Shown: one piece after another, positions 1 to 64,000 of the stretch
Layout of the letters: the number at the start of each line of letters is the position of its first letter
Numbering within the stretch: position 1 is the first letter of the stretch
NCBI GenBank assembly: GCA_026004195.1
Contig: BPIQ01000001.1
Coordinates: forward strand, 186,001 to 250,000
DNA: 64,000 nucleotides
Reading direction: 5' to 3'
From: Candidatus Binatia bacterium
GTDB taxonomy: Bacteria > Desulfobacterota > Binatia > HRBIN30 > BPIQ01
Notes under the pieces: model-generated
Database searches by the model: none
Seen by the model: the letters and a program-made list of their open reading frames with translations, nothing else
Told to the model about the DNA's origin: nothing
Translations under genes and position numbers: made by a program

Positions 1-183
1 CGTTACGAGTTCATCGAACTTCCGAAGGACGTGTTCTACGTCTCCACGCTGCCCGTGAAGATCTACCCCGAGTACTTCCTCCTCGTGACGGCCGCTTCGC
101 TTTTCATCTGTCTTCTGGCGACGCTCTACCCGGCGAGGCAGGCGGCGCGGCTCCTGCCGGTCGACGTGATCCGGTATGAGTGA
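1..183 (+). CDS. LolC/LolE-type lipoprotein-releasing permease, C-terminal fragment
   Basis: The window opens inside this gene; only the last 60 codons are present. The fragment holds one membrane segment near [16 protein letters not shown] followed by the tail [18 protein letters not shown], which is the typical end of LolC/LolE (FtsX-fold) permeases. These inner-membrane proteins extract lipoproteins and hand them to LolA. Its stop overlaps the start of the LolD ATPase gene by 8 bases, so the two are translationally coupled and form one transporter. Which of LolC or LolE it is cannot be told from the tail. Confidence 0.85.
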
Positions 184-841
184 GACTCTGCTCGAAGCGA
201 TCGGGCTCGAGAAGCGTTACGGCGAGAGCGTGGAGGTCTTGCGAGGGCTCGACCTGCGGGTGCGGGAGGGCGAAAAGCTCGCCGTCGTGGGAGCCTCCGG
301 GGTGGGGAAGAGCACGCTGCTCCACATCCTCGGCGGCCTGGACCGCCCCACCCGCGGGCGGGTTCTCTTCCGGGGTCGCGACGTCTTTTCCGGGAGCGAG
401 CGGGAGCTCGCCGCCTTCCGCAACAGCCAGATCGGCTTCGTCTTCCAGTTCCACCACCTCCTGGCCGACTTCACGGCGCTCGAGAACGTCATGATGCCGG
501 CGCTCATCGGGCGCAGGCCGTGGGGGGAGGCTCGCAAGAGGGCCCTCGACGTGCTCCGCCGGGTGGGGCTCGAAGCGCGGCTCGGGCACAAGCCGGGCGA
601 GCTTTCGGGGGGCGAGCAGCAGCGCGTGGCGGTGGCCCGGGCCGTCGTGCTTTCGCCTCCGCTCGTGCTCGCGGACGAGCCCACGGGGAACCTCGACCCC
701 GCGACCGGCGAGCACATCGCGGAGCTTCTTGTGGAGTGGAACGTGCGGTACGGCGTGACGCTCGTCGTCGTGACACACAACGAACGACTGGCCCGGAAAA
801 TGGACCGGGTGCTCCGGCTCGAATCGGGCCGCCTCCACTGA
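176..841 (+). CDS. lolD: LolD lipoprotein-release ABC transporter ATPase
   Basis: This 221-residue ABC ATPase should energise the Lol permease encoded just upstream, releasing lipoproteins from the inner membrane. The Walker A loop GASGVGKST lies at residues 39-47, the signature is LSGGEQQR and the Walker B region reads [10 protein letters not shown]. The length matches the family (about 220-235). The start ATG lies inside the last codons of the permease gene. It belongs to the MacB/FtsE/LolD clade; the neighbouring Lol permease end and bamA favour LolD over FtsE. Confidence 0.93.
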
Positions 842-851
842 GAGCGCGGCT

Positions 852-880
852 TTGCGCGGAAAGGGTCGTTCTGCTAGCCG
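852..880 (+). promoter_or_regulatory. possible internal promoter for bamA
   Basis: TTGCGC at 852-857 is followed after 17 bases by TAGCCG at 875-880, preceded by TGC (872-874). The TGC-TA extended -10 recurs in front of other genes in this window. It sits in the 70-base gap between lolD and bamA, the longest gap in this part of the operon. Weak hexamer match, so tentative. Confidence 0.3.
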
Positions 881-911
881 TCGCCGCACGTCGGGCGGAA
901 GAGGCTCCGGG

Positions 912-3230
912 ATGTCGAAGGGTCGGTGGTCGGTCTGGTTTCTCGTCCTCTGGGTCGGCTGGGCGCTGGCTCTGGAGCCGGTTCGCATCGACGAGGTGCG
1001 GATCGAGGGGAACTCCCGTGTCGAGGAAGAAGCCATCCGTGTGCACCTCGGGGTGGAAGCCGGCTCCGTGCTGGACGAAAAGCTCGTCGACGACGACGTG
1101 CGGGCCATCTACCGCATGGGGTTTTTCGAGGACGTCTCCGCCGAGCTGCTCGACGAGAACGGAAAGAAGGTCCTCGTCTACCGCGTCCGGGAGCGTCCGG
1201 TCGTCCGCGAGATTCGCATCGAAGGAGAAAAGGCCCTCGACCGCGAGGAGCTGGAGGCGGCGCTCAAGGTGCGTCCCAACACGATCCTCGACCCGGTGCA
1301 GGTCCGGAAGGGGATCGAGAACGCGAAAAAAGAGTACGAGAAAAAGGGCTATCTCGACGCCCGGATCGACTACGAGGTCGAGCCGGTGGGACCCGGGCAG
1401 GTCGATCTGGTCTTCCGCGTCGACGAAGGCAAGCGCATCCGGGTGGCCGAGATCGTCTTCGAGGGCGTTCGGGCCATGAAGCCACGCGAGCTTCGCGGGG
1501 TGATGCAGACCAAAAAGAAATGGTTTCTCTCGTTCCTCACCGGTTCGGGCAACCTCGACCGCGAGGTCCTGAAGGCGGACATCGAGAGGCTCACGGCGTT
1601 CTACTACGACCACGGCTTCATCGACGTGAAGATCGACGAGCCCGTGGTGGAGAGGACGAAGGACGGCCTTCGGGTCACGATCAAGATCGACGAAGGCGAG
1701 CGCTACCGGGTGGGGAAGGTGCGGATCGCGGGGGACCTGCTTCCGGAAAACGAGCGCCTCCTGCGCCGGCTCGAGTTGAAAGAGGGGGACACGTTCCGGG
1801 CCAGTCTCCTGCGGAAGGACATCGACTTCCTCACCGAGCGCTACGGGGACCACGGCTACGCGTTCGTCAACGTCACGCCCGAGACTTCGGTGGATCCCGA
1901 GAAAAGGACCGTCGACGTGACCTACGTGGTTCGGCAGGGGCCGGTCGTGTACTTCCGCCGCATCGAGATCACGGGCAACACGAAAACCCGCGACAAGGTG
2001 ATCCGCCGCGAACTCGAGGTGGCGGAACAGCAGCGTTTTTCGGGTCGGGCGCTGCGGCGGAGCCAGGAGCGCGTGCGTCGGCTCGGTTTTTTCCAGGAAG
2101 TGAACTTCACGACCCGCAAGGCGGACGAGAACCAGCTCGACCTGCTCGTCGACGTGAAGGAAGGCCCCACGGGGTCTTTCGCGGCAGGGGCCGGAATCAG
2201 CTCCGGCGAGTCGTTTCTCTTCAACGTCCGGCTCGCGGAGATCAACCTCTTCGGGCGGGGCCAGAGGGTCGTGCTGAACGCCGACTTCGGCTCCATCCGG
2301 CAGAATTTTTCGCTGAGCTTCACCGAGCCCTATCTCTTCGACACTCCGCTCACGGCCGGCGTGGAGGCGTTCCGGTGGCGTCTCGATTTTCTCGACTTCA
2401 CACGCTCGGGTACGGGGGGAGGGTTGCGCTTCCTCTACCCGCTCCCGGCTCTCGGCTACCGCAGTTTTCTCGGTTTTCCGCTCCGCGACACCCGCGTCGG
2501 GCTCGAGTACCGGTTCGAGCAGGCGGAAATCTCGAACGTGAGCGCGGCCGCGGCCACGGTCATCCGGGCCGAGCAGGGAACCGAGCTCACGAGCAGCGTG
2601 ACGCCGAGGCTTTTTCGGGACACGCGGAACCACCCCTTCGACCCGACCGCGGGCTCCATGCAGGACCTTTCGGTCGAGCTCGCCGGTCTCGGGGGAACGA
2701 GCCGCTTCTTCAAGGCCGAAGCCCGGGGCCGCTGGTACTATCCCTTCTACCGCAATCCGGACTGGGGGACGTTCGTGTTCTCGACGGGTCTCACGCTGGC
2801 CTTCGGCCGGTCGTTCGCCGGAAAGAGTCGCGAGCTGCCGCTTTTCGAGCGGTACTTCCCCGGCGGGATCAACTCGGTCCGGGGCTTCGACGTCCGCACG
2901 CTCGGCCCGCGCGTCCCCGTCTTCGACGAACGCGGCCGGCTCGTCGACATCGACCCGATCGGCGGGAGTCAGGAGTTCGTCGGGAACTTCGAGCTGATCT
3001 TTCCCCTCGCGGAGTCCGTGGGGCTCCGGGGGGTGGTCTTTTTCGACGCGGGCGAAGCTTTCCGTGCCACGGAATGGATGGACCCTGCCGACTTGCGACT
3101 CGCCTACGGCGTGGGTATCCGGTGGCTTTCGCCGATCGGGCCGCTACGGTTCGAGGTGGGGTTCCCCATCAACCGACGAGCGGACGATTCGGCGCGGGCG
3201 ATCAACTTCACCTTCGGAGGACCGCCGTGA
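912..3230 (+). CDS. bamA: BamA outer-membrane beta-barrel assembly protein
   Basis: BamA inserts beta-barrel proteins into the outer membrane. The 772-residue product starts with a signal peptide (MSKGRWSVWFLVLWVGWALA). It continues with a POTRA region, repeats starting near VRIDEVRIEGNS and ending with one near FRRIEITGNTKTRDK, and then the C-terminal 16-strand barrel. The loop-6 motif VRGF is at about residues 656-659. The start at 912 is chosen because it leads straight into the signal peptide and is preceded by GAGG about 8 bases upstream; an ATG 60 bases further upstream would add an arginine-rich leader. The protein ends FTFGGPP instead of in an aromatic residue, a slightly unusual beta-signal. 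ompH follows after 19 bases. Confidence 0.95.
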   Translation: MSKGRWSVWFLVLWVGWALALEPVRIDEVRIEGNSRVEEEAIRVHLGVEAGSVLDEKLVDDDVRAIYRMGFFEDVSAELLDENGKKVLVYRVRERPVVREIRIEGEKALDREELEAALKVRPNTILDPVQVRKGIENAKKEYEKKGYLDARIDYEVEPVGPGQVDLVFRVDEGKRIRVAEIVFEGVRAMKPRELRGVMQTKKKWFLSFLTGSGNLDREVLKADIERLTAFYYDHGFIDVKIDEPVVERTKDGLRVTIKIDEGERYRVGKVRIAGDLLPENERLLRRLELKEGDTFRASLLRKDIDFLTERYGDHGYAFVNVTPETSVDPEKRTVDVTYVVRQGPVVYFRRIEITGNTKTRDKVIRRELEVAEQQRFSGRALRRSQERVRRLGFFQEVNFTTRKADENQLDLLVDVKEGPTGSFAAGAGISSGESFLFNVRLAEINLFGRGQRVVLNADFGSIRQNFSLSFTEPYLFDTPLTAGVEAFRWRLDFLDFTRSGTGGGLRFLYPLPALGYRSFLGFPLRDTRVGLEYRFEQAEISNVSAAAATVIRAEQGTELTSSVTPRLFRDTRNHPFDPTAGSMQDLSVELAGLGGTSRFFKAEARGRWYYPFYRNPDWGTFVFSTGLTLAFGRSFAGKSRELPLFERYFPGGINSVRGFDVRTLGPRVPVFDERGRLVDIDPIGGSQEFVGNFELIFPLAESVGLRGVVFFDAGEAFRATEWMDPADLRLAYGVGIRWLSPIGPLRFEVGFPINRRADDSARAINFTFGGPP

Positions 3231-3249
3231 AAAGGGGGCGGAGGGACGT

Positions 3250-3771
3250 ATGAGAACGTGGGCGTCGGCGTTGCTTCTTTTCGCTTCGCTGGGTTTCGCT
3301 TTTGCGGAGCCGGCGAAGATCGGGATCGTGGACTTGCAGAGAGCTCTGAACGAGTCCGAAGCCGGCCGCAAGGCCAAGGAAGAGTTCCGGAGCGAGATGG
3401 AAAAGCTGCGGCGGAGTCTCCAGAAGCAACGCGACGAGGTCGAGAACCTGCGCGAGCGGATCGAGAAGAAGGCCGCCGTCCTCAAGGAGGAGGAGCGGCG
3501 AAAGCTCGAGCGCGACTACCAGAAGCAGGTGCGGGACTTCGAGCGCGCCTACAAGGACTCGCAGGCCGAGCTGCAGGCCAAGGACGCGGAGCTCACCGAA
3601 CAGATCCTCCGCGATCTCCAGGAAGTGATCCGCGAGTTCGGCGAGAAGGAGAACTACCTCCTGATCCTCGAGGCCGGCAGCGGCGGCTTGCTCTACGGCG
3701 CGGACTCGGCCGACATCACCGACCGCATCATCGAACGGTACGACAGCGACTACCGGCGGCGAAAGCGCTGA
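3250..3771 (+). CDS. OmpH/Skp-family periplasmic chaperone
   Basis: Skp/OmpH proteins hold unfolded outer-membrane proteins in the periplasm on their way to BamA. The 173-residue product has a clear signal peptide (MRTWASALLLFASLGFAFA, cleavage before EPAK). The family hallmark GIVDLQRALNESEAGR follows, then a long charged coiled coil (about residues 45-125, rich in E, K and R) that forms the jellyfish-like arms. The start is fixed by the signal peptide. It sits between bamA and fabZ, the standard position, although lpxD, which usually comes next, is missing here. Confidence 0.92.
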   Translation: MRTWASALLLFASLGFAFAEPAKIGIVDLQRALNESEAGRKAKEEFRSEMEKLRRSLQKQRDEVENLRERIEKKAAVLKEEERRKLERDYQKQVRDFERAYKDSQAELQAKDAELTEQILRDLQEVIREFGEKENYLLILEAGSGGLLYGADSADITDRIIERYDSDYRRRKR

Positions 3772-3776
3772 GCGGC

Positions 3777-4232
3777 ATGGCCTCGGGTTTCGACCACAGG
3801 ACCGTCCAGGAACTCCTGCCCCACCGCTACCCGATGCTTCTCGTCGATCGCGTGGTCGATTTCGACGACGGCGCTCGGCTCGTGGGGCTGAAGAACGTCA
3901 CGGCCAACGAGCCCTACTTCGCCGGGCACTTCCCGGGCGAGCCCGTGATGCCCGGCGTCCTTCTCTGCGAGGCGCTCGCGCAGGCGAGCGCGCTTCTCAT
4001 CTACCGTTCTTCCCGCGGGCCCGAGAAAGGTCGCGGGCTCGTGCTGGCCGCCCTCGACGGAGTCCGCTTCCGCCGCCCGGTGTTCCCGGGGGACCGGCTC
4101 CTTCTCGAGGTGCGGCTGCGCGCGCGCCGGCACGGGGTCTGGAAGACCGAGGGCCGAGCCATGGTCGACGGCAAGGTGGTGGCCGAGGCGCTCGTCACGA
4201 TCGTGGAGGTCGCGAGAACCGTGCCGCCATGA
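3777..4232 (+). CDS. fabZ: FabZ 3-hydroxyacyl-ACP dehydratase
   Basis: FabZ dehydrates 3-hydroxyacyl-ACP in fatty acid synthesis and so competes with LpxA for the same acyl-ACP pool. The 151-residue hot-dog-fold protein has LLPHRYPMLLVDRV at the start and the active-site segment NEPYFAGHFPGEPVMPGVL, with the catalytic His in AGHFPG and the Glu in the following helix (LLCEALAQ). The ATG lies 5 bases after the ompH stop. The 3' end overlaps lpxA by ATGA, so translation is coupled. Confidence 0.95.
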   Translation: MASGFDHRTVQELLPHRYPMLLVDRVVDFDDGARLVGLKNVTANEPYFAGHFPGEPVMPGVLLCEALAQASALLIYRSSRGPEKGRGLVLAALDGVRFRRPVFPGDRLLLEVRLRARRHGVWKTEGRAMVDGKVVAEALVTIVEVARTVPP

Positions 4233-5044
4233 GCGAAGACTACCGGATCCACCCGACGGCCGTCGTTTCTCCCCGGGCCGAGCTCGGGCCGGACGTCGTC
4301 GTGGGGCCCTACGCCGTGGTGGGCCCGGGGGTGCGGGTGGGCGCCGGAACCCGCATCGGGGCCCACGCCGTCCTCGAGGGGCGGACGACGCTCGGGCAGA
4401 AGAACCTGGTCTTTCCGTTCGCTTCGCTCGGTGCCGAACCGCAGGACCGCAAGCACCGCGGGGAGCCCACGGAGCTCGAGATCGGAGACGAGAACGTGAT
4501 CCGGGAGTTCGTGACGATCCACGCGGGCACGGTGCACGGCGGTGGCGTCACCCGGGTGGGAAACGGCTGCCTTCTGATGAACTACGCCCACGTGGCCCAC
4601 GACTGCCGGCTGGGGGACGGGGTGGTCGTCGCGAACGGGGCGCAGCTCGGCGGGCACGTCGTCGTCGAGGATCACGCCGTGATCGGGGCGCTCGCGGGCC
4701 TCCACCAGTTCGTGCGCGTGGGGGAATCGGCCATCGTCGGGGCCGGCTCCATGGTGTCGCTCGACGTCCTGCCCTACTGCAACGCGACGGGCGACCGCGC
4801 TTCGCTCCGGGGGCTCAACTTCGTCGGTCTCCGGAGAAGGGGCTTTTCCTCCGAGACGATCGCGACGCTCCAGCGTGCCTACCGCGTTCTTTTCGGGCGC
4901 GGGCTCACCCTGCGGGAGGCGCTCGACGTGCTGCGGCGCGAGTACGCGGGCTGCGAGGCGGTCGTGCGCTGGCTCGTTTTCCTGCAATCGTCCCGTCGCG
5001 GATTCTGCCGCCCCCGCGGACGTCGCGGGTCGGAAGGAGCGTGA
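4229..5044 (+). CDS. lpxA: LpxA UDP-N-acetylglucosamine acyltransferase
   Basis: LpxA starts lipid A synthesis by moving a 3-hydroxyacyl chain from ACP to UDP-GlcNAc. The 271-residue product shows the left-handed beta-helix hexapeptide repeats (HPTAVVSPRAELGPDVVVGP onwards). The catalytic histidine context is NYAHVAHDCRLGD and the C-terminal helical domain includes RGLNFVGLRRRGFS. The length matches the family (about 260-270). It overlaps fabZ by four bases and the lpxI start lies one base after its stop. Three glycine-rich turns early in the protein are as expected for the fold. Confidence 0.95.
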   Translation: MSEDYRIHPTAVVSPRAELGPDVVVGPYAVVGPGVRVGAGTRIGAHAVLEGRTTLGQKNLVFPFASLGAEPQDRKHRGEPTELEIGDENVIREFVTIHAGTVHGGGVTRVGNGCLLMNYAHVAHDCRLGDGVVVANGAQLGGHVVVEDHAVIGALAGLHQFVRVGESAIVGAGSMVSLDVLPYCNATGDRASLRGLNFVGLRRRGFSSETIATLQRAYRVLFGRGLTLREALDVLRREYAGCEAVVRWLVFLQSSRRGFCRPRGRRGSEGA

Positions 5045-5045
5045 G

Positions 5046-5864
5046 ATGCGAGCGATCGGTCTCGTCGCCGGAAACGGGCAGTTCCCGGTGCTCTTCGCAC
5101 GCGCGGCGAGGGCGGCGGGCCTGCGGGTGGTCGCGGCGCTCCACCGCGGGGAGACCGGAGGGGAAGTCCAAGCGCTCGTGGAGGACGCCGCGTGGGTCCG
5201 GGTCGGGGAGGTGGGCGCCGTGATCGAGTTTTTCCGCGGCCACGGCGTCCGTGAAGCGGTCTTCGCCGGCGGCATCGACAAAAAGCGGCTTTTCCGGGAG
5301 TTTCGCCCCGACGAAACGGCTCTCCGGATTCTCGCGGAGCTTCCCCACCGGGGAGACGATGCCGTGCTCCGCGCGGTCGCGGGGGCTTTCGAGCGGGCGG
5401 GCATCCGGATCGTCGACCCGAGGGGCTTTCTCGGGCACTGGCTCGCGCCGTGGGGCGTGCTGACCTCGCGGCGGCCGGCTCCCCGCGAGCGCGGGGACAT
5501 CCGGCTCGGCCGGAGGGTGGCGCGGATGCTCGGGCGGTGGGACGTGGGCCAGACGGTGGTCGTCAAGGACGGGGTCGTCGTCGCCCTCGAAGCGCTCGAG
5601 GGTACGGACGAAGTCGTGCGGCGGGCGTTTCGCCTCGCGGGGCCGGGCTGCGTCGTCGTCAAGACGAGCAAGCCGGGACAGGACCTGCGCTTCGACCTCC
5701 CGGCGCTCGGTCGGGAGACGATCGAAGTGGCACGCGAGGCGGGGGTGTCCGCCGTCGCGGTGGAGGCCGGCCGGACCCTCCTCCTCGATCGCGAAGAGCT
5801 GCTCGAGGCCGCCGAACGGGCCGCGATCGCGCTCGTCGGCTTCGGTTCGAGGGGGCCGGGATGA
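5046..5864 (+). CDS. lpxI: LpxI UDP-2,3-diacylglucosamine diphosphatase
   Basis: LpxI hydrolyses UDP-2,3-diacylglucosamine to lipid X and UMP, the role played by LpxH in enteric bacteria. The 272-residue product fits the DUF1009/LpxI family: it begins AIGLVAGNGQFPVLFARAAR and carries the C-terminal half with QTVVVKDGVVVALEALEGTD and KTSKPGQDLRFDLPALG. It lies between lpxA and lpxB, the usual place for lpxI in alpha- and deltaproteobacterial genomes. The start ATG follows the lpxA stop by one base, and the end overlaps the next gene by ATGA. Confidence 0.92.
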   Translation: MRAIGLVAGNGQFPVLFARAARAAGLRVVAALHRGETGGEVQALVEDAAWVRVGEVGAVIEFFRGHGVREAVFAGGIDKKRLFREFRPDETALRILAELPHRGDDAVLRAVAGAFERAGIRIVDPRGFLGHWLAPWGVLTSRRPAPRERGDIRLGRRVARMLGRWDVGQTVVVKDGVVVALEALEGTDEVVRRAFRLAGPGCVVVKTSKPGQDLRFDLPALGRETIEVAREAGVSAVAVEAGRTLLLDREELLEAAERAAIALVGFGSRGPG

Positions 5865-6784
5865 TCCGGGCGGCCGTGATCGGGGCCGGGTACGTCGGGA
5901 GTTTCCACGCGGAGAAGTACGCCGAGCTTCCCGGCGTGGAACTCGTCGCCGTCGTGGACACGAGCCCGGAGCGTGCACGCCGGCTCGCCGAGCGTCTCGA
6001 GACGCGGGCGGAGACGGAGTTCCGGTCGCTCCTCGGTCGGATCGACTGCGCGAGCGTGGCGACGCCGACGGCGCTGCACTTCCCGATCGCGCGGGAGCTG
6101 CTCGCGGCCGGGGTCGACGTCCTGGTCGAAAAACCGCTCGCGCGTACCGTTCCCGAGGCGCGCGAGCTCGTCGAGCTCGCCCGCCGGGAGCGGAGGATCC
6201 TGCAGGTCGGCCACCTCGAGCGCTTCAACCCCGCCGTGCAGGCCCTTCTCGCCCTGGCCGACTCCCCCCGGTTCGTCGAAAGCCAGAGGCTCGTCCCGTT
6301 CGCGGAGAGGGGCACGGACGTCGACGTCGTGCGCGACCTCATGATCCACGACCTCGACGTCGTGCTGGCCTGCGTGCCCCGGGAGGTCGAGCGGATCGAA
6401 GCCGTCGGCGTGCCGGTGCTGACGGGTTCCGTGGACATCGCCAACGTGAGGCTTCGATTCGCCGGGGGTTCCATCGCGCAGTTGACAGCGAGTCGCGTTT
6501 CTTCGAAACGGGAACGCCGGATCCGGCTTTTCCAGGCCGACACCTACGTTTCGGTGGACTACGACGCGCGCAGTGTCAGGATCGTCCGGCGGCGCAGGAC
6601 CGGGGACGGTTTCGTGATCGAGAGCGAGGAGAGCGGGTTCGGAGAAGCGGACACGCTACGGTCCGAAATCGAGAGCTTCGTCCGGGCGGTTCGGGAGCGG
6701 ACGGAGCCGGTGATCGGCGGGGAGGCCGGGCTCAGAGCGTTGGCCCTGGCGGAGAGGATCAACGCATGCATGGAGACGGCTTGA
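5861..6784 (+). CDS. Gfo/Idh/MocA-family NAD(P)-dependent oxidoreductase
   Basis: This 307-residue protein has an N-terminal Rossmann fold (AVIGAGYVGSFHAEKY), the Gfo/Idh signature VLVEKPLAR near residue 90, the GHLERFNPAV segment and the DLMIHDLDVVLA motif of the catalytic domain. It lies between lpxI and lpxB in the lipid A operon. In Acidithiobacillus the related GnnA oxidises UDP-GlcNAc at C3, so that GnnB can make the diamino sugar for amide-linked lipid A, from a gene pair between lpxA and lpxB. No GnnB-like aminotransferase is present here, so the substrate is undetermined. It overlaps lpxB. Confidence 0.85.
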   Translation: MIRAAVIGAGYVGSFHAEKYAELPGVELVAVVDTSPERARRLAERLETRAETEFRSLLGRIDCASVATPTALHFPIARELLAAGVDVLVEKPLARTVPEARELVELARRERRILQVGHLERFNPAVQALLALADSPRFVESQRLVPFAERGTDVDVVRDLMIHDLDVVLACVPREVERIEAVGVPVLTGSVDIANVRLRFAGGSIAQLTASRVSSKRERRIRLFQADTYVSVDYDARSVRIVRRRRTGDGFVIESEESGFGEADTLRSEIESFVRAVRERTEPVIGGEAGLRALALAERINACMETA

Positions 6785-7902
6785 CCGGCGACGTTCTCGT
6801 GGTGGCCGGGGAAAGCTCGGGAGACCTGCACGCCGGGGCGCTCGTCCGCGAGCTGCGTCGTCTGGCGCCCGGGCTCCGGGTGGTCGCCATGGGCGGTCCC
6901 CGCTTGCGGGAGGCGGGTGCGGAGATTCTGCTCGAGATGGCCGAAGTCCAGACGATGGGGACGACCGAGGCGCTGCGCGCCCTGGGGAGGCTCCGCAACG
7001 CGTATCGGTTTCTCCGCGGGTTCCTCGAGTCGAGACGCCCGCGCCTCGTGATTCTCGTCGACTTCCCCGAGTTCAACCTGCGACTGGCCGCCCGGGCGAA
7101 ACGGGCCGGGGTGCACGTTTTCTACTTCGTGGGGCCGCAGGTCTGGGCCTGGCGCCGCGGGCGTGTGCGCAAGGTGGTGCGGTACGTGGACAGGCTCGCC
7201 GTCGTCTTCCCGTTCGAGCCCTCGTTCTACAACGGGCGGAGGGAGATCGCGACCTTCGTGGGCCATCCCTTGCTCGACCTGGCGAGGCCGACCCGTCCTC
7301 CCGACGCGACGCGGCGACTCTACGGGCTTTCCCCGGGAAAACCGCTGCTCGCGATCCTTCCCGGGAGCCGGGAAGGGGAGATCCGCGCCCACCTCCCGCC
7401 GATGCTCGAAGCGGCGCGAAGGCTCTCCGCGGGCGGGTGGGAGGCCGTGGTGGCGTTCGCGCCCTGGGTGGGCCGCGAGCGCGCGGTGCGGTGGAGCGGC
7501 GGTTGCGCCGCGGCTTGCGGCGACACGTTCGACGTCCTCTGTGCGGCGCAGGGAGCGCTCGTGGCTTCGGGGACGGCCACCCTGGAAGCGGCGCTCGCGA
7601 GGGTGCCCGCGGTCGTCGTCTACCGCGCGAACCTGCTCACCTACGCCCTCGGCCGATTGCTCGTCCGGGTTCCCTATCTCGCGATGCCGAATCTTCTGCT
7701 CGGCCGAGAGCTCTACCCCGAACTCCTGCAGTCCCGGGTCACGGCCGAGAACATGATCCGGGCGCTCGAGGACGTCGTGGCCCGCAGGGCCGAGCTCGAG
7801 GGGGGCTTCGACGAGGTGCGGGGGCGGCTCGGGCGGCCGGGTGCCGCAAGGCGCGCCGCGGAGCTCGCCCTCGATCTTCTGCGTCGTGGAGGGACGGCGT
7901 GA
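6766..7902 (+). CDS. lpxB: LpxB lipid-A-disaccharide synthase
   Basis: LpxB condenses UDP-2,3-diacylglucosamine with lipid X into the lipid A disaccharide. The 378-residue GT19 protein has VVAGESSGDLHAGALVREL at the start, the core LVDFPEFNLRLA and FYFVGPQVWAWRRGRVRK, and the C-terminal donor-binding region LVASGTATLEAAL. ATG at 6766 overlaps the preceding gene by 19 bases. A TTG at 6781 overlapping its stop codon is an alternative start and would remove five residues. msbA follows with a GTGA overlap. Confidence 0.95.
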   Translation: MHGDGLTGDVLVVAGESSGDLHAGALVRELRRLAPGLRVVAMGGPRLREAGAEILLEMAEVQTMGTTEALRALGRLRNAYRFLRGFLESRRPRLVILVDFPEFNLRLAARAKRAGVHVFYFVGPQVWAWRRGRVRKVVRYVDRLAVVFPFEPSFYNGRREIATFVGHPLLDLARPTRPPDATRRLYGLSPGKPLLAILPGSREGEIRAHLPPMLEAARRLSAGGWEAVVAFAPWVGRERAVRWSGGCAAACGDTFDVLCAAQGALVASGTATLEAALARVPAVVVYRANLLTYALGRLLVRVPYLAMPNLLLGRELYPELLQSRVTAENMIRALEDVVARRAELEGGFDEVRGRLGRPGAARRAAELALDLLRRGGTA

Positions 7903-9659
7903 GCACCACGAGACGGGTCTACCCGAGGATGCTCCGTTTTTTGCGCCCGTACTTCTGGCCCCACTTCGCGGGCGCGATGGCCTGTATGGTGCTCTTCAGC
8001 GGCACGAACGGCGTCATGCCGTTCTTGGTCCGCAGCGTGTTCGACGAGGTGTTCGCCGCCCGCGACCCTCGCGCGCTCCTCTGGGTGCCGCTGGCGATCG
8101 TCGGGACCTTCGCCGTCCGGGCGCTTCTCGGGTTCGGCGCCGTGTTCCTGACCGAGTACGTGGGGCACCGGGTCGTCGCCGACCTCCGGAGAGCCGTCCA
8201 CGACCACTTGCAGGCCCTGCCGGTCGAGTTTTTCCGCCGGACTCCCACGGGGACGATCCTCTCCCGGGTCACGGGCGACGTGCAGCTCGTGCGCTCGGCC
8301 GTGACCGAAGCCTTCGCCGCGCTGCTCAAGGACACGACCTCGCTGGCCGTTCTGGTCGGCGTCGCCTTCTTTCTCGACCCGCTTCTGGCCACCGTGGCTC
8401 TGGTCGTCTTTCCGATCTCGGTCGGCCCCGTGGTCCGGCTCTCCCGCAAGGTGCGCGGCGCCACGACACTCGGGCAGGAGACGATGGCGCAGATGAACGT
8501 GCTCCTGCAGGAGACCTCGCAGGGGAACCGGGTCGTCAAGGCGTTCGGGATGGAGAACTACGAGCGCGAGCGTTTCGGACGCGAGAACGAGCGGCTGTTT
8601 TCGCTTTCGCTCAAGGCTTCCCGCATCAAGGCGGCCACGAACCCGATCATGGAAATGCTCGCGGCCCTCGGGATGGCCGGCGTCGTGCTGTACGGCGGTT
8701 GGGGCGTGCTCGGCGGCGGAAGGACGCAGGGCGAGTTCATGGCCTTTCTGACCGCGCTGCTTCTCGTCTACGAACCCTTCAAGGGCCTCGCCCGCGCCAA
8801 CAACGTGGTGCAGCAGGGAGTCGGGGCGGCGAGCCGCGTCTTCGAGATCCTCGACGCCGTCCCCGAAGCGGTGCAGAAAGGGGGACACGTCCCCTTCCCG
8901 GGGCTCCGGGAGGAAATCCGCTTCGAGGGCGTGGTCTTCCGCTACGACCGGGACCCGGTGCTGCGGGGGCTTTCCCTTTCGATCCGCAAGGGCGAGGTGG
9001 TGGCGCTCGTGGGGCCGAGCGGAGCGGGCAAGAGCACGATCGTCGACCTCCTGGCTCGTTTCTACGACGTCGAGGAGGGCAGGATCCTCGTGGACGGCCG
9101 GGACATCCGCGAATTCGAGGTCTCGAGTCTCCGCCGCCACATCGGGCTCGTCACCCAGCAGACGTTTCTCTTCAACGATACGATCCGCGCGAACATCGCG
9201 TACGGTGCTCCTTCCCGGCCGTTCGAGGACGTCGTCGAGGCCGCCAAGGCAGCCTACGCTCACGACTTCATCGTCCGCCTTCCCGAGGGGTACGACACGG
9301 TCGTGGGGGAGCTCGGGCTCTCGCTCTCGGGTGGCGAGCGGCAACGCATCGCGATCGCGAGGGCCCTGCTGAAGGACCCTTCCATTCTGCTGCTGGACGA
9401 AGCCACCTCCGCCCTCGACCGGGAGTCGGAGCTCCTGGTGCAGGCCGCCCTCGAGCGCCTGATGGAAGGGCGCACCACGGTGGTGGTCGCGCACCGTCTC
9501 TCCACGATCCGGCGCGCCGACCGCATCGTGGTCGTGCGGGACGGGAGGGTGGCGGAGGAGGGAAAACACGAAGAACTGCTCGAGCGCAACGCCGAGTATC
9601 GTCGGCTGTACGATTTGCAGTTCGTGGATGTTCCGGCGCCGGAAAAGACCCTCCACTGA
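7899..9659 (+). CDS. msbA: MsbA-type lipid A exporter ABC transporter
   Basis: A half-transporter of 586 residues with an N-terminal six-helix membrane domain (about residues 20-320) fused to an ABC ATPase. Walker A is GPSGAGKST, the signature LSGGERQRIAIARALL and Walker B ILLLDEATSALD, with the H-loop in VVAHRLS. As MsbA it would flip lipid A-core across the inner membrane; its place between lpxB and waaA supports this over a generic multidrug exporter. The GTG start at 7899 overlaps the lpxB stop; ATG at 7929 is an alternative. The 3' end overlaps the acyltransferase gene by 32 bases. Confidence 0.93.
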   Translation: MSTTRRVYPRMLRFLRPYFWPHFAGAMACMVLFSGTNGVMPFLVRSVFDEVFAARDPRALLWVPLAIVGTFAVRALLGFGAVFLTEYVGHRVVADLRRAVHDHLQALPVEFFRRTPTGTILSRVTGDVQLVRSAVTEAFAALLKDTTSLAVLVGVAFFLDPLLATVALVVFPISVGPVVRLSRKVRGATTLGQETMAQMNVLLQETSQGNRVVKAFGMENYERERFGRENERLFSLSLKASRIKAATNPIMEMLAALGMAGVVLYGGWGVLGGGRTQGEFMAFLTALLLVYEPFKGLARANNVVQQGVGAASRVFEILDAVPEAVQKGGHVPFPGLREEIRFEGVVFRYDRDPVLRGLSLSIRKGEVVALVGPSGAGKSTIVDLLARFYDVEEGRILVDGRDIREFEVSSLRRHIGLVTQQTFLFNDTIRANIAYGAPSRPFEDVVEAAKAAYAHDFIVRLPEGYDTVVGELGLSLSGGERQRIAIARALLKDPSILLLDEATSALDRESELLVQAALERLMEGRTTVVVAHRLSTIRRADRIVVVRDGRVAEEGKHEELLERNAEYRRLYDLQFVDVPAPEKTLH

Positions 9660-10317
9660 GAGGCGCGCCCCGTTGTGGCTCGCCGTCGCCCCGCGGCTTC
9701 TCGCGGGGACGCTTCGCGTGCTCGCGAGGACGCTGCGGGTGGAGTTCCTGGACCGTGCCGGACTCCGGGAGAGGTGGAGATCGGGGGAGCGGTTTCTCTT
9801 CGTCTTCTGGCACGACCGTGTCCTCCTCCTTCCCTCGCAGTACCGCGGACCCGGGCTTTCCATCCTCAACAGCGCGCACAGGGACGGCGAGCTGGCGACC
9901 CGAGTGCTCCAGCGCTGGGGCATCCGGTCCGTGCGGGGCTCGTCGACGCGCGGGGGGACGAGCGGGTTCCTCGGCATGCTGGGCGAGCTCCGGGAAGGAA
10001 GGGACCTGGCGCTCGTTCCCGACGGTCCTCGTGGCCCGCGCCGTCGTGCGAAACGTGGTGCCGTGGAGCTGGCTCGTCTCGGAGGCGTGCCCCTCGTTCC
10101 CGTGACGTTCGCCTCCCGCTGGCGCGTCGAGCTCCCCACCTGGGACCGGCTGGTCCTGCCGCTGCCTTTCTCCCGCGCCGTGGTGCTCGTGGGTGAACCC
10201 ATGGAGGTCCCCCGGGAAGCGAGGAAAGAAGAGTGCGAGCGGTTTCGACACGAACTCGAGCAACGGCTCGAAGAACTCACGAGAGAAGCGGAGGCGAGAG
10301 TTGGGCGCGAGCTCTGA
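9628..10317 (+). CDS. DUF374 (LpxJ-like) lysophospholipid/lipid A acyltransferase
   Basis: The 229-residue product belongs to the LPLAT superfamily, DUF374 branch. FVFWHDRVLLLP precedes the catalytic-type motif SAHRDGELATRVL (HxxxxD-like). The acceptor-site segments GSSTRGGTSGFLGML and LVPDGPRGPRR follow. It lies between msbA and waaA, where lpxL-type late acyltransferases often sit, and no LpxL or LpxM is present in the window. The LpxJ late acyltransferases of Campylobacterota are, to my knowledge, DUF374 proteins, so a secondary acyl transfer to lipid A is the likely role. The ATG start lies inside the msbA end. Confidence 0.82.
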   Translation: MFRRRKRPSTERRAPLWLAVAPRLLAGTLRVLARTLRVEFLDRAGLRERWRSGERFLFVFWHDRVLLLPSQYRGPGLSILNSAHRDGELATRVLQRWGIRSVRGSSTRGGTSGFLGMLGELREGRDLALVPDGPRGPRRRAKRGAVELARLGGVPLVPVTFASRWRVELPTWDRLVLPLPFSRAVVLVGEPMEVPREARKEECERFRHELEQRLEELTREAEARVGREL

Positions 10318-11590
10318 GTGGAAAGCGCGCTTTCTTTCGGGTCTCTACACGGCGGCGCTGGGCGCGGCGGGTACGCTGGCCGCTCCGTGGCTCCCGCTCG
10401 TTTCCCGGACCCGGAAGGGCCGAAGCTGGTGGCTTCGCTTCGGACAACTCCCCGAGGAGCTCCGCCGCCGGAGGGTACCCGGGCTTCTCTGGATCCACGC
10501 CGCCTCGGTAGGCGAGGTGCGTTCGGCTGCGCGTCTGGTCGAGCTCTGGCGGGAGCGACGGGGGTTTTCTTCGGTCGTCGTGAGCGCGACGAGCGAAGCC
10601 GGAGTGGAAACGGCCCGCCGCGAGCTCGGAGTGGGGGCGTTCTATCTCCCGTTCGACCTCCCCTGGACCTGGAAAAAATGCTTCGAGGTCCTCGAGCCCG
10701 TGGCGCTCGCGATCCTCGAGACGGAAATCTGGCCCAACCTTCTCCGGGCGGCCGCGGAGCGAGGGGTGCCGGTCGTCTGGGTGGGAGCGCGGCTGCGCGA
10801 CGAAAGGCCGTACCGCCTTTTCCGCCCGCTCCTCGCCTCTCGCTTTGCGTGCGTGCGCTTCGTGCTGGCCCGCGCCCCCGAGGACGCCCGGCGTTTCGCG
10901 CGCCTCGGCGTGGCGGCCGACCGAATCCGAGTCGGCGGGGATCTCAAGCTCTCGCGGCTGTTTTCCGAGAAGGCCTTCCCGCCCCCCTTCGACGCCCGAA
11001 ATCGGCCTCTTCTGGTCGGCGCGAGCACCCACGCCCCGGAAGAGGCCGTTCTCCTCGAGGCTGCACGGACGGTCCGCCGTCGCTTTCCCCGTGCTCTTCT
11101 CCTTCTCGCTCCGAGGCGTCCCGAGCGCTTCGGAGAAGTGGCGAGACTCCTCGACGCCGCTCCGGTTCCGTGGTGTCTTCGCTCCCGCATGGGCGGGTGT
11201 CCGCCGGAGGAAGCGGAGGTCGTGCTCTGGGATTCGGTCGGAGATCTCGCGAGGGTGTTTCCGATGGCTTCGGCGTCCTTCGTCGGTGGTACGCTGGCTC
11301 CGCTGGGGGGGCACAACCTGCTCGAGCCGGTTCTCGGCGGCTCTCCGGTGTGTTTCGGCCCTGCGACCTGGAACGTGCGCGAATTCGAGAGTCTTCTTCT
11401 TCGCACGGGTGCCGGCCGCCGGGTGGAGAACGCGAGAGAACTCGGCCGGGCGTGGCTCGAGATGCTGGAAAGTTCCGGAGCATGGAGGGAACGCGTGCGC
11501 AGCGCCGCCGAGGAAGTTCGTTCGGGCCCCGACCCGGCTCGGCTGGCCTTCGACGTTCTCCTGCGCGTGGCGGAGGAGGGCACGGCGTGA
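10301..11590 (+). CDS. waaA: WaaA (KdtA) Kdo transferase
   Basis: WaaA adds Kdo to the lipid A precursor at the inner membrane. The 429-residue GT30 protein has an N-terminal membrane anchor, [17 protein letters not shown] with the catalytic Glu, the [12 protein letters not shown] motif, and the C-terminal [15 protein letters not shown] donor site. No ATG fits; the start is TTG at 10301, supported by GGAGG at 10290-10294 with a six-base spacer. It overlaps the acyltransferase stop by 17 bases. Whether it adds one or two Kdo residues cannot be read from the sequence. The end overlaps lpxK by GTGA. Confidence 0.93.
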
Positions 11591-12693
11591 CCGCACGGGT
11601 GCGCCGCTGGGTCGAAGGCTCGCTCTGGCCCCGGCGGGGATTTTCCGGGTACGCCGGGGCCGTGCTCCTCTGGCCACTCTCGGCGGTCTGGGGGACGCTC
11701 GTCGTCGCGCGTCGAGCCGCCTACCGGCTCGGGGTCCTTCCGAGCCGCGAAGCGGGCATACCCGTCGTGAGCGTGGGAAACCTGCGTGTGGGAGGGTCGG
11801 GAAAAACCCCTTTCGCACTCTGGCTCGCGCGCAGGCTCGAGCACGCCGGGCTTCCGGCGGCGATCGTCCTCCGGGGTTACAAGGGGCGGTTTTCGGGACC
11901 TCTGGTTTGCGGTCGGGCGCGGGAGGCGTTTTTTTCGGCGGAGGAAGTCGGCGACGAGGCCGTGCTCCTCTCCAAGCAGTTCGACGGCCTCGTCGTCGTC
12001 TCGAGGCGGCGGCTCGACGGGGTGGAACTGGCACGACGGGAGGGTGCCCGCGTGGCGGTTCTCGACGACGGCTTCCAGCATCTCGCCCTCCGACGGGCCT
12101 GCGACCTCGTCCTCGTCGGTCGCGGGGAACGAGGAGTCCTGCCGGCGGGCCCCCTCCGCGAACCGCGCTGGGTGGCGCGCCGGGCCGATGCGCTGGTGGT
12201 GGTTCGGCGCGAGGGAGAACCGGACCCCGAGCCGCCGCCGAGGGCCCGAGTCCCCGTGTTCGAAGCGAGCCTCGAGGTGCGCTCGCTCGTGGAGTCCGTC
12301 TCCGGGCGTTGGGTCGAACGGCCGGCGGGCTTGCTCGCGGGCCGGAGCGTCGCCACGGTGGGTGCCGTGGCGCGACCGGAGTCGCTCCGCGCCGCTCTCC
12401 TGCGGTGGGAGGTGCGCGTCGTCGAGGCACTGGAATGGGAAGACCACCACGCGTACACGGAGGCCGACTGGAGGGAGATTCTCTACCGCTCCCGTGCCGC
12501 CGAGTTGATCGTGACGACGGAAAAGGACCTGGCGAAACTCGAGGCGTTTCCGTTTCCGCGCCGGAAGCTCTACGCTCTCCGCGTGCACGTGCACGTACCC
12601 AGGGAACGAGAACTACTCGAGTGCGTCTTCCGACGTATCGGTCAGGAGGAGGGAAGAACATGGCGATCCACCCCGAGCTGCTCGAAATCCTAG
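11587..12693 (+). CDS. lpxK: LpxK tetraacyldisaccharide 4'-kinase
   Basis: LpxK phosphorylates the 4' position of the lipid A disaccharide. The 368-residue protein has the family P-loop segment [20 protein letters not shown], a [11 protein letters not shown] motif, and the later [15 protein letters not shown] and [11 protein letters not shown] segments. The GTG start overlaps the waaA stop as GTGA. The last 34 bases overlap the small Trm112-like gene, so the tail after the conserved domain is shaped by two reading frames. Confidence 0.93.
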
Positions 12694-12830
12694 CCTGCCC
12701 GAAGTGCAAGGGGCCCGTGTCGGCGACCCCCGAAGGCGACGGACTGGTCTGCGCGGCGTGTCGCCTGAAGTATCCCGTTCGCGACGACATACCCGTCATG
12801 CTCGTCGATGAGGCGCTTCCCCTGGATTGA
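12660..12830 (+). CDS. Trm112-family zinc peptide (YcaR-like)
   Basis: A 56-residue protein, [20 protein letters not shown] at the start, with four cysteines in two pairs (CPKC and CAAC) that suggest a zinc ribbon, and the family ending [15 protein letters not shown]. The gene commonly lies right after lpxK (ycaR in E. coli). Eukaryotic Trm112 activates methyltransferases; the role of the bacterial stand-alone form is not settled. AGGAGG lies shortly upstream of the ATG. It overlaps lpxK at the 5' end and the kinase gene at the 3' end. Confidence 0.9.
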
Positions 12831-13554
12831 CCCCGCACGGGCCGCGGCCGGGCTTTGCCGGGACTTCCGCGTTCACCGCGAAGGACGCCGGCTCTTCTGG
12901 GTTCGCGAGGGCTGGGAATCCTGCCTTCCGGCCTTGAAGGAGGCACTCGACGGGAAGACGCCGCACGGGGCATCGCGGATCGAGGGGGGTAGGGGCGGTG
13001 CCTTCCTCTGGTGTCGCACCGACGGGGAAAGCGCGGTGGTGCGGAGGCTTTTGCGCGGCGGGCTCTTCGCTCCGCTTCTCGGGGACCGGCACTTCGGGCC
13101 GACGCTTCGCCCGGTGCGGGAGCTTTCCGACCTCGAACGGCTGGCCTCGCTTTCCGTTCCCGTACCCGAGGGGGTGGGGGCAGCGCTCGAGTTCCTCGGA
13201 AGGTTCGCCTACCGGGGGGTCGTCGCCACCCGCCGGATTCCCCGCGGGCAGAACCTCCGGGACTTCCTCTGCGCCGAAAGCGACCCGCAGCGCCGCCGAG
13301 CAGCGTGCGCCGGAGCGGTCCGGGCGCTCTGCGCGCTCGAGCGTGCCGGTGCGGTTCACCCGGATCTTCATCTCGGCAACTTCGTCGTCGACCCCGAGAA
13401 GCCCGAGCGAGTGTGGATCGTCGACTGCGACCGGCTTCGCTGGAGCCGCTTCGGCCGGAGGCGCGTCTGGCGCCGCGTCCGGGATTCGGTCCGCAAGCTC
13501 GACCCGCTCGGTCGGAGGGTTTCTCCGGAGTGGTTCGCCCGCGGGGCCGCTTAG
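12808..13554 (+). CDS. Kdo/WaaP-family LPS core kinase-like protein
   Basis: A 248-residue protein kinase-like fold of the lipopolysaccharide kinase (KdkA/WaaP/InaA) group. The catalytic loop reads [12 protein letters not shown], with the His near residue 184 and the proposed catalytic Asp near 186. The metal-binding motif is DCD (about 205-207) in place of DFD/DFG. Such enzymes phosphorylate Kdo or heptose in the core oligosaccharide. It is inside the LPS gene run, overlapping the Trm112-like gene by 23 bases and one base away from the next glycosyltransferase. The acceptor sugar is an inference from context. Confidence 0.8.
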
Positions 13555-13555
13555 G

Positions 13556-14500
13556 ATGCACGTGGTTCACGTGACGCCGGGATGGAAGCTCCCGGTACGG
13601 GGTTACGGCGGGAGCGAAAGGGTCGTTTTCTGGCTCGCGAAAGCCCAGGCACGGGCCGGTTTGCGCGTCTCCATCCTGGCAGCGCCCGGCTCGCACTGCC
13701 CGGGAGTCCGGGTCGTCCCGGTCCGTGGGGCTCGGGACCTTGCGGGCCGCCTGCCTCCGGACGCCGATGTCTTCCATCTCCACGGAGTCGGGGAGGTCCG
13801 CTCGGCGGTACCGTTCCTCGTGACCGTGCAGGGCAACTCTCCCGAGGAGCTGGCCTACCGGCCCGAGAAGGTCTACGTGAGCCGGGATCACGCGCGGCGG
13901 GCGGGAGCCGTGGCGTTCGTCTACAACGGGGTCGACCCGGAAGAGTACGTCTACTGCGAGAAAAAAGGCGACTATTTTCTCTTCCTGGCCCGTGCGAGCC
14001 GCCCCGTGAAAGGTCTCGACACGGCGCTGCGTCTCGCGCGCCGGGCGGGGATTCGTCTCGTGGTGGCGGGGGGGACGCGCTGGGCTCTCCGGCGCACGGG
14101 CGGCTGGCTCGACAGCTTGCGCGCCCGGGTCCATTTCTGCGGCACGGTCGACGGCCTCCGGAAGGCGCGGCTTCTGGCCGAGGCGCGCGCTCTCCTTTTC
14201 CCCATCCGGTGGCCCGAGCCCTTCGGAATCGTGGTGGCCGAAGCGCTCGTGAGCGGCACGCCGGTCGTCACGGTGCCGCTCGGCGCCATGCCCGAGATCG
14301 TCGCGCCGGACGTCGGCTTTCTCTGCGAGTCCGAAGACGAGATGCTCGAAGCGATCCGGCGCGTCGACGAGGTTTCCCCCGCTGCCTGCCGCCGCCGAGC
14401 GCTCTCGCTTTTCACGTCGGAGCTGTCCGCGGAAAAGTACCGGCGTTACTACGAACGCCTGCTGGCGACCGGGACACTCGATGGGGCGGAAGGTTCCTGA
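13556..14500 (+). CDS. GT4-family glycosyltransferase (LPS core)
   Basis: A 314-residue GT-B glycosyltransferase. The N-terminal acceptor lobe contains RGYGGSERVVFWLAKAQ. The C-terminal donor lobe carries LARASRPVKGLDTALRLARR and the GT4 E-x7-E motif in WPEPFGIVVAEALVSGTPVV. It lacks a signal peptide, so it should act on the cytoplasmic face during core assembly. It lies between the kinase gene (one-base gap) and a heptosyltransferase (20-base overlap). The sugar transferred is unknown. Confidence 0.85.
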   Translation: MHVVHVTPGWKLPVRGYGGSERVVFWLAKAQARAGLRVSILAAPGSHCPGVRVVPVRGARDLAGRLPPDADVFHLHGVGEVRSAVPFLVTVQGNSPEELAYRPEKVYVSRDHARRAGAVAFVYNGVDPEEYVYCEKKGDYFLFLARASRPVKGLDTALRLARRAGIRLVVAGGTRWALRRTGGWLDSLRARVHFCGTVDGLRKARLLAEARALLFPIRWPEPFGIVVAEALVSGTPVVTVPLGAMPEIVAPDVGFLCESEDEMLEAIRRVDEVSPAACRRRALSLFTSELSAEKYRRYYERLLATGTLDGAEGS

Positions 14501-15503
14501 AAGGGTTCTTTTCGTCCTCCTCGGCGCGATCGGCGACGTCGTCCGTGCGCTGCCGCTTCTCTGCAGGTTGCGCCGCCACTGGGCGGAAACGCGCTTTTAC
14601 TGGGCTGCGGAGCCCGCGGCGGCGGAGCTCCTCGAGCAGCACCCCGCTCTCTCGGGTACCGTGGTCTACGAGCGCGGGGCCGGTCCGGCTGCCTTCCTGC
14701 GCTTCCTCCTGCGCGTGCGGTCGCTCGGGGCGGAGCTCGCTCTCGACCTCCAGCGCCACGCGAAAAGCGGTCTCGTGTCCCGGTTTTCGGGCGCGCCGAG
14801 GCGGCTCGGTTTCGCGCGAGAAAACTCCCGCGAGGGCAATTTCCTCTTCCAGACGGAGGCCGTGCCGGCGGCGCCGCACGAAAGTTCGAAACTCGCACAG
14901 TTTCTGCGCTTCGCCGACGTCCTCGGCGTGCCCCCGGCCCCGGTGGAGTTCGGCATCGTTCCGGACCGCGAGGGGGCGTCCCGGCTTCTGGGACCGCCGG
15001 GGAGCCCGTACGTCGTGGCCTACGTCGGGTCCACCGCCCCCTCTCGCCTCTGGTCCCCGGCGCGCACGTCCGAAGTCGTTCGCTGGCTCCGGGGAAAAGG
15101 GTTCGAGGTCGTGCTCGTGGGCGGCGTCGGAGACCGCGAGCGAGTCCGGGAGCTCGGAGCGACCGGCGCGGTCGATCTCGTGGGGCGGACGTCGCTGCGA
15201 GAGCTCGCGGCGGTCCTCGAGGGGGCGGTCCTCGCGTTCGGGCCGGACTCGGGTCCCATGCACCTGGCCGCTGCCGTGGGAACTCCCGTGGTTTCCCTCT
15301 GGGGACCCACGAGCGCTGCCCGCTCGGCTCCTTTCGGGTTCGAAACCCTCGTCGTGGAAGGCGACGCGCCCTGCCGGCCGTGTTTCCGGAAGACCTGCCC
15401 GATCGGCGCGCTCTGCATGGAGCGGATCGGAGTCGCGGACGTCGTCGCGAAGCTCGAACGAGCGCTCGAGATGGCGACTCACGGGCGGGCGATTTCTTCG
15501 TAG
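14481..15503 (+). CDS. GT9-family ADP-heptose:LPS heptosyltransferase
   Basis: A 340-residue GT9 enzyme that would transfer L,D-heptose from ADP-heptose to the inner core. It begins VLFVLLGAIGDVVRALPLL, the family nucleotide/acceptor motif, and has the donor-site segment FGPDSGPMHLAAAVGTPVVSL followed by GPTSAARSAPFG. A CxxC-x5-C-x6-C cluster (CRPCFRKTCPIGALC) near the C-terminus is common in this family. ADP-heptose synthesis genes rfaE1 and rfaE2 are nearby. It is the last gene of the plus-strand run; its final 25 bases overlap the convergent glycosyltransferase gene. Confidence 0.9.
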   Translation: MGRKVPERVLFVLLGAIGDVVRALPLLCRLRRHWAETRFYWAAEPAAAELLEQHPALSGTVVYERGAGPAAFLRFLLRVRSLGAELALDLQRHAKSGLVSRFSGAPRRLGFARENSREGNFLFQTEAVPAAPHESSKLAQFLRFADVLGVPPAPVEFGIVPDREGASRLLGPPGSPYVVAYVGSTAPSRLWSPARTSEVVRWLRGKGFEVVLVGGVGDRERVRELGATGAVDLVGRTSLRELAAVLEGAVLAFGPDSGPMHLAAAVGTPVVSLWGPTSAARSAPFGFETLVVEGDAPCRPCFRKTCPIGALCMERIGVADVVAKLERALEMATHGRAISS

Positions 15504-16564
15504 AGCCCGAGAACCTGGCGGCCGACCCGTTTCCAGGAAAAGGAGCGCGCCCGCAGGAGTCCTCGTGCCACGAGCTCGCTGCGGAGTCGGGCGTCGGTGG
15601 CGAGCTCGACGAAAGCCCGGGCCATCGATGCCTCGTCGTCGGGATCGACGAGGAACGCGGCATCGCCCGTCACTTCGGGGACGGCGGTCGTCGAGGACGC
15701 CAGGACGGGAGTTCCGCTCGCCATGGCTTCGAGGGGCGGCAAGCCGAAGCCCTCGAATCGGCTCGGAAAGAAAAGAAAGAGGGCTCCGGCCACGAGCGCG
15801 GGATAGTCGGTTTCGGGAACGTATCCGAGAAAACGCACGCGCTTGTCGAGCCCGAGCTCGCGAACGAGCCGGCGCGGCTCCTCCCCGTGCCGCCCGCCTC
15901 CCGCCACCGCGAGAAGTACGTCCGCGGGAATCCGAGGCAGGGCCAGGGCGAACGTGCGGAGCGCCCCCGGGAGATTCTTGCGGCGGGCGAACCCGCCCAC
16001 GAAAAGCACGTACGGCCCCTCGAGCCCGTAAGCTTCGCGGGCGGCTGCGAGCTCGGACACTCCGCGGGGGCGGAAGCTTTCCGCCGCGGCGAGCGGTACG
16101 ACCCGGACCTTCGCGGGCTCCGCCCCGAGGTGGCCGACGATCTCCGCTCGGGAGAATTCCGAGAGGGTGAGAACGAGGCGCGAGCGGGCGACGACGTCGC
16201 GATAGCGCTCCTGCCAGCGCTGCGCCGTGCGGCGGGCGCCGTCTCGTCCCTCGGTGGCGTAGTAGACGTCGTGGAGCGAGCCCAGGTACCCGGCGTGGGC
16301 CCATCGCGGGAGCCTCTGGTAGGTGGCGTGGAAGACGTCGAGGGGCGCGAAGCGGGCCAAGGGCTCGAAAAGGACCCTCCCTCCGACCGAGCGCACGACG
16401 CGCCGGAGCGAGGCCGGGTGGCGCAGGGCCCGCGGCCGGAAGTAGAGGTAGAGCCGCTCCGGGGGGACGGAGCGCCGGAGCTCGCGGAGAAGGTGGGTCA
16501 CGAAACGCGCGATGCCGACGGTTCTGGGCTCGACGGAGTGGGTGGCATCGATGCCCACGCGCAC
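15479..16564 (-). CDS. GT4-family glycosyltransferase
   Basis: A 361-residue glycosyltransferase of the GT1/GT4 group. It starts MRVGIDATHSVEPRTVGIAR, typical of O-antigen or mannosyltransferase-like enzymes. It has the donor-lobe segments LFVGGFARRKNLPGALRTFA and SRFEGFGLPPLEAMASGTPV with the E-x7-E motif. It starts with GTG preceded by GGGAG nine bases upstream. It runs opposite to the LPS operon, converging with the heptosyltransferase gene and diverging from the GT2 gene, so it is controlled separately. Acceptor and sugar are unknown. Confidence 0.85.
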   Translation of the reverse strand: MRVGIDATHSVEPRTVGIARFVTHLLRELRRSVPPERLYLYFRPRALRHPASLRRVVRSVGGRVLFEPLARFAPLDVFHATYQRLPRWAHAGYLGSLHDVYYATEGRDGARRTAQRWQERYRDVVARSRLVLTLSEFSRAEIVGHLGAEPAKVRVVPLAAAESFRPRGVSELAAAREAYGLEGPYVLFVGGFARRKNLPGALRTFALALPRIPADVLLAVAGGGRHGEEPRRLVRELGLDKRVRFLGYVPETDYPALVAGALFLFFPSRFEGFGLPPLEAMASGTPVLASSTTAVPEVTGDAAFLVDPDDEASMARAFVELATDARLRSELVARGLLRARSFSWKRVGRQVLGLYEEIARP

Positions 16565-16592
16565 GGCTCAGTCTCCCGGCTCTCTCCCGCCG

Positions 16593-16620
16593 TTGACGCG
16601 AGCGGAAGGCGTGCGATAGT
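16593..16620 (+). promoter_or_regulatory. promoter of the GT2-rfaE1-yicC run
   Basis: TTGACG (16593-16598) and GATAGT (16615-16620) are 16 bases apart, in the gap between two divergent glycosyltransferase genes. The predicted start of transcription near 16627 leaves room for the GGAGG ribosome site at 16630-16634. Confidence 0.5.
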
Positions 16621-16642
16621 GGGGCCGCCGGAGGCGGGCACG

Positions 16643-17554
16643 GTGCGGCTGAGCGGGTTCACCTTCGTCCGGGACGCCGAGACTCTGGGCTATCCCGTAG
16701 AGGCTTCGATTCGCTCGATCCTCCCGCTCTGCGACGAGTTCGTGGTCGTCCTGGGCCGGAGCTCCGACCGGACCGAGGCCCTGCTCGAGCGGATCGGCAG
16801 CCCGAAGCTCCGCATTCTCCGGACGGAGTGGGACCCCGAGCTCGCGCGGGCGGGCGCGGTGTACGCGCTGCAGACCGACATCGGGCTTCACGCCTGCCGG
16901 GGCGACTGGGCATTTTACCTGCAGGCCGACGAAGTGCTTCACGAACGTTTCTTGCCCGTCGTGGAAAAAGCGCTCGTGCGACTCGACGGCGAGCCTCGGG
17001 TCGAAGGCCTCCTCTTCGACTTTCTCCATTTCTTCGGAGACTATAGACACGTCCAGACATCCCACAACTGGTACGGTCGGGAGGTGCGGCTCGTGCGGAC
17101 GGGCCGGGGGATCCACGCCTGGCACGATGCCCAGGGATTCCGGCGTTGGGGGCGGAAGCTCCGGGTGGCGCACTCCGGCGCCTGCATCTTCCACTACGGG
17201 TGGGTGCACCCTTGCGGAGGGCTCTGGCGAAAAGCGGAGGCCCGGCGGCGCGGCTACGGGCTCCCAGCCCGGTCGTGCGCGGCTCCGAGGGGCCACGGGC
17301 GGCTACGCGGGATCGTGCCCTTCCGGGGTACGCATCCCGAAACGATGCGCGACCGGATCGGGTCGGCTTCGTGGAGCCTCCGCCCCTCGGGCGAAACCTA
17401 CAAACACGACCGGCTCGGGGTCCGCCTCCTTTCCTTCGTGGAAAACCGTCTCGTGGGGCGCCGCATCGGAGAGCGCCGCAACTACGTGTGGCTCCGGGGC
17501 TACGACCGACACCCGCGCGGTCTCGCCTGGCGCCGGTGGGTCGACGGGATCTGA
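16643..17554 (+). CDS. GT2-family glycosyltransferase (WaaE-like)
   Basis: A 303-residue GT-A glycosyltransferase. It begins RLSGFTFVRDAETLGYPVEA, the pattern of WaaE/KdtX-like enzymes, and has the donor-site acidic motif QADEVLHE where DxD is usual. The GTG start at 16643 has GGAGG eight bases upstream; an in-frame GTG at 16619 is less well placed. The C-terminal third is rich in basic and aromatic residues, consistent with membrane-surface work. It is followed five bases later by rfaE1, so a role in LPS core extension is likely. Confidence 0.82.
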   Translation: MRLSGFTFVRDAETLGYPVEASIRSILPLCDEFVVVLGRSSDRTEALLERIGSPKLRILRTEWDPELARAGAVYALQTDIGLHACRGDWAFYLQADEVLHERFLPVVEKALVRLDGEPRVEGLLFDFLHFFGDYRHVQTSHNWYGREVRLVRTGRGIHAWHDAQGFRRWGRKLRVAHSGACIFHYGWVHPCGGLWRKAEARRRGYGLPARSCAAPRGHGRLRGIVPFRGTHPETMRDRIGSASWSLRPSGETYKHDRLGVRLLSFVENRLVGRRIGERRNYVWLRGYDRHPRGLAWRRWVDGI

Positions 17555-17559
17555 GGACG

Positions 17560-18546
17560 GTGGACGGCTCGCAGCGCTGGCGCACACTGCTCCGTCGCTT
17601 TTCGCGCGCCCGCGTGCTCGTCGTCGGCGATCTCATGCTCGACGAGTTCGTCTGGGGAGACGTCGAGCGGATTTCCCCGGAAGCACCCGTTCCGGTCGTT
17701 CGCGTCACCCGGGAAAGCGTCCACCTGGGGGGTGCGGCCAACGTCGTGCACAACGTTCGCGCGATGGGGGCGAAGGCCGCGGCTTGCGGGGTCGTGGGCC
17801 GGGACGCGCGGGGCCGGCGCGTCGTGGGGCTTCTGCGGCGCATCGGCGCCGGGGTAGGGGGGGTGGTGGTCTCGGACTCCACGGAGACGACGAGCAAAAC
17901 GAGAGTCCTCGCGCAGAGCCAGCAGGTCGTTCGCATCGACCGCGAGAGCTACGCCCTCGGGCGGGGCGTGTTCGAGCGTCTCGCCCGGTACGTGGAGAGG
18001 ACGCTGGGATCGTTCGACGTCCTGGTCGTTTCGGACTACGCCAAGGGCGTCGTGACGCCGGACTTCCTCGACTTCCTCGGCCGGGCGGCGCGACGGGCGG
18101 GGATCCCCTGGATCGTGGACCCCAAAAAGCCCAACTTCGGGCACTACAGGGGGATGACGCTGGTGACGCCGAACCTGTCCGAAGCAGGCCAGGCATCCGG
18201 GGTCGAGATACGAGACCGGAGGGGTCTCCGGCTCGCCGGAAAGATCCTGCTGCGGCGCTGGGAGGCGGGAGCGGTCCTGGTGACCCGTGGGGAGCAGGGG
18301 ATGACGCTCTTTACGCGGGAGGGAAAGGTTCGGGAGTTCCCCGCGGCGGCTCGGCAGGTCTACGACGTCACGGGTGCGGGCGACACGGTGGTCGCGGCCT
18401 GCGCGGTGGCGCTCGCGGCGGGCGCGAGCCTCGAGGAGGCGGCCTACCTCGCCAACCTTGCGGCCGGCATCGTGGTCGGTAAGGTCGGTACGGCGACGGT
18501 GGGCAAACAGGAGCTACGCGGCTATCTCGACGGATCGGGGGCTTGA
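17560..18546 (+). CDS. rfaE1: RfaE1 D-glycero-D-manno-heptose-7-phosphate kinase
   Basis: A 328-residue PfkB-family kinase matching the kinase half of HldE: VLVVGDLMLDEFVWGDVERI, HLGGAANVVHNVRAMGAKAA, the substrate-loop region TTSKTRVLAQSQQVVRID, and the catalytic YDVTGAGDTVVA near the C-terminus. It makes heptose-1,7-bisphosphate on the way to ADP-heptose. The adenylyltransferase half is a separate gene at 22421-22909. GTG start with GAGGA just upstream. It overlaps yicC by one base (TGATG). Confidence 0.93.
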   Translation: MDGSQRWRTLLRRFSRARVLVVGDLMLDEFVWGDVERISPEAPVPVVRVTRESVHLGGAANVVHNVRAMGAKAAACGVVGRDARGRRVVGLLRRIGAGVGGVVVSDSTETTSKTRVLAQSQQVVRIDRESYALGRGVFERLARYVERTLGSFDVLVVSDYAKGVVTPDFLDFLGRAARRAGIPWIVDPKKPNFGHYRGMTLVTPNLSEAGQASGVEIRDRRGLRLAGKILLRRWEAGAVLVTRGEQGMTLFTREGKVREFPAAARQVYDVTGAGDTVVAACAVALAAGASLEEAAYLANLAAGIVVGKVGTATVGKQELRGYLDGSGA

Positions 18547-19418
18547 TGTCCTTGCGCAGCATGACGGGCTACGGTCGGGCGAGCTGGAGCGGGAGGTCGG
18601 CGCGGCTCGTCGTCGAGGTCCGGTCTCTCAACCAGAGGTTCCTCGAGGTCCGCTTCTCGATGCCCCGCCAGTACCTGCCCGTGGAAAAAGGGCTGCGGAA
18701 ACTCGTCGAAGCCGAGCTCGAACGGGGGAAGGTGGAGGTGTTCGTCACGCGAACGCCGAAACTCGCGGCCACGACACTCGAACCCGACCTCCACCTGGCC
18801 AGGGCCTACGTCGCTGCGTGGCGGCGGTTGCAGAAGGCGCTGCGCCTTCGCGGGGAAATCGACCTCGCCTTCCTCGGGCGCTGCGCGGAGCTCGTCCGGC
18901 GCCCGGAGCCCGAGGAGGCTCCGGCGGGCGAAGTCGCGGCCCTGCGGCGGTGCCTCGAGAGCGCGCTGCGCCGCTGCGTGGCGGAGCGAGAGCGCGAGGG
19001 CCGGGTCCTCGAGCGGGACGTGACCCGGAGGCTCCGCCACCTCGAGAGGCTTCTCCGGCTGCTCGAGCGGGCCGGGGAGACGGAGCGGCGGAAGTTCGCC
19101 CGGAGGCTTCGCGAGAAGCTCGCCGCGCAGGCGTCCGAGCTCGGGCTCGAGCGCGGGCTTCCGGACCTGGCGCTCCTCGTGCAGCGTTCGGACATCACGG
19201 AGGAGGTCGTGCGCGCGAAGAGCCACGTCGAGGGGCTGCGGGAGCTCCTCGGCCGGGACGGAGCCGTCGGCCGTAGGATGGAATTTTTGCTGCAGGAGCT
19301 CCACCGCGAGCTCAACACGATGGCGGCCAAAAGCGCGGGCCCCGAGGTGGCGCGGCTTTCGGTCGAGGCTCGCGCCGAGGTCGAAAAACTCCGCGAGCAG
19401 GCGCAGAACATCGAGTGA
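18546..19418 (+). CDS. yicC: YicC-family endoribonuclease
   Basis: A 290-residue YicC protein. It has the N-terminal SMTGYGRA motif and VEVRSLNQRFLEVRF, and the C-terminal DUF1732 region with RSDITEEVVRAKSHVEGL and GRRMEFLLQELHRELNTMAAK. YicC proteins are metal-dependent endoribonucleases linked to RNA turnover. The ATG is part of a TGATG overlap with rfaE1. In most genomes yicC is followed by gmk; here a cytidylate-kinase-like gene follows instead. Confidence 0.92.
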   Translation: MSLRSMTGYGRASWSGRSARLVVEVRSLNQRFLEVRFSMPRQYLPVEKGLRKLVEAELERGKVEVFVTRTPKLAATTLEPDLHLARAYVAAWRRLQKALRLRGEIDLAFLGRCAELVRRPEPEEAPAGEVAALRRCLESALRRCVAEREREGRVLERDVTRRLRHLERLLRLLERAGETERRKFARRLREKLAAQASELGLERGLPDLALLVQRSDITEEVVRAKSHVEGLRELLGRDGAVGRRMEFLLQELHRELNTMAAKSAGPEVARLSVEARAEVEKLREQAQNIE

Positions 19419-19436
19419 GGTCGGGCGGCGAGCTCG

Positions 19437-19465
19437 TTGTTCGGGGTGGGGGCAGGGAGTAAGAT
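19437..19465 (+). promoter_or_regulatory. promoter placed for a leaderless transcript
   Basis: TTGTTC (19437-19442), 17 bases, then TAAGAT (19460-19465). The GTG start codon of the following kinase gene is at 19473, only seven bases past the -10 box, so the mRNA would begin at or very near the start codon. Confidence 0.5.
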
Positions 19466-19472
19466 AAACGGC

Positions 19473-20020
19473 GTGCTGGTCACCATCTCGGGCACGCCCG
19501 GCAGCGGAAAAACGACCGTGGCCCGTCTGCTCGCCGACCGGCTCGGACTGCCCCACGTCTACGCGGGAGACCTTTTTCGCCGGGAGGCGACGCGCCGGGG
19601 GCTCTCCCTGGCCGAACTGAACGAGCTGGCCGAGCGGGACCACACGATCGACCGCGCGCTCGACGAACAGCTCGCGGAGTACGCGCGGCGCGGCGAGGTC
19701 GTCCTCGAGGGAAGGCTCGCGGCGTTCCTGGCGAACCGAGAGGGCGTGCCGGCCTGGAAAGTCTGGCTCGATGCGGACGAGGAAATCCGCGCGAGGCGGG
19801 TGGCCCGGCGCGAAGGAGTGGACTGGCGGGAGGTGCTCGAACAGAACCGCCGCCGGCAGGCGTCCGATCGAAAGCGGTACCGGGACATCTACGGGTGGGA
19901 TCTCGAGGACACGTCCATTTACGACCTCGTGCTCGACACCGGCGCCGTCCCACCCGAACGCGTGGCGGAGGAAATTCTGCGGAGCATCCCCCCCGACCTC
20001 GACGGGGGGCGCACGCGACG

Positions 20021-20024
<4 letters not shown>
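19473..20024 (+). CDS. archaeal-type cytidylate kinase-like P-loop NMP kinase
   Basis: A 183-residue P-loop kinase. It starts MLVTISGTPGSGKTTVARLL (Walker A at residues 7-15), followed by VYAGDLFRREATRRG, a lid with RRVARREGVDW, and a YGWDLEDTSIYDLVLDT tail. This pattern matches archaeal-type CMK/AAA_18-like kinases better than guanylate kinase, which has a different GMP-binding core. A bacterial-type cmk is present at 31484-32143, so this is a second candidate NMP kinase. GTG at 19473 is chosen by alignment with the family start and by the promoter. It overlaps relA/spoT by ATGA. Confidence 0.78.
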
Positions 20025-22165
<2,141 letters not shown>

Positions 22166-22173
22166 ACCGGGGC

Positions 22174-22365
22174 TCAGACGGCCTTCTGGATCCGCTCGGA
22201 GCGAAGGCAACGGGTGCACACCCGGAGCCGGCGGACTCCCCGCTCGGTCCGCACCCGCACCCGCTGGAGGTTGGGGCGCCAGACCCGTTTGGTCCGGTTG
22301 TTGGCGTGGCTCACGTTGTTCCCCACGCCACGCCGCTTCGCACAAATTTCGCACACCTGCGCCAT
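22174..22365 (-). CDS. rpmB: 50S ribosomal protein L28
   Basis: A 63-residue ribosomal protein. [20 protein letters not shown] is the standard L28 start, and the C-terminus [16 protein letters not shown] carries the second cysteine pair (C5, C8, C50, C53), so this is the zinc-binding form. It is downstream of rfaE2 on the same strand (55-base gap), and converges with relA/spoT. Confidence 0.96.
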
Positions 22366-22420
22366 TCCAGGGACGAGGAGTTAGCACAGGGCCCCGGCTC
22401 GGGCAACCGAGGCGACGGTG

Positions 22421-22909
22421 TCAAACCCGAGCCTCGCGGATTTTCCGGACGAGGTCCGAGCTCGAGTACCCACTCCGGTAGGGAAGGAGGCGAACGCGTC
22501 CGCCGGCCTTGCGGACGTACGACGCTCCCGCGATTTCCTTTCCTCGCCAGTCGGCGCCCTTGACGAGAACGTCGGGCGCGAAAAGCCGCACGAGCCGCTC
22601 GGGAGTGTCTTCCGAAAAAAAGGTCACGTAGTCGACGGCCTCGAGGGCGGAAAGCACCTCGCACCGGTCGCGCAGGGGAAGGATCGGGCGGCCTTTACCC
22701 TTGAGCCGCCGCACCGAGGCGTCGTCGTTGAGGGCTACGACGAGCACGTCACCGAGTTTTTTCGCCTGCCGGAGAAGCCGGACGTGTCCCGGATGCAGAA
22801 GGTCGAAGCAACCGTTCGTGAAGACGATCTTTTTTCCCTGCGCCCGCAGTCGGGCGAGCGTGCGTGCCAGCCGGGCAGGCGGCCGGAGTTTCGGGTTTCG
22901 CGCGGGCAT
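22421..22909 (-). CDS. rfaE2: RfaE2 heptose 1-phosphate adenylyltransferase
   Basis: A 162-residue nucleotidyltransferase, the second half of HldE as a free-standing gene. It has KIVFTNGCFDLLHPGHVRLL with the HxGH motif, VVALNDDASVRRLKGKGRPI, PERLVRLFAPDVLVKGADWR and the YSSSDLVRKIRE tail. It turns heptose-1-phosphate into ADP-heptose for the heptosyltransferase at 14481. ATG at 22909 is preferred. A GTG at 22963 would add a proline-rich leader and would lie upstream of the likely promoter. Confidence 0.92.
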   Translation of the reverse strand: MPARNPKLRPPARLARTLARLRAQGKKIVFTNGCFDLLHPGHVRLLRQAKKLGDVLVVALNDDASVRRLKGKGRPILPLRDRCEVLSALEAVDYVTFFSEDTPERLVRLFAPDVLVKGADWRGKEIAGASYVRKAGGRVRLLPYRSGYSSSDLVRKIREARV

Positions 22910-22917
22910 CGACGGGC

Positions 22918-22947
22918 CGGGTAGCACGAGGCCGGGAGGCGGAGCAA
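22918..22947 (-). promoter_or_regulatory. rfaE2 promoter, divergent from pgi
   Basis: On the minus strand TTGCTC (22947-22942), 18 bases, then TACCCG (22923-22918) preceded by TGC. The ATG of rfaE2 begins eight bases later. It stands back to back with the pgi promoter. Confidence 0.4.
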
Positions 22948-22956
22948 CGGGCCGCC

Positions 22957-22986
22957 TTGTCACGACGCCGAGGCCGGTGCTAGATA
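22957..22986 (+). promoter_or_regulatory. pgi promoter placed for a leaderless transcript
   Basis: TTGTCA (22957-22962), 18 bases, then TAGATA (22981-22986) preceded by TGC (22978-22980). The pgi ATG follows after six bases at 22993, leaving no room for a ribosome binding site. Confidence 0.55.
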
Positions 22987-22992
22987 GCGCGC

Positions 22993-24387
22993 ATGTCCGA
23001 GGGTCGGCGCCGGACCTCGAGCCGGCCTGTCCGGGTCGATGGCAGCGGCGCGATGGCGGAGGTGTTGGGTTCCGGGGGCGTTTCTTCCGAAGCGCTCGAG
23101 GAACTCGCCTTGCGCCTGGGTGCCATCGCGAAGACGCTCCGGCTCCGACGGGAGCGCGGGGAGCTGGGTTTCTGGGACCTTCCCTACGCGAAGGGAGCGC
23201 GTGGCGAGGTGGAAAGACTCGCCCACGAGCTCCGCGGAGAGGCCGAGGTCATGGTGGTGCTGGGCATCGGGGGGTCGGCGCTCGGTACCAGGACGATCCT
23301 CCACGCGGTCCCCGGGGACCGCCGTGTCCTCGTACTCGACAACCTGGACCCGTCCACGTTCGGCGCGCTGCTCGACGAGCTGGATCTCTCGCGGACGGTC
23401 TTCGACGTCGTGAGCAAGTCCGGGCAAACGACGGAAACGCTGGCCCAGTTTCTGGTCGTGCGGGACCGCCTGCTGAAGACCTTCGGAGGCGTCGATTACC
23501 GGAGACACCTCGTGGTGACGACGGATCCCGAGCGGGGTCCCCTCCGTCAGATCGCGCGGGACGAAGGCCTGCGGGCGCTCGAGATCCCTCCGAACGTGGG
23601 AGGCAGGTTCTCGGTCCTCTCCGCCGTGGGTCTTCTCCCGGCCGCGTTCGCGGGGCTCGACGTGGCGGAGCTTTTGCGGGGCGCGGCGGAGATGGAGAAG
23701 AGGGTGCGCGAAGGCGACATCCGGTCGAACCCTGCCGCCTGGCTCGCCGCTCTCCTCTGGGCTCACCACACGCGGCACGGTAGGCGGAACGTCGTGTTCA
23801 TGCCATACAGCGACCGGCTGCGCGAGCTCACGGCCTGGTTCGTCCAGCTCTGGTCGGAATCGCTCGGAAAGGCCCTGGATCTCGAGGGACGGACGGTGCA
23901 CTTCGGGCAGACCCCCATCCCCGCGGTCGGAGCGACGGACCAACACTCCCAGCTCCAGCTTTTCACCGAAGGGCCCGACGACAAGGTCTTTTTGATGCTG
24001 CGGGTGGAGGACCACGGGCGCGACTTCCGGATTCCGGTTTCCTACGAAGACATGGAAGAGCTCGCCTACCTGGGTGGGCACACGCTCGGTGAGCTGCTCA
24101 ACATGGAGGAAGAAGCGACGGAAACGGCACTCGTCGCGCAGGGGCGGCCGGTCGTCAGGATCTCCGTCCCGGCGGTGGAGCTCCACACTCTCGGGCAGTT
24201 GTTTTTTCTTTTCGAGGTGGCCGTGACGTTCGTCGGCGGGCTCGCGGACGTGGACCCGTTCGACCAGCCGGGCGTCGAAGAGACGAAACGCCTTACCTTC
24301 GCGCTGGCGGGACGACGCGGCTTCGAGGAGAAAAGGGCGGAGATGGAGGAATGGCGGCGGAAGAGGGACGCGAGATACGTGGTGTGA
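22993..24387 (+). CDS. pgi: glucose-6-phosphate isomerase
   Basis: Pgi interconverts glucose-6-phosphate and fructose-6-phosphate in the cytoplasm, and so also supplies sugar phosphates for LPS. The 464-residue protein is of the shorter bacterial type. Motifs: VVLGIGGSALGTRTILHAV, the phosphate-binding SKSGQTTETLAQFL, GGRFSVLSAVGLLPAAFAG, the late active-site region ATDQHSQLQLFTEGP, and LGQLFFLFEVAVTFVGGL. The start ATG lies six bases after a -10 element. The N-terminal 20 residues before GSGAMAEVL look non-conserved, so an internal ATG at about 23053 is an alternative start. Confidence 0.92.
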   Translation: MSEGRRRTSSRPVRVDGSGAMAEVLGSGGVSSEALEELALRLGAIAKTLRLRRERGELGFWDLPYAKGARGEVERLAHELRGEAEVMVVLGIGGSALGTRTILHAVPGDRRVLVLDNLDPSTFGALLDELDLSRTVFDVVSKSGQTTETLAQFLVVRDRLLKTFGGVDYRRHLVVTTDPERGPLRQIARDEGLRALEIPPNVGGRFSVLSAVGLLPAAFAGLDVAELLRGAAEMEKRVREGDIRSNPAAWLAALLWAHHTRHGRRNVVFMPYSDRLRELTAWFVQLWSESLGKALDLEGRTVHFGQTPIPAVGATDQHSQLQLFTEGPDDKVFLMLRVEDHGRDFRIPVSYEDMEELAYLGGHTLGELLNMEEEATETALVAQGRPVVRISVPAVELHTLGQLFFLFEVAVTFVGGLADVDPFDQPGVEETKRLTFALAGRRGFEEKRAEMEEWRRKRDARYVV

Positions 24388-26141
24388 GCCCGGGAAGGCG
24401 CATCCGCGTTCTTCCCCCGGAAGTCTCCGAGAAAATCGCCGCCGGCGAGGTGGTGGAAAGACCCGCTTCCGTCGTCAAAGAACTCGTCGAGAACGCCCTC
24501 GACGCCGGAGCCACGAGCGTCGTCGTCGAAGTGTCGGACGCGGGCGTGGGAAGGATCGCCGTGACCGACGACGGAGCAGGAATGAGCCCCGAGGACGCCG
24601 TTCTCGCCTTCCGGCGGCACGCCACGAGCAAGATCGAGCGCGCGGAAGACCTTTTCCGGGTGTCGAGCCTCGGCTTCCGCGGGGAAGCCCTGGCGGCCAT
24701 CGCGGCGGTCTCCTCCGTTTCGCTCGTGACGCGTCCGCGCGAGAGCGAAGCGGCGACACGCGTCCGTGTTCGCGGCGGCAAGATCCTGGAGGTTTCCGAA
24801 TGCGGCAGCGCTCCCGGGACGCGGATCGACGTCGAGGACCTTTTCTTCAACACCCCTGCCCGCCGCAAGTTCCTGAGGTCCCCGGGGGCCGAGACCGGAG
24901 CCGTCCAGGACCTTCTCCAGCGTTTCGCTCTCGCTTACCCCGCTGTCGCCTTTTCCTTGCGGCAGGAGGGCGGAAAGGCGTTCCATTATCCTTCGGCGCC
25001 GTCCCCCGAGGAGCGCGTCGCACAGGTCCTCGGCCGCGAGCGCTTCTCCGGACTTCTTCCGGTCGAGGCGCGCAGCGCGAGCTCGAGGCTCCGGGGATGG
25101 ATTTCGCTTCCGGGTGTCCACTTTCCCACTTCCCGCAACGTCTCTCTCTTCGTCAACGGCCGGCCGGTACGCGACCGGACCGTTCTCCACGCCCTTTCCT
25201 CGGCCTACGGTTCTCTGCTTCCCGCGGGCCGCTTTCCCATGGCGGTGCTTTTCCTCGACGTTCCGCCCGAGGACGTCGACGTGAACGTCCACCCGACCAA
25301 AGCCGAGGTCCGCTTCCGGCGGAGCGGCCTCGTCCACGACCTCGTCGGGAGCTCTGTCCGGAGTGCCCTCGGGCGCATCTCGGGCCCCCGCCCTCGTCCG
25401 CAGGCCGTGGAATGGCGGGTCGAGGCTCGCACCGCCCCGCCGACGGCGGCGCGCGACGGGGGGGCGGGGGGAATCCCGGGCGACGATGCCAGGCTCCCGT
25501 TCGTGTCCGACCCTCCGCGTCCGCTCGCGCCGGCTCGAGAGGCGTCCGGCTCGACGGGATTTTTCTCCTCTCTCCGGGTGGTCGGTCAGATCTTCCAGGG
25601 CTACCTGGTGTGCCAGAGTTCCGACTCCCTCGTCCTGGTCGACCAGCATGCGGCCCACGAACGTGTGGTTTTCGATCGGCTGAAGAACGCCTACGCCGGG
25701 CGCGCGGAGAGGCAGGTTCTTCTGGTGCCCCGGATGCTCGAGCTCCGGGGGCGGGACATCGAGGCGCTCGAGGCGGTTCGCGGCGAGCTCGAACGCGTGG
25801 GTTTCGAGATCGAGCCCTTCGGTACGGGAACCTTTCTCGTACGTGCCGTCCCCGCGCTGCTCGGCGAGGTGGACCCGGGGCGCCTTCTGACCGAACTGGC
25901 GGAGGAGGTCGCCGGGAAGGGGGGCTCGCGGCGTCCCGAGGCGGACACGGAGCAGGTTCTCGCCGGGCTCGCCTGCCACAGCGCCGTGCGGGTCGGCGAG
26001 AGCCTCGACGAGCCGAAGATGCGTGCTTTGCTCGAGGCGCTCGACGGCGTGCCGTTTTCCGGTCATTGCCCGCACGGCCGCCCGGTGTTCCTCGAGTTTT
26101 CCCGGCCCGAGCTCGAGCGGCGCTTCGGTCGGCGAGGCTGA
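24351..26141 (+). CDS. mutL: DNA mismatch repair protein MutL
   Basis: MutL links MutS mismatch recognition to strand removal. The 596-residue protein has the GHKL ATPase motifs (VVKELVENALDAGA, VTDDGAGM, HATSKI, LGFRGEAL) in the N-terminal 330 residues. The C-terminal domain has the endonuclease-type signature DQHAAHERVVFD at residues 431-442 and the metal-site CPHGRP at 573-578. In active MutL endonucleases the last position is Glu; here it is Asp. ATG at 24351 overlaps pgi by 37 bases; GTG at 24384 overlapping the pgi stop codon is an equally plausible start. mutS is at 37894, and no mutH is seen. Confidence 0.93.
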   Translation: MAAEEGREIRGVSPGRRIRVLPPEVSEKIAAGEVVERPASVVKELVENALDAGATSVVVEVSDAGVGRIAVTDDGAGMSPEDAVLAFRRHATSKIERAEDLFRVSSLGFRGEALAAIAAVSSVSLVTRPRESEAATRVRVRGGKILEVSECGSAPGTRIDVEDLFFNTPARRKFLRSPGAETGAVQDLLQRFALAYPAVAFSLRQEGGKAFHYPSAPSPEERVAQVLGRERFSGLLPVEARSASSRLRGWISLPGVHFPTSRNVSLFVNGRPVRDRTVLHALSSAYGSLLPAGRFPMAVLFLDVPPEDVDVNVHPTKAEVRFRRSGLVHDLVGSSVRSALGRISGPRPRPQAVEWRVEARTAPPTAARDGGAGGIPGDDARLPFVSDPPRPLAPAREASGSTGFFSSLRVVGQIFQGYLVCQSSDSLVLVDQHAAHERVVFDRLKNAYAGRAERQVLLVPRMLELRGRDIEALEAVRGELERVGFEIEPFGTGTFLVRAVPALLGEVDPGRLLTELAEEVAGKGGSRRPEADTEQVLAGLACHSAVRVGESLDEPKMRALLEALDGVPFSGHCPHGRPVFLEFSRPELERRFGRRG

Positions 26142-26143
26142 GC

Positions 26144-26152
26144 TGCTAGTCT
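26144..26152 (+). promoter_or_regulatory. extended -10 element before miaA
   Basis: TGC (26144-26146) joined to TAGTCT (26147-26152), six bases before the GTG at 26159 and nine before the ATG at 26162. No convincing -35 box. Same TGCTA form as the pgi promoter. Confidence 0.4.
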
Positions 26153-26161
26153 CCTTCCGTG

Positions 26162-27088
26162 ATGGAGCCGCGTCCCAGGATCGCGGCCCTGGTGGGACCG
26201 ACCGGTTCCGGCAAGACCGAGCTCGCGATCGAGCTGGCACGGAGGCTCGACGCGGAGATCGTCAGCGCCGACTCGCGTCAGGTTTACCGGGGGCTCGACA
26301 TCGGCAGCGCCAAGCCGACGGCCGCGCAGCGGGCCGAGGTGCGGCATTTCGTGCTCGACGTCGTCGACCCGGACGAGCCCTTCGACTGTGCCCGTTTCCG
26401 GCGCGAGGCCACCCTCGCGATCGCGGACATTCTCTCCAGGGGAAAGCGCCCACTGGTCGTCGGGGGAACGGGCCTCTACCTTCGGGTGCTCCGGGGAGGG
26501 CTTTTCCCGGGTCCCGGGCGGGACGAGGAGCTGCGCCGCGAGCTTCTTTCCGAAGAAGCGCGGAGACCGGGGTCGCTGCACCGCAGGCTCCGGGAAGTCG
26601 ACCCGGAAGCGGCTCGGCGCTTGCACCCCCGGGACCTCGTGCGGCTCGTGCGCGCACTCGAGGTCTTCGAGAAGACCGGGCGGCCGATCAGCGCGTGGCA
26701 GGCCGGACACCGCTTCGCCGAGCGGGCGTTCGACATGCTCCTTCTGGGTCTCGACCGCCCGCGGGCCGAGCTCTACCGCCGGATCGACGAGCGATGCGCA
26801 CTCATGGTGCAGGACGGCCTTGTCGAGGAAGTGCAGGCTCTTTATGCTCGCGGCTACGGACCGGATTTGCCCCCGCTCCGCAGCCCGGGTTACAAGGAAA
26901 TCGGCGAATACCTGAGAGGAGAATGCACCTTGGACGAGGCGCTTTCTCGGATGGCGCGCGCGACCCGTCGCCTGGCCAAACGACAACTCACCTGGTTCCG
27001 CGGGGATCCCGAGGTCGTGTGGGAGCCTCCCGATCCCGAGGTTCTCGAAAGGCGCCTCCGCGATTTCTGGGAGGGGCGGAAAGCTTAG
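26162..27088 (+). CDS. miaA: tRNA dimethylallyltransferase MiaA
   Basis: MiaA adds a dimethylallyl group to A37 of tRNAs reading UNN codons. The 308-residue protein has the P-loop LVGPTGSGKTELAIELA and SADSRQVYRGLDIGSAKPT. The family segments LVVGGTGLYLRVL and YKEIGEYLRGE follow, and the tail TRRLAKRQLTWFRGDP. A GTG (26159) directly precedes the ATG and either could start translation. The usual partner hfq does not follow; pheA does, after two bases. Confidence 0.94.
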   Translation: MEPRPRIAALVGPTGSGKTELAIELARRLDAEIVSADSRQVYRGLDIGSAKPTAAQRAEVRHFVLDVVDPDEPFDCARFRREATLAIADILSRGKRPLVVGGTGLYLRVLRGGLFPGPGRDEELRRELLSEEARRPGSLHRRLREVDPEAARRLHPRDLVRLVRALEVFEKTGRPISAWQAGHRFAERAFDMLLLGLDRPRAELYRRIDERCALMVQDGLVEEVQALYARGYGPDLPPLRSPGYKEIGEYLRGECTLDEALSRMARATRRLAKRQLTWFRGDPEVVWEPPDPEVLERRLRDFWEGRKA

Positions 27089-27090
27089 GC

Positions 27091-28263
27091 ATGCGCCGCG
27101 ATACGGCCGTCCCCGGACGCAAGCGCAACGCGGGTCCGGGGCGGGCAAGGAAAATCGAGCCGGCTTCGACCCCGCCGGGAGACTCTCGCTCCCTCGCCGC
27201 GTTGCGGGCGGAGATCGACCGCGTCGATCGGGAGATCCTGACCTGGCTCAACCGGCGCGCGGAGCTCGCCCGGCAAATCGGGGAGAAAAAGGCTTCCGCG
27301 CGGCTCGGGGCGTTCGCCCCCGAGCGCGAGAAAAAAATTCTCGCGCGACTCGCCGAAGAAAACCCGGGTCCTCTCCGACCGGAGATGGTGCGGGCGATCT
27401 TTCGGCAGATCATCGCGAGCTGCCGGTCGCTCGAGCAGCCGCTCCGGGTGGCCTATCTCGGTCCGGAGGGGACGTTCTCCCACCGGGCCGCCTACGAGCA
27501 GTTCGGCGCCGCGTCCGAGCTCGTGCCCGTGGATTCCATCGAGGCCGTTTTCGACGAGGTGGAGCACGGGAGGGCCGACTACGGGGTGGTTCCGGTGGAG
27601 AACTCGACCCACGGGGTCGTCGCGGCCACGCTCGACCGCTTCGTTCCGTCCGAAGTCACGATTCGCGCGGAACGGCTCTTCGCGATCCGGCTCCTCCTGC
27701 TCTCGCGTTCGGGCCTCCCCGAGCGCGTCCGGCGAATCGTCTCCATGGAGCAACCGCTCGCGCAGTGCCGGAGGTGGCTCGCCGAGCACTTCCCGGGCGT
27801 GCCCGTGGAGCCCGTCGCGAGCACGGCCGTCGCGGCATCGCTCGCGGCGCGCGACGACCGAGTGGCGGCCGTGGCAGGCGAGCTCGCCGCCGAGCTCTAC
27901 GGTCTCCGCGTCGTCGCCGAAGCGATCCAGGACGAGGCGAGGAACGTGACCCGCTTTCTCGTGATCGGACGGGACGGCATCGGGCCGCGGAGCGGCGACG
28001 ACAAGACGACCCTCCTCTTCCTGGTGCGCCACGAGGCCGGGGCCCTCGAGCGGGTGCTGCGTCCGTTCGCCCGGGCGGGTGTGAACCTCCTTTCTCTCGA
28101 GTCGAGACCTCTCAGGGGACGGCCGTGGGAGTACGTGTTCTTTCTCGACGTGGAAGGGCACGTGTCCGAACCCAGGTTGAGCAGGGTGCTCCGCAGGCTC
28201 GAACCGGCTTGCGTGTCTTTGCGCGTCCTCGGCTCCTATCCCGTCTCGCGCGTGATCGAATGA
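27091..28263 (+). CDS. pheA: PheA chorismate mutase/prephenate dehydratase
   Basis: A 390-residue bifunctional P-protein for phenylalanine synthesis. A basic N-terminal extension of about 35 residues is followed by an AroQ-type chorismate mutase helix bundle (LRAEIDRVDREILTWLNRRA). The prephenate dehydratase domain (VAYLGPEGTFSHRAAYEQFG, VPVENSTHGVVAATLDRF, NVTRFLVIG) and a C-terminal ACT domain with the Phe-binding motif LLSLESRPL follow, so feedback inhibition by phenylalanine is expected. It overlaps hisC by ATGA and heads the aromatic amino acid run. Confidence 0.94.
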   Translation: MRRDTAVPGRKRNAGPGRARKIEPASTPPGDSRSLAALRAEIDRVDREILTWLNRRAELARQIGEKKASARLGAFAPEREKKILARLAEENPGPLRPEMVRAIFRQIIASCRSLEQPLRVAYLGPEGTFSHRAAYEQFGAASELVPVDSIEAVFDEVEHGRADYGVVPVENSTHGVVAATLDRFVPSEVTIRAERLFAIRLLLLSRSGLPERVRRIVSMEQPLAQCRRWLAEHFPGVPVEPVASTAVAASLAARDDRVAAVAGELAAELYGLRVVAEAIQDEARNVTRFLVIGRDGIGPRSGDDKTTLLFLVRHEAGALERVLRPFARAGVNLLSLESRPLRGRPWEYVFFLDVEGHVSEPRLSRVLRRLEPACVSLRVLGSYPVSRVIE

Positions 28264-29381
28264 CCGTGGATTTCGCCTCTCTCGTCCCCTCCTGGGTCCG
28301 ATCCCTCGAGCCCTACTCGCCCGGCATGCCGATCGAGGAGCTCGAGCGCCGGTACGGCATCCGCGACTCGATCAAGCTCGCCTCGAACGAGAACCCGCTC
28401 GGGCCCTCGCCGCGAGCGCTCGAGGCGGTGCGGGAGTCGCTCGGCGAACTCCACCGCTACCCCGAGGGCGACGCCTTCGTCCTTCGGCGCAAGCTCGCGG
28501 CACGGCTCGGTGTCTCTCCGGAAGCGCTCGTTTTCGGGCACGGGTCCAACGAGGTCCTCGAGCTGGTCGTACGCGCTTTTCTCTCTCCCGGCGAAGAAGC
28601 GGTGGTGGCCGAGGGGACGTTCCTGATCTACCGCCTGATCGTCCAGGCCGCGGGGGGGAGGGTACGGTCCGTCCCCCTGCGGGAGTTCACCCACGACCTC
28701 GAGGGCATGGCCGAAGCCGTGGGCAAGGGGACGAAGCTCGTCTTCGTCGCGAACCCCAACAACCCCACGGGTACGATCGTGCGTCGAGAGGAGTGGCGGC
28801 GTTTTCTCGAGAAACTCCCGGGTCACGTCGTGGTCGTGGTCGACGAGGCTTACGGCGAGTACGTCGAAGACCCCGAGTTTCCGGATGCGCTCGCGGCGAC
28901 GAGGGAAAAACCGGTCCTCGTGCTGCGGACGTTCTCGAAGATCTACGGGCTCGCCGGGCTCCGCCTCGGCTACGGCGTGGGCCCCCCGGGCCTCGTCGAG
29001 TTTCTCGAGAGGGTGAGGCAGCCGTTCAACGTCGGTACGCTCGCGCAGGTGGCCGCGGCGGCGGCGCTCGAGGACCACGAGCACGTCGAACGCAGCAAGC
29101 GCCTGAACCGCGAAGGGATGTGCCGGCTCGCCGAAGGGTTCCGTCGGCTCGGTCTTTTCTGGGTTCCGAGTCAGGCCAACTTCGTGCTGGTGCGGGTAGG
29201 GGACGGAGCTCGGATCTACGAGCGACTTCTGCGCCGCGGCGTGATCGTGCGGCCGATGGCCGCGTACGGGTTTCCGGAGTTCGTGCGGGTGACGGTCGGG
29301 GTCCCGGAAGAGAACGAGAGACTCCTGCGCTCGCTCGAAGAGGTGCTCCGGGAAGGCGGGAACGATGGGAGCGGTGGCTGA
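28260..29381 (+). CDS. hisC: HisC-like aromatic/histidinol-phosphate aminotransferase
   Basis: A 373-residue fold-type I PLP aminotransferase of the HisC family. It has KLASNENPLGPSPRALEAV at the N-terminus, VFVANPNNPTGTIV, DEAYGEYV, and the PLP lysine in RTFSKIYGLAGLRLGYG. It lies between pheA and tyrA with a four-base overlap on one side and 17 bases on the other. In this setting it may transaminate phenylpyruvate, hydroxyphenylpyruvate or prephenate in addition to, or instead of, histidinol phosphate. No other his genes are nearby. Confidence 0.88.
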   Translation: MTVDFASLVPSWVRSLEPYSPGMPIEELERRYGIRDSIKLASNENPLGPSPRALEAVRESLGELHRYPEGDAFVLRRKLAARLGVSPEALVFGHGSNEVLELVVRAFLSPGEEAVVAEGTFLIYRLIVQAAGGRVRSVPLREFTHDLEGMAEAVGKGTKLVFVANPNNPTGTIVRREEWRRFLEKLPGHVVVVVDEAYGEYVEDPEFPDALAATREKPVLVLRTFSKIYGLAGLRLGYGVGPPGLVEFLERVRQPFNVGTLAQVAAAAALEDHEHVERSKRLNREGMCRLAEGFRRLGLFWVPSQANFVLVRVGDGARIYERLLRRGVIVRPMAAYGFPEFVRVTVGVPEENERLLRSLEEVLREGGNDGSGG

Positions 29382-30210
29382 GCGAATGCTCGTCGCGGGC
29401 GTGGGCCTCGTCGGGGGATCGCTCGCCCTGGCGGCACGCCGGGGAGGGCTCGTGGGCGAGGTGGTCGGGTGGGGAAGGACCGCCGAGAATCTCGAGAAGG
29501 CCCGGGCCCTCGGGATCGTGGACCGGGTCGAACGGGACCTCGCGCGGGCGGCGCGGGGCGCGGACCTGGTCGTTCTCGCGGTCCCCGTGCGTGCCATGCC
29601 GGAGGTGGCGAACTGCGTCGGCGCCGCCGCCGGGTCGGGGGCGGTGGTCACGGACGTGGGGAGCGTGAAGGGAAGCCTCGTCTCGCAGCTCGAGGAACGG
29701 CTGGGCTCGCGCTTCGTGGGCGGTCATCCGATCGCGGGAACGGAAAAGAGCGGCCCCGGAGCCGCCCGCGCCGACCTCTTCGAAGGGAAGATCTGCGTCC
29801 TCACGCCGACGCGCAGGACTTCGAGCGAGGCGCTCGAGAAAGTGCGAGCTCTCTGGGAAGGGGTGGGGGCGCGGGTGCGGCTTCTCGACCCCGAGGAGCA
29901 CGATCGCGCGCTCGCCTGGACGAGCCACCTTCCGCACCTCTTCGCCTACGCCCTGGTTTCCCGGTGTCCCGCCGCCTACCGGGAGTTCGCGGGCCCGAGT
30001 TTCGGGGACGCGACCCGCGTAGCCTCGAGTGCCGCGGAAATCTGGAGGGACATCTTCGCGGCGAACGCGCGCTTCCTGGCGGAGGCGTGGGAGTCGGTCG
30101 TGGCCGAAGCCGAAAAGTTCCTCGGTCTCGCCGACCGCGGTGCGGTGGAAGAACTCGGGGCCGAGCTCGAGAGGGCTCGGCGGAAGAAGTCGGACGCCAC
30201 GGGGACATGA
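29365..30210 (+). CDS. tyrA: prephenate dehydrogenase
   Basis: A 281-residue TyrA-type dehydrogenase that oxidatively decarboxylates prephenate (or arogenate) for tyrosine synthesis. It has the Rossmann motif VAGVGLVGGSLALAAR, TDVGSVKGSLV, the catalytic-region GGHPIAGTEKSGP and the helical C-terminal half with AWTSHLPHLFAYAL. There is no ACT domain, so regulation probably lies with PheA. It overlaps hisC by 17 bases and aroA by four. Confidence 0.92.
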   Translation: MGAVAERMLVAGVGLVGGSLALAARRGGLVGEVVGWGRTAENLEKARALGIVDRVERDLARAARGADLVVLAVPVRAMPEVANCVGAAAGSGAVVTDVGSVKGSLVSQLEERLGSRFVGGHPIAGTEKSGPGAARADLFEGKICVLTPTRRTSSEALEKVRALWEGVGARVRLLDPEEHDRALAWTSHLPHLFAYALVSRCPAAYREFAGPSFGDATRVASSAAEIWRDIFAANARFLAEAWESVVAEAEKFLGLADRGAVEELGAELERARRKKSDATGT

Positions 30211-31487
30211 CGGAGCTCGAGATCCGACCGCTTTCGAGGCCGCCGCGGGCGGTCGTGCGCGTGCCGGGTTCGAAAAGCCTCACGAACCGCGCCCTGCTTC
30301 TCGCGGCTCTCGCCGAGGGGGACTCCGTCGTTTCCGAAGCGCTCTTCAGCGAGGACACGCGTGTCATGTCCGTGGCCCTGCGGCAGCTCGGCGTGGCCGT
30401 GGAGGAGGACGAAAAGGCCAGGCGGTTTTTCGTGCGCGGGAACGCCGGAAACATTCCCGTCACCGAGGCGAGCCTCCACGTGGGGAACGCCGGGACGGCC
30501 GCGCGATTCCTGGTCGCGTACGCGTGTCTCGGTCGGGGCCGGTTCGTCGTCGACGGGAGCCCGAGGATGAGGGAGCGGCCGATCGGGGACCTCCTCGAGG
30601 CACTCGGCCGCCTCGGCGCGAAGGTCTCGAGCCCCACGGGATGCCCGCCGGTGCGGATCGAGGCTCGGGGACTCGAGGGCGGAAGGACCGAGGTGCGTGG
30701 AGCCGCGAGCTCGCAGTACCTCTCGGCGCTCCTGCTCGTGGCACCCTATGCGCGGTCCGACACCGAGATCGAGGTCTCGGGCGAGCTCGTGGCCAAGCCG
30801 TACGTGGACATGACGCTGCGGATCATGGAGGAGTTCGGGGTGCGAGCCGAACGGGAGGGCTACCGGCGTTTTTTCGTCCCGCACGGTCAGTCGTACCGCG
30901 GGCGTGTTTACCGTGTCGAGGCGGACGCTTCGAGCGCCCATTATTTCTGGGCGGCCGCGGCTCTGACGGGAGGGGAGGTGACGGTGGAAGGCGTGGGGAC
31001 GGCGAGCGTGCAGGGCGACGTGCGCTTCGCGGACGTGCTCGAGCGAATGGGCGCCGAAGTCGTCCGCGGGACCGATCGCATCGCGGTTCGCGGAACGGGA
31101 CGCCTGCGGGGTCTGGAAGTGGACATGAACGCGATACCCGACACGGCGCCCACGCTGGCCGTGCTCGCGCTCTTCGCGGAGGGACCCGTTCGGATCCGTA
31201 ACGTGGCCCACCTTCGAATCCACGAGAGCGAGCGGATCCGGAGCGTGGCCACGGAGCTACGCAAGCTCGGCGGGCGGGTCGAAGAACTCGAGGACGGCTG
31301 GGCCGTCGAACCTTCCGAGCTGCGGGGTGCCGAGCTCGACCCCCGCGACGACCACCGGCTCGCCATGGCGTTCTCGCTCGCGGGGTTGCGCGTCCCGGGG
31401 GTTCGCCTGCGCGACCCGGACTGCGTCCGGAAGACCTTTCCGGACTTTTTCGCGGTCCTCGACACGCTGCGGGGAGAGGGGACGTGA
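30207..31487 (+). CDS. aroA: 3-phosphoshikimate 1-carboxyvinyltransferase (EPSP synthase)
   Basis: AroA joins shikimate-3-phosphate and PEP to form EPSP. The 426-residue protein has VPGSKSLTNRALLLAALAEG at the N-terminus, HVGNAGTAARFLVAYACLG, DGSPRMRERPIGDLLEAL, and the C-terminal HESERIRSVATELRKLGG and DDHRLAMAFSLAGL. The family segment that usually reads L-F-L-G-N-A-G-T is here H-V-G-N-A-G-T-A. It overlaps tyrA and cmk by four bases each, a continuous translational chain. Confidence 0.94.
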   Translation: MTELEIRPLSRPPRAVVRVPGSKSLTNRALLLAALAEGDSVVSEALFSEDTRVMSVALRQLGVAVEEDEKARRFFVRGNAGNIPVTEASLHVGNAGTAARFLVAYACLGRGRFVVDGSPRMRERPIGDLLEALGRLGAKVSSPTGCPPVRIEARGLEGGRTEVRGAASSQYLSALLLVAPYARSDTEIEVSGELVAKPYVDMTLRIMEEFGVRAEREGYRRFFVPHGQSYRGRVYRVEADASSAHYFWAAAALTGGEVTVEGVGTASVQGDVRFADVLERMGAEVVRGTDRIAVRGTGRLRGLEVDMNAIPDTAPTLAVLALFAEGPVRIRNVAHLRIHESERIRSVATELRKLGGRVEELEDGWAVEPSELRGAELDPRDDHRLAMAFSLAGLRVPGVRLRDPDCVRKTFPDFFAVLDTLRGEGT

Positions 31488-32143
31488 TCGTCGCGATCGA
31501 CGGACCCGCGGGGGCGGGGAAAAGCACGGTCGGCAAGCTCGTGGCGCGCAGGCTCGGCTTCCGCTACGTCGATTCGGGTGCGATGTATCGCGCCGTGGGA
31601 GTCCTGGCCGCGGAGCGGGGCCTCCCCTTCGACGACGAAGCGAGTCTCGTCCCGCTGTGCGAGGAGCTCGAGGTCGTCTTCGAGTCGGACGGCGTTCGGA
31701 TTCTCGCGGGCGGCAGGGACCTGACCGAAGCCCTCCGCACGGCGGACGCCGGGCAATGGGCGTCGCGCGTTTCGGTGTTGCCGGGAGTTCGGGCGAGGCT
31801 CGTCGAGCGGCAGCGAGCGCTCGCGCGGGGCGGTGACGTCGTGATGGAGGGCCGGGACATCGGGACCGTGGTGTGCCCCGATGCCGAAGTGAAAATCTAC
31901 CTCGACGCCGAGCCCCGCGAGAGGGCCGAGCGACGCGCCCGGGAACTCGAAGAGCGGGGCGAGCGGGTGGACCGCGAGCGCATCCTCCGGGAAATCGAAG
32001 AGCGGGACCGCAGGGATCGGGAGCGTTCCACCGCGCCGCTCCGTCCGGCTCCGGACGCCGTGCGGATCGACACGACCGGTCGCACGCTGGAGGAGGTCGT
32101 CGCGCGGGTCGTTTCGCTCGTTCGCGCGAAGGCGGCCCCTTGA
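31484..32143 (+). CDS. cmk: bacterial-type cytidylate kinase
   Basis: A 219-residue (d)CMP kinase. P-loop IDGPAGAGKSTVGKLVARRL, then YVDSGAMYRAVGVLA, VMEGRDIGTVVCPDAEVKIY and the C-terminal RDRRDRERSTAPLRPAPDAV. This is the standard Cmk of the aroA-cmk-rpsA neighbourhood. A second, archaeal-type kinase gene lies at 19473. It overlaps aroA by four bases (GTGA); the rpsA promoter overlaps its stop codon. Confidence 0.94.
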   Translation: MIVAIDGPAGAGKSTVGKLVARRLGFRYVDSGAMYRAVGVLAAERGLPFDDEASLVPLCEELEVVFESDGVRILAGGRDLTEALRTADAGQWASRVSVLPGVRARLVERQRALARGGDVVMEGRDIGTVVCPDAEVKIYLDAEPRERAERRARELEERGERVDRERILREIEERDRRDRERSTAPLRPAPDAVRIDTTGRTLEEVVARVVSLVRAKAAP

Positions 32144-32168
32144 ACTTGGGAGCCCGCGGCGATATGGG
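32140..32168 (+). promoter_or_regulatory. rpsA promoter
   Basis: TTGAAC (32140-32145), 17 bases, then TATGGG (32163-32168). The leader of about 30 bases carries the ribosome site AGGGGGT (32187-32193) before the rpsA ATG at 32204. Confidence 0.5.
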
Positions 32169-32203
32169 TGAGGCGAGCACCACCTTAGGGGGTAGAGTTT
32201 GTA

Positions 32204-33940
32204 ATGGATGAACGACGCGAGAACGCAGGGAGGGGCGAGGAAGAAAACTTCGAGAGGCTTTTCGAGGAAAGCCTCCGGACACTCCGTCCGGGGGACATCG
32301 TACGCGGCAAGGTCGTCTCCGTCCGGCCCGACGTCGTGACGGTCGACATCGGCTACAAGTCCGAGGGTCAGATCCCTGCGCACGAGTTCGCGGATCGCGA
32401 AGGCAACGTCACGGTTCGCGAAGGGGACGAGGTCGACGTGTTCTTCGACGGCACCGACTACGAGACCGGGGCCGTCGTGCTCTCGCGCTGGAAGGCCGAG
32501 CAGCACAAGGTCTGGCACCAGATCGAGGAAGCTTACAGGAACGGGACCTTCGTCGAGGGTACGATCGTGGCGAAGGTCAAGGGCGGGCTCAGGGTCGACC
32601 TCGGTGTGCCGGCGTTCTTGCCGGGATCGCACGCCGATATCCGCCCGTCCCGCAACCTCGACCGCTTTCTCGGGCAGCGGGCGCGCTTTGCCGTCCTCAA
32701 GTACAACCGGGCGCGCGGCAACGTGGTCGTGTCCCGCCGAGCCGTGATCGAGCGGGAGAGGGAAGCGCTCAAGGAGGAGACGCTCAAGATTCTCGAGGAA
32801 GGGGTCATCCTCGAAGGGACGGTCAAGAACGTGACCGACTACGGGGCTTTCGTGGACCTCGGCGGAATCGACGGCCTTCTGCACGTCACGGACATGGCGT
32901 GGGGCCGGGTCGAGAAGCCGACGGACGTCGTGCAGGTCGGGGAGAAGGTACGTGTCGTCGTCCTGAAGTACGACGCCGAGCGGGGACGGGTGTCGCTCGG
33001 GATGAAACAGATCCTTCCCAATCCGTGGGACACCGTCGACGAACGCTATCCGGTGGGCGCCCGCGTGCGGGGCCGGGTCGTCAGCGTGACGGACTACGGG
33101 GCGTTCGTGGAGCTCGAGCGGGGGGTGGAAGGGCTCGTGCACGTCTCGGAAATGTCCTGGACCAAGCGTGTCACGCACCCCTCCAAGGTGGTCGAGCCCG
33201 GGCAGGAGGTCGACGTCGTCGTCCTGGACGTCGACAGCCACAACCGCAGGATCTCGCTGGGTCTCAAGCAAGCCGCGCCCAATCCCTGGGAGCTTCTCAA
33301 GGTCAACCATCCCGTCGGGAGTCGCGTGACCGGTGTGGTGAAGAACGTGACGGATTTCGGGATCTTCGTCGGCCTCGAGGAGGGGATCGACGGCCTCGTG
33401 CACGTCTCGGACATGCACTGGACGAAGAAGATCCGGCACCCGTCCGAGCTCTACAAGAAGGGGGACGTGGTCGAAGCCGTGGTTCTCGAGATCGATCCCG
33501 AAAACGAGAGGGTTTCCCTCGGGATCAAGCAGCTCAAGCCCGACCCTTGGAAGGTCGCGGCCGAGCGGTACCCGGTCGGCAGCCGGGTGAAGGGCAAGGT
33601 CACGTCGGTTGCCGACTTCGGCGTGTTCGTCGAGCTCGACGAGGGAATCGAGGGCCTGATCCACGTCTCGCAGCTGAGCACCGAGCGCATCGAGAAGCCG
33701 CACGACCACTTCCGGCCCGGTCAGGAAGTGGAAGCCGAAGTCACGAACATCGACCCTTCGGAGCACAAGATCTCGCTCAGCATCAAGGCCCTGCGGCGGA
33801 GCGAGGAAAAGGAGGAAGTGGAATCCTACCTCCGCCAGGAGCGGGAAGGCGCGCGATTTTCCTTCGAGGACATCCTTCGGGCCAAGGATGTCCAGTTGGC
33901 GAAAGACACCGGGCTCCGGAACGAGGACGAGAAAGAGTAA
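32204..33940 (+). CDS. rpsA: 30S ribosomal protein S1
   Basis: S1 helps the ribosome bind and unfold mRNA. The 578-residue protein has six S1 (OB-fold) repeats. The first is near PGDIVRGKVVSVRPDVVTVD, and the last four are closely similar, each with a GxVxxVTDYGAFVxL-type core and an (H)VSxM/L element. The acidic N-terminal stretch (about 25 residues) and the C-terminal 35 residues are non-repetitive. Length is normal. Translation starts at an ATG preceded by AGGGGGT with a ten-base spacer, one of the clearer leader arrangements in the window. ihfB follows. Confidence 0.96.
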   Translation: MDERRENAGRGEEENFERLFEESLRTLRPGDIVRGKVVSVRPDVVTVDIGYKSEGQIPAHEFADREGNVTVREGDEVDVFFDGTDYETGAVVLSRWKAEQHKVWHQIEEAYRNGTFVEGTIVAKVKGGLRVDLGVPAFLPGSHADIRPSRNLDRFLGQRARFAVLKYNRARGNVVVSRRAVIEREREALKEETLKILEEGVILEGTVKNVTDYGAFVDLGGIDGLLHVTDMAWGRVEKPTDVVQVGEKVRVVVLKYDAERGRVSLGMKQILPNPWDTVDERYPVGARVRGRVVSVTDYGAFVELERGVEGLVHVSEMSWTKRVTHPSKVVEPGQEVDVVVLDVDSHNRRISLGLKQAAPNPWELLKVNHPVGSRVTGVVKNVTDFGIFVGLEEGIDGLVHVSDMHWTKKIRHPSELYKKGDVVEAVVLEIDPENERVSLGIKQLKPDPWKVAAERYPVGSRVKGKVTSVADFGVFVELDEGIEGLIHVSQLSTERIEKPHDHFRPGQEVEAEVTNIDPSEHKISLSIKALRRSEEKEEVESYLRQEREGARFSFEDILRAKDVQLAKDTGLRNEDEKE

Positions 33941-33963
33941 GTCGGGCACTTGGGGGGGTGTCC

Positions 33964-34314
33964 ATGACGAGAAGGGACCTGATCGAAGAAGTCGTGCGTC
34001 TCTATCCCAGGTTTTCCCGGCGAGACGCCGAGGTCCTGGTCAAGGGGGTCTTCGAGGCGATGGCCGAAGCGCTCGTGCGCGGAGACCGGATCGAAATCCG
34101 CGGATTCGGGAGCTTTTTTTCGAAACACCGGCAGCGTCGCGAGGGGCGGAATCCGAGGACCGGTAAGGTGGTTTTCGTCGAGGCCAAGCGCGTGCCTTTT
34201 TTCAAGGTCGGCAAGGAGCTTCGCCTGCGCGTGAACGGGCGTCGGTCTTCCGAACCCGTCCCGCGCGAGGCCGGGGCGCCGTCGCCCTTCGGCTCCCCGC
34301 GCCTGGAATCTTGA
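33964..34314 (+). CDS. ihfB: integration host factor beta / HU-family DNA-binding protein
   Basis: A 116-residue HU/IHF protein that bends DNA. It starts MTRRDLIEEVVRLYPRFSRR and holds EIRGFGSFFSKHRQRREGRN, where the beta-arm RNPRTGKVV carries the intercalating Pro. About 20 residues beyond the usual end (after FFKVGKELRLRVN) form a Pro/Ser-rich tail. Placement right after rpsA is typical of ihfB, so the beta subunit is preferred to HU. Its stop overlaps the HIT gene start (TGATG). Confidence 0.88.
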   Translation: MTRRDLIEEVVRLYPRFSRRDAEVLVKGVFEAMAEALVRGDRIEIRGFGSFFSKHRQRREGRNPRTGKVVFVEAKRVPFFKVGKELRLRVNGRRSSEPVPREAGAPSPFGSPRLES

Positions 34315-34808
34315 TGCGGGTCCTCTGGGCTCCGTGGCGGATGGCGTACGTCGGGGGTCCGAAAGACCCCCGCTGCATCTTCTGTCTCGGCGCCGACTTC
34401 GACCCGAGAGCGGAACTCGTCCTCTACGAGGACCCGGCGAGCGTCGTTCTCCTGAACCGGTACCCGTACGCGAGCGTGCACCTCATGGTAGCCCCGCGCT
34501 CCCACGTGGGAGACCCGTGCGCGCTGGATGCCGGGGCGTTCCGGGCCGTCACGGACCTCGTTCGGGACACGATCGGAATCCTGCGGGAAGAGTACGGGCC
34601 CGACGGTTTCAACGTGGGACTCAATCTCGGGCGGGCCGCGGGTGCGGGCTTCGAGGACCACTTCCACTGGCACGTGGTTCCGCGCTGGCACGGGGACACG
34701 AACTTCATGCCGCTTCTCGCGGACGTCCGGGTTCTTCCGGAGCATCTCGAGCGGACCTACGACCGGTTGCGACCACGCTTCGAGAGCCGCAAGGTTCGCT
34801 CCGCGTAG
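34314..34808 (+). CDS. HIT-family nucleotide hydrolase/Ap4A phosphorylase-like
   Basis: A 164-residue histidine-triad protein. It has an N-terminal zinc pair CIFC (residues 21 and 24), NRYPYASVHLMVAPRSHV, and the catalytic triad in EDHFHWHVVPRW (His 116, 118 and 120). The trailing HGDTNFMPLLADVRVLPE is shared with Ap4A phosphorylase-like HIT proteins. The natural substrate may be a dinucleoside polyphosphate or an adenylated metabolite. It overlaps ihfB by one base. Confidence 0.9.
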   Translation: MRVLWAPWRMAYVGGPKDPRCIFCLGADFDPRAELVLYEDPASVVLLNRYPYASVHLMVAPRSHVGDPCALDAGAFRAVTDLVRDTIGILREEYGPDGFNVGLNLGRAAGAGFEDHFHWHVVPRWHGDTNFMPLLADVRVLPEHLERTYDRLRPRFESRKVRSA

Positions 34809-34815
34809 CTCCCGG

Positions 34816-34844
34816 TTGTCGCGGGGGACACGAGCCCCTATAAT
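34816..34844 (+). promoter_or_regulatory. promoter of the AAA+/VWA operon, leaderless layout
   Basis: TTGTCG (34816-34821), 17 bases, then a perfect TATAAT (34839-34844). The GTG start codon of the AAA+ gene is six bases after the -10 box, at the expected transcription start. Confidence 0.65.
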
Positions 34845-34850
34845 CACGCC

Positions 34851-36290
34851 GTGGACCGAAGGTCGCCCGAAGAACGAAGCTCGAGCGGACCGTCGACGAC
34901 GGAGGCGAGAACCCTCGGAGAGCTCCGGCGGGCGGGCTACCGCGTCCTTCCCGTCCGGGAAGAAATGCGGCGGAACCTGCTCCGCAAGCTCGCCCGGAAA
35001 GAACGAATTCTTCCCGGAATTCTCGGCTACGAGGACACCGTGATTCCCGAGCTGGAGAACGCGATCCTCGCGGGGCACCACATCGTGTTCCTCGGCGAGC
35101 GAGGACAGGCGAAATCCCGGATCCTGCGCGGCCTCGTCGAGTTCCTGGACGAAGCCGTGCCGATCGTCCGGGGATGCGAGATCAACGACAATCCCTTCGC
35201 ACCCATCTGTTCCTCCTGCCGGCGGCGGAAGGAAGCGGAGGGTGACGAGCTCGAGATCGAGTGGATCGGGCGCGAGCGCCGGTACGCGGAAAAGCTCGCG
35301 ACGCCCGACGTGACGATCGCGGACCTGGTCGGCGAAATCGACCCGGTCAAGGTCGCCGAGGGGCGCTACCTGGCCGACGAGGAGACGATCCACTTCGGCC
35401 TCATACCGCGCGCGAACCGCGGGATCTTCGCCATCAACGAGCTGCCCGACCTCACCGAGAAGGTGCAGGTGGCGCTCTTCAACCTGATGGAAGAACGGGA
35501 CGTGCAGATCAAGGGCTACAAGGTCCGCCTGCCCCTCGATCTCGTCGTCGTGGCGAGCGCCAACCCGGAGGATTACACGAGTCGGGGCAGGATCATCACG
35601 CCGCTCAAGGATCGGTTCGACGCTCAGATCCGGACGCACTACCCGAGGACGATCGAGGACGAGATGCGCATCATGGAGCAGGAGGCCGCCTCGTGGGACC
35701 GCGAGGGACGGCTCGTGGGCGTGCCGCAGTTCATCCGGGAGATCATCGCGCAACTCACGTTCGAGGCGCGCGAGTGTGCCGAGATCAACCAGTCCTCGGG
35801 CGTGAGCGTGCGGATGACCATCAACAACTTCGAGACGGTGCTGAGCAACGCGGAGAAGAGGGCGGTGCGGCTCGGGGAGAAAGAGATCGTCCCTCGACTC
35901 ACCGACCTGCCGGCCCTTCTCGCCTCGACGGCGGGAAAGATCGAGCTCGAGTACGCGGGCGAGGAAAAGCGGGAGGAGGAACTCGTCGAGCGGCTCTTGA
36001 ACCGCGCGGTGCTCAAGGTGTTCGACCGGTACTTCCGCGTCGAGCAGCTTCGGTCCGTCGTCGAGTACTTCGACGGCTGGGGAGTGGAGGTGTCGGACGA
36101 GATGCCTTCCGAGGATTATCTCGAGGGGGTGCGCGAGATCCCGGGTCTCCGGGAAGCCATCACGGTGCTCGGCGAGGTGGAAAGCCCCGGCTTTCTCGCG
36201 GCGGCCACGGAGTTCATCCTGGAGGGGCTCCACCTCCACCAGAAACTCAACAAGGAAAAGGAGGGGGGACGCTTCACCTACCGGCGTTGA
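34851..36290 (+). CDS. MoxR/Mg-chelatase-like AAA+ ATPase
   Basis: A 479-residue AAA+ ATPase related to magnesium chelatase subunit I and MoxR. Walker A is GERGQAKS (residues 82-89). Walker B/sensor regions are IFAINELPDLTEKVQVALF and VVVASANPEDYTSRGRI. A four-cysteine-like insert (CEINDNPFAPICSSCRRR) comes between them. MoxR-type ATPases work with VWA-domain partners in chaperone-like assembly or metal insertion; the next gene encodes such a partner. The GTG start coincides with the predicted transcription start. Substrate unknown. Confidence 0.85.
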   Translation: MDRRSPEERSSSGPSTTEARTLGELRRAGYRVLPVREEMRRNLLRKLARKERILPGILGYEDTVIPELENAILAGHHIVFLGERGQAKSRILRGLVEFLDEAVPIVRGCEINDNPFAPICSSCRRRKEAEGDELEIEWIGRERRYAEKLATPDVTIADLVGEIDPVKVAEGRYLADEETIHFGLIPRANRGIFAINELPDLTEKVQVALFNLMEERDVQIKGYKVRLPLDLVVVASANPEDYTSRGRIITPLKDRFDAQIRTHYPRTIEDEMRIMEQEAASWDREGRLVGVPQFIREIIAQLTFEARECAEINQSSGVSVRMTINNFETVLSNAEKRAVRLGEKEIVPRLTDLPALLASTAGKIELEYAGEEKREEELVERLLNRAVLKVFDRYFRVEQLRSVVEYFDGWGVEVSDEMPSEDYLEGVREIPGLREAITVLGEVESPGFLAAATEFILEGLHLHQKLNKEKEGGRFTYRR

Positions 36291-36304
36291 GCCTCGGCTT
36301 CCGG

Positions 36305-37897
36305 ATGGTGAGAATCCGCTACACGGAGTGGGACGGGACGCAGCGAGTACGGCTCGACGCGGACCGGGTCTTCGAGAAGCTCAACGAGTACCTCTCGTAC
36401 ACGGACGACGTCCAGCAGGCGCTCGACTGGCTGCTGCGGCACGGTCTCGACTGGGAAGGGGTGCGCGTGCGGGGGATCGAGGACTTCCTCGAGGAGCTGC
36501 GGGACGCGATGCGGGAGCGGTACCGTCGCTTCCATCTCGAGAGGGCTCTCGACGAGGTCCGGGAGCGGCTCGACGAGATCCTGGATCTCGAGCGCGAGAC
36601 ACTCGAGTCGTCGCGGGGGCTGCGCGACGACGTGGAGGCTCGGCTCGAGAGGCTCGACCGGCTGCCGCACGAACTCTCGCGGGCCATCGAAGCGCTCGAG
36701 TCCTACGATTTCGTCGACGAGGACGCCCGGCGGGAGTTCGAGGCCTTGCGGGAGGAGCTCGAGAACGTCCGTGCCCTCGAGCAGTTCCGTAGGCAGTACG
36801 GCGAGCTCTTCCAGGGGCCCGAGGCTCTCGGCTACCGGGAAGCTCTCGAACTCATGGAGGAGTTCCGGAGGCTCAAGCAGCTCGAGGAGCAGCTCTTCCG
36901 GGGTGCCCTCGAACAGGTCGACCCGACCGAGCTCGGACGGTGGCTCGGGCCGGAGGCGCTGCGGGATTTCGAGGTGTTGCGCGAGGTGCAGGTTCTCCTC
37001 GTCGAGGCGGGCTACCTCTGGAACCGGGAAGGCCGCATCCAGCTTTCCCCGAAGGGTGTCCGCCGGATCGGACAACTCGCCCTGCGCGACATCTACCGCG
37101 GGCTTTTGCGCGACCGTGGCGGAGAGCACGAAACGGACCACCGCGGTGCCAGGGAAATCCGACCGGACGAGACGCGGCCCTACCGCTTCGGCGACACGTC
37201 GCCGCTCGACCTGGTCGGCACGCTCAAGCGGGCTTTGCGGCGGCGGGCTTCGCTCCCGCTCCGGCTCGAGCCCGAGGACTTCGAGGTTTTCGAGACCGAT
37301 CACTCGACGCGAACCTCGACCGTGCTGCTGCTCGACATGAGCTGGTCCATGAGCTGGGAGGGCCGGTTCGCGGCCGCGAAGAAAGTCGCGCTCGCGATGG
37401 AAACGCTGATCCGCTCCCGCTTCCCGCGCGATTACTTCGGCATCGTCGGGTTTTTCACGAGGGCCGTGGAACTCCGCGCCAGGGACCTGCCCGAGGCGAG
37501 CTGGAACATGGGAGACCCGTTCACGAATCTCCAGGACGGGTTGCGGCTCGCGTCCGAGCTGCTCTCCAGGCACCCGAGCCGCAATCCACAGATCATCGTC
37601 ATCACGGACGGACAGCCGACGGCGTACTTCTCGGGCGGGCGGCTCTACTGCGAGTGGCCGCTTTCCTTCGGCGGCATCAGCATGCGTGCGGCCCAGGAAA
37701 CCCTGAAGGAAGTGGACCGCGTGACGCGCAAGGGGGTCACGATCAATACCTTCATGCTCGACGACAGCCCGAGCCTCCGAGCCTTCGTCGAGCAGATGAC
37801 GCGAATCAACAAGGGACGGGCTTTCTACACCCGTCCCGATCGCCTGGGCGAATACCTGCTGGTCGACTACATCGAGCGCAAGCGCAAGAAAGTGTGA
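36305..37897 (+). CDS. VWA-domain protein, partner of the AAA+ ATPase
   Basis: A 530-residue protein. The N-terminal two thirds are acidic and strongly helical (many ELERLDRL-like heptads, residues about 60-240). The C-terminal von Willebrand A domain carries the MIDAS motif DMSWSMS at residues 344-350, with a later ITDGQPTA. There is no signal peptide, so it should act in the cytoplasm. It begins 14 bases after the AAA+ gene; a TTG at 36287 overlapping that gene's stop is an alternative start. The two probably form a MoxR-VWA complex; mutS overlaps its end by GTGA. Confidence 0.82.
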   Translation: MVRIRYTEWDGTQRVRLDADRVFEKLNEYLSYTDDVQQALDWLLRHGLDWEGVRVRGIEDFLEELRDAMRERYRRFHLERALDEVRERLDEILDLERETLESSRGLRDDVEARLERLDRLPHELSRAIEALESYDFVDEDARREFEALREELENVRALEQFRRQYGELFQGPEALGYREALELMEEFRRLKQLEEQLFRGALEQVDPTELGRWLGPEALRDFEVLREVQVLLVEAGYLWNREGRIQLSPKGVRRIGQLALRDIYRGLLRDRGGEHETDHRGAREIRPDETRPYRFGDTSPLDLVGTLKRALRRRASLPLRLEPEDFEVFETDHSTRTSTVLLLDMSWSMSWEGRFAAAKKVALAMETLIRSRFPRDYFGIVGFFTRAVELRARDLPEASWNMGDPFTNLQDGLRLASELLSRHPSRNPQIIVITDGQPTAYFSGGRLYCEWPLSFGGISMRAAQETLKEVDRVTRKGVTINTFMLDDSPSLRAFVEQMTRINKGRAFYTRPDRLGEYLLVDYIERKRKKV

Positions 37898-40452
37898 GCC
37901 CGGACGGGGGGCGGAAAACGCGGGGGGCGGCGAGCGCGGTGCAGAAGCTCACTCCGATGCTCCGGCAGTACCTGCGCTGGAAACGGGAGTTTCCGGACGC
38001 GCTGCTTTTTTTTCGGCTGGGGGATTTCTACGAGCTTTTCTTCGAGGACGCGGAGCGGGCGGCCGAGCTTCTCGACCTCGCGCTCACGACCCGCAACCGC
38101 AACGAGGAAAACCCCGTGCCGATGTGCGGCGTTCCCTACCACGCCGCCCAGCCCTACATCGCGCGCCTTCTCGCCGCGGGGCTCAAGGTCGCGATCTGCG
38201 AGCAGGTCGAGGATCCGTCGGAGGCCAAGGGGCTCGTGGCACGGGAGGTCGTTCGGGTCGTCACGCCGGGAACCGTGACCGAAGAGGAGTGCCTCGACCC
38301 GAAGCGGCCGAACTACCTCGCGGCGCTCTTCCGGGAAGGCGACGAGTGGAGTCTCGCTCTCGTCGACGTGTCGACCGGGGAAACTCGCCACACGTGCGGG
38401 GAGGGGGAAGCTCGGCTCCGGGACGAGCTCGCACGGTGCCTTCCCGCCGAGCTTCTCGTCCCCGAAGGCGAGACCCCGTGCGTTCCGGGCCCCTGGGTTT
38501 CCACGGTGCTTGCGCGGGAGTTTTTCGACGAGACCCGCGGAGGCGGATGGCTCGCGGAGAAGGGGATCGAGCGGGTGGGCCCGGGCACGAGGGCGGCCTT
38601 CGGTGCGGTCCTCCGCTACCTCGAGCGTACCCACCGCGCCGGCCTCTCCCATCTCAGGGCTCCCGTGGACGAAGGCCGCGGGGTCCTTCGCGTCGACGAA
38701 GCCACGCAGAAAAACCTCGAGCTTTTGCGCACGGGTCGGGGAGAGTTCCGGGGCTCGCTCCTGTGGGTTCTCGACAGGACGGAGACGCCGATGGGCGGCC
38801 GGCTCTTGCGGCGGTGGCTCCTCGCCCCTCTGGTCGACGCGGGGGCCATCGGAGCTCGGCTCGACGCCGTCGAGTTCGCCCTCGAGCGGCCCGGCTGGAG
38901 AGAGGAAATCCGGGAAACGCTGAGGGGTCTCGGCGACCTCGAGCGCCTTTCGGGGCGGCTCGCGAGCGGGAGGGTGGTCCCGCGGGATCTCCTCGGACTC
39001 GCCGGCTCGCTCGAGCGCATCGAAACCCTCGCCGGGCATCTCGCGGCCGCGGAGCCTTTGCCGCCGCTTCTTGCCGCGTGCCGGTCGAGGCTCGACGCGC
39101 TGCCGGAGCTCCGGGCTCGCATCCGCGCGGCGCTTTCGGAGGAACCCGGGGAAACGATCCGGACGGGTTACCACGCGGAGGTGGACGAGCTGCGGGAGCT
39201 GGCGCGGTCGGGAAAGGCACGCATCGGCGAGCTCGAGGCGGCCGAGCGAAAGAGGACGGGAATCGCGTCTCTCAAGATCCGGTACAACCAGGTGTTCGGT
39301 TACACGATCGAGGTGACGAAGCCCAACCTCCACCTGGTTCCGCCGGACTACCGCCGCAAGCAGACCCTGGCCGGGGCGGAGCGGTTCGTGACGCCCGTGC
39401 TCGAGGAGTACGAGCGCAAGGTCCTCGGAGCCGAACAGAAGCTCCTCGCTCTCGAACGAGAGCTGTTCGGGGAGCTCGTGGCGAGCGCGGCACGGCACGA
39501 GCGGGAAATCGCGGCGAGTGCCGCGGCGCTGGCCGAGCTCGACGTGCTGCTCGGGCTCGCGGCCGTGGCCGAGGCACGGCGCTACGTCCGGCCACAGCTC
39601 GTCGAAGAACGCGTCGTGGAGATCCGGGACGGCCGGCATCCCGTCGTGGAAGCGGTCCTGCCGCCCGGCGCGTTCGTCCCGAACGACTGCCGGCTCGACC
39701 CGGAAGAGAGGCAAATCGTGGTCGTGACCGGTCCCAACATGGCCGGCAAATCGACGTACCTGCGGCAGGTGGCTCTCACGGTGCTTCTGGCCCAGATGGG
39801 CTCCTTCGTCCCCGCCTCCGAAGCGAGGATCGGCGTCGTCGACCGCCTGTTCACGCGCGTCGGTGCTTCCGACAACCTGGCCGCGGGCGAATCCACCTTC
39901 ATGGTGGAGATGCGCGAGACGGCCACCATCCTCTCCGAGCTCGGAGAGCGAAGCCTCGCCATCCTCGACGAGATCGGGCGCGGGACGAGCACGTTCGACG
40001 GAATTTCCATCGCCTGGGCCGTGGCGGAGTTCCTGCACGATTCCCCGAAGCGCCCCCTCGTGCTCTTCGCGACACACTACCACGAGCTCGTCGAGCTGGC
40101 GCGGCACAAGCCCCGGATTCGGAACGCTTCCGTGGCGGTCAAGGAGTGGAAGGGGGACGTGGTGTTCCTGCACCGCATCGTCGACGGTCCCGCGAACCGG
40201 AGCTACGGAATCGAGGTGGCGCGGCTGGCCGGCGTCCCCTCGGCGGTGGTCGAAAGGGCCCGGGAAGTGCTGGCACGGCTCGAGCGCGAGGGCACGTCCA
40301 GGACGGCACCTCCGAGACAGCTCGCGCTCTTCGACGGTCGGGCGGAGGAGCTGCGGGAGAACCTGGCCCGTCTCGACGTGACGAAGCTCACCCCTCTCGA
40401 GGCGCTCTTGCGCCTCGAAGAACTCTCCCGCCGTGCCCGGGGCGAAACTTGA
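37894..40452 (+). CDS. mutS: DNA mismatch repair protein MutS
   Basis: MutS recognises mismatches. The 852-residue protein has the N-terminal mismatch-contact motif in LGDFYELFFEDA and the clamp and lever domains in the middle. The ABC-type ATPase has Walker A GPNMAGKST near residue 613, LDEIGRGTSTFDG and FATHYHELVEL, and a C-terminal helix-turn-helix region. The GTG start overlaps the VWA gene stop as GTGA; a GTG at 37939 is an alternative closer to the conserved start. mutL is at 24351. Confidence 0.95.
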   Translation: MSPDGGRKTRGAASAVQKLTPMLRQYLRWKREFPDALLFFRLGDFYELFFEDAERAAELLDLALTTRNRNEENPVPMCGVPYHAAQPYIARLLAAGLKVAICEQVEDPSEAKGLVAREVVRVVTPGTVTEEECLDPKRPNYLAALFREGDEWSLALVDVSTGETRHTCGEGEARLRDELARCLPAELLVPEGETPCVPGPWVSTVLAREFFDETRGGGWLAEKGIERVGPGTRAAFGAVLRYLERTHRAGLSHLRAPVDEGRGVLRVDEATQKNLELLRTGRGEFRGSLLWVLDRTETPMGGRLLRRWLLAPLVDAGAIGARLDAVEFALERPGWREEIRETLRGLGDLERLSGRLASGRVVPRDLLGLAGSLERIETLAGHLAAAEPLPPLLAACRSRLDALPELRARIRAALSEEPGETIRTGYHAEVDELRELARSGKARIGELEAAERKRTGIASLKIRYNQVFGYTIEVTKPNLHLVPPDYRRKQTLAGAERFVTPVLEEYERKVLGAEQKLLALERELFGELVASAARHEREIAASAAALAELDVLLGLAAVAEARRYVRPQLVEERVVEIRDGRHPVVEAVLPPGAFVPNDCRLDPEERQIVVVTGPNMAGKSTYLRQVALTVLLAQMGSFVPASEARIGVVDRLFTRVGASDNLAAGESTFMVEMRETATILSELGERSLAILDEIGRGTSTFDGISIAWAVAEFLHDSPKRPLVLFATHYHELVELARHKPRIRNASVAVKEWKGDVVFLHRIVDGPANRSYGIEVARLAGVPSAVVERAREVLARLEREGTSRTAPPRQLALFDGRAEELRENLARLDVTKLTPLEALLRLEELSRRARGET

Positions 40453-40541
40453 GGAGGGAAGGACGAGACCGGGGGCGGCCGGCCCGGCGTGCGTCGCTCG
40501 GGTGCGGCGGAATCCCGCCACGATCGGGAAAGCCCGCGGGC

Positions 40542-40571
40542 TTGCACGGGGCGCGGCCGCTCCCGGAAAAT
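40542..40571 (+). promoter_or_regulatory. possible glnD promoter
   Basis: TTGCAC (40542-40547), 18 bases, then GAAAAT (40566-40571), with the glnD ATG eight bases later at 40580. It lies in the 127-base gap after mutS, which holds no other recognisable element. Confidence 0.35.
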
Positions 40572-40579
40572 GGGGCTCC

Positions 40580-43300
40580 ATGAACGACCTGAACCTGCAA
40601 GCGGGCGTCCGCCCTCCGGCCGTTCCGGGGTTTCCGGCCGACCTGCCGCCTCTGCGTCTCGACGGGCGGCCGGGTGCGGCGGCACGCGCGTACGTGCAGG
40701 AGGTCCGCGCACTTCTCTTCCGGCGCCACCGGGAAGGCGCGAGCGGGACCGAGATCGTACGCGCCTTCACCGAGGCGGTCGACCGCCTGGTCGTGGCACT
40801 CTACGAGGACGCCGCCCGGCGTTACCTCGAGAAGGAGCCCAGGCTCGGCCAGAGACTCGCGGTCATCGCACAGGGCGGTTACGGCAGGGGGGAGCTCAAC
40901 CCCTGTTCGGACATCGACCTTCTCGTCCTCTTCCCGAGACGCCTGGACCCTTTCACGGAAACCGTGACGGAAAAAATCCTCTACGCTCTTTTCGACACGG
41001 GGATGGAAGTCGGCCACGCGCTGCGGAACTTCCGCGACTGCGTCCGGCTCGCGTCGCAGGACCCGAAGGTCAAGTCCGCGCTGCTCGATCTCCGGTTTCT
41101 CTGCGGCGATCGGGAGCTCTACGACGAGTTCACGAGGATGCTCGAGCGATCGGTCTGGAAGCGGGCTCCCCGCGAGTTCGTCCGCCGCAAGATCGAAGAG
41201 TTCCACGAGAGGCAGCATCGCTACGGGGACTCCGTCTACCTTCTCGAGCCGCACGTGAAAGAAGGACAGGGCGGGCTCCGCGACCTCCACACCGCGCTCT
41301 GGATCGCCCGCGTGGTCTACCACGCCGAGGACCTCCGAGACCTGGTACGGAAGGGAATTCTGACCGAAAGGGAGCTCCGGGAGGTGCTCGAGGCCCGCGA
41401 TTTCCTCTGGCGGGTGCGCAACGAGCTCCATTTCTCCTCGGGGAGGCACCTCGACCAGCTCACCTTCGAGTACCAGGAAAAAATGGCACCGCTCTTCGGT
41501 TTCGAGGACACGCCCGAACTCAAGGGGGTCGAGCGGTTTCTCCGGACCTACTACCTGCACGCCGCGACCGTCCACCGCTTCGCGCTCGACATGATCGAGC
41601 TTTCCCAGGAGCACCCGCGACCGTACCGCACGCTGGGGCAGCTCGTGGGCCGGGACGTGCGCCCCGGCGTCCGGATTCGGACGGGGCAACTCTGGATCCG
41701 GGACGCCGAGCTTTTCCGGCGCGATCCCGTGGAACTGCTGCGGGTGTTCCGGGACTGCCAGAGGCACGGGGTCAGGCTTTCCAACGCGGCGAAGCGGCTC
41801 GTCCGCGCCCACCTGGACCGTATCGACGACCGCCTGCGGCGCTCTCCGGAAGCGGCGCAGGTGTTCCTCGACATCCTGCGCTGGAAGGTCGACGTCTACG
41901 AGACGCTCGCCGAGATGCATCGGCTCGGAGTCCTCGGGGCATACCTGCCGGAGTTCGGCGAGCTCCTCTGCATGGTGCAACACGACCTCTACCACATCTA
42001 CACCGTGGACCAGCATTCGCTCATGGGCGTTCGCGAGCTCGAGCGGCTCCGGGACGGGGAGTACCGGGACGAGGTCCCGCTCCTGACCCAGGTCGTACGC
42101 GAGGTGGACGCGATCGAGATCGTCTTCCTCGGAATCCTGTTGCACGACGTGGGGAAGGGCAAAGGGGGAGGTCACTCCGAGCGGGGGGCGCGGCTCGCCC
42201 GAGCGGTAGCCGAGCGGCTCGGGTTGGATCCGGACCGCAGCCGCCAGCTCGAGTTTCTCGTGCGCTACCACCTCCTGATGTCTCACCTCGCGCAGCGTCG
42301 CGACATCCACGATCCGCGTCTGGTGGCGGGCTTCGCGCGGCGGGTCGGCGATCCGGAAACGCTGCGGATGCTCTACCTGCTCACGTTCGCCGACATGCGG
42401 GCCGTGGGTCCGCAGGTCTGGAACAGCTGGAAGGACCTCCTGCTTTCCGAGCTGTATCGCAGCGCGCTCGAGGTGTTCGAAACCGGCCGGTTCGTCGAGG
42501 AGTCGCAAGAAGCCAGGGTGGGGCGCATTCGGGAAAGGGTCGGGGAGCGGCTTCGGACGGGCGGCGCGGACCCGCGAGCCGTCGAGGAGTTTCTCGGCGA
42601 CATGCCCGACCGCTACTTTCTCGCCACGCCCGAAGAGAGAATCCCGCGTCACTTCGGTCTCTGGCGCCGCGGGCTCGGCGAAGCTCTGGTGACCGACGTG
42701 CGGCACTTCCCGCGCTGGGAGTTCAGCGAATTCACGGTCGTCACGGCCGACCGGCCGGGCGTTTTTGCCACGATCACGGGGGTGCTCGCGGCCCACGGCC
42801 GCAACATCCTGGGTGCTCAGATCACGACGAGCCGGAGCGGCCGCGTCCTCGACGTGTTCCGCGTTTCCCACGACGCCGGGGACGAGGCGCTCGACGAGCG
42901 CTGGGAGCGGATTCGGCGGGACCTCGTGCGCGTTCTGCGCGGCGAGGTCGAGGTGGAGGAGCTTCTCCGCGCTCGGGAGACACCCCCTCCGTGGGCACAA
43001 AAGGTGGTTCCACGGGTGGGTACGGACGTGCAGGTCGACAACCGGGTGTCCGACCAGTACACCGTCCTCGACGTGTTCACGCAGGACCGCAGGGGCCTCC
43101 TCTACCTGATCACGAACACGCTCTACCACCTGGGCCTCTCCGTGCACCTCGCGAAGGTCACGACGAACGTCGACCAGGTTCTCGACGTTTTCTACGTGAC
43201 CGACCACCGGGGCGGCAAAATCGAGGACCGGGCACGTCTCGAGGAGATCCGGGAGGTGCTCCTCGCACGGCTCGAAGCCGCCGGCGGAGGCGGTGCATGA
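40580..43300 (+). CDS. glnD: GlnD PII uridylyltransferase/uridylyl-removing enzyme
   Basis: GlnD senses glutamine and controls PII by uridylylation. The 906-residue protein has a nucleotidyltransferase domain (IAQGGYGRGELNPCSDIDLL, with the GG...DxD motif), a helical middle, and an HD hydrolase domain (LLHDVGKGKGGGHSERGA). Two C-terminal ACT domains start near TVVTADRPGVFATITGVLA and LDVFTQDRRGLLYLITNTL. All four domains are present, so it is probably bifunctional. The upstream in-frame sequence is Arg/Ala-rich and non-conserved, supporting the ATG at 40580. It overlaps xerD by ATGA. Confidence 0.94.
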   Translation: MNDLNLQAGVRPPAVPGFPADLPPLRLDGRPGAAARAYVQEVRALLFRRHREGASGTEIVRAFTEAVDRLVVALYEDAARRYLEKEPRLGQRLAVIAQGGYGRGELNPCSDIDLLVLFPRRLDPFTETVTEKILYALFDTGMEVGHALRNFRDCVRLASQDPKVKSALLDLRFLCGDRELYDEFTRMLERSVWKRAPREFVRRKIEEFHERQHRYGDSVYLLEPHVKEGQGGLRDLHTALWIARVVYHAEDLRDLVRKGILTERELREVLEARDFLWRVRNELHFSSGRHLDQLTFEYQEKMAPLFGFEDTPELKGVERFLRTYYLHAATVHRFALDMIELSQEHPRPYRTLGQLVGRDVRPGVRIRTGQLWIRDAELFRRDPVELLRVFRDCQRHGVRLSNAAKRLVRAHLDRIDDRLRRSPEAAQVFLDILRWKVDVYETLAEMHRLGVLGAYLPEFGELLCMVQHDLYHIYTVDQHSLMGVRELERLRDGEYRDEVPLLTQVVREVDAIEIVFLGILLHDVGKGKGGGHSERGARLARAVAERLGLDPDRSRQLEFLVRYHLLMSHLAQRRDIHDPRLVAGFARRVGDPETLRMLYLLTFADMRAVGPQVWNSWKDLLLSELYRSALEVFETGRFVEESQEARVGRIRERVGERLRTGGADPRAVEEFLGDMPDRYFLATPEERIPRHFGLWRRGLGEALVTDVRHFPRWEFSEFTVVTADRPGVFATITGVLAAHGRNILGAQITTSRSGRVLDVFRVSHDAGDEALDERWERIRRDLVRVLRGEVEVEELLRARETPPPWAQKVVPRVGTDVQVDNRVSDQYTVLDVFTQDRRGLLYLITNTLYHLGLSVHLAKVTTNVDQVLDVFYVTDHRGGKIEDRARLEEIREVLLARLEAAGGGGA

Positions 43301-44193
43301 GCGCAACGGTGGACTCGGCGCTCGATCGCTACCTCCTCCACCTGGCCGGGGAGCGGGGCCTTTCCCGGGCGACGGTCGAGGCCTATGCCCGTGACCTGGC
43401 GGAATTCTCCCGTTACCTCGAGGAGCGAGGCCCGGCTCGGCTTTCCGAGCTCGAGTGGGCGGATCTGCTCGGCTTTTTCCAGGAGCTCGAGCGCCGAGGG
43501 CTTTCTGCGCGGAGCCGTGCCCGGGTACTCTCGAGCCTCAGGGGCTTTTTCCGTTTCCTCGTTCGCGAGGGGCAACTCGCGACCAACCCGCTTCGCGATC
43601 TTCGGGCCCCGCGCCTCGGCCGCAAGTTGCCGAGGGTCCCCTCGGTCGGGGAGATGGAACGGCTTCTCGACCTGCCTCACGAGGACGCCCTGGCCTGTCG
43701 GGACGCGGCCATGCTCGAGCTCGGCTACGCGTGCGGGCTCAGGGTTTCCGAGCTCGTCGGGCTCCGGACCGAGCAGGTGAACCAGCAGGAGGGCTTCGTC
43801 GTCGTGACGGGAAAGGGGCGCAGGCAGCGGGCCGTGCCGCTCGGACGGAAAGCGGCAGCGCGGCTGCGCTGCTACCTCGAGCACGCTCGGGCGGAGCTCT
43901 TGCGCGGGCGGTTGAGCCCCTACCTGTTCCCGGGGCCGAGCGGGAGGCCGCTTTCCCGGCAAGCCTTCTGGCTCGCCTTGCGGCGAAGGGCTCGCCAGCG
44001 CGGTCTTCGCGGGAAGCTCTCGCCGCACGGGCTCCGGCACGCCTTCGCGACGCATCTCCTCGAGGGAGGGGCCGATCTGCGGGCCGTGCAACTCATGCTC
44101 GGGCACGCCGACGTCTCGACGACCCAAATCTACACCCATGTGGCCCCCGAGCACTTGCGGGAAGTTCACAGGAGATTCCACCCCCGGGGCTGA
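43297..44193 (+). CDS. xerD: XerD-type tyrosine recombinase
   Basis: A 298-residue tyrosine recombinase for resolving chromosome dimers at dif. It has the N-terminal SAM-like core-binding domain and a C-terminal catalytic domain with Arg149 (ACGLRVSELVGL), Lys173, His244 and Arg247 (HGLRHAFATHLL), His270 (LGHADVSTTQIY) and the nucleophile Tyr279. Size and context (glnD, M50 peptidase, trpS, scpAB) are those of the housekeeping enzyme rather than a mobile-element integrase. XerC versus XerD is a judgement from overall resemblance. Confidence 0.9.
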   Translation: MSATVDSALDRYLLHLAGERGLSRATVEAYARDLAEFSRYLEERGPARLSELEWADLLGFFQELERRGLSARSRARVLSSLRGFFRFLVREGQLATNPLRDLRAPRLGRKLPRVPSVGEMERLLDLPHEDALACRDAAMLELGYACGLRVSELVGLRTEQVNQQEGFVVVTGKGRRQRAVPLGRKAAARLRCYLEHARAELLRGRLSPYLFPGPSGRPLSRQAFWLALRRRARQRGLRGKLSPHGLRHAFATHLLEGGADLRAVQLMLGHADVSTTQIYTHVAPEHLREVHRRFHPRG

Positions 44194-44216
44194 ACCTCGC
44201 GGCTCGATCCCGTTTT

Positions 44217-44225
44217 TGCTAACCT
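44217..44225 (+). promoter_or_regulatory. extended -10 element before the M50 peptidase gene
   Basis: TGC (44217-44219) joined to TAACCT (44220-44225), six bases before the GTG start at 44232. No -35 box is evident. It matches the TGCTA form seen before pgi and miaA. Confidence 0.4.
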
Positions 44226-44231
44226 CGGCGC

Positions 44232-44882
44232 GTGCTTTCGTCGCTTTCCCACGTCCTTCTCTGGCTTCTGCCCCTGGTTTTCGCCGTCGTCCTGCACGAG
44301 GTCGCCCACGGGGCCGTGGCGTACCGGCTCGGCGACCCTACGGCGGCACGGGCCGGGAGGCTGACGCTCAACCCGTGGCCCCACGTCGATCCGCTCGGGA
44401 CGGTCATCGTCCCCCTCTTTCTCGTTCTTTTCGGTGCGCCTTTCGTGTTCGGGTGGGCGAAGCCCGTACCCGTCAACTTCGCTCTCCTGCGGCCGCGTAG
44501 GCCGGGAATGGTGCTCGTCGCGGCCGCAGGGCCGTTCGTGAACTTCTGTCTTGCCGCAGTGTGCGGGGTCCTTCTGCACGTGTTGCCCGGGTGGATTCCC
44601 CCGGGACTCGGAGGCACGGCCGCGGGCCTGGTGCAGATCCTGCTGCTGCTCCTTCAGGCTGCCGTCGTCGTGAACGTCGTCCTCGGGGCGTTCAACCTCC
44701 TCCCCATCCTCCCCCTCGACGGCGGTCGGGTACTCGTGGGGCTCCTGCCGCGCGAGCCCGCGAGAGCCCTGGCCAGGCTCGAGCCCTACGGTATGTTGTT
44801 CGTCGTTCTTCTGCTTGCCACCGACGTTCTCGACCGGATTCTCGGACCCGTCGTGAGGACGCTTTTGCGGCTTTTCCTCTGA
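44232..44882 (+). CDS. M50 site-2-protease-like membrane metallopeptidase
   Basis: A 216-residue polytopic membrane protein of the short M50B (YwhC/Rip3-like) group. The zinc motif HEVAH (residues 22-26) lies in the first membrane helix. The third ligand is in FNLLPILPLDGGRVLVGLL near residue 165. GWAKPVPVNFALLR, the family's beta-loop segment, is present. It has no PDZ domain. These proteases cleave membrane-bound substrates inside the bilayer; the substrate here is unknown. It sits in the conserved xerD-M50-trpS-scpA order. GTG start just after a -10 element. Confidence 0.9.
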   Translation: MLSSLSHVLLWLLPLVFAVVLHEVAHGAVAYRLGDPTAARAGRLTLNPWPHVDPLGTVIVPLFLVLFGAPFVFGWAKPVPVNFALLRPRRPGMVLVAAAGPFVNFCLAAVCGVLLHVLPGWIPPGLGGTAAGLVQILLLLLQAAVVVNVVLGAFNLLPILPLDGGRVLVGLLPREPARALARLEPYGMLFVVLLLATDVLDRILGPVVRTLLRLFL

Positions 44883-44886
44883 GTTC

Positions 44887-45900
44887 ATGGGCACGATCGT
44901 GAGCGGTATGCGCCCCACCGGGCGGCTCCACCTGGGGCACCTCCACGGAGCGCTGAGAAACTGGGTCCGGCTGCAGGAGCTTCACCGCTGTTACTTTTTC
45001 GTGGCCGACTGGCACGCGCTCACCACCGGACCCGTCGAGGAGAGCTTGCTCGAGCTTTCGAGAGAAATGGTCGTGGACTGGCTCGCCGCGGGCCTGGACC
45101 CGAACAAGGTGACGCTCTTCCGGCAGTCGCAGGTGCCCGAGCACGCGGAACTGTTTCTGCTGCTCGCCATGGTGACCCCCACCCCGTGGCTCGTTCGCAA
45201 CCCGACCGTGAAGGAGCAGGCCCGGGATCTCGGGCTTCTTCGGTCCGAGGACGAGAGCGAGGTGGTCGGGCTCCCCTACGGGCTTCTCGGCTACCCGGTC
45301 CTCCAGGCCGCGGACGTGCTTCTCTACAAAGCGGACGCGGTCCCCGTGGGGATCGACCAGGCTCCGCACATCGAGCTCACGCGCGAGATCGCTCGTCGTT
45401 TCAACGGAACCTACCGGCCCGTCTTTCCCGAGCCGGCGGTGCTTCTGACCGAAGCCCCGAAGCTGCCCGGCACGGACGGCCGCAAGATGAGCAAGAGTCT
45501 CCGAAACGCCGTCTTTCTCTCCGACGCCCCCGAGGACGTCACGCGGAAGCTCGAGAAGATGGCGACGGACCCCAGGCGGGTGCGCCGGAACGACCCGGGG
45601 GAGCCCGAAGACTGCCCCGCCTTCCGGCTGCACCGGATCTACTGCACGCCCGAGGAGATCGACTACGTCGTCCGCGGCTGCCGCACGGCCGGCATCGGTT
45701 GTCTCGAATGCAAACGGATCATGATTCGCCACGTTCTCGAGGACCTCGAACCCATCCGGAAGAGAAGGGAAGAGTGGCAAGGCAAGCCCCGGGAGGTGGA
45801 TCGGATCCTCGAGGCCGGGGCGCGCGCGGCGGCCGAGGTGGCGGGGGCGACGATGCGAGAGGTCCGCCGTGCGGTGGGGCTCGCGGAGGAGGGGACGTGA
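44887..45900 (+). CDS. trpS: tryptophanyl-tRNA synthetase
   Basis: A 337-residue class I aminoacyl-tRNA synthetase. The HIGH-type motif is HLGH (residues 15-18) in RPTGRLHLGHLHGAL. The KMSKS motif is exact at 200-204. Tryptophan recognition segments include GYPVLQAADVLLY and VGIDQAPHIELTREIA. It follows the M50 gene by four bases and overlaps scpA by GTGA. Length matches bacterial TrpS (about 330). Confidence 0.95.
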   Translation: MGTIVSGMRPTGRLHLGHLHGALRNWVRLQELHRCYFFVADWHALTTGPVEESLLELSREMVVDWLAAGLDPNKVTLFRQSQVPEHAELFLLLAMVTPTPWLVRNPTVKEQARDLGLLRSEDESEVVGLPYGLLGYPVLQAADVLLYKADAVPVGIDQAPHIELTREIARRFNGTYRPVFPEPAVLLTEAPKLPGTDGRKMSKSLRNAVFLSDAPEDVTRKLEKMATDPRRVRRNDPGEPEDCPAFRLHRIYCTPEEIDYVVRGCRTAGIGCLECKRIMIRHVLEDLEPIRKRREEWQGKPREVDRILEAGARAAAEVAGATMREVRRAVGLAEEGT

Positions 45901-46727
45901 ACGACGAAGAAAGAGAAACCTGGGGAGATTCCCCCGAGACGTATCCGAGGCCCGAGTTCCGCCTCGACGTGTTCGACGGCCCGCTCGACCTCCTGCTTCA
46001 CCTGATCAAGAAAAACGAGGTGGAGATCACGGACATTCCCGTCGCTCGCATCACCGAGCAGTACCTCGAGGTGCTCGAGTTCATGGAGGAGCTACGGCTC
46101 GACGTGGCGGCGGAATTTCTCGTCATGGCCGCCACGCTCCTCCTGATCAAGTCGAGGATGTTGCTTCCGGAAGAGCCGTCGGGAGCGGCCGCCGAAGACG
46201 GAGAGGAGGACCCGCGGACCGAGCTCGTCCGCAGGCTTCTCGAGTACCAGCGTTACCGGGAAGCGGCGAGCATTCTGGCGGGGAGGCCCCAGCTCTACCA
46301 GGAGGTGTTCCCGCGCCCCGACGCCGAGGAGGCGGAAGAACCGGAGCCGGGTCCCACGAAGGTTTCCGTCTGGGAACTTCTCGATGCCTTCCGGCGGGTC
46401 CTCGAACGGACGCGGGCCGCTCCCGTGCACCGCGTCGAACGCGAACGCGTGTCGTTGAGGGATCGCGTTCGGCTCGTTCTCGGGGCGCTCGCCGCGAGGC
46501 GCAGGCTCACCTTCGACTCGCTTTTCGAAGGATCGTGGACGAGGCTCGAGCTCGTCGTCACGTTTCTCGCCGTGCTCGAGCTCGTCCGGCTGGGGGCGGT
46601 CGCCGCCGAGCAACCGGAGCCGCTCGGGCCGATCGTTCTCGTCCTCGCGGTGGACGACCCTTCCCGTGTCAGGGTGGACCTGCTTCCGGAATACGAGGGG
46701 GAGCATGAACGAGAACCACGAGCGTGA
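45897..46727 (+). CDS. scpA: ScpA segregation and condensation protein
   Basis: ScpA is the kleisin of the SMC-ScpAB complex that organises and segregates the chromosome. The 276-residue protein has the N-terminal kleisin segment FDGPLDLLLHLIKKNEVEIT, VAAEFLVMAATLLLIKSRML, an acidic linker, and the C-terminal winged-helix region (LVVTFLAVLELVRLG). The GTG start overlaps the trpS stop codon. Its end overlaps scpB by 23 bases. Confidence 0.93.
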   Translation: MNDEERETWGDSPETYPRPEFRLDVFDGPLDLLLHLIKKNEVEITDIPVARITEQYLEVLEFMEELRLDVAAEFLVMAATLLLIKSRMLLPEEPSGAAAEDGEEDPRTELVRRLLEYQRYREAASILAGRPQLYQEVFPRPDAEEAEEPEPGPTKVSVWELLDAFRRVLERTRAAPVHRVERERVSLRDRVRLVLGALAARRRLTFDSLFEGSWTRLELVVTFLAVLELVRLGAVAAEQPEPLGPIVLVLAVDDPSRVRVDLLPEYEGEHEREPRA

Positions 46728-47319
46728 AGAAAAGCTCGAGGAAGGACGGTTGCGGTCGGTCGTCGAAAGCCTTCTTTTCGCGAGCCCCGAGCCTCTTTCC
46801 GACCGCAGGCTCGCCGAGCTCACCGGCGAGTCGGCGTCCTCGGTTCGGCGGGTTCTTCGCGAGCTCGCCTCGGAGTACGCCGAAGCCGGGCGAGGGATTC
46901 GCCTCGAGGAGGTAGCGGGCGGTTTCCAGCTCAGGACGGCGCCGGAGAACGCGGCCTGGGTTCGGGCCCTTTTCCGGGAAAGGCCCCGTCGGCTCGGGCG
47001 GGCAGCTCTCGAAACGCTCGCGATCGTGGCCTACCGGCAGCCGATCACGCGGGCGGAGATCGAGGAAATCCGGGGCGTGGACGTGGAGGGGGTTCTCGCG
47101 GGGCTCGTCGAACGGGGGCTCGTGCGGATCTGCGGGCGGAAGGAGACGGTGGGGCGCCCCCTTCTTTACGGGACGACGGATGCGTTTCTCGAGCAGTTCG
47201 GTCTTCGGAGCCTCGCGGATCTACCGCCGTTGAGGAGCGGTGAAACTCATGGAGCCGAGCAAGGACACGAGCCCTCGCAGGAGGAGGGAGGGAATTCGCC
47301 TCCAGAAGCTCCTGCGTGA
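46705..47319 (+). CDS. scpB: ScpB segregation and condensation protein
   Basis: ScpB binds ScpA and shapes the SMC complex. The 204-residue protein has two winged-helix domains (VVESLLFASPEPLSDRRLAE, and ALETLAIVAYRQPITRAEIE with VDVEGVLAGLVERGL) and the GRPLLYGTTDAFLEQFGL motif. The C-terminal 30 residues are Glu/Pro-rich and overlap the rluB start. ATG at 46705 is preceded by GGGGGAG. Confidence 0.93.
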   Translation: MNENHEREEKLEEGRLRSVVESLLFASPEPLSDRRLAELTGESASSVRRVLRELASEYAEAGRGIRLEEVAGGFQLRTAPENAAWVRALFRERPRRLGRAALETLAIVAYRQPITRAEIEEIRGVDVEGVLAGLVERGLVRICGRKETVGRPLLYGTTDAFLEQFGLRSLADLPPLRSGETHGAEQGHEPSQEEGGNSPPEAPA

Positions 47320-48031
47320 CGCCGGCGTGGCTTCTCGCCGGAAGTCCGAGGAACTCCTTCTGGCCGGGCGGGTACGGGTCAACGGCCGGGTGGTCCGGGA
47401 ACTCGGCACGAGGGTCGTTCCTGGCCGTGACCGGATCACGCTCGACGGCCGGCTCCTTCGGCCCGTGCGCTCGCGGGTCTACGTCCTGCTCCACAAGCCG
47501 AGGGGGGTCGTCACGACGGTAGCGGACCCGGAGCGACGCCCCACCGTGCTCGATCTTCTCGGACGCTTCCCTGCGCGCGTCTTTCCGGTGGGACGGCTCG
47601 ACGTACAGTCCTCCGGCCTTCTCCTTCTCACGAACGACGGGAATCTGGCCCATTCTCTCCTGCATCCGAGCTTCGAGGTCGAGAGGGAGTACGCGGTCAA
47701 GATCGAAGGGACGCCCCGCCCCGAGGACCTCGAGCGTTTGTGTCGTGGTGTTCGCGTGGACGGCGAGCTTCTGCGTGCCCGGAGGGCGGCTTTGCGGAAG
47801 GCCCGGGACGGCAAGAGCTGGATTTCTCTGGTTCTGACCGAGGGGAGACGGCACGAGGTGCGAAGGCTCTGCCGCGCCCTCGGCTATCCGGTCCTCAAGC
47901 TCCGCCGCATCCGTTTCGGTCCTCTGCGTCTGGGGACTCTTCCTCCCGGCCGGTGGCGTCACCTCTCCGCCGAGGAGGTCGCGGCCTTGCGGCGGCTCGC
48001 CCGCCGACGATCGGGTCGGGAGCCGCGTTGA
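47249..48031 (+). CDS. rluB: RluB-type 23S rRNA pseudouridine synthase
   Basis: A 260-residue RsuA/RluB-family enzyme. It has an S4 RNA-binding domain (RLQKLLRDAGVASRRKSEEL) followed by the catalytic domain with the active-site Asp in VGRLDVQSSGLLLLTNDG and later WISLVLTEGRRHEVRRL. It probably modifies the region of 23S position 2605. The start is taken as ATG 47249, with GAGGAG eleven bases upstream. A GTG at 47240 is too close to that site. It overlaps scpB by 71 bases. A tRNA promoter lies across its stop codon. Confidence 0.92.
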   Translation: MEPSKDTSPRRRREGIRLQKLLRDAGVASRRKSEELLLAGRVRVNGRVVRELGTRVVPGRDRITLDGRLLRPVRSRVYVLLHKPRGVVTTVADPERRPTVLDLLGRFPARVFPVGRLDVQSSGLLLLTNDGNLAHSLLHPSFEVEREYAVKIEGTPRPEDLERLCRGVRVDGELLRARRAALRKARDGKSWISLVLTEGRRHEVRRLCRALGYPVLKLRRIRFGPLRLGTLPPGRWRHLSAEEVAALRRLARRRSGREPR

Positions 48032-48056
48032 CTTGTCGTGCCGGGGCGGTTATGAG
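48028..48056 (+). promoter_or_regulatory. promoter of the initiator tRNA gene
   Basis: TTGACT (48028-48033), 17 bases, then TATGAG (48051-48056), with the tRNA 5' end at 48069. The -35 box overlaps the rluB stop codon. This is one of the best promoter matches in the window. Confidence 0.65.
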
Positions 48057-48068
48057 ATGGGCCGTCGA

Positions 48069-48142
<74 letters not shown>

Positions 48143-48198
48143 CTCCGTGGCTTTCCGGGGAAGAAGTCTTCCCCGGAAAGCGCTCTCTCCGCACGGAG
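48143..48198 (+). terminator. nested hairpin after tRNA-fMet
   Basis: A perfect inverted repeat (48151-48180, 13-14 base pairs with a loop of two to four bases) is enclosed by a second one (CTCCGTG at 48143-48149 with CACGGAG at 48192-48198). There is no T-run, so it may serve for termination or 3' processing rather than classical intrinsic termination. Confidence 0.5.
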
Positions 48199-48283
48199 CA
48201 AGTTCCCCGGAGAGGATGGCACTCGGGTTTACCGGGAGCTCGGCTCCGCTTTCCGGGGATTTCGCCGAACCCGGGGTGCGACG

Positions 48284-49816
48284 TTGCCTCCTAGGCGGAC
48301 GGAGCTGGCTGCGGCCGTCTCGGGCTCCGTCCTGGTTGCCGCGTCGTTCGTCCTCGGTTTGCCTTTTCTCTACTGGAACACCTTCGTCGACGAGGGGGAC
48401 AGCTTCGCGGTAGCGACGCTCTTGCTCCGGGGGCGGACTCTCTACCGGGACGTCTTCTCCCACCACTTTCCGTTCGTTTACGACTGGCTCGCGTGGAGCG
48501 GCTTGACCGCCGGTCCGTCCGTGGGCGTTTACCGACTCTCGGTTCTCGGCTTCCAGACCATGGCTTTCGGCCTCGCGCTCGCCCTTTCGCGGCATCGTCT
48601 TGCGGTCGGCCTCACGGCGGTTCTCTGGAGACTCCTCGCGCCTTTCTACTACGGCAACATGGCCGTCCATCCGGTCTTTTCCGCCGCGTTTCTTTTTCCG
48701 CTGACGGTGCTCGGGCTCTCCTGGGCCGAAAAGGAAGCGAGAACTCCGCGAGGGGGGCTCCTCCTCGGTGGAATCGCAGGGCTCGCTTTCTGGAACGACC
48801 CCCTCACGCTGCTTGTCTCCGGTGCGGTCTTCTTCGCCCTGTTTCTCCGGTCGCGTCGCGCCGGCGCTCACGGAGTCCTGGCCTTTCTTTTCGTTCTACT
48901 GGCGGGTTCGATGCGGCTCGTGGGGAGCGGCGCCTCGAGCGAGTTCTGGGACGACGCCGTCCGGTTCAATGCTGAAGTTTACGCCCGGTACGTCTGGGTC
49001 GTCTCCTCGCCGTGGGAGCGAGCGCTCGGGACCGCGGCTTCCGGCCTGGGCCTGGTGGACGCGCAGTGGTGGCATACGCACTGGGTACCCCTTCGCTTCC
49101 CCGATCGAGCCTGGTTCACGGGGGGCTTTTTCCGGGTCGCCGTCCTCGGGTTGCTCGTCGCGATGCTGTTGGAGCGGCGGTTTTTTGCCGCTGTCTGGAT
49201 TTATGCCGTGGCGGTCCTGGAGCTTTCGCTTTTCGGCAACGAGCGATTTCGCGCCTCGCCGTTCGTGTTGCTCGCGCTTTATTCGGCCTCTCGGCTCGCC
49301 GTCGGCGGCGTTTCGGTGTTTCGGGGGCCCGGGAGGCACGTCTTGCGCATGTTTTTTGCTTTCCTTCTCGGGTGGCTTGCTACCGCAAGTGCCATGCAAC
49401 TTTTCTCCTTGCGCTCTCGGCTCGACTACGAAAGCAATTTCGGCCGCTACGAGAGGCGAGCGGCCTGGCTTCGGCCGCTTGCCTGTCTTCCCGGGACCAG
49501 GCTCGGCTGGTACCCGTCCGATCCCTACGTGTACTTCTTCACCGGTCTCGAGCCGCTCGGAGGGTATCCCTTTCTCTTCCCCTGGGTGGCGGAGGTGGCG
49601 ATGGACGACGTGATCCGCGAGGCCGGAAAGGGAAGGGCGATCCTCTACCTCGATCTCCGGGGGGAGGTCTGGGGACACGGGAGTCGCGAATTCCTCGGGG
49701 ATCTTCACCGGTTCGCGGGCGAGCACTACCGGGAACTGCGGCCCGGCCTTTTCGTGTCCCGGGACCTGGCTCGGGCCTGTCTCGGAAGCGGGCGGACGGA
49801 AGCGGGAAAAAGATGA
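48284..49816 (+). CDS. polytopic GT-C-like membrane protein
   Basis: About 510 residues with some ten hydrophobic segments. The early part has the acidic loop TFVDEGDSFAVATLLLRGRT and FSHHFPFVYDW. An acidic residue in the first periplasmic loop followed by a short RTLYRDVFSHHFPF-like stretch is typical of GT-C glycosyltransferases that use polyprenyl-phosphate sugars. The C-terminal 120 residues form a soluble domain. The start is uncertain: TTG at 48284 is the first workable codon and no strong ribosome site is seen. It overlaps the sensor kinase gene by ATGA. Function is inferred from topology only. Confidence 0.7.
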   Translation: MPPRRTELAAAVSGSVLVAASFVLGLPFLYWNTFVDEGDSFAVATLLLRGRTLYRDVFSHHFPFVYDWLAWSGLTAGPSVGVYRLSVLGFQTMAFGLALALSRHRLAVGLTAVLWRLLAPFYYGNMAVHPVFSAAFLFPLTVLGLSWAEKEARTPRGGLLLGGIAGLAFWNDPLTLLVSGAVFFALFLRSRRAGAHGVLAFLFVLLAGSMRLVGSGASSEFWDDAVRFNAEVYARYVWVVSSPWERALGTAASGLGLVDAQWWHTHWVPLRFPDRAWFTGGFFRVAVLGLLVAMLLERRFFAAVWIYAVAVLELSLFGNERFRASPFVLLALYSASRLAVGGVSVFRGPGRHVLRMFFAFLLGWLATASAMQLFSLRSRLDYESNFGRYERRAAWLRPLACLPGTRLGWYPSDPYVYFFTGLEPLGGYPFLFPWVAEVAMDDVIREAGKGRAILYLDLRGEVWGHGSREFLGDLHRFAGEHYRELRPGLFVSRDLARACLGSGRTEAGKR

Positions 49817-51647
49817 GCCCGCGCTCTCGAACCGAATGGTCGGTGGGTGGGAGGCAACTGCCCGCGTCCTACGCCGAGTTCCGGCAGGAAGCCGTCGCAC
49901 AGAACCTCGAGCCGGCGGCTCGTGTCGTTTTTGTCGTGACGCTTTTTTACTTCGCCTTCGACTTTTTCCGACGTCCCGACATGCCCTGGCTGCAGATAGC
50001 CCCCTACCTGATCCAGCTCGGCGTACCGGTGTGGGTCGTGCTCCTGGTTCGTGGGCGGCTACGGTCGCGGGCCGAATGGATCGCCTTCGCGGCGGACGTG
50101 GTCTTCACGGTTACGACCGCTTTCCAGGTGTTCTTGCCTACTTCCACCGTGAGCGGCGTGGCCTTGATCCTCGCGATCAAGCTCCTTTCGACGGCCCTTT
50201 TCTTCCCCTGGCATCCAGGCTTCCAGTACGTCTCGGGCCTTTTCACGGTGGGCCTTTACGTCACGCTCGCCCATCTCTCGGGACGGGTCGATCTCGGGAG
50301 CTGCACCGCCCCACCAGCTCATCGGCACCCTCGTCGCCGCGCTGCTCGGGTCCGGAGGTGCGGCGCGCGGCGACCGCGTGCGGCGGGAACTTTTTGCTTT
50401 CGAGCGCAACCTCGCTCTCGAGGCGGATCTCGCGAGCCGTCTCGCCTACGCGGGGCAAAGGCTCGTAGCTTCGATCGGGCGCGCGAGCCTCTTCGAGGAC
50501 CTCTGCGAAGTGGCCGCGAGCATCCTCCGCGCCGACACGGCCCACCTCCTGGTCCCCGAAGGAGGTACCGAGGGGTTCGTCGTGAAGGCATCCTACGGGT
50601 ATTCCGAAAGCCAGCGGGAGACGATGGGGGTGCTTCGGTTTCGGCCGGGAGCGGTGAGGATCGACGGGCTTGAGGGAGCGTGGCGTCGCGCAGATTCGGA
50701 CGGAGGAACTCGGGCATCCGGGGTGGATGCGGTTGGCTCGGGGCTTCGGGATTCGCGTCGCGCTCGGGATCGCGTTGCGGCGCGGAGAGGAGCTTCTCGG
50801 CATTCTTTCCGTGTGCCGCCGAACCCGTGCGGAACCTTTCACGGCAGCCGAAGAGCGGCTCGGGCTGGCACTCGGGCAAATGGCCACCCTCGCCTGGGAA
50901 AACCAGGAGCTCTTCGAAGACCTCGAGGAGACCAACCGTAGGAAGTCCGAGTTCGTGGCCACGGTCGCGCACGAATTTCGGAACCCGCTGGGCGCGATCC
51001 TGGGTTACGCGGGGATGCTCGCCGAGTCGGATCTCGGCACCGAAGAGCGCGCGTGGGTGGGTCGCATCGAACGCAACGCGCGGGAGCTCCTCGGAATCGT
51101 CAACGCCACGCTCGACCTCCAGAGGCTCGAGCGGGGCCAGTTGCCCGTGGAAGTCCGCGAGGTCCGCCTCCCGGAGATCCTCGCGGACGTCGAAGCCTCC
51201 GTCCTCGAGCTCGCGAAGGGGCGTGCGGTTCGTTTCGAGCTGGCGGTTTCGGGAGACCTCCCCCCCGTCCACACGGATCCGACCAAGCTCGAGATCGTGT
51301 TGCGGAACCTCGCGACGAACGCCGTCAAGTACACCGAGGAAGGGAGCGTGAGGCTCGAGGTCGAGCGTCGGGACGGTGGGGTGGAGTTCCGGGTCGTGGA
51401 CACGGGACCCGGAATTGCGCCGGAGGACCTCCGCCGGATTTTCGACCCGTTCTTCCGGGGTCGAAGGGGAAAGGGGGCGGGGGGCGTGGGACTGGGTCTT
51501 TTCATCGTCCAGCGTCTGGTTGCGCTCCTCGGCGGCGAGGTTTCGGTGCGGAGCGTGCCGGGGGAGGGCACGACCTTCCGGCTCTGGATACCGGAGTCGC
51601 TCGAGCCGCGTTCCGGACTCGCGGGCGCGGAAGGAAGCCAGGGATAA
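49813..51647 (+). pseudogene. membrane GAF sensor histidine kinase, two frameshifts
   Basis: Read across three frames this is one sensor kinase of about 610 residues. Segment 1 (49813 to about 50310) encodes a multi-helix membrane domain. Segment 2 (about 50310 to 50670) starts a cytoplasmic region with PPHQLIGTLVAALLG, a coiled stretch and most of a GAF domain. Segment 3 (about 50670 to 51647) completes the GAF domain and holds the HisKA and ATPase domains. Each switch needs one base to be skipped, near the C-run 50309-50312 and near 50670-50677. Either the gene is decaying or the assembly carries two single-base insertions. No response regulator is adjacent. Confidence 0.75.
50670..51647 (+). 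CDS. open kinase-core fragment of the broken sensor kinase
   Basis: This is the longest intact frame of the gene above. After the GAF end come the phospho-acceptor H-box VAHEFRNPLGAILGYAG, the N-box region LRNLATNAVKYTEEGS, the G1 box VDTGPGIAPEDLRRIFDPFF and the G2 box GVGLGLFIVQRL. All catalytic motifs of a HisKA/HATPase_c core are present. The TTG at 50670 has no clear ribosome site, so independent translation is doubtful. Confidence 0.6.
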   Translation: MRERGVAQIRTEELGHPGWMRLARGFGIRVALGIALRRGEELLGILSVCRRTRAEPFTAAEERLGLALGQMATLAWENQELFEDLEETNRRKSEFVATVAHEFRNPLGAILGYAGMLAESDLGTEERAWVGRIERNARELLGIVNATLDLQRLERGQLPVEVREVRLPEILADVEASVLELAKGRAVRFELAVSGDLPPVHTDPTKLEIVLRNLATNAVKYTEEGSVRLEVERRDGGVEFRVVDTGPGIAPEDLRRIFDPFFRGRRGKGAGGVGLGLFIVQRLVALLGGEVSVRSVPGEGTTFRLWIPESLEPRSGLAGAEGSQG

Positions 51648-51655
51648 TTTTTGGC

Positions 51656-51684
51656 TTGCATTACCAAGAATGTGGGATAAGAAT
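51656..51684 (+). promoter_or_regulatory. promoter region of the cysteine-rich protein gene
   Basis: TTGCAT (51656-51661), 17 bases, then AAGAAT (51679-51684), inside an unusually AT-rich stretch (51643-51693) for this genome. The leader of about 100 bases ends with an AAGGAG ribosome site, so this gene has its own leadered transcript. Confidence 0.45.
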
Positions 51685-51789
51685 CCAAAATCATGGAGCA
51701 GTCCCAACGGGGCCCGCCCGGCGAGCACGAGGTCGGGTCGCTGTTTCCAAAGGGGGCCGAGAACTCTCTCGGAAGAAGGAGAAAAAAAC

Positions 51790-52446
51790 ATGTCGCTCAG
51801 GAAAGTTTGCCTTTTGGCTCTGGCTTCGGCCGTTCTCGTAGGCTGGGCCCACGCAGGGCCGGATACGCCGAAAGACCCGCTCTGCCGCCTGGATTGCAAG
51901 CACGCGCTCCGGCAGTGCCTGCACGACGCGCACGCCGACGCCCGGCTCTGTCGGGCGGAGTGTGCCGACCTTTTCGAGGCTGCGAGAGCGGCTTGCTCGG
52001 AAAACCCGCGCTCGGAGGAATGCCGCAGGGCACGGGCCGAAGCCCGGGGCTGCGGAGGAGAGTGCGCTCGGAGTCTGCGCATTGCTCTCCACGACTGTTT
52101 CGCGAACGCTCGAACCTGCTTGACGGAGTGTCCCGAGCGGGAGCCCCTGCCTCCGAAGGATCCGGAGTGCGTCGGTCGCTGCCGTGCCGCGATGCAGGAG
52201 TGTCGCGAAGCCGTGCGGGAAGCAACCGAAGCGTGCGTCGGCGGCTGCGAGGACTTGCGGGACGCCCTGCGTAGCGCGTGCGAGGAGGACCCGCGGTCCG
52301 AAGAGTGCCTCGAGGCACGCCGTGCTCTGCACGAGTGTCTCCGCCCCTGCCGCGACTCGCACCGGGACGGGATGAGGAACTGCGCGAGTTCGCTCGCCGA
52401 CTGCGTGCGCTCCTGCCCGGATCGGGAAACGGAGTCGACCGAGTAG
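51790..52446 (+). CDS. secreted protein with two identical 12-cysteine units
   Basis: A 218-residue protein with a signal peptide (MSLRKVCLLALASAVLVGWA, cut near AHA). The mature part holds 24 cysteines in two units. Unit 1 Cys are at 32, 36, 43, 54, 58, 69, 78, 88, 92, 103, 110 and 114; unit 2 repeats every position exactly 95 residues later (127 to 209). Four CxxxC pairs per unit stand in Ala/Arg/Glu/Leu-rich, probably helical, sequence. The link ERSxPRSEEC-like piece (NPRSEEC, DPRSEEC) is shared. AAGGAG lies eight bases before the ATG. I do not recognise the family; disulfide-stapled helical hairpins or metal binding are possible. Confidence 0.85.
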   Translation: MSLRKVCLLALASAVLVGWAHAGPDTPKDPLCRLDCKHALRQCLHDAHADARLCRAECADLFEAARAACSENPRSEECRRARAEARGCGGECARSLRIALHDCFANARTCLTECPEREPLPPKDPECVGRCRAAMQECREAVREATEACVGGCEDLRDALRSACEEDPRSEECLEARRALHECLRPCRDSHRDGMRNCASSLADCVRSCPDRETESTE

Positions 52447-52461
52447 ATCGGTCCCCCCGAA

Positions 52462-52503
52462 AGGTCCGGGGAGGCGTTTCCGGAAGAGACGCTCCCCGGA
52501 CCT
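52462..52503. terminator. hairpin between convergent genes
   Basis: An inverted repeat with about 15 paired bases (AGGTCCGGGGA...TCCCCGGACCT) and one bulged G, placed in the 141-base gap between the cysteine-rich gene and the convergent thiolase gene. It has no T-run but could act in both directions. Nothing else is seen in the gap. Confidence 0.5.
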
Positions 52504-52587
52504 CCCCCTCGTCGGCTGCCCCGTGGCGGGGGCGCGCGATCCGGGTGGAGCCCGCGACGCGGAGCCCGGGTCCGCCCGTGCCTTCCT

Positions 52588-53721
52588 CTAGGACGTGAGG
52601 ATGTGGATCGTGCAGGCCGAGCCGAGACCGATCACGTGAGCAAGCCCCACTCGGGCTCCCTCCACCTGCCGGTCTCCCGCCGTTCCCCGCAAGTGGTGGA
52701 CGATTTCCGTCACGTTGGCGACTCCGGTGGCCCCGAGGGGATGCCCCTTGGAGAGGAGCCCACCGCTCACGTTGACGGGAATCTTGCCCCCGTGGTCGAA
52801 CCATCCCTCCTCGAGCCGCACGCCGCCTTCGCCTTCCTGGCAGAGGCCCAGGTTCTCGTAGTGGAGGAGCTCCGCCGTGGCGAAGCAGTCGTGGAGCTCG
52901 ACCAGATCCAGGTCCTCCGGGCCCACGCCCGCTTTCTCGTACGCTTCGCGGGCCGCGTTGCGCGTGAGCGTGTTCACGTCCGGAAACGAAAGGTCGCGTT
53001 CGGTCCAGGGATCCGAAGTCAGGACCGAGCAGGCGATTTTCACCGGTTTGTGCTGCCCCTTGCGTTTTTGCACCGACTCCGAGGCCAGGACGACGGCCGC
53101 TGCGCCGTCCCCCGTGGGACAGCACATGTAGAGCGTGTTCGGGTAGGCGACCATCCTGGCGTTCAGCACGTCCTCGAGGCCGACTTCCACCTGGTACTGC
53201 GAGAGCGGGTTTTTCGTCGAGTGGCGGTGATTTTTCACGGACACGAGAGCGAACTGCTCGATCGTGGTCCCGTATTTCCGCATGTGCTCGACGCCGGCCT
53301 GGCCGAAAACGGCCGGCATGAGCCCGCTCCCGAGAATGCCCTCGACGCTCTCCCCGCGGCCTCCGCCGCCGAGGAGCCCCGCTTTTCCCATCTGTTCCGA
53401 ACCCACGGCAAGGGTGATGTCGTAAAGGCCGGTGGCGACCCCGAGGTAAGCCTCCCGGAGAGCGGTCGACCCGGTCGCGCAAGCGTTCGACACGTTCACC
53501 ACGGGTATGCCCGTCTGGCCGAGCTGCTGGAGAATGCGCTGCCCGACCATCGCGTGCGCCTGGAACAGGTTGCCGCTCGCGAAAAACTGGATGTCCCGGA
53601 TGCCCAGACCCGCGTCCCGGAGCGCGAGCATCGCCGCTTCCGCTCCGAGCTCCGCCACGTCCTTTTCGGGATACCTCCCGAATTTGATCATTCCAACGCC
53701 CAGTACGTAAACGTCTCTCAT
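52588..53721 (-). CDS. thiolase-family acyl-CoA acetyltransferase (SCP-x type)
   Basis: A 377-residue thiolase-fold protein of the lipid-transfer/SCP-x group. It has the nucleophile Cys81 in NVSNACATGSTALREAY, VELHDCFATAELLHYENLG, and the C-terminal SGGLLSKGHPLGATGVANV with the active His. These enzymes act in beta-oxidation-like or steroid side-chain breakdown and often need a DUF35 partner. The partner gene lies directly upstream and overlaps by ATGA. Start at the ATG of MRDVYVLGVGMIKFG. Confidence 0.9.
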   Translation of the reverse strand: MRDVYVLGVGMIKFGRYPEKDVAELGAEAAMLALRDAGLGIRDIQFFASGNLFQAHAMVGQRILQQLGQTGIPVVNVSNACATGSTALREAYLGVATGLYDITLAVGSEQMGKAGLLGGGGRGESVEGILGSGLMPAVFGQAGVEHMRKYGTTIEQFALVSVKNHRHSTKNPLSQYQVEVGLEDVLNARMVAYPNTLYMCCPTGDGAAAVVLASESVQKRKGQHKPVKIACSVLTSDPWTERDLSFPDVNTLTRNAAREAYEKAGVGPEDLDLVELHDCFATAELLHYENLGLCQEGEGGVRLEEGWFDHGGKIPVNVSGGLLSKGHPLGATGVANVTEIVHHLRGTAGDRQVEGARVGLAHVIGLGSACTIHILTS

Positions 53722-54173
53722 GCTCCGCCCTCCGTCGCGCTGCGCTCCGTTTCCGGAACGGGCCGGAAAAAGAAGGCAATGACGTCGTTCCCGTCCTTGT
53801 CCTCGCGCACTTTCCTCGTGATCATTTCCACGGGCATCCCGAAGCGGATCTTCTTCGGGTCCGGCTCGACGTCGACGAGGTTGCAGCGCACGCTGATACC
53901 TTCGGGGAGGTCGACGATGGCGGCGACGTACGGCGTCGGGATCCCCGGGAAGGACTGGTGGACGATCGAGTAGGTCCAGAGCGTCCCGCGCCGGCTCAGC
54001 GGGATTTCCTCGAAGGGACCGGGCTCGGTGCACTTGGCGCAGGCGACGCGGGCCCCGAAGTACACCGCTCCGCAGTTCTTGCACCGCCGTCCCACCAGCG
54101 TGCCTTCCCGCCCGTCGTTCTCGAGACGCAAGAACGGGACGATCGGTCGGATCTTTTTCGTCGGTTCCGGCAT
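53718..54173 (-). CDS. DUF35 zinc-ribbon/OB-fold acyl-CoA-binding protein
   Basis: A 151-residue protein with a zinc ribbon (CKNC at 31-34, CAKC at 45-48) followed by an OB fold (RGTLWTYSIVHQSFPG onwards). This is the standard layout of DUF35 (ChsH2 C-terminal-like) partners of SCP-x thiolases. It probably forms a complex with the thiolase encoded next and helps bind the acyl-CoA. First gene of the two-gene minus-strand operon. Confidence 0.9.
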   Translation of the reverse strand: MPEPTKKIRPIVPFLRLENDGREGTLVGRRCKNCGAVYFGARVACAKCTEPGPFEEIPLSRRGTLWTYSIVHQSFPGIPTPYVAAIVDLPEGISVRCNLVDVEPDPKKIRFGMPVEMITRKVREDKDGNDVIAFFFRPVPETERSATEGGA

Positions 54174-54182
54174 GGCGCCCCA

Positions 54183-54211
54183 ACTTTTCACAGGGCCCTT
54201 TCTTTCGTCAA
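54183..54211 (-). promoter_or_regulatory. possible promoter of the DUF35-thiolase operon
   Basis: On the minus strand TTGACG (54211-54206), 17 bases, then AAAAGT (54188-54183), nine bases before the DUF35 ATG. It is in the 102-base gap shared with the divergent luciferase-like gene. The -35 box is good, the -10 box poor. Confidence 0.35.
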
Positions 54212-54275
54212 GACGGAACGTGGACTTGTTTTCCCGTCGCCGCGCCGATAGGACCGCTCCGGGAAGGGATCCGGC

Positions 54276-55229
54276 GTGGAGTTCGGACTGGGTACCCCTG
54301 TCGTGCAGCAGGTTCCTTCGCGGGCTCGTGCCTGGGAGGGTGCGGCGGGTTCGCGGGAGCTTCTTCGGATCGCCGAGCGCGCCGACAGGTTCGGGTACGC
54401 GTGGGTCACGTGCAGCGACCACGTGGCGGTGCCGGCGAGCCACGTCCCCGCCATGGGCGCCACCTGGTACGAACCGATTGCGACCCTCGGATTCTTCGCG
54501 GCTCGAACGCGGAGGGTGCGCCTCCTCTCGCACGTCATGGTGCTCGCCTACCGCCACCCGCTCGTTCTGGCCAAAGCGTTCGCGACACTCGACCGGCTTT
54601 CGGGAGGCCGCGTCATCCTGGGCGTGGGGACGGGGCACGCCAAGGCGGAATTCTCGTCCCTCGGAGTCTCCTACGAGCGCCGGGGAGCGCTCGCGGACGA
54701 GGCTCTCGCCGCGCTCGCCTGTGCGCTCGAAAACGAGACGAGCAGCTTCGGGGGAGAGTTCTTTCGCTGGCGCGACATGGTCGTGGACCCCCGTCCCCTC
54801 CAGCGACCCCGGCCGCCCATCTGGGTCGGCGGAAACGGCCGCCGAGCCGTGCTGAGGGCAGCTCGGGGAGCCGACGGTTGGATTCCGTGGCAGGTCTCGC
54901 TCGAGGAGTTCCGCGAACTCGCGAGGCTCGGCCGCGAGGAGAGAAGCCGGGCGGGCCTCGGCGGTTGGACTGCCGTCGCACCCTTGGCCGTGGGTGCGGG
55001 CGAGGCGGAGGGAGAGGTTCTCGAGCGCATCGAGGCGTGGAAAGCGGCCGGTGCCGATGCCTTCCACGTCGGCCTCCCCCACACGAGCTTCGAGGAGTTC
55101 CTCGATCGGATGGAGTGGTTCGCCGAGGTGGCCCGCAGGGCGGGGCTCGGCTTCGTCAGCGGACGAAGCGGGCGAGGATCGGCAAGACGAGCAGGAGCTG
55201 GATCGCGTCGAACGTCCCGTGGGCGATGA
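54276..55229 (+). CDS. luciferase-like monooxygenase (F420/FMN-dependent family)
   Basis: A 317-residue TIM-barrel flavin/F420 enzyme. It has the bacterial-luciferase-like segments AERADRFGYAWVTCSDHVA, RVRLLSHVMVLAYRHPLVLA and FATLDRLSGGRVILGVGTGH. YERRGALADEALAALACAL and RPRPPIWVGGNGRRAVLRAA follow. The cofactor cannot be decided from sequence alone. GTG start with AGGGA upstream. The last 25 residues (GRSGRGSARRAG and beyond) look non-conserved and come from the 74-base overlap with the convergent CPBP gene. It diverges from the DUF35-thiolase operon and may serve the same pathway. Confidence 0.87.
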   Translation: MEFGLGTPVVQQVPSRARAWEGAAGSRELLRIAERADRFGYAWVTCSDHVAVPASHVPAMGATWYEPIATLGFFAARTRRVRLLSHVMVLAYRHPLVLAKAFATLDRLSGGRVILGVGTGHAKAEFSSLGVSYERRGALADEALAALACALENETSSFGGEFFRWRDMVVDPRPLQRPRPPIWVGGNGRRAVLRAARGADGWIPWQVSLEEFRELARLGREERSRAGLGGWTAVAPLAVGAGEAEGEVLERIEAWKAAGADAFHVGLPHTSFEEFLDRMEWFAEVARRAGLGFVSGRSGRGSARRAGAGSRRTSRGR

Positions 55230-55929
55230 TGCAGGCCAGGATGTGACGGGTCCGGCGAAAGAGGACGCCGAGGACGAAAGACACGATCGAGACCCCCACG
55301 ACGAGGAAGGGAAGACCGTAACTGAAGTGCGCGACGGCAAAGAGGAGGCTCGAGGGCACGAGCCCGATTCGGGGCTGGAGGAAGGCGCGGAAGAAAGCTT
55401 CCTCGACCGTCATGGCCACACCGATCACGAGGAGCCGCTCGGCGAACGGGAGCCCCACGAGCCAGAGGAGAGCCTCGGGGGGTTCCGGCGGGGAGACTTC
55501 GGAGTAGAAGAGTCCCACGAGCGACGCGAGCGTCCCCGTTCCGAGCACGGCGAGAAACCAACCCACGATGCCGGCCCGGACGCCCGCTCGGAGCGCCTCG
55601 AGACTCCGGCGGCGGGGCCAAACCAGGAAGCGCCGCAGGGGAGGGCGCCGCGTGGCGAGCCACCACGCCGCCAGGAAGGCGACGAGGACGAAGTGCCCCA
55701 CGAAAAGCTCTCCGAGCCCGAGCGGTCGGAAGGGGCGGGGGCCCGGCAGGCCCGCAACCAGCGGGTGGACCACGGTGAGGGCGAGCACGCCGAGAAGGAG
55801 GACGAGACACAGGGCCTGCCGCACGCGGCTGCTGCCGCATTCCACGGCGAGAAAGCGAAGCCGTCCGGCCGAGGCCCCGAGGAGAAGGAGAAACGAGGCC
55901 AGAAGAAGCGAAAGTCCGAGCTCGGTCAT
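55156..55929 (-). CDS. CPBP-family intramembrane metalloprotease
   Basis: A 257-residue membrane protein with about eight hydrophobic segments. The conserved CPBP (Abi/Rce1-like) motifs are EExxxR (Glu176, Glu177, Arg181 in VEEAFFRAFL), a second-motif His201 (FAVAHFSYGL) and a third-motif His237 (IIAHGTFDAI). Such proteins act as membrane proteases or bacteriocin-immunity factors. No bacteriocin gene is visible nearby, so the substrate is unknown. It converges with the luciferase-like gene with overlap. Confidence 0.87.
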   Translation of the reverse strand: MTELGLSLLLASFLLLLGASAGRLRFLAVECGSSRVRQALCLVLLLGVLALTVVHPLVAGLPGPRPFRPLGLGELFVGHFVLVAFLAAWWLATRRPPLRRFLVWPRRRSLEALRAGVRAGIVGWFLAVLGTGTLASLVGLFYSEVSPPEPPEALLWLVGLPFAERLLVIGVAMTVEEAFFRAFLQPRIGLVPSSLLFAVAHFSYGLPFLVVGVSIVSFVLGVLFRRTRHILACIIAHGTFDAIQLLLVLPILARFVR

Positions 55930-55977
55930 CGCGGATGGCTCGGCGATTCGGGAAAAAAGGGAGAAACGGCGGCTTTC

Positions 55978-57103
55978 CTACGGCTCCCAGATTCCGATCC
56001 CGTCCGGGAAGTTCAAGCCCCGGTCGAGTGTCTCGGGGGGAAGCGGATTCCCTTCCGCGTCGAAGCGGACCCGCCGCACGCTGCCCTGGCCGGGTCCGGG
56101 TCCGGGTCCTCTCGGGCCGACAACGAGGCCCAGGTCGGCGAAGTAGAGGGTCCCCCCGGAGTCGACACCGAGCCCGAACGGAGTGCCCGTGGAAGGAAAG
56201 GGCAAGCTTTCACCCGGGACGGGCTCGACGACGCGGCGGAGAAAGCGGCCCTCGGCGTCGTATTCGGCGACGACCCCGTTCAGGATGCTCGAGACGTAGA
56301 AGGTTCCCCGCGGCCCGATCACGACGGCGTTCGGGGTCACGAGGTGGGTGCCATCGGCCGGAAGGAAAACTTCGCGCGTGACGGAATCGGCGAGCGGGGC
56401 ACCGGTCGCATCCACACGGCCGCAGCCCCCCGCTGCATCGTCGGAGGTCGGAAACGGACCCGTGTATCGCAACACTCCGGCCGTGCCTCGTGCGCTCGCG
56501 ACGTAGACGCGGTCTTGCGAATCGACGGCGATCCCGCCCGCCGTTCCGATGGCCACGTCGAGCTTGCAGTAACGCGGGTCGGGGACGTCGAAAGGCGGGA
56601 ACCAGACGACGAGCTGGCCGTTGGGCGGTCCGGAGGCTTGGTTGCCCACGTCGGTCGTGAGAAGCCTCCCGTCGCTCAGGAACCCGCACCCGTAGTTCTC
56701 CGGCGTTGTCGTCCCCTGACTGGTAGGTCGGCGTGAGTTTTCCGAGCTGGCGGGCCGAAAGCTCGCCGACGGTCGTGCCGCGCAGTTCGAAGTACCCCCA
56801 ACCCGGCGGTGGATTCGGCTGTCCCGTGTCCTCGCCGGCAATGAAGCGGCGCGGGTTCCGGGGTTCGAAACAGATCTGGCCGTTGATGTCTCTCCCGTTG
56901 GGATCGAGAGCGGCGTTTTCGATGACCGTCTGCTTGCGGAACGTCCCGTCTTCGGTCTCCTCGTAAGCGTTGAGTCGGTTCGTCTCCGCGCTCAACACGA
57001 TCGTCCTCGCCGGACCGCTCGCGGAATCGTCGTCGCCGCACGCCCCCCAGAGGAAAGCCAGGAGAAGGATCGGCGCGGCTCGAAGCGAAACGAAAGCTTT
57101 CAT
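55978..57103 (-). pseudogene. beta-propeller (NHL/SMP-30-like) lipoprotein, frameshifted
   Basis: Read in two frames this encodes about 374 residues. The first part (57103 to about 56705) has a lipoprotein signal peptide with lipobox LWGAC followed by GDDDSA. It ends at LTPTYQSGDDN. The second part (to 55978) resumes with PENYGCGFLSDGRLLTTDVG and holds propeller-like repeats (IAVDSQDRVYVAS, GLGVDSGGTLYFADLG). Removing one base near 56704 restores a continuous frame. Either a recent lesion or an assembly error. It would be anchored in a membrane facing the periplasm; substrate unknown. Confidence 0.75.
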
Positions 57104-57111
57104 GCGGGAGT

Positions 57112-57140
57112 CCAAAACCACACCCGAGCCCCGAGAGCAA
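57112..57140 (-). promoter_or_regulatory. possible lipoprotein-gene promoter, divergent
   Basis: On the minus strand TTGCTC (57140-57135), 17 bases, then TTTTGG (57117-57112), eight bases before the lipoprotein ATG. Its -35 box forms an inverted repeat with the TTGCTC of the divergent gene at 57150-57155. Confidence 0.3.
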
Positions 57141-57149
57141 GCGGAGCCC

Positions 57150-57179
57150 TTGCTCCCCGTCCGGCAAACGATCTATCCG
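57150..57179 (+). promoter_or_regulatory. promoter of the SpmAB-like gene, leaderless layout
   Basis: TTGCTC (57150-57155), 18 bases, then TATCCG (57174-57179), with the ATG at 57187 seven bases later. There is no room for a ribosome site. Confidence 0.45.
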
Positions 57180-57186
57180 GCTTCCC

Positions 57187-58500
57187 ATGAACGCCGTGTG
57201 GCTCGGCCTTCTGGCGGCATCGGTTCTCTGGGGCGCCTTTGCCGGGAACATGGAGGCCGTCTCCCGGGCCTCGGTCGAGTCGGCCAAGGACGCCGTGACG
57301 CTGGCGATCGGGCTCGTCGGAGTCATGGCTTTCTGGCTCGGGATGATGCGCGTCCTCGAGGAGGCGGGAGCGTTGCAGAGCCTCGCGCGTCTTTTGCGTC
57401 CGGTGATGCGGAGGCTCTTCCCGGACGTGCCGCCGGACCACCCGGCCATGAGTGCGATGATCCTCAACTTCGCCGCGAACATGCTCGGTCTCGGCAACGC
57501 CGCCACGCCCTTCGGCATCAAGGCCATGGCCGAACTCGAAAAGCTCAACCCCTGCCCGGGGGTCGCGACGAACGCCATGGCTCTCTTCCTGGCACTGAAC
57601 ACCTCGGGCCTCGCGCTCGCCCCCCTCGGGGTGATCGCTCTCCGAGCTTCCCTGGGTTCCCGCGATCCGGCCGGAATCTGGATCCCCACTCTCGTGGCGA
57701 CGTCGTTTTCGACGACCGTAGCTCTGGTTTCGGCGAAAATTCTCGAAAAGCTCGTACCCTTCCCCGGAGGGGATCCTCCGGGTCGTCCTTCCGTCTCGTC
57801 CGAAACGGTGCGGAAGGCCGAGGAGAGCGGCGAGCCTCTCGCGGGCGGAGACCCCGCGCCCTTCTCCCGCGCCGGGTGCGTGCTTTCCGCTCTCGTCGTC
57901 TCGGCCCTCCTCGCCGGGGCGTGCCTTCGCGTCGTCGGAGCTCTCGGTGCCGGGGAGACGCCGGGCGCGGTCCTGCGGGAGTTCTCTTCGCACTGGCTTC
58001 TTCCGTCTCTCGCGCTCCTTTTCGCTCTCTACGGGGTGTCGCGAGGAGTGGCCGTTTACGAGGCTCTCGTTCGCGGTGCGCGCGAAGGTTTCGAGCTTGC
58101 CGTGCGCATCATCCCGTTTCTCGTCGCCATTCTCGTCGCGGCCGGAATGGCCCGTGCATCGGGTCTCCTTGCGGGGCTCGGTCTCGTGTTGGGTCCCTTG
58201 CTGCGACCCCTCGGTTTTCCCCCGGAAGCGTTGCCCGTGGCTCTCTTGCGGCCGCTCTCGGGTTCGGGGGCTTACGGCGTGATGGCGGAGATTCTTTCGA
58301 CCTACGGCCCGGACAGTTCGATCGGGTACCTGGTCTCGACGTTGCAGGGGAGCACGGAAACGACCTTTTACGTCCTGGCCGTCTACTTCGGGGCGGCCGG
58401 CGTCGCCCGAGCACGGCATGCTCTCGCGGCCGGGCTCCTCGCCGACCTCGGCGGGGTGGTCGCCGCTACCTGCGTGGTGCGGTGGTGGGTGGGGGGTTGA
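57187..58500 (+). CDS. SpmA-SpmB fusion, nucleoside-recognition-domain membrane protein
   Basis: A 437-residue polytopic protein. The N-terminal half (to about 200) is SpmA-like: VGVMAFWLGMMRVLEEAGAL, LNFAANMLGLGNAATPFGIK and ATNAMALFLALNTSGLALAP. After a 40-residue linker, the C-terminal half is SpmB-like: GAREGFELAVRIIPFLVAIL, LLRPLSGSGAYGVMAEIL and GSTETTFYVLAVYFGAAGV. In Bacillus these are separate spore-maturation proteins; in non-sporing diderms such fusions occur with unknown transport roles. The 3' end overlaps the convergent C25 gene by 35 bases. Confidence 0.88.
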   Translation: MNAVWLGLLAASVLWGAFAGNMEAVSRASVESAKDAVTLAIGLVGVMAFWLGMMRVLEEAGALQSLARLLRPVMRRLFPDVPPDHPAMSAMILNFAANMLGLGNAATPFGIKAMAELEKLNPCPGVATNAMALFLALNTSGLALAPLGVIALRASLGSRDPAGIWIPTLVATSFSTTVALVSAKILEKLVPFPGGDPPGRPSVSSETVRKAEESGEPLAGGDPAPFSRAGCVLSALVVSALLAGACLRVVGALGAGETPGAVLREFSSHWLLPSLALLFALYGVSRGVAVYEALVRGAREGFELAVRIIPFLVAILVAAGMARASGLLAGLGLVLGPLLRPLGFPPEALPVALLRPLSGSGAYGVMAEILSTYGPDSSIGYLVSTLQGSTETTFYVLAVYFGAAGVARARHALAAGLLADLGGVVAATCVVRWWVGG

Positions 58501-60514
58501 CGTCCCGCGGCGGCTGCCCACCGAGTTCCGGGCAGTCTTCTTTCCGGCGTGCGAGGGGAAAGGCAAACCGGCCGCGGGGTGCGGCCGAAAGCTTGCGCCA
58601 GTCCGGCCGGGCGAGCACGTAGAGGGTAGCGGTCCGGGGCGCGTAGTAGGAGACGACGTCCCAGCCCTCCGCTGGAGGGCACGCGACCCGAACGTCCCCG
58701 ACCTCGGCCAGGGCGGCGAAGAAAACCTCCTTGAGCTCCCTGGCCGTTTCGTCGCCCCCCTTGAGCAGGAGGCCGCCGAGCATGGCGCGGGGAACCGGCC
58801 GAGCACGGTAGCGGCCCACCCGAACCGGGGGGAGCCGGGGGCCGGGGATTTCGAGAACGAGGCGGTCCCCCTCCCGCCTCCAGCTCGCCGGCGGGACGCT
58901 CGGCGAGCGGGGTTCGAGCGGAGGTCGGTACGTCGGGTCTCCCCAGAGAGCGAAGGCAAGAGCCGCTCGCAGGGTTTTCGTCCAGTCGGGGTGTCCACGG
59001 CGTTTTTTGAGCTCGGCCAGGGCGAAAAGGTAGTTGCGCGCATTCCGCACGGCCGTGCCGAGGTCGAGTCTTTCGTGGACGAGGCCGTCGAAAAGCGCCC
59101 GGGCGAAGGCCGAGCCCGAGGCGCTGTAGATCGCGGCCGAGGAGGCCACGATGGCCCGAGTCCCCTTTTCCAGCAGGATGAAGGGGTCCGAGCGGTCGAG
59201 CGTGTAGCAACCCTGCAGGAAGACGAACTCCGGCGTGCGATCGACCGCCACACCCCCCCGTTCCTCGAGCGTGAGATCGCGAGGATGCCCCTCCCACACG
59301 AGTACCTCGGTGTCCGCGAGGGCGGCCTCGATGCGCTCGCGGTCGACCTCCTGCCGGGTGAAAAGGCGCACCGGGATCGACACGTTGCGGAGCTCCGCCA
59401 CGGTCGTCCTCGAGATCGTTTCTCCGAGGGCGAAGATTTCGTCGGCGTTGGCGAGAAAAACCACGGGCTTTTTCACGCGAGGCCGGGGAAAGTGGAAATG
59501 CCGGGCCACCGCGAGGCTCGCGAGCGGAGCGGTTTCGGCCACGAAACGCCCCACCACGAGATCGGCGGGCTTCCCTTTTTCGAGTTCCGAGAAAAGTTCC
59601 ACGCGCACGACGGTGCCACCGCCTCTGGCTTCGGGACCTCCGGCCTCGAGGACGGGATCGGGGATGCGGTGCGTGGGCAGGGCGATTTCGTCCCCGACCA
59701 GCAGGAGGTAGCGCGGCGCGAGGTCGTGGCGGGCCCACCAGTCGGCGACTTCGCGTTCGATTTCGTCCGCTCGGCCGGAACGGACGAGGTAGAGCGGAGC
59801 CCCGTGGTGAGCGGCCCAGAGGGGAGCCAGGAGGGAGAGGTGGGAGGGAGAAAAGAGCCCCTCGTGGTCTCTCGGGCTTGCGATCACGGCGAGCGGGTAC
59901 TCCCTGCGGGGCAGGAGGCGGAAATACTCCGACACGTTCCGCCACGAAACCAGCTCCGTCCTGCCTTTCTCTCCTGCCCACTCGATGCGGGGCCCGAGCA
60001 GAGCCTTCTCGAGTGCCCAGGGAGAGAGGAGCTCGGCCGACACCGTTCGTTGCTCCCGGGGGAGCGGAACGAGCGCCGCGCCGAGAGCCCGTGCCAGGGT
60101 CGCGCCGTAGAGCAAGCCCGGGTAGCTTTCCGCACGGACGAAAACGGCCCGGGCTGGCCTCGGCCAGAGCTCCTTGGAGAACGCGAGAAAGTCCGTCACC
60201 ACGGTACAGCGGCCCCCGGCGAGTTTTTCGAGCCCGTGGACCGTCGTGGGCGAGGTCTCCACCGTGTGGTAGCAGCGACGTTCTCCCTTCCACCCGGCGA
60301 TCCCCTGCTCGAGGGCCGCCTGGTCGCGGCTCTCGAAGAGCAGGACCGGCTCTTCGAGACCCCGCGCCGTGAGCAGCAGCGTGGCGAGCGCCGGCTCTCT
60401 CGCCGGGACGAGATGGAGGACGGCGTTTTTTTCCTTTTCTCCCGCCTCGACGCTCGGGACCCAGCCCGACACGCAGAGAAGCAGGAGCAAGTTCGTCCAG
60501 AGGTTACTCCGCAC
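58466..60514 (-). CDS. secreted gingipain-like (C25, clan CD) cysteine protease
   Basis: A 682-residue protein with a signal peptide (MRSNLWTNLLLLLCVSGWVP, cut near VEA). Residues about 205-500 match the C25 caspase-like fold: RYLLLVGDEIALPTHRIPDP, DLVVGRFVAETAPLASLAVA, the catalytic His410 in VLVWEGHPRDL and Cys436 in FVFLQGCYTLD, then GTRAIVASSAAIYSASGSAF. A further domain of about 150 residues follows. GTG start at 60514, with AAGGAGG nine bases upstream, one of the strongest ribosome sites here; it overlaps the upstream gene by 11 bases. It is the last gene of the operon with a RimK-like ligase and two transglutaminase-like proteins. It could process the product of that system; its substrate is unknown. 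Confidence 0.82.
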   Translation of the reverse strand: MRSNLWTNLLLLLCVSGWVPSVEAGEKEKNAVLHLVPAREPALATLLLTARGLEEPVLLFESRDQAALEQGIAGWKGERRCYHTVETSPTTVHGLEKLAGGRCTVVTDFLAFSKELWPRPARAVFVRAESYPGLLYGATLARALGAALVPLPREQRTVSAELLSPWALEKALLGPRIEWAGEKGRTELVSWRNVSEYFRLLPRREYPLAVIASPRDHEGLFSPSHLSLLAPLWAAHHGAPLYLVRSGRADEIEREVADWWARHDLAPRYLLLVGDEIALPTHRIPDPVLEAGGPEARGGGTVVRVELFSELEKGKPADLVVGRFVAETAPLASLAVARHFHFPRPRVKKPVVFLANADEIFALGETISRTTVAELRNVSIPVRLFTRQEVDRERIEAALADTEVLVWEGHPRDLTLEERGGVAVDRTPEFVFLQGCYTLDRSDPFILLEKGTRAIVASSAAIYSASGSAFARALFDGLVHERLDLGTAVRNARNYLFALAELKKRRGHPDWTKTLRAALAFALWGDPTYRPPLEPRSPSVPPASWRREGDRLVLEIPGPRLPPVRVGRYRARPVPRAMLGGLLLKGGDETARELKEVFFAALAEVGDVRVACPPAEGWDVVSYYAPRTATLYVLARPDWRKLSAAPRGRFAFPLARRKEDCPELGGQPPRDVNPPPTTAPRR

Positions 60515-61379
60515 CCGGTGTGGCCTCCTTCGGTGTCGGAACGAGCCGGAGCCCGGAAACTCGGTAGTCCACCGTCACGGGGCCCTCGACACGGACGGGC
60601 CGCTCGCCGTCGCGGGCCAGCGCGACGTAGGAAGAGGGGGGAGCACCGGTCCATCCACGCGAGGCACTCGCCGACCACCACCTGCCGTCGTACCAGAATT
60701 CGGTCCAGAAAACGCGTTTTTTCCGGGTCGTGCTCCCGAGGTCGACTCCCTCGACGAACCTTGCCGGGACCCCCGCACAGCGCAAAAAGGTGACGAACGT
60801 TCGCTCGATCCCGATCCGCTTCGCCTCCCGTTTGCGGAGGACGTCGAGGACCAGGGTTTTTCCCTTTCGCCGGTGACGGATCTCGGCGCGCACGACGTCG
60901 AGCAGGACGCGCACGAGGTCCTTCCGGCCTTCGCGCAGCGGCGGCGCCGCGTGTCGCTCGAGAAATTCGCGCACGAGAATCGACCGCGAGGGAAAAAGGG
61001 GGGCCGGGGAGGCATAGGGCAGAAGTTCGTCGGGGAAAGCGGGGTAGAGGGGAACTTCGGGCAGTTCGGCCGTCTCCGGCCGTGCGACCGCGATCCGGGC
61101 GTCGAGCCGTACGCGGCGAGTGGTGCGGGGGGGAACGCGGAAGCGCACGGACGATCCGTCCTCCGCCAGAGCGAGCCCGCGGCTCGCGACCCGAACTTCG
61201 TCGAGCCGCTGCCGCTCGTCGGTGGGCGGAAGGAGCACCACGACGGCTCCGCTCGCGTTCCGTGCGGAAACCCGCAAGGCGAGGCTCATGTCCCAGAGGT
61301 CCGCCTCGCCGCGGGCCAACGACCCGAACGGAACCGTCAGGAGGACGGTCCAGAGAAGAGTCGGCGGGCGAGTTCGCAT
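60504..61379 (-). CDS. secreted transglutaminase-like protein without catalytic triad
   Basis: A 291-residue protein with a signal peptide (about 21 residues, ending FGSLARG). An N-terminal beta-rich part precedes a transglutaminase-like domain: RIGIERTFVTFLRCAGVPAR, FVEGV and FWTEFWYDGRWWSAS. In active enzymes a Cys stands about 14 residues before the G of the GxPAR motif, a His begins the HxWxE element and an Asp follows the WxP. Here the three places hold Ile/Glu-type, Val/Phe-type and Ser residues, so it is probably a pseudoenzyme or binding domain. It overlaps the ligase gene by 43 bases. Confidence 0.72.
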   Translation of the reverse strand: MRTRPPTLLWTVLLTVPFGSLARGEADLWDMSLALRVSARNASGAVVVLLPPTDERQRLDEVRVASRGLALAEDGSSVRFRVPPRTTRRVRLDARIAVARPETAELPEVPLYPAFPDELLPYASPAPLFPSRSILVREFLERHAAPPLREGRKDLVRVLLDVVRAEIRHRRKGKTLVLDVLRKREAKRIGIERTFVTFLRCAGVPARFVEGVDLGSTTRKKRVFWTEFWYDGRWWSASASRGWTGAPPSSYVALARDGERPVRVEGPVTVDYRVSGLRLVPTPKEATPGAE

Positions 61380-62293
61380 CGTTCTTGCCAGGAGCCGAGC
61401 TCCGACGGCGGCAAGGCCGCCACCTTCGCGAGCCGGGGCTCGAGCCCTTCCCGGTTGGCGAGTTGGATCCCGAGGCCGGGACGGGCGTTGAGTTCGAGGA
61501 GCAAGGGACCGTGCCGTTCGTCCACGACGACGTCGACACCGAGGTAACCGAGCCCGCCGATGTCCGCGGCCCGGGCTGCGAGTTCGAGAACTTCGTCCCA
61601 ACGGGGAACACGAAAGCCGACGAGCGCCGCCCCGGTGTCCGGGTGCCGGGAAACGGAGCGGTGGAGGCAAACCGCGTGCACGGCCCGGCCGCTACCGAGC
61701 TCGATCCCCACGCCGATGGCCCCCTGGTGGAGGTTGGCCCGGCCGTCCGAAGCTCGCGTGGGGAGACGGCACATGGCCATGACCGGGACGCCGCGGTAGA
61801 CGACGACACGGATGTCGGGAATCCCCTGCCAGGTGATGTCGGCGAATGCGGGGTGGAGCCGGACGAGCGCTTCGACGAGACAGCAATCCCAGTCCCCGCG
61901 AAGGGAAAAGACGCCGGAAATGATGCTCGAGACGTGCTGGCGGATTTGCTCGAGCCGGAGTTTCCGGCCGCTGCTCTTGAGGAACACGCCGTCGCGAGCT
62001 TCGGTGACGACGAGGATTCCGTTCCCCTGCGCCCCGCGGGCCGGTTTGAGCACGAACTCGTGGAGGGGGCGGAGCAGCTCGGGAAGCCCGCGCAGCTCGG
62101 AATGGTAGGACACCACCCCGAGGAGCTCCGGAGAGGGAATTCCCGCCGAAGCCGCGAGCCGCTTGGTGAGGAGTTTGTCGTCCACCCGGGGGTAGGAGGC
62201 GCGCGGGTTCTCGGGGAGGACGTACGTCGCGTTCCTCGCGTTCAGGCCCAGGACGCCTCTCTCCCTGAGGGAACGCCAGATGGCGAGGGGCAT
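61337..62293 (-). CDS. RimK-like ATP-grasp ligase (alpha-L-glutamate ligase-related)
   Basis: A 318-residue cytoplasmic ATP-grasp enzyme that would form an amide or peptide bond through an acyl-phosphate. It has the ATP-binding loop LKPARGAQGNGILVV (about 83-97) and the metal-binding segment LLLELNARPGLGIQLANREG. Length and pattern fit the alpha-L-glutamate ligase-related family (TIGR02291 type), which occurs next to UUP1 membrane proteins. The start is six bases after the UUP1 stop, so the two are cotranscribed. The amino acid added and the acceptor are unknown. Confidence 0.87.
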   Translation of the reverse strand: MPLAIWRSLRERGVLGLNARNATYVLPENPRASYPRVDDKLLTKRLAASAGIPSPELLGVVSYHSELRGLPELLRPLHEFVLKPARGAQGNGILVVTEARDGVFLKSSGRKLRLEQIRQHVSSIISGVFSLRGDWDCCLVEALVRLHPAFADITWQGIPDIRVVVYRGVPVMAMCRLPTRASDGRANLHQGAIGVGIELGSGRAVHAVCLHRSVSRHPDTGAALVGFRVPRWDEVLELAARAADIGGLGYLGVDVVVDERHGPLLLELNARPGLGIQLANREGLEPRLAKVAALPPSELGSWQERCELARRLFSGPSS

Positions 62294-62299
62294 GAGGTC

Positions 62300-63874
62300 C
62301 TATCCCGTGCCCGCCGGCTCGGTCGCGAGTTCGCGGAACCGCAAGAGTTCCACGAGCCGGTACCCCGTGTACCGGCCCACGAGCACGAGCATGCCGAGGA
62401 TGACGAACAGGACTTCGGGAAAAACCAGCAAGAACGACTGGAGCCAGCGAGCCTGGATCACGGCATACGTGAAGTAGATCGCCAGCACCGTGGCGGCAAG
62501 TCGGTTCATCGTGTTACGCCACCCCTCTTCTTCGAGGCTCACGCTCATGCGCTCCACCACCATCGTGATGATGACGAAGGGGAAGGCGCTGATGCCTTCC
62601 GACGGAAGGCGGAATCGGTCGGTCGCGACCATGAGGACGACCAGCAGCAGGACGACGACGGTCAGGATGAAGGCGACCCGGGCCACCATGAGAAGGTAGA
62701 GTCGCTGGATCAGGAGCCGGGTGGCGAGCGCGCCGAGGATGACGACCGTGAGGAAAACGGTGCCGTAGAGGAGCCCCGTGGCGGTGAAGGCCAGGGCGAT
62801 GAGCATCGGCATGAACGTTCCGAACGTGCGGAAGCCCACGATGCTGCGGAACACGGCGATGGCCAGGGCCCCGACGGGAACGAGGAGCAGGAGCCGGAGA
62901 TGCCGCTGGACTTGCACGGGCAGGAGAAGGAGGGAAACGCGGTCGAGCGGATGCGAGGACTCCGAGAGGCGGCGCTCGACCACGTGGAGGTAGGTCTCGA
63001 GCTCCGACTGCACGTCGAAGCGGTAGGAGAGAGAAGTCGTCTGTTCCTGCCGGATGACGTTCCCCGAATCCCAGGCCAAGGCGAGCCGGCCGGCCGGGAT
63101 CGTGCCGAATCGCCGCATCACGGCGTCGGCCGGGACCCACGCGCCTCCCAGGTAGACCTCGTTCCAGTGATGGAGCGCGTCGTGCGTGCCGTCTTCGAGG
63201 AAGATGCCGGACACGATCCGGCAGGGCAGCTCGTAGGCCCGGGCCAGGGCACAGAAAAGCCGCGCTCTCCCGAGGGGGGTACCCCGTCCCTCCCGAAGGG
63301 TGGCGAGTGCGTCCATTTCGCCGGTGCTCTGGAGGTGCCCGATCTCGCGACTCACGAACTCGAAAATTTCCCGTGCGAGCTTCACCTTGTCTCCGCCCTC
63401 GAGCGCGAGTTCTTTCCCGAGGGCCGCAATGGCCGGGTCCGACGCCTGGACGGCCGGGGCTTCCCGCAGGTAGGGCCGGACGGACTCCGGGTAGGAGCGG
63501 CGCCGTTCGGAGTCGGGTACCGCTCGCGCGTATTCCCGGGTCTGGACGGTCACCTGATAGCTCACCGTCGCGGCACCGCTCAGGCGTCCGCTCCAGCGTC
63601 CCGTGCGCGCCGCGTTTTCTTCCGTGATGCTGAACCGGAGAGGCCCGGATCTCACCTGCTCGCTCAAGAGGGTCTGATAGCCCGACGTTCCCGGGAGGGA
63701 AGCGTCGACGACGACACGGGCTCCCTTCCCGCTCACGTGGATCACGAGCTCGACCCGCCACGTGCTGCCGAGGTGGGAGGTCGTGAGCGGGTAGTGGAGG
63801 CCGAACACCTTGTAGAGAAAAACGCCGAGCCCGAGGAGCACGAGCGCCCCGCTGACGAGAAGCGAGCGGCGCAT
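62300..63874 (-). CDS. UUP1-type protein: inactive transglutaminase plus 7TM
   Basis: A 524-residue membrane protein. After an N-terminal membrane anchor (residues 6-25) comes a periplasmic region (about 26-310) with a transglutaminase-like fold: GTPLGRARLFCALARAYELP, then HHWNEVYLGGAWVPAD. His236 and Asp250 are kept, but Pro200 stands where the nucleophilic Cys is expected. The C-terminal region (about 318-505) has some seven helices, starting near LRLLLLVPVGALAIAVFRSI. This is the inactive-transglutaminase/7TM pair of Pfam families (Transglut_i_TM, 7TM_transglut) usually found with a RimK-like ligase, as here. Confidence 0.9.
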   Translation of the reverse strand: MRRSLLVSGALVLLGLGVFLYKVFGLHYPLTTSHLGSTWRVELVIHVSGKGARVVVDASLPGTSGYQTLLSEQVRSGPLRFSITEENAARTGRWSGRLSGAATVSYQVTVQTREYARAVPDSERRRSYPESVRPYLREAPAVQASDPAIAALGKELALEGGDKVKLAREIFEFVSREIGHLQSTGEMDALATLREGRGTPLGRARLFCALARAYELPCRIVSGIFLEDGTHDALHHWNEVYLGGAWVPADAVMRRFGTIPAGRLALAWDSGNVIRQEQTTSLSYRFDVQSELETYLHVVERRLSESSHPLDRVSLLLLPVQVQRHLRLLLLVPVGALAIAVFRSIVGFRTFGTFMPMLIALAFTATGLLYGTVFLTVVILGALATRLLIQRLYLLMVARVAFILTVVVLLLVVLMVATDRFRLPSEGISAFPFVIITMVVERMSVSLEEEGWRNTMNRLAATVLAIYFTYAVIQARWLQSFLLVFPEVLFVILGMLVLVGRYTGYRLVELLRFRELATEPAGTG

Positions 63875-64000
63875 GGGCTAGGGACGGGAGAGATCTTCGG
63901 CCGGGGGTGCGACCGGGAGGGCGGTGGTTGGCTTCACGTCGGCCGGAGTTTATACCACCGCGTCTCTCTCGGGGAAAAGCCCGGGAGAAAGATCCGCACC
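63875..64000 (-). promoter_or_regulatory. upstream region of the UUP1 operon with possible promoter
   Basis: No gene is seen here. On the minus strand TATAAA (63954-63949) could be a -10 box with a weak TTTCCC (63977-63972) 17 bases upstream. Between it and the UUP1 ATG is a 19-codon frame starting GTG at 63937 and ending TAG at 63878, three bases before the ATG. Whether it is translated is unknown. Confidence 0.35.

Follow-up and report, generated by a model that had tools for sequence, protein, structure and literature searches.

Disulfide-stapled helical hairpins are best known from eukaryotes, where they carry two bonds. In the plant alpha-hairpinins, two CXXXC motifs lie on antiparallel helices and are joined Cys1-Cys4 and Cys2-Cys3 (PMC7191063). 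The mitochondrial twin CX3C/CX9C proteins, i.e. the CHCH and small Tim proteins, likewise carry CXnC motifs in two antiparallel helices that are joined by disulfides (PMC7925007). The closest bacterial look-alikes of the protein described here are the copper storage proteins (Csps), the exported members of which bind Cu(I) through CxxxC motifs (PMC5171941). Csp1 and Csp3 are built as a single four-helix bundle with reduced thiols; a Tat signal is present in the exported members, and conserved His residues are found in Csp3s (PMC5171941).

The window, a 64,000-nucleotide stretch of a Candidatus Binatia genome, encodes a protein of 218 amino acids with a cysteine pattern that recalls all of these systems. 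The features at this locus are as follows:

51790..52446, plus strand: gene of a putative two-hairpin, 24-cysteine exported protein, 218 aa (translation; relatives with the same cysteine pattern)
51776..51781, plus strand: AAGGAG ribosome-binding site, 8 nt 5' of the ATG (read in the sequence)
51790..51855, plus strand: putative Sec/SPase-I type signal peptide MSLRKVCLLALASAVLVGWAHA, with G as the next residue; neither twin arginine nor lipobox (read in the sequence)
51883..52131, plus strand: predicted hairpin unit 1, C32-C114 (spacing, unit profile, AlphaFold2 helices)
52132..52167, plus strand: 12-residue linker PEREPLPPKDPE between units 1 and 2 (sequence; relatives)
52168..52416, plus strand: predicted hairpin unit 2, C127-C209 (spacing, unit profile, AlphaFold2 helices)
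50670..51647, plus strand: upstream neighbour, a histidine kinase with GAF-like, HisKA and HATPase_c domains (Pfam)
52588..53739, minus strand: downstream neighbour, a thiolase-like protein (Pfam)

We take the gene at 51790-52446 to be real: its product has relatives with this cysteine pattern in many genomes, an AAGGAG motif stands 8 nt ahead of the start codon, and the signal peptide is of a typical kind. The signal peptide and its cleavage after AHA were assigned by eye. No promoter or terminator matches were found around the gene, and no functional tie to the histidine kinase or the thiolase-like neighbour is apparent. The protein ends in a short acidic tail after unit 2, and the linker between units differs in length and sequence among relatives.

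Re-translation of the open reading frame places cysteines at positions 7, 32, 36, 43, 54, 58, 69, 78, 88, 92, 103, 110 and 114 through unit 1, and at 127, 131, 138, 149, 153, 164, 173, 183, 187, 198, 205 and 209 in unit 2. The total is 25, with C7 inside the signal peptide, which leaves 24 in the mature protein, the number that the original prediction had given for a secreted protein. Its further claim of an exact +95 counterpart in unit 2 for every cysteine of unit 1 holds for 12 of 12, and the spacings within a unit are exactly those it gave (3, 6, 10, 3, 10, 8, 9, 3, 10, 6, 3). Outside the cysteines, the two units are identical at 23 of 83 aligned positions (28%). A seven-cysteine DNA pattern of the unit spacing matched twice in the window as against 0.00 times in shuffles. 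The equal-spaced 24-cysteine repeat is thus confirmed as real and beyond chance.

The near-mirror order of the spacings, also remarked upon earlier, is explained by folding the unit in half, which pairs cysteines 1-12, 2-11, 3-10, 4-9, 5-8 and 6-7. With the unit numbered 1-83, cysteines fall at 1, 5, 12, 23, 27 and 38 and at 47, 57, 61, 72, 79 and 83, and pairing from the outside inwards gives a sum of 84 five times and then 85. In protein numbering, five pairs of unit 1 each sum to 146 and the sixth to 147 (C32-C114, C36-C110, C43-C103, C54-C92, C58-C88 and C69-C78), the corresponding sums in unit 2 being 336 and 337 (C127-C209, C131-C205, C138-C198, C149-C187, C153-C183 and C164-C173). Successive rungs of such a ladder lie 4, 7, 11, 4 and 11 residues apart. 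The mirror quality of the unit was equalled in 4 of 200,000 random trials with six cysteines per helix, in which the outermost and turn-side cysteines of each helix were kept fixed. The cysteines of each helix also form one stripe (resultants 0.93 and 0.88; p 0.0002 and 0.004). Since a protein sequence cannot arise by self-reversal, the palindrome of spacings suggests that structure imposes it, and we infer two antiparallel helices with their cysteines face to face.

Structure prediction with AlphaFold2, a check that had been proposed for this protein, supports such an arrangement: each unit is modelled as two antiparallel helices of about 40 residues, connected by a short turn that falls on the mirror centre. 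The model of the whole protein, made from a ten-sequence alignment, has a pLDDT of 90 overall and about 98 inside the units, with predicted helices at 30-57/59-71, 76-112, 125-151/154-166 and 171-207. A single unit modelled alone gave a pLDDT of 94.3, with predicted helices at 8-34/36-48 and 53-89 and a turn at residues 49-52, the mirror centre being 50. The predicted pTM was 0.64 for the whole protein and 0.78 for one unit; the lower value for the whole fits loosely linked hairpins, but does not prove them. The idea of antiparallel helices stapled by CxxxC pairs is well supported, the hairpins being borne out by the prediction. One detail needs correction: the ladder extends beyond the CxxxC motifs, since every cysteine has a mirror partner. 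Searches of the PDB gave no significant match by sequence (best profile E-values 0.086, to CP12, and 0.46), and nothing with an E-value below 0.3 by fold with Foldseek. The best Z scores obtained with VIA against the PDB (9.2 and 9.1) are at the level general for coiled coils and long helical hairpins, and these fold neighbours were dropped as generic long-helix hairpins.

With the window protein as query, relatives were found in 15 of the 39 near genomes, a count that includes its own. A profile built from ten two-unit proteins found them in 39 of the 148 genomes of the class, and a profile of the unit in 43 of 148; among 395 genomes sampled from the phylum, relatives were detected by the unit profile in six, all but one of which belong to this class. 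The unit profile matches the window's units with E-values of 4e-18 (unit 1) and 1.4e-19 (unit 2), both units being members of that profile. In Pfam, no family reached cut-off with the window protein (best E-value 0.1, to unrelated families) or with 22 units, and neither Pfam nor NCBIfam holds a curated model that reached cut-off for the window protein or nine relatives. This agrees with the earlier statement that no described bacterial family shows the pattern, and no published description of it was found in the literature. Weak matches to CP12, DUF6862, ABATE and SG135 were judged to be chance. No relatives were found in plasmid, phage and viral collections. A search of 84,980 species genomes with the seven-cysteine DNA pattern revealed no true member among the matches listed and inspected; those inspected among the matches listed were chance hits and low-complexity TGC runs. 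We regard the proteins as a family that had no name before and is spread across one class of bacteria.

Variants with other numbers of units, which had been suggested as worth a search, do exist: the relatives range from one to five full units per protein, the counts of units and cysteines being descriptive, as the sequences are kin to one another. One-unit proteins include L007, L017 and L154, while L212, L013 and L012 run to three, four or five full units plus a short one. The original prediction had named related genomes without the conserved spacing as evidence that would speak against it; the spacing is kept, and the mirror is retained in most variants. The window's own spacing recurs in 14 of 76 distinct units, and among the twelve-cysteine units of relatives the exact palindrome (3,6,10,3,10, then 8, then 10,3,10,6,3) appears in 16 of the 76. 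In units with ten cysteines (3,6,10,3, then 8/10/12, then 3,10,6,3) pair 6-7 is gone, and nine of ten are exact palindromes. In units with eight cysteines (3,17,3, then 8, then 3,17,3), pairs 6-7 and 3-10 are missing and the palindrome is still exact. Only one further copy was found in the window's genome, at 449934-450287 of contig 2; it has ten cysteines and lacks exactly C4 and its mirror partner C9. Cysteines are generally lost by whole mirror pairs, so that 12, 10 or 8 remain, with unit 2 of L152 as an exception that lacks C4 and has kept the partner. Such paired loss is in keeping with antiparallel helices that disulfide rungs hold together. The count of mature cysteines is even in 45 of 53 related proteins and odd in eight, two of these probably through a cysteine of the signal peptide, and in several units the inner rungs are shifted by one or two residues. 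Apart from the cysteines, very few residues are invariant across relatives. In six relatives (L165, L169, L170, L221, L222 and L224), an extra N-terminal cysteine segment (C10C3C10C6) precedes the canonical unit, which has a two-residue insertion.

Set beside the plant alpha-hairpinins, the units would share an antiparallel helix pair with a turn and nested, mirror-ordered disulfides between CXXXC motifs. The alpha-hairpinins are short plant peptides with four cysteines in a CX3C-Xn-CX3C arrangement and two bonds, whereas the bacterial proteins have twelve cysteines per 83-residue unit and carry their units in tandem within a larger protein; no sequence relation is claimed. With the CHCH and small Tim proteins, they would have in common antiparallel helices with CXnC motifs, bridged by oxidative folding outside the cytosol. 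Those proteins have two bonds per hairpin and belong to the eukaryotic intermembrane space, in contrast to rung spacings of 4, 7 and 11 in one six-rung ladder and bacterial Sec export. The predicted antiparallel helix pair with its turn and the mirror-ordered cysteine pairs would place the units in the alpha-hairpinin or CXnC-type structural class of disulfide hairpins. By analogy, the working principle appears to be shared with both groups, and we assign the proteins to neither. The likeness to Csp1 and Csp3 lies in many cysteines on one face of long helices, in the CXXXC motifs and in the bacterial, sometimes exported, nature of the proteins; the hairpin family differs from them in the absence of a Tat signal and of conserved His, and in units that occur both singly and in tandem.

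We consider it likely that the window protein is exported and forms a helical rod laddered with disulfides, which probably serves the cell envelope or its vicinity as a module for structure or display. The protein would be exported via Sec and its cysteines oxidized outside the cytoplasm; the genome does contain DsbA-family genes, for which a search had been advised. Each unit of 83 residues would form two antiparallel helices of roughly 40 residues, the twelve cysteines of which, on facing stripes, may form six consecutive disulfide rungs (1-12, 2-11, 3-10, 4-9, 5-8 and 6-7). These rungs would replace a hydrophobic core, and therefore the rest of the surface would be free to vary. The resulting unit would be a rigid rod resistant to proteases and heat; two such rods with a short linker would make up the window protein, and one to five rods, at times with extra segments of the surface-protein type, its relatives. 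The role as an envelope module, taken by itself, is the least certain step, for which we would put the chances a little below even; it rests on domain company and signal peptides. With six mirror-ordered rungs and up to five full units in tandem, this would be a helical module with an unusually dense set of cross-links. It would lend itself to protein design as a rigid scaffold, and studies of oxidative folding in bacteria would gain a strong test substrate.

The company kept by the hairpins in relatives bears on this role. In L230 they are fused to myxo_disulf_rpt, SdrD_B and carboxypeptidase-regulatory domains, in L019 they are joined to collagen-like GXX repeats and in L215 to acidic repeats. 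Six two-unit proteins (L158, L162, L215, L216, L217 and L218) have in common a C-terminal YGSAxxAFL-type motif, which reads GSASGAFI in L162 and L218. The motif is possibly a sorting signal; NCBIfam recognized no known sorting signal in L215 and L216. The domain company and the C-terminal motif are traits seen in exported proteins, often those located at the surface. At L157:2091-3386, the neighbour of a one-unit hairpin gene encodes a protein with tandem CGNGxxxxGEECDDGN-type repeats, which resemble myxo_disulf_rpt.

At eight loci in seven genomes (L172, L173, L174 twice, L175, L181, L182 and L184), the hairpin gene is followed immediately and on the same strand by a DUF6502 (PF20112) gene and then a lipoprotein gene. 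Besides the order to which the window belongs, these genomes represent at least one further order of the class. The lipoprotein has a carboxypeptidase-regulatory-like domain and a GG(P)VGTG-like motif after the lipobox. In L185, L186 and L188, a one-unit hairpin gene is divergent to the DUF6502 gene. The window's hairpin gene stands alone without this cassette, and two DUF6502-lipoprotein pairs occur elsewhere in its genome, not adjacent to a hairpin gene. Both partners are uncharacterized, and no papers on DUF6502 were found. We propose, more tentatively than the envelope role itself, that the tandem six-rung bacterial CXnC-type hairpin is the exported part of a DUF6502-lipoprotein cassette, an undescribed envelope system of the class. 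The linkage offers a first handle on two uncharacterized gene families.

The cysteines might instead remain free thiols that face the interior of a four-helix bundle formed from two hairpins, storing Cu(I) or binding another metal by thiolates in the manner of a Csp. Cysteine-lined helices, CxxxC motifs, four helices and export are all features of exported Csps, but we hold this reading to be unlikely and a weaker rival to the rigid envelope module. The window protein gave no Pfam match with a usable E-value, and its signal peptide MSLRKVCLLALASAVLVGWAHA lacks RR, whereas the exported MtCsp1 and MtCsp2 have Tat signals (PMC5171941). Three His residues are conserved in Csp3s, and no His is conserved across the hairpin family. 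The one-unit relatives L007 and L017 have just two helices, a metal core does not demand that cysteines be lost in mirror pairs, and the drop in pTM from one unit to the whole protein is consistent with, without proving, loosely linked hairpins.

We find it more improbable still that the protein serves in defence or antagonism, with antimicrobial or protease-inhibiting loops displayed on a stapled hairpin. The staple principle of the alpha-hairpinins (PMC7191063), the variable surface and the polybasic tails of L007 and L017 would suit that role, but the protein is far larger than an alpha-hairpinin, no adjacent immunity gene or dedicated export partner is present, and relatives are linked to DUF6502 and a lipoprotein instead. 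The least credible of these alternatives seems to be that the protein cycles its many disulfides as a thiol-redox buffer or a folding factor of the envelope. That would account for the extreme cysteine content in an oxidizing compartment, in a genome with DsbA-family genes, but the window protein has no CXXC or CPC redox motif, the number of units varies, and a ladder kept as architecture and lost by pairs suggests structural bonds.

The window's genome also contains a short element that is interspersed and has an inverted repeat, CCCCGGACGCGACGGAGCGCGTCC. No copy of its core lies within the window; 15 core copies lie in two stretches of 11-18 kb, with sites in L187 (4825, 13392, 13518, 13643 and others) and L210 (82-692 and others).
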